Positions 1 through 24,518 of a stretch of 24,518 bases of DNA are shown here, one piece after another. Position 1 is the first letter of the stretch; the number at the start of each line of letters is the position of its first letter. Below the pieces are notes generated by a model. The model was not told the DNA's origin. It worked only from the letters and a program-made list of their open reading frames with translations, and searched no databases. This DNA comes from a virus, in the IMG/VR virus record IMGVR_UViG_3300025380_000009, positions 1 to 24,518 of that record, one strand, 5' to 3'. Both the position numbers and the translations under genes were made by a program.

Positions 1-26
1 TCTGGGCTCTGGTTGGCTTCTATCAT
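1..26 (-). CDS. 5' end of an unidentified gene, cut by window edge
   Basis: An ATG at bases 26-24 follows an AGGGA-type ribosome-binding site and opens a frame reading M-I-E-A-N-Q-S-P to the window edge. It starts 27 bases after the stop of the nucleotidyltransferase-like gene and on the same strand, which fits the next gene of the same transcript. Only eight codons are visible, so nothing can be said about the product. The upstream leader (27-52) contains a short tandem repeat of ATAGGGAA. Confidence 0.35.
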
Positions 27-52
27 GTTCTTTTTCCCTATGGTTCCCTATG

Positions 53-487
53 TTAAAATATCTTAGTAGATATCTTGGCTGGTATGATAGCAGTTTTTAG
101 ATCTGGGTGCAATGTTTTCCGATGAAGATAAGCTGCCAGATCTTCCGCCTTGCCAGCATGATACCTTCCCGTTATCAGTGAGTACAATGGCAGATCCCAT
201 GCCTTTTTTACTAATCTGTATGGTAGATCTGCAGCGGGGAAGTATTTTACAGTTAATCTTTTCCCGTGAAAGCTCTCTGCAGTTGTAGATCGATAATCCC
301 ATTCTTTTACATTTGAGGCATATACAGCGATATCAAAATCAGATCTATCCCTGAACGTCCCCTGCACCCGGCTTCCTGCAGCATAGATTTCTACAATGTC
401 ATACCCGGGAGATTGAGCGATCACAGCAGCCCTGAGCTCTTTTAGAAGCTCTGGTGGATAGTCCTGAACTTTCAGCTTATCTATCAC
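53..487 (-). CDS. Nucleotidyltransferase-fold (Pol beta / MNT-like) protein
   Basis: This 144-residue protein carries the signature of the Pol beta nucleotidyltransferase superfamily. Residues 35-52 have A-A-G-S-R followed by G43, then S49-D50-F-D52-I, matching the GSxxxG...SDxDh pattern that binds nucleotide phosphates and two metals. The third carboxylate usually sits on a following beta strand (pattern hDh). Here that strand appears to be R77-L-T-V-K-Y-F with no acid, so catalysis may be lost or use another residue such as D87. The remainder is short and helical, as in minimal nucleotidyltransferases (MNT). The start is a GTG placed immediately after the TAA of the large fibre gene, suggesting translational coupling; no strong ribosome-binding site is visible. 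Related families include MNT antitoxins, aminoglycoside nucleotidyltransferases and AMP-transferases. The substrate cannot be inferred. Its position directly behind a fibre is unusual for a structural operon. Confidence 0.7.
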   Translation of the reverse strand: MIDKLKVQDYPPELLKELRAAVIAQSPGYDIVEIYAAGSRVQGTFRDRSDFDIAVYASNVKEWDYRSTTAESFHGKRLTVKYFPAADLPYRLVKKAWDLPLYSLITGRYHAGKAEDLAAYLHRKTLHPDLKTAIIPAKISTKIF

Positions 488-3400
488 TTACAATATCTCA
501 AAGGTTGTTACTAATCCGTCTTTTACAACTACTACCCATTCATCTGAGTTAAGATCCGTGAAATACTTGGTAAGGTTCGCACCATTGGTTCCATCAGAAG
601 ATTGAAAATTATTGAGCGTTTTTATATTCCCCCCGGCGATAAAGTGATCATCTGTTGATAGAATATTTGCTGCAGATCTGTAGAGATTGGTATCTGTAGC
701 ATCACCCAGATAGATCCCATCTGCCATAGTCCTTACTGCGATATCACCATCATAGTAAATGTTCACTGAGTTATCCGGATCAAAGGTGAGCCCATACTTA
801 TTTACCCCAGAAGCGTTCTGAGCCCACATCACTATCCCAGTACCATGATATTGATTGTAGATCCAGAGGATATTTGAGCTTACATAGATTTTAGCATACC
901 CGGTAGTATTTACCCCTATATACAGATCTGCACCGACAATATGGAAATCAGCTTCAGATGTGAGAACTCCACTTGCATTGTCCAGATAGATATTGGAATC
1001 TACAGATCCAAATCCTATCCCCTCACTATAAAGGGGAATTGTATCTGTAGAGGATTGCCAAAATAAATAGGCTTCCGTTCCACCAGCGTTCTCAGTATGA
1101 AGTGCGTAGATATCAGATCCTGCAGCCCCCAGTGAACCATTAGACCAGCCTATAACCGTATTCACATAAGGGAAAAATAGCCCTTCCCATGATCCGATTA
1201 CATTCTCACCAAGTCTTGCTATTTCATTATTGCTTGAGTCATAGAAGTGGAGCCTTCCATTCACGTAATCAAGTTCTATTCTCTGGTTCCCAGCACCAGC
1301 ACCAACAAAGCTACCAGTAGCATCTAAGCCCTTCGCTTTGTTTTCTACACTGGCAGCACGAACATTTGCTGAAGCAGCCTTATTGTCAGCCAGCAGAGCA
1401 GCCTGCTTCGCCGTTTTTGCCTGAGCATAGGCTGTTTTGGAACTGTTCACAGCACTGACAGCAATAGCATTTGCAGTCTTGGCTTTGGTGTAAGCGGTAT
1501 CTGCAGAAACCTGAGCGGATCCAGCTTTTTTGTCAGCAGCATTGGCGGAAGTCTGAGCATTATCTGCATCTTGATTTGCAGTCTTGGCTTTAGCATAGGC
1601 AGTGGCAGCATGAGCCGTTGCATCCGTGGCAGTATCCAGTGCATCGTCTGCAGTATTCTGAGCTCCATTTGCAACTACCAGAGCAGATCCTGCTTTCACG
1701 TCTGCAGATCCTGCTTTATTGTCAGCGATTGCTGCATCATTTTTTGCGGTTAGTGCCTGAGCCTGAGCGGATCCTGCATTAGCGAGTGCTACAGATGCTT
1801 CACCACCGGAAGAGATTGCACGAACCAAAGCGGATTGAGCTTTGGATCCTGCAGATCCAGCTTTCTGATCTGCGAGTGTAGCTGCCTGTTTTGCAGTTTT
1901 TGCAGAGTTTACAGCGGATGTAGCGATGATTCTGGCAGTGTTTGCCTGAGCATAAGCCGATTTTGCATGAATATCCGCATCGTCTGCATCTTTGATAGCT
2001 GTGGATGCTTTTGCCTCACCAGATCTGGCACGGGCTTCCCCGGACTTGGCACGGGATTCTGCTGAAGTGGCTGTATCTAATGCCAGAGCAGCTTCACCCC
2101 CGGCTGAAATTGCACGGGTAAGAGCAGAAGAGGCTTTTGCATCAGCGGATCCAGCCTTCACCAGAGCAGATCCCGCTTTCACATTGGCAGACTTAGCCAC
2201 GTTCTGGGCAGAAGTGGCATTGGTGTTTGCAGTGTTTGCTTTAGCCAGAGCGGTTTTACTTGAATTTTGAGCACTGACAGCATTTGCATTTGCTGTGGCA
2301 GATCTGGCATCAGCGGATTGGGATCTCACATCTGAAGATCCAGCTTTGACAATGGCACTATCAGCCTTGTTATCTGCCAGAGCAGCATCCTGAACTGCAG
2401 TATTTGCCCGGGATAGGGCAGAACTTGCCTGTGATCCAGCGGAGCCAGCACGAACATCAGCAGAAGCAGCTTTGATTAATGCACTCCCAGCCTTTTGATC
2501 AGCCAGAGTAGCAGCTTGTTTTGCAGTGGTAGCTTTCGCTTCCCCGGACTTGGCACGGGATTCTGCAGAGGTTGCTGTATCCAGAGCCAAAGCAGCCTCA
2601 CCACCAGCGGATATCGCCCGAGTGAGGGCACTACTTGCCTTCGCATCTGCAGAGCCTGATTTGACCAATGCGGAGCTTGCTTTATCATCTGCATCTGAGG
2701 CATCAGAAATTGCTTGGGTTGCATCAGTCTGGGCAGATTTGGCTACAGCATCAGCGGATCCTGCTTTTATGCTGGCAGATCCTGCCTTTACGCTGGCTGA
2801 ATCAGCCTTCACTGAAGCACTTTGAGATCTTACATCAGCGGATTGAGATCTCACATCAGCGGATCCCGCTTTTACTATTGCACTATCTGCCTTGTTATCT
2901 GCCAGTAAAGCATCTTGCTTCGCTGTCTGGGCAAGTGCATCTGCTGAAGCTGCTTTAACTAATGCACTGCCAGCCTTTTTATCCGCTGAAGATGCCCGAA
3001 CATCTGCAGAATGAGATCTGGCTGTAGAATCACCTACATTTTCAAGCAGCTTAGATGCATCGTCTGGGAGCTTGCCATCTTTAAGGTTTGTGAACCCCGT
3101 ATGAACTACTCCATCCGCCTGAACTACGTTTCCACCGCCCTCTTGAATCAGCGTTCCTGTAGGAAGATTCCCTGCAGGAAGAGCAGGGTTTGCATTTGGC
3201 TGGTAATCGCTCCAATTAGCATGAGCATATACAGCCCCTTCCGTGGATCCAGATTTGGTAGAGAAGTATGGATATACCTTAAATGTTATGAAATCATCCC
3301 CGGGGAGATTGATCGAGAACTTCCGAACAGTGGAATCCACTTTTACAGATGGACTGGAATCATCCACCGTTTGGGGAGATCCGGATCCGTGGCTCCATCG

Positions 3401-3793
3401 AACGATAAAACCATGAGCGAATTCAGAGCCCTGAGTGAATCCCCATTCAATCGTGACCTGAGCACTCAGTTTATTATTTACATGCCCTACAGGAGTAGAT
3501 CCTGCAGCAAAGGAACCATTGGGAGCGGTATCGTTTACAAACTGCTCCACACCTTCGATCAGAGTATTAGATACTACCTCAATCCCATAGAGATTATCAG
3601 CGGGGGTAGTTCCCCCGCCTGTAAAAGTAACATCATACTTCCCAGACACCGGGCGGATGAACTCCCAGTATCCTTTTTGATCACCGACCTGCTTGGATTC
3701 AATGGTATCTATTCGAACAGAATCTGATTGGCGAACCAGATCTACCCGGACACCAGTAATTCCAATATTTCCGCTTAATGATTCCTGTGGCAT
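488..3793 (-). CDS. Giant alanine-heptad tail fibre protein
   Basis: This 1101-residue protein has the architecture of a long trimeric tail fibre. Residues 1-100 form a beta-rich attachment region and residues about 108-200 look like a fibronectin type III fold. A linker leads into a pure heptad region at residues 262-821: 80 consecutive seven-residue units of form S-A-x-x-K/R-A-x with alanine at positions 2 and 6, without a single skip. Residues after 825 are beta-rich, with fibre-type strand repeats such as Y-L-G-D followed by N-L-Y-R-S-A-A-N. The protein ends in V-V-V-V-K-D-G-L-V-T, resembling the C-terminal caps of other tail fibres. A coiled coil of 560 residues would be roughly 84 nm long (0.15 nm per residue, known for coiled coils). 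The likely role is host recognition at a distance from the baseplate. The ATG at 3793 lies 8 bases after the preceding gene. Low-complexity coding makes long spurious frames appear on the opposite strand. Confidence 0.8.
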   Translation of the reverse strand: MPQESLSGNIGITGVRVDLVRQSDSVRIDTIESKQVGDQKGYWEFIRPVSGKYDVTFTGGGTTPADNLYGIEVVSNTLIEGVEQFVNDTAPNGSFAAGSTPVGHVNNKLSAQVTIEWGFTQGSEFAHGFIVRWSHGSGSPQTVDDSSPSVKVDSTVRKFSINLPGDDFITFKVYPYFSTKSGSTEGAVYAHANWSDYQPNANPALPAGNLPTGTLIQEGGGNVVQADGVVHTGFTNLKDGKLPDDASKLLENVGDSTARSHSADVRASSADKKAGSALVKAASADALAQTAKQDALLADNKADSAIVKAGSADVRSQSADVRSQSASVKADSASVKAGSASIKAGSADAVAKSAQTDATQAISDASDADDKASSALVKSGSADAKASSALTRAISAGGEAALALDTATSAESRAKSGEAKATTAKQAATLADQKAGSALIKAASADVRAGSAGSQASSALSRANTAVQDAALADNKADSAIVKAGSSDVRSQSADARSATANANAVSAQNSSKTALAKANTANTNATSAQNVAKSANVKAGSALVKAGSADAKASSALTRAISAGGEAALALDTATSAESRAKSGEARARSGEAKASTAIKDADDADIHAKSAYAQANTARIIATSAVNSAKTAKQAATLADQKAGSAGSKAQSALVRAISSGGEASVALANAGSAQAQALTAKNDAAIADNKAGSADVKAGSALVVANGAQNTADDALDTATDATAHAATAYAKAKTANQDADNAQTSANAADKKAGSAQVSADTAYTKAKTANAIAVSAVNSSKTAYAQAKTAKQAALLADNKAASANVRAASVENKAKGLDATGSFVGAGAGNQRIELDYVNGRLHFYDSSNNEIARLGENVIGSWEGLFFPYVNTVIGWSNGSLGAAGSDIYALHTENAGGTEAYLFWQSSTDTIPLYSEGIGFGSVDSNIYLDNASGVLTSEADFHIVGADLYIGVNTTGYAKIYVSSNILWIYNQYHGTGIVMWAQNASGVNKYGLTFDPDNSVNIYYDGDIAVRTMADGIYLGDATDTNLYRSAANILSTDDHFIAGGNIKTLNNFQSSDGTNGANLTKYFTDLNSDEWVVVVKDGLVTTFEIL
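2024..2170 (-). repeat. Seven-heptad block, copy 2 (heptads 41-47)
   Basis: This 147-base block encodes heptads 41-47, in order beginning SALVKAG, SADAKAS, SALTRAI, SAGGEAA, LALDTAT, SAESRAK. It matches the block at 2528-2674 in 46 of 49 residues by my alignment, 504 bases away. DNA identity is far lower, mainly through synonymous changes, except for a nearly identical stretch near the SAESRAK-SGEA end. Confidence 0.85.
2528..2674 (-). repeat. Seven-heptad block, copy 1 (heptads 17-23)
   Basis: This is the partner of the block at 2024-2170, beginning SALVKSG and then SADAKAS, SALTRAI, SAGGEAA, LALDTAT, SAESRAK. A third, more diverged relative occurs at heptads 55-59 (SALVRAI, SSGGEAS). Such blocks could recombine in frame and change fibre length in multiples of seven residues. 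Confidence 0.85.
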
Positions 3794-3800
3794 TGGGGGA

Positions 3801-4196
3801 TTAGTCTCCTACGATATCCACAAAGATTGTAGCAGCAGATCCCGCTGTATCGTGGGAATTATTCGTGAGGCTAATACTTGTGATATCTGTATTTGCCACC
3901 ATGATTTCTGTGCCTGTAATTGTCTGAGCTCCACCGCCATCATTTAGGATAAATTCCACATCAGCATTAGCCACTGAGCCATCAGCAAAAACCGCATAAA
4001 TATGCAGAAACCTGACTGTGGTTATCCCGCCTAATCCGAGTGATACTGCAGCATCGTCTTTAGCCAGAGCTACATCGAACTTCAAAGGCATTGTAGCACC
4101 CAGAACGGATACCACGTAATCACCTTCAGCACGTTTTTTACCTAACTCAGAGCCCTCTGCTTCGACTGTGAATTTTAGAGTTCCATCTACTTTCAT
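3801..4196 (-). CDS. Small beta-rich structural protein, unknown family
   Basis: This 131-residue protein begins M-K-V-D-G-T-L-K-F-T-V and is built almost entirely of alternating hydrophobic and polar residues, consistent with a beta sandwich. It has no cysteine, signal peptide or membrane segment. A good GAGG ribosome-binding site lies about 7 bases before the ATG, and the gene sits between the 666-residue structural protein and the giant fibre with gaps of 15 and 7 bases. The context suggests a fibre accessory, adaptor or decoration protein. I do not recognise a family; a role as chaperone for the fibre is equally possible. Confidence 0.65.
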   Translation of the reverse strand: MKVDGTLKFTVEAEGSELGKKRAEGDYVVSVLGATMPLKFDVALAKDDAAVSLGLGGITTVRFLHIYAVFADGSVANADVEFILNDGGGAQTITGTEIMVANTDITSISLTNNSHDTAGSAATIFVDIVGD

Positions 4197-4211
4197 TTTA
4201 TTTCCTCACTA

Positions 4212-6212
4212 TCAGTTTGCTTGTCCACCAGAACGATCACCTATGCGGGATCCTTTGCCCTCACTTCGTCCCTTCCGGACTGGTGAGGCTTCTACACCTT
4301 CAGCATAGAATAAATGAGCATCCACCGTGAATGCAGCTTGGCTGGATCCGGATTCAGCATCATCATAAGCATCGATAATTATCCAGCCTGCAGTCATGGC
4401 GAAATCTTCAAAATCGAGTTCCAAAGTCCCGGTAGTTGTGAAGGTGATAAACCTTGCCTGAGCTTCAGCATTCTCACGGAATATTCTAACTACGCCACGC
4501 TCTGAATCATTGAGAGTCAAAGCACTAACATAGAGAGCCAGCTTCGTAATGTCAGCAGGGTTCACAAGGATCCGCTGCCCCAGAAATCTTGCCACTGCTC
4601 CATCGTCTGTAGCTAATACAGATTTAGTATCCAGAGAGAGCACTTTTTCATTATTCCCAATAACAACACCACCAGCTACTGATTCGCCTACGATCGCATC
4701 AGTCTTGGTATTATTGGGGAGCACACCACGAACCCGGATCTTAATCTCAGTCCCGGGAGCAGCCTGAACAGTGACTTCAGTTTGAAGTATCTCAAAAGTG
4801 TTATTATTCAGGAATTGTGGCTGGGATCCATTCGTGGTAAAACAGTATTGATAACCTATGAGATTTTCGCTTTCTGCCCAGTCCACATAGACACCGTTCG
4901 ATACTGGAACGAGAGTGATCTGAGGCATGACAACATCAGCATAGTCTGCTGCTTGCCCACCATTGAGAACAGCCCCCAGATCTGTGAAAGCACTCTGGTT
5001 CTGTGAAAGCGAGTTATCCACTGCAGCCACATAAACCTGATACTTCTCACCCAGAGGCTTCATGATGTTGGTATAGAGCTCTGCAGCAGTGGATCCAATG
5101 GCATAAACTGAGTGAAATTCTGGCTGGGCATCTACCACTGCCACACCCTGATCTTCAATAAGCACCATTTTAATTATGTATTCACGGATCCCAGAAGCAT
5201 CAGTAACCTTTGCCCATCTTGGGATGATATATCCCAGTTGGGAAGTTTTCTGGGTAGTGGTGATATTTACAAGGACAGGAGCGGAAGGGGGAGTATTATC
5301 GACCTGTTTAATACCCTTGAGACGAACAGCTTTATCAGCCCGTTTATCCGTGATAGTCAAAGTTCCCCCGGTATTGCTTACCTGAGCCAGCAGCAGTTCG
5401 TGTTCATCTGCATCGTCTGCAGGATCCGCTGTGGTAACAGTAATCTTATATGAATCATCCCTGCGAGTGTATTCCGTATCACTTCCAGAGGGATATCCCG
5501 CTATGAAGTTCCCTATAACAGAATCCACCGCTACATGCTCAATCACAATATTATAAGTAATGCTATCATCTGTGATATCGTATCCACCGCCCCCTACACT
5601 GGTTTGGGGATATCCTGATTCAGTGATACCAAAGATCTCATTCCCTGCATCATTTGCTGAAGGAACTTGGAACTCTACTTCTGAGGATCCCCCGGTAGTG
5701 GGAGATTTCAGAGTGATGTAGGTTCCATCTGGATCAAAGTTACCTACTGCATCTGTCTGGAATGCAATAGTGCCATATCCAGCAGCATTGATCGCTGCCA
5801 AGATCTCCAGAAGTGTAGCTGCTGCTGCTACCGCTGCTTCAGAGCTACAGTCTATCTGGGTAGCTCCAGCGTTATCGATATCCAGCTTAATGTTTTTATT
5901 TGTGGATAGATCCAGAGTAGTGATTGACACTGTTCCCACGACTATTGCAGAAGCAGAATCATCTGAACCAAGATAGATCCTTTGTCCGAACTTATCCCAG
6001 CCTACCCCGGCTTTAACCGAAACAGATCCACCGCCTGCATCTATTACCTGAAGATCTGTTTCATCCAGCGAGTTAATAAATATCCCGCCTTCAGTATCCA
6101 TCAGATCTATCATGCGATCCAGAATAGCTTTCACTGTCTGGGAAGCATGGAGATCGAAATTGTTATCTGTTAGCCCTGAAGAGAATAGGGCTTGTGGTGC
6201 TTTACCGTTCAT
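4212..6212 (-). CDS. Multidomain tail/baseplate-distal structural protein
   Basis: This 666-residue protein reads as a string of domains. Residues 1-90 resemble the N-terminal trimerising region of phage fibre or baseplate-attached proteins. Residues about 100-205 form an insert-like domain that is also present in the 363-residue neck-like protein of this window: both have D-L-S/T, N-I-K, an E-I...I-N-x-A-G-x-G-x-I-A core, then Y-x-T-L-K/R-S and a P-S...D-A segment. Its pattern resembles the IN-type repeats of flagellin and hook-associated proteins. Residues about 308-400 (from P-P-S-A-P-V) look like a fibronectin type III domain, and a second beta domain follows near 430-510. The last 150 residues are beta-rich with a Lys/Arg/Gly-rich tail. 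The position between tail fibre and giant fibre supports a role in the adsorption apparatus. Exact function is not known. Confidence 0.7.
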   Translation of the reverse strand: MNGKAPQALFSSGLTDNNFDLHASQTVKAILDRMIDLMDTEGGIFINSLDETDLQVIDAGGGSVSVKAGVGWDKFGQRIYLGSDDSASAIVVGTVSITTLDLSTNKNIKLDIDNAGATQIDCSSEAAVAAAATLLEILAAINAAGYGTIAFQTDAVGNFDPDGTYITLKSPTTGGSSEVEFQVPSANDAGNEIFGITESGYPQTSVGGGGYDITDDSITYNIVIEHVAVDSVIGNFIAGYPSGSDTEYTRRDDSYKITVTTADPADDADEHELLLAQVSNTGGTLTITDKRADKAVRLKGIKQVDNTPPSAPVLVNITTTQKTSQLGYIIPRWAKVTDASGIREYIIKMVLIEDQGVAVVDAQPEFHSVYAIGSTAAELYTNIMKPLGEKYQVYVAAVDNSLSQNQSAFTDLGAVLNGGQAADYADVVMPQITLVPVSNGVYVDWAESENLIGYQYCFTTNGSQPQFLNNNTFEILQTEVTVQAAPGTEIKIRVRGVLPNNTKTDAIVGESVAGGVVIGNNEKVLSLDTKSVLATDDGAVARFLGQRILVNPADITKLALYVSALTLNDSERGVVRIFRENAEAQARFITFTTTGTLELDFEDFAMTAGWIIIDAYDDAESGSSQAAFTVDAHLFYAEGVEASPVRKGRSEGKGSRIGDRSGGQAN

Positions 6213-6225
6213 AGCTCATGCCTTC

Positions 6226-7698
6226 CTAATAGTGATTCTGTTTAGGGCTGTAATCAATTTTCAGCATCACAGAATATTCATTTGAATAAGTGGTTACTGC
6301 CTTGCCACACCAGAGATATCCATTGGAGTTATCTACCCAGAGAACTAACCCATCTTCATTCCCTGCTACGTTCTCATAAATGATTACTTCCGGGGATGTA
6401 GCACCCCAGCCCGCCCGGGTAGTTCCCTCTTGGGTATAAAGGAATCCCTGAGTGATCTGATATCCAATGGGAGCAGCTTGAGTATCTACCATGTTTGCAT
6501 CTATCCCATAATCAGTAGCTTCACCGGGTAAAGTGGTATCATTGGCTGAATTCAAATACCCGGAAAAATTGATAAATCGATCTCTCCAGTCCATTGAATC
6601 ATCGATCAGGTAATTAGTGATGTTATTAGGGATCCCCTTTTCCATCCAGATAGATCCACCACCATATTTATCTGGGGGCAATATTTCAGATAAATTATCA
6701 GATGCAGATCGAGCAGTTCCGGGGTTTTGACCTATGATAGCTACTTTTGCAATCATCCCAGCATCCCCGCCTGCCCCAGTAGAGATTAATGGTATCATAT
6801 CGTGCCCCGTACCTACTTCTCTATTCATGAGCGTAGTAGATAATTTCCCGACTGTTTTGACTGTAGAAAGCTGGGGAATCATGAGATCACCAGAGCCCAC
6901 TTCCTTATTCAGAAGTGTTGTATGGAGCCCGGTAGCTCCCTTTGAAGAGAGTAATCTGGGGATCTGATTGTTTGCATATCCCTGAGCAATGTTCTGCAGG
7001 GATGTATGGATCCTTCCAGCCTCTACATTTGCAGAGAGAATGGGGATCTGCCCACCAGAGGATCCTGCATGATATCCATCCAGCTTGTCAGCGTTTTTAC
7101 CAGTGAGATCTCTGGGGATTGCATCCAGCCTGAGAGTGATATCTTCCCGGGCATCCCTCTCCAGATATGGGATCTGATTCACACTAAAGCCCACATGCTT
7201 TCCATCTACCTTGTCAGCATCGAGATTAGTGACTACTGGCTTTGAGGATGATACGCTCTGGGTGCTGTTATCAGTGAGAACAGTGGATCCAGAAGATGCT
7301 TTTGTGTTTACTGCAGTCACTATCTCCTGCAAAGCAGCTTCCACGGTTTCCGCTGTAATCAGTGATCCGCTGTCTGCAATAGATATCTGGGCAGCTACTA
7401 CTGTATGGGGGTTCGAAACGCTGTCCATGTGATCCTGAACCGCACTTAACCCATGCTGGAATAAAGCTACAAAAACAGCATCTGCATAGACCTCATACAT
7501 CCCCTGAGTGATAGCTGCTACGCCCACGCTGGTTTCATATTTATATTTGCCTGTTACTCCAATTTCAGATAGAGCAATAGCATCCCCGGGATATGCATCG
7601 CCGTGGAGTACAATTTCCACGCTTTTCCCGGTATCTACTGCTCCAGATGAAAAATCTGTTAGTGTAATCAAAAGATTTGGTGCTGCTAATGTACCCAT
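6226..7698 (-). CDS. Tail fibre protein with ADKxDG motifs
   Basis: This 490-residue protein has several hallmarks of phage tail fibres. Residues about 89-105 carry D-H-M-D-S-V-S-N-P-H, a motif common where fibres leave the baseplate. A-E-T-V-E-A-A-L-Q-E-I follows at about 116-126, and A-D-K-V-D-G-K-H (161-168) and A-D-K-L-D-G-Y-H (203-210) match the ADxLDGxH fibre repeat. Residues 220-310 contain repeated I-P-x-L segments with N-K/R-E-V-G-S/T-G. The C-terminal 150 residues are aromatic and glycine-rich and probably form the receptor-binding or trimer tip. A GAGG ribosome-binding site precedes the ATG. It follows the gpI-like gene, the standard place for a tail fibre. Confidence 0.8.
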   Translation of the reverse strand: MGTLAAPNLLITLTDFSSGAVDTGKSVEIVLHGDAYPGDAIALSEIGVTGKYKYETSVGVAAITQGMYEVYADAVFVALFQHGLSAVQDHMDSVSNPHTVVAAQISIADSGSLITAETVEAALQEIVTAVNTKASSGSTVLTDNSTQSVSSSKPVVTNLDADKVDGKHVGFSVNQIPYLERDAREDITLRLDAIPRDLTGKNADKLDGYHAGSSGGQIPILSANVEAGRIHTSLQNIAQGYANNQIPRLLSSKGATGLHTTLLNKEVGSGDLMIPQLSTVKTVGKLSTTLMNREVGTGHDMIPLISTGAGGDAGMIAKVAIIGQNPGTARSASDNLSEILPPDKYGGGSIWMEKGIPNNITNYLIDDSMDWRDRFINFSGYLNSANDTTLPGEATDYGIDANMVDTQAAPIGYQITQGFLYTQEGTTRAGWGATSPEVIIYENVAGNEDGLVLWVDNSNGYLWCGKAVTTYSNEYSVMLKIDYSPKQNHY

Positions 7699-7709
7699 TT
7701 TATACCTCT

Positions 7710-8783
7710 TTAATTTCCGAACTCAGGTTCAAAGAAAGCTGATCCACGGGGCTCTTCTCCATATAACCATTGATCTGAAGTGAGTCCCTTCAAGACGAAC
7801 CGCTTAAATATGTAATGTGCTAAGATCTCAGTACCCGGATCTAATGTTAATTCCAGCTTGAACTGTGCATATCTATCAAGCTCTGATTCTGGGATAAATT
7901 GGTTTTTCCCGTATGGAGTCCATGCAGACCATACCGCTTCATCCGGAGAAAACCGGACTGATACCACCAGTGCATAAGTTAGATCCCAGCGTGCATAATC
8001 GATCCAGTCAGCCAGCCATTTATATGAGGCATAGGTAGCCCCCAGATCCATATTCCCAAGCTGATATGAGGCTATTGTGGAACTGGGAACCAGAGAGTTT
8101 TCCTGAAACGAGAATCCTGTATTTGTAATTGTGTAGGATCCGCTATCACTTAGTTCAGATCCACGTACCGACTTGAATCCAGCAGCACCACCATAAACTG
8201 CAGTATAATCGATCCCGTCCTTATAGTGGAATGGCACGATATCTTTTATATGGTTTTCAATGATAGATTCAGTCTCTGGGGAATCATTCCACAAGTGGAT
8301 CCAGCCAGTTCCTATACCGCCTATTCCCCAACCTACACCAATCGGATTCACACCAATCGCCATCTGCATCGTAACCTGATATGGAGTTACCAGAGCACGT
8401 TCACCGCCCTCTTTTAATAACCCTTCATCAGTTCCCCGCTGCTGGTGGGTTAGGATCGCATTGTGGATCCGGATCGCCATGATAAAATTATTATCTTCAG
8501 GATGCCTTTTGAGCCCATAATCAGCAGCCAGAGCATCCAGTAACAGCGGATCCCCATCCTTTGAGGGTGTTAGGGTATTTTTGAATCCGTCCAGATCCCT
8601 AATAAACAGATCTATGCTATTACCCACCGCCATCAAAACAGCATCCAGAGTAGCATTCCGGGTAACAAACTCAGGCAGCTTCATTATGAGCTTGTCATAC
8701 GTTTGCCTGTAGCGCATTGGCTCTATATCTAATAGAGGGGTTTGGAGAGATTCGTGGATTTCGCCTGCTTTTGTACGTGCCAT
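7710..8783 (-). CDS. Baseplate/tail protein I-like (P2 gpI-like)
   Basis: This 357-residue protein follows the J-like gene directly, as in P2-like and Mu-like tails. Residues about 20-120 contain the helical gpI-type core: P-E-F-V-T-R-N, then L-D-A-L-A-A-D-Y-G-L near 82-91, where the family typically has L..LA..fg. The C-terminal 170 residues are beta-rich and look like an added carbohydrate-binding or fibre-docking domain, making it longer than P2 gpI (about 176 residues). In the family the protein links the wedge to the tail fibre. The ATG at 8783 is 3 bases after the J-like stop, and GGAG in the end of that gene serves as ribosome-binding site. Confidence 0.7.
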   Translation of the reverse strand: MARTKAGEIHESLQTPLLDIEPMRYRQTYDKLIMKLPEFVTRNATLDAVLMAVGNSIDLFIRDLDGFKNTLTPSKDGDPLLLDALAADYGLKRHPEDNNFIMAIRIHNAILTHQQRGTDEGLLKEGGERALVTPYQVTMQMAIGVNPIGVGWGIGGIGTGWIHLWNDSPETESIIENHIKDIVPFHYKDGIDYTAVYGGAAGFKSVRGSELSDSGSYTITNTGFSFQENSLVPSSTIASYQLGNMDLGATYASYKWLADWIDYARWDLTYALVVSVRFSPDEAVWSAWTPYGKNQFIPESELDRYAQFKLELTLDPGTEILAHYIFKRFVLKGLTSDQWLYGEEPRGSAFFEPEFGN

Positions 8784-8786
8784 GTT

Positions 8787-9854
8787 TTACTCCGTGATAC
8801 TTACTGATCCAATTTTGGGAAGTAAATAGGCTCCCACTTGGATATTTGAAGCCGGACTAAATGAAGATCTCTGGATATCTGAGATCCCCAGACTGTTATT
8901 TACCAGACTGTAGAGATCACTGAAATCCACATCAGTACCCCAGTCCCATTCCCTGTAATCCATGTATAGCTGGAGATTCAGGATCACGTTATCCCTGACT
9001 GAATTAATATCATATCCAGCATACAGAACCACCTCTGCAGTAACATCTACCAGCATCCATACCATGTTCAGGCACACTACCACGATCCCCAGTGGAGCTT
9101 TGTGCTGGATGTATGCTGCCATAGTTGATAGCTGGGTATCTGTGAAGATCCCGCCATTATTTCGTAGGCAGTGAACCACTACTGTTTTCTGGGAGTATTG
9201 GGGGTGATTAATTTGGGGTTTTGCCCGGATCAATTCATCGTGGGATTCCTGAGCCCACGCTTCATAGCTTGCTTCTATTCCCTGTGAGAGAGTAGCTAAC
9301 TGGGTGATTGCCCGGCTCCTGAGAAGTTCATCTGATTCGTAATCATATCCACCAATGGAAGGGGTATCGTTTGACACTGAAGTAAGCCCAGAGACGATAT
9401 CCACCATTACTGAGATCTCACCCGGCTTTATCATACTTGAAGAGCCAGCTATGGTAGCCTTACAGGAGAGAGATACTATCCCGTTTGCTGCCAAAACAGC
9501 ACTCTCAGTAGTGATATACTCAATCCCGCTTCCCGTCCCCACCTTCGTCCCCTGTGGGATCGTAGTGGCTGCTACACCGCTGAAGATCACCGGGACGGTA
9601 GCAAATGATGCTGCCCTACGCTTCATGGATCTGGGAGCTACAGCGAGTTCCAGATCATCGCCATTTGAGAGCATGATCCGGGCAGATCTAAAGACTTGGT
9701 GAACATTATAATAAAGCTGTGCAAGCTGTGCTGATATCGCATTGAATATCGCTCGAGCTACCCCGCCCTTATTATAGTTGGTAATACTGGAATTGTTATT
9801 CCGTGCCCATTCGATCATTTCTGACATAATTTTTGTACGTGTTTTAATAATCAT
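8787..9854 (-). CDS. Baseplate J-like wedge protein
   Basis: This 355-residue protein matches the Baseplate_J family (P2 gpJ, Mu gp47, T4 gp6 core). It has the helical N-terminus ending in a segment rich in A-R-I-M-L-S-N-G-D-D-L-E. The typical beta region follows: I-P-Q-G-T-K-V-G-T-G-S-G-I-E-Y-I-T-T at residues about 100-117, then I-K-P-G-E-I near 142-147. The G-G-x-D-x-E-S-D-E-L-L-R-S-R motif at about 167-180 is near diagnostic. In the tail it forms the wedge ring that triggers sheath contraction. It lies between the gp25-containing fusion and the I-like protein, the classical order. An internal Met at residue 10 is an alternative start. Confidence 0.88.
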   Translation of the reverse strand: MIIKTRTKIMSEMIEWARNNNSSITNYNKGGVARAIFNAISAQLAQLYYNVHQVFRSARIMLSNGDDLELAVAPRSMKRRAASFATVPVIFSGVAATTIPQGTKVGTGSGIEYITTESAVLAANGIVSLSCKATIAGSSSMIKPGEISVMVDIVSGLTSVSNDTPSIGGYDYESDELLRSRAITQLATLSQGIEASYEAWAQESHDELIRAKPQINHPQYSQKTVVVHCLRNNGGIFTDTQLSTMAAYIQHKAPLGIVVVCLNMVWMLVDVTAEVVLYAGYDINSVRDNVILNLQLYMDYREWDWGTDVDFSDLYSLVNNSLGISDIQRSSFSPASNIQVGAYLLPKIGSVSITE

Positions 9855-9856
9855 AG

Positions 9857-11179
9857 CTAATCCAGATTCGCTTTAAGTTCTGCCTCAGTCTGGTGATTAA
9901 TTGCTGTCACCTGACAAGAGAGCTTTATCGCATCTTCCACCTTTGTAATTACCACACCACTCACTGACTTCACCCGGGGATCTGTCATGAGTGCTCTGGT
10001 TACTTCCGGACTTAACATGCTCCCCACGATTTGGGGGATAGCAGCCTGCTCCAGAGTTAAAATATTATTTCCATAATCAGGATCTTCAGCGATCGCTCCC
10101 AGCGGAGTCTGAAGGATGTTATCCAGCCCCTGCATAAACGTGTTTGTATAGTTCAGCACAGTGAGATCTCCATCCACAACATCTAAAGTATTTGGAAGAT
10201 CTCTACCCAGAACCTGAACGCCTTGCTGGGCATCCAGTACAAAGTTAGCTGCTACACGTTCTGTATCCAGTGGATCCAGATAAGGGATCTTCAGTTGCAT
10301 CCCATCCCAGTTTTCTCCCAGAATATCCATAGGCTCCAGATCATTAAACTCCATGATCAAATGTGCCCTATCAGCGGATCCAAGTTCCCGGGCAGAAATC
10401 CGCTCTATTGATTCATTTTTCCGAACAAATACTGTTTTTACTGGAGTCTCTATCTTGCTGGTATCTGCGCTGGTAGCAGTCCTGTAGTAAGCCGGGAGCA
10501 CCAGCAGCGTTTCAAGCTCCAGAGTGAGACTGTCAAACATTACCAGAAGCCCATAGATATCTGTTAATCCCCGGCTACTATTCGTATTGGTCTCAAACTG
10601 CTTTTTACCAATCATTTCAGGATTTAGCTGGGCTCCTTTCCGGTATGCCCATGCTATCAGATTTTCTGTTCTGGGTTCATCATTAATGAAATCAGCATTC
10701 GCATTTTCCACCAATGCACTTACCCGGCTATCCATCTGTTCGATCAGTGCCAGAGCCTGCCTGATTAGCTCCATTGAATTTGTGATCCTGCGAAGGGATG
10801 CTCTTGTTTTGGCGATTGTGGATCCAGATCTATCTGGTGAGAGATCCCCAAAAAGGGTTTGGTTTGCCAGCGGGTTCCGATTGTCAGTATAAAACTCTTC
10901 GAAGATCCCGGCAAAAATCTCACCACTTGCGTATGCATGGATGGATGGAACTGCCTCATAGATTTGAACCAAGAGGTTTTGGAATTCCTTGAAGGTAGAT
11001 CTGATCCCTGCTGCAGATATTGTGGCTGCGAAATTGGAAGATTTGATACTGGTAGCTCCAGTGGGATCTGCTACTTTTTGTCTCTCTATCCATGAGGTTC
11101 TAACTACTTCCGGTTTTAGCTGGGGGACTTGTTGAGCCTCTTCATTCGCTCTATCATTTGCGCTTCCGGGGATTGCCAT
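9857..11179 (-). CDS. Baseplate fusion: helical domain + LysM-like + gp25-like
   Basis: This 440-residue protein appears to fuse parts that are separate in many tails. Residues 1-230 are helical and unrecognised. Residues about 248-302 look like a LysM domain: V-R-K-N-E-S-I-E-R-I-S-A-R-E-L-G, then A-H-L-I-M-E-F-N-D-L and a final L-K-I-P, the usual order in this fold. Residues about 328-436 match the gp25/GPW wedge family: L-T-V-L, Q-T-P-L-G-A-I-A-E-D-P-D-Y-G-N, and then A-L-M-T-D-P-R-V. gp25 is the wedge component that touches the sheath; it is called lysozyme-like in databases, but I see no reason to assume enzymatic activity. The ATG immediately follows the preceding stop. The LysM part may bind peptidoglycan or act as a baseplate organiser, as LysM does in XkdP- and gp53-type proteins. 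Confidence 0.8.
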   Translation of the reverse strand: MAIPGSANDRANEEAQQVPQLKPEVVRTSWIERQKVADPTGATSIKSSNFAATISAAGIRSTFKEFQNLLVQIYEAVPSIHAYASGEIFAGIFEEFYTDNRNPLANQTLFGDLSPDRSGSTIAKTRASLRRITNSMELIRQALALIEQMDSRVSALVENANADFINDEPRTENLIAWAYRKGAQLNPEMIGKKQFETNTNSSRGLTDIYGLLVMFDSLTLELETLLVLPAYYRTATSADTSKIETPVKTVFVRKNESIERISARELGSADRAHLIMEFNDLEPMDILGENWDGMQLKIPYLDPLDTERVAANFVLDAQQGVQVLGRDLPNTLDVVDGDLTVLNYTNTFMQGLDNILQTPLGAIAEDPDYGNNILTLEQAAIPQIVGSMLSPEVTRALMTDPRVKSVSGVVITKVEDAIKLSCQVTAINHQTEAELKANLD

Positions 11180-11859
11180 TATACAGCCACCTTTCCGATA
11201 TCACCCAGATTAGATCCAGCACCAGAAGCACCACCGGGGAGAACAGATATTGCCTTCCCCTTCAAATTGATAGCTGCCTTAGTTGCTGCCCCCTGAGCTT
11301 TGGAGATCCCTTCCGCTGCTCCGGACTTCAGACTATCTATTGCATCCTTCACAGGATCCAGTAAGGGGCTTGCTGAAATAGGATTCAGAGCAGTTGCTTT
11401 GAGTGAGTACACCCAGAGCATATTCCTGTTTGTAGTCTGGGAGATATTGAACTCCATGAGCTCCACTTCAAAATAATGCATGACATTGTGAGCCAGCAGC
11501 CATACCGTGGGATACTCCCCTTTTTCGTTTTGCTCATGACTTACATCCACCAGCCATTCCAGATACTTAACCCATCCAAAGCCATTAAAAACTGACTTGG
11601 ATCCAATGAATCCTTTTGACTTGTATCCGAACGTGCCCTGAATGGTTATTGGGGATGGAGCCATGCCATATTTATCTACCCATCCACCGCCTTTAGTTGG
11701 TGTTACTGTGGTGAGATATTGCTTCAGCATCATATAGGATTCTGGCATAACTGGAAAGTGAAGCACCAGCGGGATCAGGATCCCCAGAGCATCATGATTC
11801 ATCACAATCAGGGTGAGCATATTAGGTGGATTATTTACTACTGGTGGGATCTGTGGCAT
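11179..11859 (-). CDS. XkdP-like baseplate hub/tail protein
   Basis: This 226-residue protein has a segment near residues 29-36 reading L-V-L-H-F-P-V-M-P-E-S, then a G-x-G-W-V-D-K-Y-G region and I-T-I-Q-G-T-F-G. This resembles the N-terminal domain of XkdP-type or Afp7-like proteins that clamp the tube to the baseplate hub. A W-V-K-Y-L-E-W-L-V helix and a beta segment follow. The last 60 residues are Ala/Gly/Lys-rich and flexible. Unlike XkdP it has no LysM domain of its own; a LysM-like domain lies in the next gene instead. It overlaps the preceding gene through TAATG. Confidence in the exact family is moderate, while a baseplate role is well supported by position. Confidence 0.6.
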   Translation of the reverse strand: MPQIPPVVNNPPNMLTLIVMNHDALGILIPLVLHFPVMPESYMMLKQYLTTVTPTKGGGWVDKYGMAPSPITIQGTFGYKSKGFIGSKSVFNGFGWVKYLEWLVDVSHEQNEKGEYPTVWLLAHNVMHYFEVELMEFNISQTTNRNMLWVYSLKATALNPISASPLLDPVKDAIDSLKSGAAEGISKAQGAATKAAINLKGKAISVLPGGASGAGSNLGDIGKVAV

Positions 11860-12098
11860 TATGATACCTCACAATCTACTGCATCCACATTGGCAACACC
11901 TAAAGCTGCTACTCCAGACCCACCTGATACAGTTTCTATTAGACTACCTGAAGGGATTTTCACTTCCAGATTTTCTTTTATATAATTGATAATTGCATTC
12001 GCCATTTTTGACTGGGCAGCATCCGGGGATGATTCACTGGTTAATGATTCCATTTCCTCTTGGATCGCTGCTTTTAATCCATCTGCTGTCATTGCCAT
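11859..12098 (-). CDS. Small baseplate-associated protein
   Basis: I chose the ATG at 12098, giving 79 residues (M-A-M-T-A-D-G-L-K), because GAAGG lies about 7 bases upstream and the start falls just after the spike stop at 12101. A longer version starting at 12155 would have an arginine/aromatic extension overlapping the spike gene and no good ribosome-binding site. Residues 1-45 are helical with A-N-A-I-I-N-Y-I-K-E-N-L-E-V. A glycine-rich C-terminus follows (S-G-G-S-G-V-A-A-L-G-V). Similar small proteins occur behind the spike gene in many contractile tails, but I cannot name a function. Confidence 0.65.
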   Translation of the reverse strand: MAMTADGLKAAIQEEMESLTSESSPDAAQSKMANAIINYIKENLEVKIPSGSLIETVSGGSGVAALGVANVDAVDCEVS

Positions 12099-12100
12099 AA

Positions 12101-12748
12101 TTATGCCTTCACATTCGTATTGCCGATGAAGTGATCTAATCCAGTATAAAAGCACTTGGGTATATTGTTTAAAATTAGCTTAACTAAATTACTCCCAAGC
12201 TCTACAGTTCCAGATGCATCGATCTTTGCATCCCCGCCTGCAGTGGCTTCTATATTGCCTTCAGCGTTTACTGTTACATCGCCCTCAGTTGTAATAACTG
12301 CTCCAGTGGGAACGTCCAGATTCAAAGCACCCTTTGCCAGAATGTTAATATTCCCGCCCTCTTCACCGTCCACGTTCAGGTTCAGGTTCAGGGATCCGGA
12401 AGCTCCAGATAGGGAGAGAATAAGATCTCCATCATTATTCGTGGAGAACTGCAGCATGGCTGTTACTACACCCTCTTCATCTTTTACTTCATGGATGAAA
12501 TTGATAGCATCTAATACACTTGCCTCATCTGTAATACGGGGATCTTTAGGCATCATTAGTGTATTCATGATCACGGGGCTATCTGGCTCATTGTGGAGAA
12601 AATCCACCAGAACAAAATCTTTTTCCTTCAGGTTCCTATACACGGATCCAGCGATCTTAACTCCCCGCTGTCTCTCATGAGTATCCCGGTACATGATATC
12701 CGCTGTCATAGTGACAGGGTTAATCCCGATTACTACAGCATCCTTCAA
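12101..12748 (-). CDS. Baseplate spike protein (gpV/gp45-like)
   Basis: This 215-residue protein has the two-part design of the membrane-piercing spike. Residues about 5-75 fit an OB fold (K-D-A-V-V-I-G-I-N through F-V-L-V-D-F-L). Residues about 107-195 form short repeating beta strands with alternating Gly, Asn, Asp and Val, such as G-D-V-T-V-N-A-E-G-N-I-E-A-T-A-G-G-D, typical of a trimeric beta helix. In the family it sits under the hub and punctures the outer membrane. Its ATG overlaps the hub stop as ATGA, implying coupled translation at fixed ratio. I see no histidine-based metal-binding apex motif (HxH); the final residues are I-G-N-T-N-V-K-A. Confidence 0.82.
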   Translation of the reverse strand: MKDAVVIGINPVTMTADIMYRDTHERQRGVKIAGSVYRNLKEKDFVLVDFLHNEPDSPVIMNTLMMPKDPRITDEASVLDAINFIHEVKDEEGVVTAMLQFSTNNDGDLILSLSGASGSLNLNLNVDGEEGGNINILAKGALNLDVPTGAVITTEGDVTVNAEGNIEATAGGDAKIDASGTVELGSNLVKLILNNIPKCFYTGLDHFIGNTNVKA

Positions 12749-14121
12749 TTCATGCCTCCCACAAAGTCCATCCCGGCTTTGTATAATTTTTCCCGGGTAA
12801 AAGGATCCATGCCACGATCCACTGAAATATTAGTCATAAATGGTTTCCCAAAAGTGTATTTATTCCCCACTGCAGGCGCATAGTATTCCATCCCGGTAGC
12901 TGGGCGAATAACCTTATCACCAGCCCGGACATTTGGCATTCCCCGGACAGTGAGAGATCCAGCTTCAAAGCGATGATTGTCCCGGTTCCAGAGATAGAGC
13001 TTATTCCGGTAGTATTTATATTTATCCAGAGTAGATCCCTCTACTGTTTCCCCATCACTATTCAGGGGGATGTAGCTCAATCGTTCTGTTTTGTCCCGGG
13101 TTCCAATTTCATGAACCAGATCTGAATCCACCAGCGGGGGGAACGTGGCATATTCGCCATCAGATCCAGTGAAGCGATCGCCGGGGAGCACACTAAATAC
13201 AGAATATCCGGTTCCGTGCTGAACAGCAAGATTCTCACCCCGGATAAGATCCTCAGTAATGATATGCCCGTTTTTGCCATCGATCCAGTTAGTTATTTCA
13301 TTCCAGCCGATTTTAACAGATTCACCCTTTGGGTTTATGGCTGTCTCAGGATCCAGAACGCTGAAGGGGGTAGGACGGGATCGAAGATACATCTTCCCGC
13401 CTTTGGCATCAGTCCAAAGCTCATTGAATGGATCCAGTATGTATTGCTTAAAATAATCCCAGATAGTTCCACTGTATGGAGATAGCTGGCTGTTAAAAAG
13501 TAGTTCCCCATCACGTACAAATAATGCTGATTCCAGATCTATCCAATCCTTCAAAGATCCGTTCTTTAGCTGGATATCCAGCCCGGGGAGAGTTTTGGCT
13601 ATCTGCAGCACAGCTTCATAGGTGGGTTTCTGGAAGAAATCGAAAGCGATATCCCCCTGCTGTAGTTCTAAATTCTTTTGTTTTAGATCCCCTTCCAGCC
13701 CCAGAGCGTTTTCAAAATACTTAACCAGATCAAAGATCCAGATAGATCCCAGTGATCGCCCTACAATAGAAACAGACCGCTGAACTCCCTTTTCCATAAT
13801 TACTTCAGATTTAGACACTCTATCAATGAGCCCAAGCATGGTAGTTTCCACACCGTCCATCATGATATCCACCACATCCAAAGGCTGCAGTAGAGCGTAG
13901 TAAAATGGCTCTATATCGGAAGGCTTTGCTTTGAACCATACCAGATCTATAGTGAAGGATCCATGAGCAGCATTGATCGATGCATTTGTACTGATCTTCA
14001 GGATATGGGAAACGGGATTTATCACGCTTGCGCCTTCACCGCCTATACCAAAATCTCTTGTTTGCTTAGTATGAAACATCAGTGCGGGTGCTGGATTCCG
14101 TTTTGTGAAATGCTTAACCAT
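12745..14121 (-). CDS. Baseplate hub protein (XkdQ/gpD/Mu gp44-like)
   Basis: This 458-residue protein fits the hub family (P2 gpD, Mu gp44, XkdQ), which forms the ring connecting tube and spike. Residues 45-140 contain S-F-T-I-D-L, L-Q-P-L-D-V-V-D-I-M-M-D-G and T-M-L-G-L-I-D-R-V, the conserved first barrel where these families describe the field and its limits. R-S-V-S-I-V-G-R-S-L-G and D-L-V-K-Y-F follow. The C-terminal part has L-T-V-R-G-M-P-N-V-R-A-G-D, as expected in late-control hubs. It lies between tape measure and spike, the standard place, with a 3-base gap after the tape measure and an ATGA overlap with the spike. Confidence 0.82.
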   Translation of the reverse strand: MVKHFTKRNPAPALMFHTKQTRDFGIGGEGASVINPVSHILKISTNASINAAHGSFTIDLVWFKAKPSDIEPFYYALLQPLDVVDIMMDGVETTMLGLIDRVSKSEVIMEKGVQRSVSIVGRSLGSIWIFDLVKYFENALGLEGDLKQKNLELQQGDIAFDFFQKPTYEAVLQIAKTLPGLDIQLKNGSLKDWIDLESALFVRDGELLFNSQLSPYSGTIWDYFKQYILDPFNELWTDAKGGKMYLRSRPTPFSVLDPETAINPKGESVKIGWNEITNWIDGKNGHIITEDLIRGENLAVQHGTGYSVFSVLPGDRFTGSDGEYATFPPLVDSDLVHEIGTRDKTERLSYIPLNSDGETVEGSTLDKYKYYRNKLYLWNRDNHRFEAGSLTVRGMPNVRAGDKVIRPATGMEYYAPAVGNKYTFGKPFMTNISVDRGMDPFTREKLYKAGMDFVGGMN

Positions 14122-14124
14122 CGA

Positions 14125-16134
14125 CTACTTCCCTGCCCCGGCAAAAGCTCTAAAATTACCACTCTCAGATTGTATAAAGTCCCAGAGAGTTCCCATTCTC
14201 CTACTGAACGTAGCTTCATCATTAGTCGGTGGAAGCCCGCTCAGAACCCTCTTGGCTTCATCACTATCCAGCGTAGTTCTGGCAAAAGCGATTACTACAT
14301 CATTCATCATGGATGCAGCACTCTCAAATGCAGTAGCTGCAGTTTCGATCTTGCCAATCTCCCCGGCGATCGCTGCCTGCTGATCTTCAAATCCAAAGGT
14401 ATCCCTAAAGGTAGCTATGCGCTTATTGAATGCATCCTCACTGCCCTGCAGTCCTTCCTTAATAGTTTCAGCTATCAGTTCAGCCTGAGTTTTTGGTGGA
14501 TCCTTTTCATCCCCGCCTGAAGTAGCACCACGGATATATTTCTTTTCCTCATCTGTGAGATCTGAAGAGGATCCTATAAAAGTTGCAAATTCAGCTTCAG
14601 ACATATTGCCGATCTCTGGGAGTTTATCCCCAAATCGTTCCATGAGCTCTACCAGAGAGTTCATTGCCTTGTCTGGGTTATAGAGTTCAGCCATCTGGAG
14701 ACGGTTTCCAGACCACTTTTTAAGCAGGAAGGATTGATCCCATCTGGTTCTCTCAATATCCTTCCCAGCACCAGATGCCATATCCCGAGCCATCCCGAAA
14801 AATTCAGTTAGCATTCGTGGATCTGCCATGCCTTGTTCCTGCAGAGCAGTGACCTGTCCGATCGAAAAATCTTGTCCCCCACGCTCCATAATTCTTAGAG
14901 CAGCCTGAAAGCCCATTCCACCAGTTGCCATCGTGTCATGCAGCCCACTCAGTACATTACCCCCACGGGATCCCCGGAAGGGCTCTCCCATCGTTCCGAA
15001 CAGTCCGGCATACCTTGATATCATCCCGGGATCCTGCATCGTTACGGCGGTCTGTATGACTGATTCAGTAACACCCATCACTTCCTGTAGGAATTCTGGC
15101 AATCTGGCTACACCGATCCCAGACATAACACCTTCAGCGATCGCCTGCTTTAGTATCGTGGGATCTGCCATAGGAGAGTATCCGGTTTTACCCTGAGCAG
15201 ATACGAACCCAGTGGATTCGCTATTACCTATTCCATAGGCTTTGCCCAGTGAAATTGTACTCTGGAGATCTAATCTTCTCTGGACAGGATCACCAGCACC
15301 AGCACCCAAGATCCGCATCCACGTTTTTTCTAACCCGGCTAATTCACTCAGGGAAGTAGCAGTAGTTAAAGCTACTGCTTCAAATGATTCACGGAAGGCT
15401 TCAGCATTCACTGGGAGCGTTTCAGACATTGCACTGATCTCAGTGAGATCCTTCAGGATATCCTTGTAAGAAGTCCATCCTTCCTGAAGAGCCTGAACAC
15501 CCTTAAATGCAGCATAACCCACTACACCAACACCCAGCCCGGTAGCGAGTTTTGCACCCGTTCCCATGCCAGCCATCTTCCGGGTTACTGCTCCAGTAAC
15601 ACCCTGAACAGCACCTGTAGCTACACCACCAGCACCACCACGCATTCCGCTCTGGGTGAGATCTCCGATCATCCCCGGGGAATCACGCTGCTGGGGATCA
15701 TAAACTCCCTGATCCAGAGCCCACTGCTTTGCAGCAGCGGATGATTCTGTATTCCGGGTTGCATCGTCTAAGGCTCCAGTTTTAACTCCATAGATCTCTG
15801 CTTGGATTCGTTCAAGATCACGTTTTTTTGTGCCCTTTTCCCTGCCACTGGAAGAGGATACTTCCTGCCGGGCGATCTTCTCTTGGTGCTGCAGTTCAGA
15901 CATTCTGCTTTTGTTTTCAGCCTGTTCAAGCTGGCGGATAAGCTGAAGCTGATCATTTAGAAACTTATTCTGCTTTTTTAGATCTTCCGGATATTTTTCT
16001 GCAGCTTCTGATTTGATCTCATTAAAACGAGAAAATCCCTGTGATGCAAGATCCATAGCCCGGGTTTGTTCAGCAAGTTCCTGCTTCCCGGTTACTCTGG
16101 TTCCAACATTTACTTGGATATTTTGTTCAGTCAT
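14125..16134 (-). CDS. Tail tape measure protein
   Basis: This 669-residue protein sets tail length and probably helps genome passage. Residues 35-120 are charged and strongly coiled-coil-like. Residues about 164-215 form a Gly/Ala-rich hydrophobic stretch (G-A-K-L-A-T-G-L-G-V-G-V-V-G-Y), common in tape measures. The rest is mostly helical. With the usual 0.15 nm per residue of an alpha helix, the length corresponds to a tail of about 100 nm, inside the myovirus range. It follows the chaperone frames and precedes the hub, as expected. GAGGAT lies about 5 bases before the ATG. No lysozyme or peptidase motif is evident. Confidence 0.88.
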   Translation of the reverse strand: MTEQNIQVNVGTRVTGKQELAEQTRAMDLASQGFSRFNEIKSEAAEKYPEDLKKQNKFLNDQLQLIRQLEQAENKSRMSELQHQEKIARQEVSSSSGREKGTKKRDLERIQAEIYGVKTGALDDATRNTESSAAAKQWALDQGVYDPQQRDSPGMIGDLTQSGMRGGAGGVATGAVQGVTGAVTRKMAGMGTGAKLATGLGVGVVGYAAFKGVQALQEGWTSYKDILKDLTEISAMSETLPVNAEAFRESFEAVALTTATSLSELAGLEKTWMRILGAGAGDPVQRRLDLQSTISLGKAYGIGNSESTGFVSAQGKTGYSPMADPTILKQAIAEGVMSGIGVARLPEFLQEVMGVTESVIQTAVTMQDPGMISRYAGLFGTMGEPFRGSRGGNVLSGLHDTMATGGMGFQAALRIMERGGQDFSIGQVTALQEQGMADPRMLTEFFGMARDMASGAGKDIERTRWDQSFLLKKWSGNRLQMAELYNPDKAMNSLVELMERFGDKLPEIGNMSEAEFATFIGSSSDLTDEEKKYIRGATSGGDEKDPPKTQAELIAETIKEGLQGSEDAFNKRIATFRDTFGFEDQQAAIAGEIGKIETAATAFESAASMMNDVVIAFARTTLDSDEAKRVLSGLPPTNDEATFSRRMGTLWDFIQSESGNFRAFAGAGK

Positions 16135-16156
16135 GGGATCCTCAATCAGAGATTAA

Positions 16157-16621
16157 TTAAATATCAGGTAGGTCTATTCCCAGTTCGTCTTTGACCGTCT
16201 GGGCAAAATCATCGTCCACATAGTCGGTCTGATCGGATCCTTCAGGGATCGTCATTTCAGCACCACACCGGGGGCAGTAGGTTGAATTAGGATAAGGTGC
16301 TCCCATGAAATCGCATTCCGGGCAGTGGGGGACACTGCGCTTTTGCTGGGCATCACGCTCACGCTTAATGCTTCGCTGGATCTCAAATTCTACAAGGATT
16401 CCCTCATCCGTCATTTCCAAATAGCGGGGATCCGTGGGGGGAAGATTGTACTTCTCCCTGAACCAGATACGATGCCAATTATCCTTTATCTGACCTTCAG
16501 CCAGATTCCGGAGTTCAGCTTCCGTTCTCTCCTGATTCGGATCCTTCAGAGCCATCACTGGGTTTATCGGGTTGACTGCGAAACAGCCCGGACTTTTCAG
16601 TCCACGCCCTCCAGACTTCAT
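16157..16621 (-). CDS. Tail assembly chaperone, downstream frame (T-like) with zinc ribbon
   Basis: This frame lies in +1 (equivalently -2) relative to the upstream chaperone gene and overlaps its last 107 bases. From the first ATG it gives 154 residues. The first ~20 are unlikely to be natural because they use the upstream gene's coding sequence in a shifted frame, so expression by programmed frameshift is more plausible. The typical T-domain begins near M-A-L-K-D-P-N-Q-E-R and continues with W-F-R-E-K-Y-N-L-P-P-T-D-P-R-Y. A zinc ribbon follows: C100-P-E-C103 and C116-P-R-C119. In the G/GT system the fused protein coats the tape measure during tube polymerisation. An independent start at 16621 is possible: a purine-rich AAGAAGAG sequence lies a few bases upstream. 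The zinc ribbon is not a usual feature of T domains. Confidence 0.72.
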   Translation of the reverse strand: MKSGGRGLKSPGCFAVNPINPVMALKDPNQERTEAELRNLAEGQIKDNWHRIWFREKYNLPPTDPRYLEMTDEGILVEFEIQRSIKRERDAQQKRSVPHCPECDFMGAPYPNSTYCPRCGAEMTIPEGSDQTDYVDDDFAQTVKDELGIDLPDI

Positions 16622-16636
16622 CGAGCTCTTCTTTTG
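16515..16636 (-). other. Probable programmed frameshift region between chaperone frames
   Basis: The +1 frame is open from base 16636 (just after a TAA) to the 0-frame stop TGA at 16515, so any shift must occur here. Candidate sites, reading 5' to 3' on the minus strand, are TTT-CGC (16583), where Phe-tRNA could re-pair with TTC; CCC-GAT (16571); and CCC-AGT (16562). No classical lambda-type -1 heptamer fits, because the required shift is +1 or -2. Mu-type tails use -2 shifts and some phages use +1, so there is precedent. The exact site cannot be fixed from the sequence. Confidence 0.55.
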
Positions 16637-16904
16637 TTAGCTCCTTAAAACCCTTCCAATCATCTGAAGGGGCTTTGATTAAACGTCCATCTAACTCACA
16701 CATGCGATTTATCCGCCATGCAGCCATCATTTCACTCACATCAGGGGAGACGATCATTTGACCATATAAGCCATTGGTGATCGTGCTCCGCCTGACAGCA
16801 ATATCGGATTCCGCTCCGATTTTCAGCTTGTTATTAAAAACAAACGTCCCTACAGATACGGAAATCGTACTTTGATCTTCGATCTTTTTCTCTTCAGTTG
16901 TCAT
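16515..16904 (-). CDS. Tail assembly chaperone, upstream frame (G-like)
   Basis: This 129-residue protein sits between tube and tape measure, where tail chaperones are encoded. Residues 40-75 (N-G-L-Y-G-Q-M-I-V, D-V-S-E-M-M-A-A-W-R-I-N-R-M) and 82-115 (D-D-W-K-G-F-K-E-L through E-V-W-R-A-W) match the helical pattern of XkdN/gpG-like chaperones. The last 25 residues are Gly/Ser/Glu-rich and low in complexity, as often seen just beyond a frameshift site. AGGGA precedes the ATG closely. It is expected to bind tape measure protein and keep it soluble, mainly as the unshifted product. Confidence 0.72.
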   Translation of the reverse strand: MTTEEKKIEDQSTISVSVGTFVFNNKLKIGAESDIAVRRSTITNGLYGQMIVSPDVSEMMAAWRINRMCELDGRLIKAPSDDWKGFKELTKEELDEVWRAWTEKSGLFRSQPDKPSDGSEGSESGENGS

Positions 16905-16930
16905 ATCCCTATGTTCCCTTTATTCGTGCT

Positions 16931-17365
16931 TTATGGGGTGATCATTGGCTCACCATACTGCCCAGATCCGTTCTGTGTAACAATAGCATTCTCCCCTACG
17001 GTAATGCTCAGATTGGACATAATACAGCCTTGTATGGTAGCTATGTTTGCTTTGGTATATTTATCTTCGATCACTACTGAAAAGCCCTCTTTATTAAGGA
17101 TTTCCCGTGCTACTGCACCAGAGTCCTTACCAGAGCGTTCTGCATACTTTAGATCAGCAATTCTCTCAGATGATAATACCAGTTTAGAGAAGTTGAAGGT
17201 TCCACTGAAACGCAATGCTACTAATTCCTGTGGGGTGAAATTTCCGATGCCATAGACACCCTGAACACCATAATCTTCATTCTCAGTAATGTTAGTCAAG
17301 ACACCAATTTTCGTGCCTTCAAAAACCACATGCACCCTTGCACCGTGAACTACTTTACCGCTCAT
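16931..17365 (-). CDS. Tail tube protein
   Basis: This 144-residue protein directly follows the sheath gene and has the size and layout of contractile-tail tube proteins. It begins with a G-A-R-V-H-V-V-F-E-G strand pair, then Q-G-V-Y-G-I-G-N-F-T-P-Q-E-L, S-G-T-F-N-F-S-K-L near residues 54-62, and the C-terminal G-C-I-M-S-N-L-S-I-T-V strand. The fold expected is the tube beta barrel that stacks as hexamers inside the sheath. AAGGAG at 17379-17374 lies 8 bases before the ATG, one of the strongest ribosome-binding sites here, in line with a protein needed in many copies. Confidence 0.85.
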   Translation of the reverse strand: MSGKVVHGARVHVVFEGTKIGVLTNITENEDYGVQGVYGIGNFTPQELVALRFSGTFNFSKLVLSSERIADLKYAERSGKDSGAVAREILNKEGFSVVIEDKYTKANIATIQGCIMSNLSITVGENAIVTQNGSGQYGEPMITP

Positions 17366-17373
17366 TATATAAT

Positions 17374-17379
17374 CTCCTT
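17374..17379 (-). promoter_or_regulatory. Strong ribosome-binding site of tube gene
   Basis: AAGGAG with 8 bases to the ATG at 17365. It is among the best matches to the anti-Shine-Dalgarno sequence in the window and fits high expression of the tube subunit. Confidence 0.8.
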
Positions 17380-17391
17380 AAATGAGTGTGC

Positions 17392-19116
17392 TTAAAGCAC
17401 GGCTATTGATTCAATTAAAAAGAAATTGAACGGGTTATTGATTCTGAATGAAACCTTTGTGCTCCATCCATCCCCGAGACGTTCTGCCACGACATTTTCC
17501 CACGCTGGCAGAATGTTCTCTGGATCTGAATCATTTTCAGCGATAACACCCTCTTTTTCTTTTGTTTTGCAGTACCCTTCCACAAAGCCCACAATGGTAG
17601 CATGACCAACACCGACCGTTCCACCAATGAAGATACGATCAGCAGCTACTGCTAATCCTTTGTTGAAGTCTCCTGCAGATCTCATCAGGGAGATCTCTGG
17701 GGATGCATTGGAAGCTGTATCCCAGAGGCTGGCATTGTTCTGCATGGTATTAATACCCTGATTAACTACAGTGCCAATTCCATCCATATCCCGGGGGCAG
17801 ATAATTCCACCACGGATAAAATCTTCACGATCCTGTTTGATAAAATCATACTGCAGACCCTGACAACTAAAAACCTTCCGGGTAAGCGGTTGCTGAACTG
17901 GAAGCCCAGCAGCTAACCCAGCGACTTTTGCTGCAAAGAATTTAGGGGCAATTTCTTCTACCCCGGATCCATCCACTGCGAATTCTTTGATCCCACAAGC
18001 TACCAAGCTACCGTATGGAGTATTCATCAGTTTAGCCTGTGCAAGAGTAGTGCTTTTTGCGAGTGCTGCAGTAGTCTGGGATGCCATCCCAAAATAACCT
18101 TCACGGAAATATGAGTGAGCAGCACAATGAGCAGTAACAAGAGCATGATCTGCAGCAGTCTCTGAATCGATCCAGATGATCTGAGCATTTGCCTCTTCTG
18201 CCAATACTAATGCAGCAGTGATCTCTGCAGTATCCATTGCTGGAGCAGCACCAGCAGCAAGGAACTCATAACCCGTGGTATTTGCGAGCTTGGCTCCATC
18301 TGTTACTACAGTAAGATCTACAAAGGCACTATAATTGTTCAGGACATACTCAGAGATATATGGATATCCCTGTAATACCAAAGCAGCGGATTTCACATCG
18401 CCTTCAGCTAAAGTATTGAGGATCGTGCTATTCAGCGTTCCAACACCAGAATAGGTGTTTTCATACATCGAGCAAGTCCAGTCTGCCAGAGCTTCGATAG
18501 CTGCTGCTACCTTGCTCACAGTGTTATAGCTGGAGAGTGCAAAATCGAAATCAAATTCCACTAACTCAGATGCTGCAGTTCCAGCAGATCCTATGATATG
18601 ATTTCCAGCAGTGATTTCCAGTAACCCAGAATCCAAAGCTCCCTCATACTGAATTGACAATGCCAGATCCAGATAATCGAAGGTTTCTGTTTTGTCCTGA
18701 AAAACTACAGTGATCTTGGATCCCGCTGCGACTGTAGCAGCTTCGATCTTCACCGAAATGCCATTCACATAGGTTCCATAATCCTTAGAATCTACCGTTC
18801 CACTGGTTGCATCGTGGGTTGCGATCGTGGCAGCTTGTGCCCTGATATATCCCACGTAGGGGGCTCCAGCGTGATACTGGGATGGATTGAATAAATATCC
18901 CATAGCCCGTAAACTGTCACCAGAGCGGAGCACTGCTTCTGCCTGCCCTTTGTTCGTGAACCAGCTTATTTCGTCTGGTGTACCACCTTCACTTGAACCG
19001 ATCAGGATAACCCGTCCAGTAGCAAGTGGATTTGCCCGGGGGGTTACGCCTACCGTGAACTTCGATTTAGCCTGTGGTTCGACTAAAATTTGATTGTCAA
19101 ACTTCTGCTGGCTCAT
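17392..19116 (-). CDS. Contractile tail sheath protein
   Basis: This 574-residue protein matches the phage tail sheath family. It has the early V-G-V-T-P-R segment, then R-V-I-L-I-G-S-S-E-G-G and the conserved start of the first domain (Y-H-A-G-A-P-Y-V-G-Y-I-R-A). A middle beta-rich insertion at about residues 105-215 matches the surface domain seen in larger sheaths. The conserved C-terminal domain includes V-F-S-C-Q-G-L, G-G-I-I-C-P-R-D, D-R-I-F-I-G-G-T-V-G-V-G and the closing E-R-L-G-D-G-W with I-N-N-P-F-N-F-F. The final beta strand (I-E-S-I-A-V-L) probably swaps between neighbours in the helical lattice. Its strong AAAGGAG ribosome-binding site and position just before the tube gene are typical. 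Confidence 0.93.
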   Translation of the reverse strand: MSQQKFDNQILVEPQAKSKFTVGVTPRANPLATGRVILIGSSEGGTPDEISWFTNKGQAEAVLRSGDSLRAMGYLFNPSQYHAGAPYVGYIRAQAATIATHDATSGTVDSKDYGTYVNGISVKIEAATVAAGSKITVVFQDKTETFDYLDLALSIQYEGALDSGLLEITAGNHIIGSAGTAASELVEFDFDFALSSYNTVSKVAAAIEALADWTCSMYENTYSGVGTLNSTILNTLAEGDVKSAALVLQGYPYISEYVLNNYSAFVDLTVVTDGAKLANTTGYEFLAAGAAPAMDTAEITAALVLAEEANAQIIWIDSETAADHALVTAHCAAHSYFREGYFGMASQTTAALAKSTTLAQAKLMNTPYGSLVACGIKEFAVDGSGVEEIAPKFFAAKVAGLAAGLPVQQPLTRKVFSCQGLQYDFIKQDREDFIRGGIICPRDMDGIGTVVNQGINTMQNNASLWDTASNASPEISLMRSAGDFNKGLAVAADRIFIGGTVGVGHATIVGFVEGYCKTKEKEGVIAENDSDPENILPAWENVVAERLGDGWSTKVSFRINNPFNFFLIESIAVL

Positions 19117-19121
19117 TTTGG

Positions 19122-19128
19122 CTCCTTT
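19122..19128 (-). promoter_or_regulatory. Strong ribosome-binding site of sheath gene
   Basis: AAAGGAG lies 5 bases before the sheath ATG at 19116, within the 15-base gap after the preceding gene. Confidence 0.8.
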
Positions 19129-19131
19129 ACC

Positions 19132-19338
19132 TTATGACTTAAGATATTCTGAAAGTAGTTTTTGCCATTCGGCATTTGTTCTGGTTCTCAAAGATTCTTT
19201 CTTATCCACCTTCATCCACATCCGGAAACCAGCTTCAAGCACTGGGCTCATAGCTCCGGGGTTATCGTTTCTGAATTCAGATAGCGAAATGAGCCTTTTA
19301 GAGACTACTTCCTGTTTAGTTGTACTTTGTTTTGCCAT
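19132..19338 (-). CDS. Small conserved-looking protein before sheath
   Basis: The ATG at 19338 gives 68 residues starting M-A-K-Q-S-T-T-K. I prefer it to an upstream start at 19374 because it lies just past the preceding stop at 19352 and avoids a 23-base overlap. The protein is basic and probably helical, with R-M-W-M-K-V-D-K-K and a closing E-W-Q-K-L-L-S-E-Y-L. There is no membrane segment. The location between terminator-like gene and sheath suggests a tail completion or assembly role, but I do not recognise a family. Confidence 0.65.
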   Translation of the reverse strand: MAKQSTTKQEVVSKRLISLSEFRNDNPGAMSPVLEAGFRMWMKVDKKESLRTRTNAEWQKLLSEYLKS

Positions 19339-19351
19339 TTTATTTACGTCC

Positions 19352-20239
19352 CTATTCCGTGCCCAGTCCCTCACCGTCCAGCCAAGATGCCAGAGTAGAG
19401 TTCATGGTGATTTCAGATTCAATTACGCATGATATGATCATCATGCCACCTATTTGAACCCTGTCCCTTACCGCTTCATTTATCACGTCACCTTCAATCA
19501 TTATCTCTACATTTGTCATACCGCCCCCGTCTGGGTGCATGAGATATTGGCGGAAAAATTCTTTGTTCTCTCTGAAGATGTTGGTGATGTTGTCCCGGCG
19601 AATAGGATTCGGATCTTCCCAGACTACCTGAATGTTATCCATTTCGATCTCACCATAAGCGTTTTTCATATCAGCTTTTACTTCCCTGAAGTACCCCAGA
19701 AACTGATTTAATACATGCCCGCCTACACGGGTAACATAGAGGATCGGAGCTCTCATTTCAGGCATTCCATATTCACGGGCAAGCTGATAATGTTTCTCCC
19801 GCTCCATGCCATAAGATTTCATCACTCTCTCTACATTTTCCAGAATCAATGCCTTTGCATCGATGATCGTTGTGCCCACGGTTTTCAGTGGTGTTACACT
19901 TACCCCGGCTGTAGTAGCTGCTGATACTGCATCGTCTGAAGTATCCTGCAGCACTGCCCGGTAATAATACAAGGTTTTATTATCTACCGCATAATCAGAG
20001 ATCCCTGTGAGATCTGGATAGTCAGTTCCGGAGAACATAGATACGATCAGATCATCATTTATGGCTCCCAAGAAATGGTTATCGATATCGTTCTGGGTGA
20101 TCTCAGATCCGGGTTTCCGGAATAGCACCAGATTCCATCCATCAGGAAGCGTAGCGGGAAGAGTCCAGACTAATTCCACTTCGCTACCCAATGGATGGGC
20201 ATTCGCTATAAGATTAGTGAGTGCATTAGGTGAAGGCAT
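19352..20239 (-). CDS. Fn3-like N-domain fused to probable tail terminator/completion protein
   Basis: This 295-residue protein has two parts. Residues about 10-117 look like a fibronectin type III domain: V-E-L-V-W-T-L-P near 21-28, N-L-V-L-F-R-K-P-G and the Y-Y-Y-R-A-V strand near 91-96. Residues about 125-280 are mixed alpha/beta with a closing G-M-M-I-I-S-C-V-I-E-S-E-I-T-M strand. Their position just before the sheath and overall size fit tail terminator (gp15/gpU-like) proteins, which cap the sheath and tube. The Fn3 part is not common in terminators; such domains often decorate phage surfaces and bind carbohydrates. The assignment rests on position and fold impression, not on a diagnostic motif. 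Confidence 0.55.
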   Translation of the reverse strand: MPSPNALTNLIANAHPLGSEVELVWTLPATLPDGWNLVLFRKPGSEITQNDIDNHFLGAINDDLIVSMFSGTDYPDLTGISDYAVDNKTLYYYRAVLQDTSDDAVSAATTAGVSVTPLKTVGTTIIDAKALILENVERVMKSYGMEREKHYQLAREYGMPEMRAPILYVTRVGGHVLNQFLGYFREVKADMKNAYGEIEMDNIQVVWEDPNPIRRDNITNIFRENKEFFRQYLMHPDGGGMTNVEIMIEGDVINEAVRDRVQIGGMMIISCVIESEITMNSTLASWLDGEGLGTE

Positions 20240-20241
20240 AG

Positions 20242-20622
20242 CTATCCAGCTTGTTTCCTAAGCTCTTCCAGCCACTTATTATCCACCGTTGTAGTAGTTC
20301 CATCTACCAGCTTTTGAGCAATGGCGAAAAAGATAAGTTTCCCAATCTTCTCACTAAACAGCACTTTAATACCCAATATTAGAAGAGTCCGAACACCCGG
20401 TATATAAAACCCTGCGATCAGAACCATGATAGTTCCTACAGCAGTCTTCCAGATTTCTTGAATGAAGATCCAGATCTTATCGAACAATCCCGCTTCATTT
20501 ACTGCTGCATCTGCCACGACTGCAATAAGATCTGCAGAAGCAGCTTCAGGCACAGCGAGTAGAGTGCCCGCCATAATAAAAACAGCCATGAATACGATCA
20601 GAATTAATCTCATACTTCTCAT
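20242..20622 (-). CDS. Small secreted/membrane protein with signal peptide
   Basis: This 126-residue protein starts M-R-S-M-R-L-I-L-I-V-F and has a signal peptide with probable signal peptidase site A-S-A at about residues 28-30. A short extracytoplasmic segment follows, then two hydrophobic segments at about 58-73 and 78-90 (T-I-M-V-L-I-A-G-F-Y and L-L-I-L-G-I-K). The C-terminus is polar and basic. AAAGGG lies about 10 bases before the ATG. It could be a holin- or spanin-like lysis factor, or an envelope component that works with the adjacent single-pass membrane protein. No family-specific motif is visible. Confidence 0.6.
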   Translation of the reverse strand: MRSMRLILIVFMAVFIMAGTLLAVPEAASADLIAVVADAAVNEAGLFDKIWIFIQEIWKTAVGTIMVLIAGFYIPGVRTLLILGIKVLFSEKIGKLIFFAIAQKLVDGTTTTVDNKWLEELRKQAG

Positions 20623-20641
20623 AAATTTTACCCTTTCACTT

Positions 20642-20968
20642 TTATTCAGTCCCAGCAGCTTTTGCTGCCATTGTAAACATTAATCCAATAAATCCAGATA
20701 CCATTAAATTCACAATTAATATAGTCACTCCCACCACTAACCGGGATGTTTCAGATTCTTTTTTTTCACGGAATTTTACATTTGCTTTAAAATCACTAAT
20801 ATCAAATTCCTTCATATCTTTTACTATCCCCATCAGGATCCCCTTCATCCCGGTATCGTTCGGACTAAAAGGATCTCCAGAAACCATATTGCAAATGTTT
20901 GTCACTTTATCGCCCTGCAGCTTCTGTAATCTAAGGATCTCATTCTGGATATCACGTTCGGATGGCAT
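20642..20968 (-). CDS. Small single-pass membrane protein
   Basis: I chose the ATG at 20968 (M-P-S-E-R-D-I-Q, 108 residues) over one at 20989 because GGGGGAA lies just upstream and the earlier ATG has no ribosome-binding site. It overlaps the receiver gene by 17 bases, so translation is probably coupled. Residues 1-75 are polar and helical with no signal peptide. Residues about 81-102 form one membrane helix (V-V-G-V-T-I-L-I-V-N-L-M-V-S-G-F), leaving a short C-terminal tail. Topology with the large N-terminal part inside is likely. It could be a holin, anchor or partner for the receiver protein. No known family is recognised. Confidence 0.6.
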   Translation of the reverse strand: MPSERDIQNEILRLQKLQGDKVTNICNMVSGDPFSPNDTGMKGILMGIVKDMKEFDISDFKANVKFREKKESETSRLVVGVTILIVNLMVSGFIGLMFTMAAKAAGTE

Positions 20969-21536
20969 GTATTCCCCCAAGCATTTCATTTTGAGCTATC
21001 ATATCAGTTTCAAGAATATTCAGACTTATCACATTTTGCCTTATCTGATTAAGGCTTTCCATTAGCTCCAAGCATCGTCCTACACGGCGATTAAATACAT
21101 GGGGTTTAAGTGGTTTATCGTAACATACGAAATTATCAAATTCACTCTTCAGTTTCGCCCTCATCCCGTCTGCTGCAGTAATAAATATCACTGGAGTTAC
21201 ATGATACCCATTCAGTGCATTCAGTGCCTTTGCAGCCTGAACTCCATCTGTATTCCCATCTAACAGCACATCCATAACAAATAAATCAAAATCATGTTCA
21301 CCAGCCATCTTCATTGCTGATTCAAAGTTGCCAGCCTCACCCACATATACCTCTGGGAAGCTATACTCAATCAATCCACGGAGATAAGCCCTCTGGGATC
21401 TATCATCGTCAACTATAAGAATCGATCCTTTTGCATGAGGCATTTTTGTATCGTCCTTTTCTGTTTCATCCGTATCCCCACCAGCAATACTGCTGGGGGG
21501 ATCGGACGGGGCACGGGATGAATTCTTTGGGCTCAT
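20952..21536 (-). CDS. Stand-alone CheY-like response regulator receiver protein
   Basis: This 194-residue protein contains a complete receiver domain at about residues 37-158. It has the acidic pocket I-L-I-V-D43-D44-D, the phosphoacceptor strand L-F-V-M-D89-V, the switch T120 in V-I-F-I-T-A-A-D and the invariant lysine K141 in C-Y-D-K-P-L. Spacing between these residues matches CheY to within one residue. There is no DNA-binding or enzymatic output domain. Residues 1-31 are polar and disordered (P, S, D, E, T-rich) and about 36 residues after the domain look helical. An internal ATG at 21443 with AAAAGGA upstream could yield a shorter form beginning M-P-H-A-K. The gene sits between a C1q-like structural protein and two membrane proteins on the same strand. 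A phosphorelay role is inferred from the residues; the partner kinase is unknown. Confidence 0.85.
   Translation of the reverse strand: MSPKNSSRAPSDPPSSIAGGDTDETEKDDTKMPHAKGSILIVDDDRSQRAYLRGLIEYSFPEVYVGEAGNFESAMKMAGEHDFDLFVMDVLLDGNTDGVQAAKALNALNGYHVTPVIFITAADGMRAKLKSEFDNFVCYDKPLKPHVFNRRVGRCLELMESLNQIRQNVISLNILETDMIAQNEMLGGIHAIRT
20972..20978 (-). promoter_or_regulatory. Ribosome-binding site fixing start of the membrane protein
   Basis: GGGGGAA ends a few bases before the ATG at 20968. Upstream of the alternative ATG at 20989 there is only AT-rich sequence, so this site decides the start. Confidence 0.6.
21454..21460 (-). promoter_or_regulatory. Possible internal ribosome-binding site in receiver gene
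   Basis: AAAAGGA lies 10 bases before an in-frame ATG at 21443, exactly where the receiver domain proper begins. It may drive a shorter form lacking the disordered N-terminus. Confidence 0.4.
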
Positions 21537-21542
21537 TCGGCT

Positions 21543-22067
21543 CTATCCTATCCTGAGTGCAATTATTTGGACTTGCTCTGCTGTCAGTGTAGTGGTCTTA
21601 TCGCTCTCTACATAAAGGCTTAATACCTGTGCTGCATTAGCAGAAATCAGATCTACACACATTCCGGAGTCTAATTTGTCTGCAGTGGTAAGGGTATGAT
21701 GAAATCCGCCATCTGCCTCTACAGCATCCAGCCTTAAATGCCCCTTAATGGTAGCATCTGCAGCGGATGATTTTGCGGAGATCTGGGAGAGAACTATATA
21801 AGCACCACCATTGTCCAGAGTGATCTGCCCATTTTGATAGTCTGGGGTAGATCCTACACCCAGCCCATTCTTTGTAAAATTCAGTAACTTTGCAGCGGTT
21901 GCTGCAGCCAGCACCTGAGTAACAGCGTTATCCTTTGAATAGATTGCTCCATAAACTCCGAACATGGATATGATGGCATCCCTCAGATCCTGTGGAGAGA
22001 TATCCCCATTTTCATTGTCAGCCAGTAGTGCAAGGATCTGGGCTCTGGTTCTGATAGTATCACTCAT
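21543..22067 (-). CDS. C1q/TNF-like beta-sandwich structural protein
   Basis: This 174-residue protein starts with a helical segment (residues 1-36: A-Q-I-L-A-L-L-A-D-N-E-N-G-D-I-S-P-Q-D-L). A beta-rich region then has the rhythm of C1q/TNF-type jelly rolls: L-L-N-F-T-K-N-G, then Q-I-T-L-D-N-G-G-A-Y-I-V-L-S near 81-94, and regular alternating strands to the end. In phages such folds are common in head fibres, decoration proteins and fibre tips. The helical N-terminus would provide the attachment point. The gene overlaps none of its neighbours but is separated from them by only 6 and 11 bases. I cannot say which virion part it decorates. Confidence 0.55.
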   Translation of the reverse strand: MSDTIRTRAQILALLADNENGDISPQDLRDAIISMFGVYGAIYSKDNAVTQVLAAATAAKLLNFTKNGLGVGSTPDYQNGQITLDNGGAYIVLSQISAKSSAADATIKGHLRLDAVEADGGFHHTLTTADKLDSGMCVDLISANAAQVLSLYVESDKTTTLTAEQVQIIALRIG

Positions 22068-22078
22068 GGATCATATCC

Positions 22079-23170
22079 TTATAATTGAAACCCTGAACTA
22101 AATGCATTACTGAAGGCTGATTTACGATCGATCGGTAGATCCATCGCTCTTCCTGATTCAGTATAGTTCCGGAGTTTTAAAACTATTTTTTTTGCTACAA
22201 GCTCAATATCAGATCCACGATCTGAAGCCTGCTCTTCATAAACAATGTAATTTGGGTTCACAAGCATTTCAGTAGCGTATGCTACCCCATTACTCATGCC
22301 CTTCCCAGCTAACCACGTAATGGCATCTCCAGCGAACGTGAAATCAATATTCTCATGATAGATCTGATCATCAGCGGAGACACTTAGGATCCGCTTAATA
22401 TCGAAAGCCTTAATGCTATCCTGAAATCCCCTTTTCATCATTACAGAATCCCTGCGAGTTCTCAGGTTTAAAGTGAAGATATCACCCATTGAGATCTCAT
22501 CATAGAGTAGGATATACTGCATAACTGTAGTGCTGGGGATGTATCGATGGGGATAAAAATTTGGATCCACTCCCAGAAGAGCACTCACTGCATCCCCGGA
22601 AGAGGGAATCAATAGCGTTAAATTGGAATCTGAGCCCGCTTTGAGGGATCTGAGGGTTAGGTATCCACTTTCATTAGGATCGCCCGTGGATCCGCTCTCA
22701 TAGGCTATATTCCCCAATCCTGCGCTATTGATTGAATGAACAATCTCAGGGAGTGATACATCAGACTTATCTGCAGCCTTTAAAGCTGCATTGATCGTAG
22801 TTTCAGATCCGCTGTCCACAATAATTTTAATGTTAAATACTGAAGTGAGATCTATCCCACCAGAGAGATCTACATTCCCGGTAATTACTGCATGGTGATT
22901 AAGCCGCTTCCGGGGGATCGTAATTGTGGATCCGCCCTGCAGGATCCGCTGGGCTTTCTCAGATTGCCTTCGCATATCTACAGATGTCCTGAGCACTTCA
23001 TATTCGATCGGAGCATCATATCTGAATCCATCGATGCAATCATGCTGGGGATCTGGAGCTCCATGCTCTGCTTGTACACATGAACAAAGCCTACCCTTCC
23101 GGTAATAGACCTTTGTGCTCATATCATCTATCAGCTTTTGGATCTCATGATCTAATCTGATATTTGTCAC
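22079..23170 (-). CDS. Probable neck/connector protein with inserted IN-like domain
   Basis: This 363-residue protein begins with a helical stretch, then a Cys/His cluster at residues 29-45: C-S-C-V-Q-A-E-H-G-A-P-D-P-Q-H-D-C. This resembles phage neck-region proteins with a CxC...HGxPDPxCxxC pattern, although the last cysteine pair is reduced to one. Residues about 210-335 form a second region (Y-I-L-L-Y-D-E-I-S-M-G-D, I-D-F-T, A-I-T-W-L-A-G-K). Between them, residues about 103-208 form a separate domain shared with the 666-residue protein of this window. The start is GTG at 23170 after GGGGAT; an internal Met at residue 17 is an alternative. Nearby ATG-TGA sequence is out of frame. A connector role is inferred from order and from the Cys/His pattern. 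Confidence 0.5.
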   Translation of the reverse strand: MTNIRLDHEIQKLIDDMSTKVYYRKGRLCSCVQAEHGAPDPQHDCIDGFRYDAPIEYEVLRTSVDMRRQSEKAQRILQGGSTITIPRKRLNHHAVITGNVDLSGGIDLTSVFNIKIIVDSGSETTINAALKAADKSDVSLPEIVHSINSAGLGNIAYESGSTGDPNESGYLTLRSLKAGSDSNLTLLIPSSGDAVSALLGVDPNFYPHRYIPSTTVMQYILLYDEISMGDIFTLNLRTRRDSVMMKRGFQDSIKAFDIKRILSVSADDQIYHENIDFTFAGDAITWLAGKGMSNGVAYATEMLVNPNYIVYEEQASDRGSDIELVAKKIVLKLRNYTESGRAMDLPIDRKSAFSNAFSSGFQL

Positions 23171-23198
23171 ATTATCCCCGATTTAATCATTTTTACCA

Positions 23199-23591
23199 TT
23201 ATCCTGCTAATATCTTTTTCAGTTGTGATCCCAGCTTTTTATATGACTGCGATTTCTCGCTTTTGACCTTTCCCCAATACTCTTTGAATTCAAACATTGC
23301 CTTTTTATGTCCCAATGGTATTGAAGTAGAATTTCTCGTAAAAGCAGCCACATCGCTCAGGTAATTTGCAACTTCATCATCCACAATCTGAGAACTGGCT
23401 TTATCTTCCAGGCATTCATCTATCTTGATTGCCAGCCTGAAATCATCTGGTGTACTCAGGGGATGGGTTTTGCCCCATCCAAGCTCATCCTGACGAAGCC
23501 ATGTTTTTATAATTTTGCGAAAATCGATACTCTCTAATTGACCCTCTACCGCATTTGCAATATCAATTATCTTAAATTCAATCAGTTTCAT
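23199..23591 (-). CDS. Unknown 130-residue protein
   Basis: The product is soluble and mostly helical, beginning M-K-L-I-E-F-K-I-I-D-I-A. The middle contains W-G-K-T-H-P-L-S-T-P-D-D-F and the C-terminus is lysine-rich (K-S-E-K-S-Q-S-Y-K-K-L). AGGGG lies about 6 bases before the ATG. No motif points to a function. Its position next to the connector-like gene is compatible with head-tail joining, tail completion or a chaperone role. Confidence 0.6.
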   Translation of the reverse strand: MKLIEFKIIDIANAVEGQLESIDFRKIIKTWLRQDELGWGKTHPLSTPDDFRLAIKIDECLEDKASSQIVDDEVANYLSDVAAFTRNSTSIPLGHKKAMFEFKEYWGKVKSEKSQSYKKLGSQLKKILAG

Positions 23592-23607
23592 TTTTTGCCC
23601 CTTACCT

Positions 23608-24015
23608 TTACCTTAGTATCAATATGCCTTGCGTAATAAACGCAACGGCAATGCCCAGTATGGACCCGCCCAAGTCGTGGATCAGCGCATCTTGCAATGA
23701 AAATTTATCTGACAGCAACCCATTGGCTATGATCCACGCCCGCAATCCTGAGTCAGTGTTATAATGTTTGTAGCGCGGATCATCCCATGAAGGCTTCCAA
23801 CCGTCACCGAGCTCCCATGCTATCCAGAAGCCGTATGCAATAGCGAATGATGCAGTTAGTCCAACAAGCAATCCAAAGGCTGGTACGGTCCAGAATGAGC
23901 TTACATAGGCCATAGCTGCTGCTCCCCAGAAATGGATCTTGTTGTGACCTGAAAAGTTAATATGGTCCAGATCGTTGTTAAATTCAAACTCTGGTTTGTA
24001 TCCTGGAAAGATCAT
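23608..24015 (-). CDS. Membrane protein resembling YfiM/DUF2279
   Basis: This 135-residue protein has about three hydrophobic segments at residues 29-43, 47-67 and 114-133. The order of conserved-looking polar residues follows the YfiM/DUF2279 family: N-K-I-H-F near 25-29 (family DKxxHF), E68-L-G-D71 (family KExxD) and F-S-L-Q-D109-A-L-I-H-D114-L-G-G-S near 105-118 (family SxxDxxxNxxG). This resemblance comes from reading the pattern and was not tested by a search. YfiM proteins are small envelope proteins of unknown role and are not normally encoded in tail operons. AAAGGAAG precedes the ATG. A lysis-related or envelope-modifying role is possible. Confidence 0.55.
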   Translation of the reverse strand: MIFPGYKPEFEFNNDLDHINFSGHNKIHFWGAAAMAYVSSFWTVPAFGLLVGLTASFAIAYGFWIAWELGDGWKPSWDDPRYKHYNTDSGLRAWIIANGLLSDKFSLQDALIHDLGGSILGIAVAFITQGILILR

Positions 24016-24051
24016 TAGATTCTTCCTTTAGCTTTGGTTTGCATAGTCATT

Positions 24052-24345
24052 TTACGTTAGGGTATAATACCGATTGATTTTTTTAATGACTGCCGCAAAT
24101 GGGATTTCCTCGCCATATCGCTCCATTTGACCGATTAATACATCCGATCCTGTAAAAATTATTTGGGTCTCGTTGTTCATCTCAAATTGCAATGTCAGAT
24201 ACTTTCCGGTTACATTCTTACTGTATTTGCTCGTTTTTATACTGAAGCCTGTGACAATTATTTTCTGATTCAGTATATCGTCCATACGACTTTTCCTGCC
24301 GTCTAATGGTTGATCCTCCGTGGAGAACTCTGAGAACTTTTTCAC
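24052..24345 (-). CDS. Small OB-like protein, possibly nucleic-acid binding
   Basis: This 97-residue protein starts at a GTG that overlaps the TGA of the preceding partial gene (GTGA), so translation is probably coupled. Residues about 28-97 show a compact beta pattern: I-I-V-T-G-F-S-I-K-T-S-K-Y, then Y-L-T-L-Q-F-E-M, I-I-F-T-G-S-D-V-L and I-P-F-A-A-V-I-K-K-I. The strand lengths and the T-G-S turn suggest an OB-like or related small barrel, as in some phage single-strand-binding proteins. That function is a guess; there is no catalytic motif. Confidence 0.5.
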   Translation of the reverse strand: MKKFSEFSTEDQPLDGRKSRMDDILNQKIIVTGFSIKTSKYSKNVTGKYLTLQFEMNNETQIIFTGSDVLIGQMERYGEEIPFAAVIKKINRYYTLT

Positions 24346-24518
24346 AATACACTCAGCACCTCGTCAGCAATCGATTTGCATTTGTCAACATGAGCCCGAT
24401 ATTCGATGTAGGCGGGATCCTGCGGGTCGAGATGCATGAGCGCAAACTCATCATCGACATCAAAAATAGATCTAATTAAAGCCACAATGATCTTTTTTCT
24501 ATCTACAGGAGTTGAGAC
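24342..24518 (-). CDS. 3' part of an unidentified gene, cut by window edge
   Basis: The last 58 codons of a gene enter from the right edge and end in TGA at 24344-24342, overlapping the next start by four bases. The visible residues are polar and helical (D-R-K-K-I-I-V-A-L-I-R, then D-P-A-Y-I-E-Y-R-A-H-V-D-K-C). The start is outside the window and no family can be named. The continuous open frame and coupled junction support it being real. Confidence 0.6.
   Translation of the reverse strand, partial: VSTPVDRKKIIVALIRSIFDVDDEFALMHLDPQDPAYIEYRAHVDKCKSIADEVLSVL

Follow-up and report, generated by a model that had tools for sequence, protein, structure and literature searches.

A nucleotidyltransferase-fold gene abutting a phage tail fibre gene, a candidate exchangeable partner of the fibre tip

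MntA of the type VII HEPN/MNT systems (NTP_transf_2/PF18765) is defined by the sequence motif GSX10DXD and has D71 as third ligand (PMC7641770), and Pol-beta nucleotidyltransferase (NTase) domains are also carried by the polyvalent proteins of phages (PMC5512222). In human OASL a threonine replaces the third carboxylate, which partly accounts for the inactivity of the protein (PMC4446440). Chaperones of tail fibres, e.g. T4 gp38, Tfa and V22 gp27, are commonly encoded directly downstream of the fibre gene (PMC7289586).

Here, we analysed a 24,518-bp IMG/VR fragment, in the following termed the window, which contains an NTase-fold gene directly downstream of a tail fibre gene and stops 26 bases into the gene behind it. 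In position, size and exchange together with the fibre tip, the NTase resembles T4 gp38, Mu/pyocin Tfa and V22 gp27; unlike these tail fibre chaperones and adhesins it has an NTase fold and no sequence match to such families, a PHROG search with the protein returning no family at all at E-values up to 10. With MntA it shares the N-terminal half, including GSX10DXD and the α-β-helix-β start, but it has 144 instead of approximately 100 residues, appears to lack the third Asp, has no HEPN partner, is located in a fibre context and contains a C-terminal part, [DE]LPxYSLI...EDxxAYLxxK, which is not present in MntA. The likeness to ANT(4')/KNTase lies in the fold of the N-terminal domain as seen in a predicted model, whereas the second domain is missing and a sequence relationship was not detected, making this a match of the fold only. 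Polyvalent proteins likewise have a minimal Pol-beta NTase in mobile elements, with the domain being fused to other modules; these are, however, giant multidomain proteins that are injected or transferred, while the window NTase is a fibre-linked solo gene. The catalytically inactive OASL shares the NTase fold and the threonine at the place of the third carboxylate, but is a eukaryotic dsRNA-binding protein, so that this likeness is an analogy only.

The open reading frame of 144 codons exceeds all frames obtained in 2000 shuffles of the same bases (maximum 131 codons, mean 56), and its translation contains G38-S39-X10-D50-F-D52, i.e. an exact GSX10DXD motif (Table 1). Pfam detects Polbeta at residues 30-72 (9.7e-7; 29.3 bits vs. 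a curated cut-off of 26.9) and NTP_transf_2 at residues 16-64 (5e-5; 24 bits vs. a curated cut-off of 21). An AlphaFold2 model, for which the input alignment had depth in the N-terminal half only, reached a pLDDT of 77.7 and a pTM of 0.72; a model computed from the single sequence was discarded (pLDDT 43). The matches found by Foldseek and VIA-align are NTases, namely ANT(4')/KNTase, MNT, Tam41, 2rff and HalB, with the sugar-modifying ANT(4')/KNTase enzymes on top (Foldseek E 2e-4; VIA Z 8.4 over 116 residues, 4ebk). A Z of 8.4 is barely over the level of common arrangements, so that the kind of hits outweighs its value. The original prediction, made from the DNA letters, had read a GSR...SDFD motif in this gene and assigned it to the NTase fold; the motif is exact in an intact frame, confirming the observation, and the gene had been assigned to the correct fold, the fold itself being predicted from the Pfam, AlphaFold2 and Foldseek/VIA results.

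Table 1. Coordinates of the features at the fibre-NTase locus in the window.
Feature	Position	Strand	Basis or remark
Fibre gene, 1101 aa, alanine-zipper shaft	488..3793	-	PHROG tail fibre 1.8e-10; Pfam Alanine_zipper
Fibre tip, aa 1028-1101, unlike sister phage	488..712	-	L002 fibre similarity ends at aa 1027
Exchangeable cassette, tip and NTase	55..712	.	Flanks common to window and L002
NTase-fold gene, 144 aa	53..487	-	GTG start, TAA stop; core 12-84, C-terminal strand and helix ~98-125
G38 codon, start of GSX10DXD	371..373	-	Translation, counted from 487; S39 codon 370-368
D50-F51-D52 codons, DxD metal site	332..340	-	Translation; invariant across 29 aligned NTases
T79 codon, third-acid place by predicted strand order	251..253	-	AlphaFold2 strand 76-84; cysteine in L054 (HLCIAT)
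D98 codon in [DE]LPxYSLI, E in L054; possible substitute acid	194..196	-	Two-member alignment
Downstream flank, CATAGGGAACCATAGGGA leader and next gene's start (ATG at 26)	1..54	-	Orthologue of L002 101-aa gene

In the model, the DxD strand and a short hairpin are followed by a third core strand, KRLT79VKYF (residues 76-84; pLDDT 81-88), suggesting that T79 occupies the place of the third metal-binding acid. The residue D98 precedes a well predicted strand (101-103; pLDDT of 93 for residues 101-110) and falls into the column of the MNT third acid in a MAFFT alignment; in the alignment used for the model, the MNT sequences had been trimmed after the DxD strand, leaving them no influence on the position of this acid. 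It had been proposed that the third acid is missing and that structure prediction would locate its place. The model supports this as far as it points to T79, replaced by a cysteine in the relative L054 described below, and the loss of the acid is likely; D98, or the corresponding glutamate in L054, may stand in for it.

At the junction of the two genes, the fibre TAA (490..488) is directly followed by the GTG of the NTase gene (487..485), in the same frame and without any gap, exactly as originally read, and the Shine-Dalgarno match of the NTase gene is the second weakest among the 24 genes scored. The abutting same-frame start together with the weak Shine-Dalgarno match fits NTase translation being coupled to the fibre gene, supporting the close coupling proposed before. 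TAA, TAG and TGA all terminate genes in the window; since the three stop codons are in normal use, a reassignment of stop codons was ruled out as the cause of this arrangement. The distance to the next gene is short, as had been noted, but comprises 26 bases (27..52) and not 27, the ATG being located at base 26.

Sister phages were found in two IMG/VR contigs (86% in the baseplate J-like protein), and one of these stretches, L002, shows 82% DNA identity to the window over 17 kb. The similarity of the fibre proteins extends through the shaft to residue 1027 of the window fibre and then ends, and the last 54 bases of the window, i.e. the leader plus the beginning of a 101-aa gene, match L002 again (83.3%, E 3e-9). 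The segment enclosed by these shared flanks encodes a 74-aa tip plus the NTase in the window, but a 179-aa tip plus a 65-aa zinc-ribbon-like ORF in L002; the similarity of tip and downstream ORF between window and L002 is not above chance. The joint replacement of the tip and the downstream gene between shared flanks shows them to be one exchangeable cassette. In L002 the 101-aa gene is followed by a gene whose 1301-aa product (L005:10308-14213) combines two glycosyltransferase parts of the GT1 type and a GT2 with a methyltransferase and TPR repeats; this gene is located two genes behind the fibre, and its product may act on fibre or virion glycans. Two further observations were made in the window. 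GATC occurs 310 times in 24.5 kb (12.6 per kb) vs. approximately 94 times expected from the base composition, similarly in L002, an excess set aside as unrelated to the NTase question; and a protein with a response-regulator receiver domain (20952-21536, minus strand; Pfam 1.8e-14) is encoded amid structural and tail genes.

Viral contigs were scanned for a degenerate DNA motif, which gave 22 stretches, among them L054. Here, an NTase forms the C-terminal part of an open frame, as an in-frame fusion to a preceding fibre-like region. The NTase domain of L054 matches the window NTase with 29.5% over 119 residues and a local score of 121, compared to a mean of 27 (s.d. 4.4) for shuffled sequences. 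As the scan selected for the motif, the similarity of the N-terminal halves is partly built in; the C-terminal half, lying outside the search pattern, scores 57, compared to 22 on average and at most 49 for 500 shuffled sequences, and Pfam confirms the L054 NTase independently. The region upstream of it has S.DGT.G..FTD..S.EW....K.GLVT..[DE]I in common with the end of the window fibre tip, SSDGTNG..FTD..SDEWVVVVKDGLVTTFEI (E 8e-6), and it is this one 41-residue motif on which the fibre-like assignment rests; the 5' end of the frame is cut off, and a PHROG search with the N-terminal part gave no match. The fused gene lies upstream of a portal gene, identifying L054 as a phage, and beyond the NTase domain and the fibre-end motif no similarity to the window genes was noticed. 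As fusion is usually taken to point to interaction, the L054 arrangement suggests that the NTase probably works with the fibre tip. Homologues unlinked to phages had been named as an observation speaking against the original prediction; the sole full-length relative is encoded in a phage contig and fused to a fibre-like region.

These two proteins, the window NTase and L054, are the known members. No close homologues emerged when phage, plasmid, viral and genome collections were searched with exact peptides and tblastn, and nothing useful was found in a search of phage records for relatives of L054; tblastn matches in mycobacteriophages (E 0.7-1) were taken as chance, the one examined, in Gadjet, being antisense to an annotated gene. 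The nearest proteins apart from L054 are MNT antitoxins, which match in the N-terminal half only. A scan with a motif profile gave 32 loci in genomes, the intact ones encoding proteins of the MNT type, many of which are directly followed by a HEPN gene or fused to a HEPN part, and in the viral contigs one match, an MNT-HEPN fusion in a single ORF adjoining an integrase (L042:3402-4061). The two-member profile recovers L054's own record at 2.7e-96 and finds 0 matches at 1e-7 in approximately 1440 sampled bacterial genomes (395, 398, 247 and 398) from Bacteroidota, Pseudomonadota, Spirochaetota and Bacillota, as judged from the titles of the centre genomes, and the rarity of the family thus applies to these sampled groups only. 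Solo phage NTases of the phrog_15166 type (L056:12007-12417 and L060:1340-1702), a family annotated as of unknown function, were rejected as relatives, matching the window NTase over the motif only. They have an asparagine (LNL) at the presumed place of a third acid and are other possible phage NTases without this acid. An unrelated viral contig encodes a 102-aa NTase ORF (L052:11713-12021) with the third D present in VDLKI, which overlaps a 687-aa tail-like gene at its end and precedes a 358-aa repeat protein, representing a second case of an NTase amid apparent structural genes.

Our leading, still tentative, explanation is that the NTase is an exchangeable partner or domain of the fibre tip, probably a pseudoenzyme, working on or with the tip. 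According to this model, the translation of the NTase would be coupled to the end of the fibre gene, and the protein would move among related phages together with the tip and would most likely act as a bound accessory, an adhesin subunit or a folding partner, while in the L054 phage the domain would simply be the C-terminal part of the fibre-like protein. As the third acid is replaced by threonine (cysteine in L054) and GS and DxD are kept, binding of a nucleotide or of a phosphate- or sugar-containing ligand is more likely than nucleotide transfer; we infer the binding to the tip, the loss of catalysis and the type of ligand from these features. A pseudoenzyme tied to the fibre was among the roles offered originally, and the coupling and the probable loss of the third acid support it. 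Rather doubtful is the wider proposal that phages unrelated to each other have recruited an NTase fold with a broken triad as fibre tip or as an adhesin bound to it, in one case fused and in the other as a separate protein. Several points count against the preferred explanation: the known members number two, the fibre-like assignment in L054 depends on a single motif, a dead enzyme need not keep DxD, which is fully kept here, D98 may supply the third acid, and a gene behind a fibre may be unrelated cargo.

The main rival, which we consider unlikely, is an active nucleotidyltransferase that modifies a protein, RNA or sugar, such as the fibre, the glycans on it or a factor of the host, and in which the metal site is completed by D98 or by a group of the substrate. 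GSX10DXD is intact in both members, [DE]98 is conserved before the well predicted strand and aligned by MAFFT with the MNT acid, the best structural matches modify sugars and the sister phage has its glycosyltransferase/methyltransferase gene nearby, but predicted strand order puts T79 and not D98 at the third-acid place. Next, and a little less probable, comes cargo (a moron) acting intracellularly on host RNA or defence, for which the solo NTases of other phages without fibre linkage (L056, L060) and the unrelated zinc-ribbon ORF filling the slot in the sister phage can be adduced; the fusion in L054, the joint exchange with the tip and the lack of an own ribosome site argue against it. The shared frame, the zero gap, the weak ribosome site and the fused homologue would also agree with fibre and NTase being one protein of 1246 aa, split by a recent nonsense change or an assembly or base-calling error or joined by occasional readthrough. 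This is improbable, the stop lying exactly at the domain boundary, where a random nonsense change would rarely fall, with a usable GTG following at once and stop codons being normal. An MntA-type antitoxin of an HEPN/MNT pair, as suggested originally, is largely refuted and highly improbable: the N-terminal half is clearly of MNT type (38 bits with its own profile; hhalign 97.6%), but the protein scores 28.2 bits against the cut-off of 60 for the NCBIfam MntA equivalog (14.4 vs. 200 for the CBASS cyclase), the third acid appears absent and an additional C-terminal part is present. A HEPN gene with RX4HXY is not indicated on either side, the upstream neighbour being the fibre and the downstream gene, with 26 bases in the window, being syntenic with the 101-aa gene of L002; reading beyond base 1 by way of this synteny, as had been advised for finding a HEPN gene, gave no match to the HEPN families PF01934 and PF08780, neither in the 101-aa protein nor elsewhere in the contigs.

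Taken together, the two sequences suggest a known fold in a new genomic role: as far as searched, in open-licence papers, we found no description of an NTase fold linked to and located behind a tail fibre. Genes behind tail fibres often determine host range. As a binding module, the NTase would illustrate how phages make adhesins from the folds of enzymes; as an active protein, it would represent a modifying enzyme with a tie to the virion. In both cases, fibre and NTase form a small and defined pair that is directly amenable to testing.

Follow-up and report, generated by a model that had tools for sequence, protein, structure and literature searches.

A predicted +1 frameshift at UUU_C joins the two frames of a tail assembly chaperone in a broad group of phages

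We analysed two overlapping frames, here called G and T, among the tail genes of a viral contig, and we predict with high confidence that this pair and its relatives yield two tail assembly chaperones from one start by means of a +1 ribosomal slip at UUU_C. An in-frame TTT-C lies within the overlap of the two frames in 82 of 84 clusters of relatives, against 5.5 of 84 expected from shuffled overlaps. The direction of such a shift is already known. What is new is the predicted tail-chaperone +1 shift at UUU_C, a site which has the same tetranucleotide and the same kind of A-site codon as the PA-X site of influenza A.

Results

G and T occupy the chaperone place in a tail operon

The window, which is the whole stretch of 24,518 bases that was analysed, has a tail-operon-like order of genes on its minus strand: sheath, tube position, G, T, and a 669-aa ORF (Table 1). 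The family matched at the tube position, phrog_985, is filed under head and packaging, and the gene at the same place is annotated as 'major tail protein' in the phages Dolphis, Jeremy, and ST4. Family searches with the 669-aa ORF gave no informative match, and we consider it the probable tape measure protein from its position. Seven of the eight named phages introduced below have an annotated sheath gene two places upstream of G/T and a long ORF downstream. Phage phiT5282EW has the same gene layout with every gene annotated 'hypothetical', and the gene downstream of G/T is called tape measure in none of the eight records. Elsewhere in the window, a 1101-aa ORF (488-3793) has a marginal match to the alanine-zipper family PF11839 (E 5.5e-5; 23.8 bits with a cut-off of 23.1), and is perhaps a tail fibre protein.

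Table 1. Features of the tail region of the window
Feature	Coordinates	Strand	Basis or remark
Tail sheath	17392..19116	-	phrog_279 tail sheath, E 2.4e-38
Tail tube position, next gene upstream of G	16931..17365	-	phrog_985 'virion structural protein', E 7.3e-25
G, short tail assembly chaperone, 129 aa, zero frame	16515..16904	-	ORF including stop; place between tube and tape measure positions; structure model
Overlap, both frames open, shift confined here	16515..16636	-	T-frame TAA upstream, G stop downstream
Predicted slip site UUU_C, P-site tRNA-Phe UUU to UUC (+1)	16580..16583	-	In-frame TTT-C in 82/84 clusters
A-site zero-frame codon CGC	16578..16580	-	CGN in 78 of 82 TTT-C clusters; a +1 slip would skip C and read GCA
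T ORF	16157..16621	-	ORF from its own ATG, frame +1 (equivalently -2) relative to G
T extension after the predicted shift, 141 aa from F on	16157..16582	-	Stop included in coordinates; translated with TTTC as one step
Zinc-ribbon-like CPEC...CPRC segment in T	16247..16342	-	Two CxxC pairs in the sequence
Probable tape measure protein, next gene downstream of T	14125..16134	-	669-aa ORF directly after T; position only

The original prediction proposed a programmed frameshift into the +1 frame of a tail chaperone, and its reading of the frames holds, because T differs from G by +1 (= -2). The interval that it gave for the shift is the exact overlap: the T frame opens at 16636, just past a TAA located 18 codons before the slip codon, and the other limit, 16515, is the end of G. 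Its three candidate slip sites, TTT-CGC, CCC-GAT, and CCC-AGT, are all present in frame within this overlap. When TTTC is read as one step, translation gives a predicted G-T fusion of 248 aa followed by a stop. The ribbon segment of T has weak Pfam ribbon matches (E 0.04-0.09) that fall under the curated cut-offs. A zinc-ribbon-like CxxC...CxxC insert is found in T of the window clade and in others, e.g. L029-L031 and L033-L035 (loci are numbered with the prefix L), and is absent from shorter T proteins such as those of L053 and L076.

We conclude that G/T is a tail assembly chaperone from its place and its two-frame design. The pair lies between the tube position and a long ORF, and a mechanical ORF test found T at +1 to an overlapping upstream ORF in all 84 clusters, although L101 passes only by way of a doubtful, spurious-looking ORF; some ORF in the -1 relation is also present in 23 of 84. 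Family searches gave matches to phrog_25000 'tail assembly chaperone' for G of Dolphis (E 1.3e-4), phiT5282EW (3.9e-5), and fHe-Yen8-01 (2.4e-4), and for T of Mecenats66 (9.1e-5) and L076 (2.1e-5), with a weak match for T of Dolphis (E 0.055); G of Mecenats66 and T of L046 did not match this family. Within the 230 positions of PHROG 25000, G frames match inside 19-127 and T frames inside 123-208, meeting at the slip residue, and thus the family is one chain that runs through the junction. The window's own G and T had no chaperone family match in these searches, and its link to the family would come through its relatives. In a predicted structure of window G (pLDDT 89), the last helix ends at residue 105, three residues before the slip residue F108; this model matched nothing in the PDB at E <= 0.001. 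The model of G from L076 (pLDDT 90) matched the predicted structures of tail assembly chaperones from Bacillus phage JL (E 2.8e-4) and Lactobacillus phage 521B (1.9e-3) in a search of predicted viral structures.

Relatives were collected through the T core

Relatives were collected by the T core, with scan patterns lying within the core and the slip site left unused. Protein searches with the window's G and T returned L002-L011 from viral contigs, several of which are the same contig twice. The search of annotated phages gave weak matches to Mecenats66 and Touem01 (E 0.02 and 0.03), G alone having no match there, and searches from these two phages led to Dolphis, Jeremy, ST4, PHB04, phiT5282EW, and fHe-Yen8-01. 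Three loci from the first T search, L012-L014, were unrelated zinc-ribbon matches and were dropped. Viral contigs were scanned with alignments of 12 (A1) and 14 (A2) T proteins, the seeds of which are themselves TTT-C cases, and A2 was also scanned against genome contigs. Two of the T-core scans contributed the best 80 of 83 and the best 80 of 93 qualifying matches. The scan matches listed, the named phages, L009, L010, and the window make 181 loci; this number counts some contigs twice because two scans fetched them, and hence the loci were grouped, at 90% T-core identity, into 84 clusters. Where an overlap holds two TTT-C sites (L038, L052, L127), the site nearer the core was taken. Figures given per 82 are conditional on the presence of TTT-C, and the unconditional count is 82 of 84. 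A comparison of two G alignments (A4 and A5) is circular because they have members in common, and was excluded from the evidence. The junction also occurs in bacterial genome contigs filed under Geminicoccus, Rhodovarius, Azospirillum, Methylovulum, Novacetimonas, and others (L103-L113), and these loci are probably prophages or phage contigs.

UUU_C is conserved at the junction

The in-frame TTT-C persists when the clusters are made broader, occurring in 72 of 74 at 70% identity, 42 of 43 at 50%, and 19 of 20 at 40%. TTTC is found in the two other phases of the overlap in only 14 and 4 of 84 clusters, and elsewhere in the same genes Phe is encoded by TTT 263 times and by TTC 401 times. All eight named phages have TTT-C at the junction with T at +1, followed as TTT CGC in Dolphis, Jeremy, ST4, phiT5282EW, Mecenats66, and Touem01, and as TTT CGA in PHB04 and fHe-Yen8-01. 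In the bacterial genome contigs, the junction TTT-C is present at 11 of 11 loci. We also scanned viral contigs by sequence with the 18-nt pattern AAGGAGGNNTCYTTTCGH, using no protein information, and obtained 61 stretches, 38 of which are this junction with the T core at +1. Thirty of the 38 are distinct by the 70 residues compared, and some lie on contigs outside the best-80 lists of the T-core scans. The remainder consists of L197, which is cut by the end of the available DNA, and 22 stretches of a different kind; the 61 were not de-duplicated, and the 22 also include repeats.

Comparison of slip sites across relatives, which had been proposed as a check, singles out TTT-CGC among the three candidates. 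The two CCC sites did not hold up: only 20 of the 84 clusters have any in-frame CCC within their overlap, and a slip at CCC-GAT or CCC-AGT in the window is therefore a reading to which we give next to no weight, even though published tests show CCC to be prone to +1 slips (PMC3617221, PMC10885494) and it is reported together with UUU as next most slippery in the prfB context (PMC10885494).

A single-base difference in one genome would give the same picture as a frameshift, and the original prediction had named a sequencing error as one outcome that would overturn it. Recurrence in 82 of 84 clusters, including eight isolates and all 11 bacterial-contig loci, excludes such an error and argues equally against a pseudogene. 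A run of four T is short for transcriptional slippage, and 73 of the 82 sites have at most four. We regard error, pseudogene, and transcriptional slippage together as extremely improbable.

The two clusters without TTT-C are L162, which has TCC TTT AAA, and L101, a remote relative that shares the T core. In L101, G is apparently in another frame, with a lambda-like GGGAAAA (L101:1387-1400; also L256, L257). From its sequence, this locus probably uses a -1 shift at GGGAAAA in place of the +1 shift at UUU_C, hinting that the shift direction has changed within the T family. A search with L101 matched two loci, both 100% identical to the query, and no L101-like locus was found in the phages or plasmids searched.

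The permitted stretch contains UUU_C and T lacks an ordinary start codon in a quarter of clusters

The last T-frame stop and the G stop bound the region in which a shift into T can take place. The nearest T-frame stop is 5 nt upstream of TTT (L113, L034, L033) and the nearest G stop is 9 nt downstream (L034). In L034 the permitted stretch is thus 14 nt, and UUU_C is the sole codon there with perfect re-pairing one base on. The same 14 nt hold a weaker option, CCU_U, just before the stop, and no CCC.

A different explanation is that T is a separate protein with its own start and without any frameshift, beginning in the window at ATG 16621 or ATG 16555. The T frame of the window does have ATGs 13 codons before and 9 codons after the slip, the first of them (16621) preceded by the purine-rich AAGAAGAG, and phage records annotate T as a separate short ORF. 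However, in 21 of 84 clusters the stretch that runs from the T-frame stop to the T core holds no ATG, GTG, or TTG, so that in a quarter of clusters a T protein with its core cannot start separately at an ordinary start codon. Between the slip and the core, they are absent in 44 of 82. Among 12 loci compared, the ATG 13 codons before the slip is present only in the window and L007. The annotated T start falls 44 to 59 codons past the slip in seven of the eight named phages, beyond the conserved core, which is omitted; only the start annotated in Touem01 precedes the slip. Further, conservation is centred on UUU_CG and not on a start. An internal ATG for a second protein, the other outcome named at the outset as refuting the frameshift, is thereby excluded as a general mechanism, and we consider a separately started T very improbable.

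The evidence favors +1 over -2

The downstream ORF lies at +1 and is preceded by a conserved in-frame codon able to re-pair one base on. The original prediction allowed either +1 or -2. A -2 shift at the same place leads to the same frame, with a product one residue longer, and is known for phage Mu (PMC5009743, PMC3498833). The C that follows UUU is required for a +1 shift, but not for -2. The codon preceding UUU is highly variable (TCT 19, TCC 18, CGA 10, TTT 8, ACC 6, and 16 other codons in the remaining 21; n=82). A UUU codon stands two bases back in only 9 of 82 clusters (preceding codon TTT or CTT), not including the window (CTG), whereas re-pairing from UUU to UUC is perfect in 82 of 82. 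Because of these variable bases just upstream and the good re-pairing of tRNA-Phe one base on, we favor +1 and judge a -2 shift very unlikely to be the explanation. At the junction of another clade (L037, L039, L043, L046, L047, L049, L051, L056), two successive Phe codons precede CGT (TTT TTT CGT). In this clade the Phe tRNA could re-pair two bases back, and it is possible that -1 or -2 slips are also feasible.

Nucleotide-level signals surround the site

TTT-C was selected for in our counting and the base after it was not. That base is G in 78 of 82 clusters (1.65 bits). The codons following TTT are CGC (34), CGA (21), CGT (21), and CGG (2), with CCC, CAA, CAG, and CTC once each. Given CGN usage in the same genes, CGG would be expected 20.5 times and CGA 10.5 times, so CGG is avoided and CGA is in excess. 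In bacteria, tRNA-Arg(ICG) reads CGU, CGC, and CGA. The avoidance of CGG may in part be an effect of the T frame, in which CGG would place Gly after F in the fusion; with this rival reason, we leave the tRNA-Arg reading open.

In 45 of 82 clusters an AAGGAGG-like element, matching in 5 or more of the 7 bases, stands upstream of UUU at a spacing of exactly 5 nt, compared with 0 to 6 clusters at 13 other spacings tested; at 3 nt, 0 of 82 reach 5 of 7. The region upstream of UUU that carries the element is coding in G only. Its Glu codons are biased to GAG over GAA (47:6 vs 462:461 in the same genes), and its Lys codons to AAG over AAA (30:1 vs 124:97). The element is absent at 5 nt from 37 of 82 clusters, among them the window clade, the TTT TTT CGT clade, and others, and would for this reason be at most an added stimulator or pause outside the core signal.

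Downstream RNA structure is unremarkable, with a mean z of -0.09 for +8..+68 (n=82). Mean z was -0.54 for +6..+106 and -0.68 for -80..0 upstream, with controls of -0.30 and -0.57 (n=82; 81 for the last control). As these two lower values are not distinct from the controls, we do not claim a stimulating RNA structure.

Discussion

A +1 slip would give two chaperones from one start

We propose that the majority of ribosomes would read G through to the G stop. A minority would slip one base forward while the P site holds UUU (16583-16581) and the A site holds CGC, and tRNA-Phe would re-pair on UUC. The C would be skipped, GCA would be read next, and reading would continue into T to give the 248-aa fusion. 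By analogy with lambda gpG/gpGT, G may form a coat around the tape measure protein, and the fusion may bring in tube protein through its T part. The lambda chaperones are reported to be absent from mature virions (PMC5009743). Comparative evidence supports the programmed frameshift that was originally predicted, and narrows it to a +1 shift at UUU_C.

Tail phages are reported to use -1, -2, or +1 shifts for the chaperone gene pair (PMC5009743), so the direction alone is not new. Lambda gpG/gpGT and other chaperone cases use -1 on an XXXYYYZ-type or polyT site, an example being the GTTTTT of the Vandenendeviridae tail assembly chaperone (PMC12846349), in contrast to the +1 on UUU_C predicted here. 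The original view that the mechanism is unlike that of lambda is supported, since the window T is at +1 and just L101 of 84 clusters looks like -1. Mu (-2) and the haloarchaeal virus HSTV-2, whose chaperone shift is described as very likely +1 (PMC5009743), reach the same relative frame in a tail chaperone, although Mu moves back two bases. No description of UUU-C frameshifting in tail chaperones was found in the portions of the open-licence literature covered, and a look through the Mecenats66 paper for the terms frameshift, chaperone, and tape measure found none of them.

The +1 shift of prfB (RF2) is a P-site slippage, as we predict for the phage site, with an internal Shine-Dalgarno-like element upstream, and it is this kind of element that 45 of the 82 phage clusters carry. 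The prfB site is CUU before a stop codon with 3-nt spacing, whereas the phage site has a sense codon, mostly CGN (CGC in the window), and 5-nt spacing, and the window clade lacks the element. In Listeria phage and SPP1, the Tsh shift sites are proline codons. These phages have +1 frameshifting in phage genes, as predicted for the junction studied here, but theirs is in Tsh (PMC3498833) and not in the assembly chaperone.

UUU-pyrimidine sites were reportedly the subject of Schwartz and Curran (1997), and argI is said to be that of Fu and Parker (1994). In a bacterial test system, tRNA-Phe is reported to slip +1 on UUU-CAA when the A-site Gln tRNA is low (PMC3617221), which makes a slip at UUU feasible in bacteria.

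There is a close likeness to PA-X of influenza A, in which UCC_UUU_CGU directs a +1 shift: both sites combine UUU_C at the P site with a CGN Arg codon directly after it. UCC or UCU precedes UUU in 37 of 82 phage clusters, where PA-X has UCC, and the exact TCCTTTCGT is present in 4 of 82. Replacement of CGU by CGG is reported to cut PA-X shifting by half (PMC3498833), in line with the avoidance of CGG at the phage site. PA-X is nonetheless an unrelated gene read by a eukaryotic ribosome, and about half of the phage clusters add the Shine-Dalgarno-like element. We conclude that the likeness is convergence and not homology.

The junction as a possible recoding signal and its annotation

According to a frameshift-prediction paper (PMC10885494), forward frameshifts have no identified general motif. 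In our sample a single short motif, UUU_CGN, occupies the homologous junction of 78 of the 84 phage clusters and matches the influenza PA-X site. The chances seem to us evenly balanced that UUU_CGH, with AAGGAGG exactly 5 nt upstream in about half of clusters, is a distinct bacterial +1 recoding signal of a broad phage group that influenza A reached independently, the A-site need being for codons of tRNA-Arg(ICG). If this is true, the Arg-CGN step would be a shared trigger in both domains of life. The A-site rule for the PA-X shift is left uncertain in the influenza paper (PMC3498833), and the phage junction offers a simple bacterial model for this +1 slip, with natural junctions that have or lack the internal Shine-Dalgarno-like element available for comparison.

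A joined G-T gene is annotated in none of the eight named-phage records. T appears in them as a separate hypothetical gene, without the conserved core in seven of the eight, and in the Touem01 record G is unannotated. The UUU_C junction corrects the annotation of G and T in these phages.
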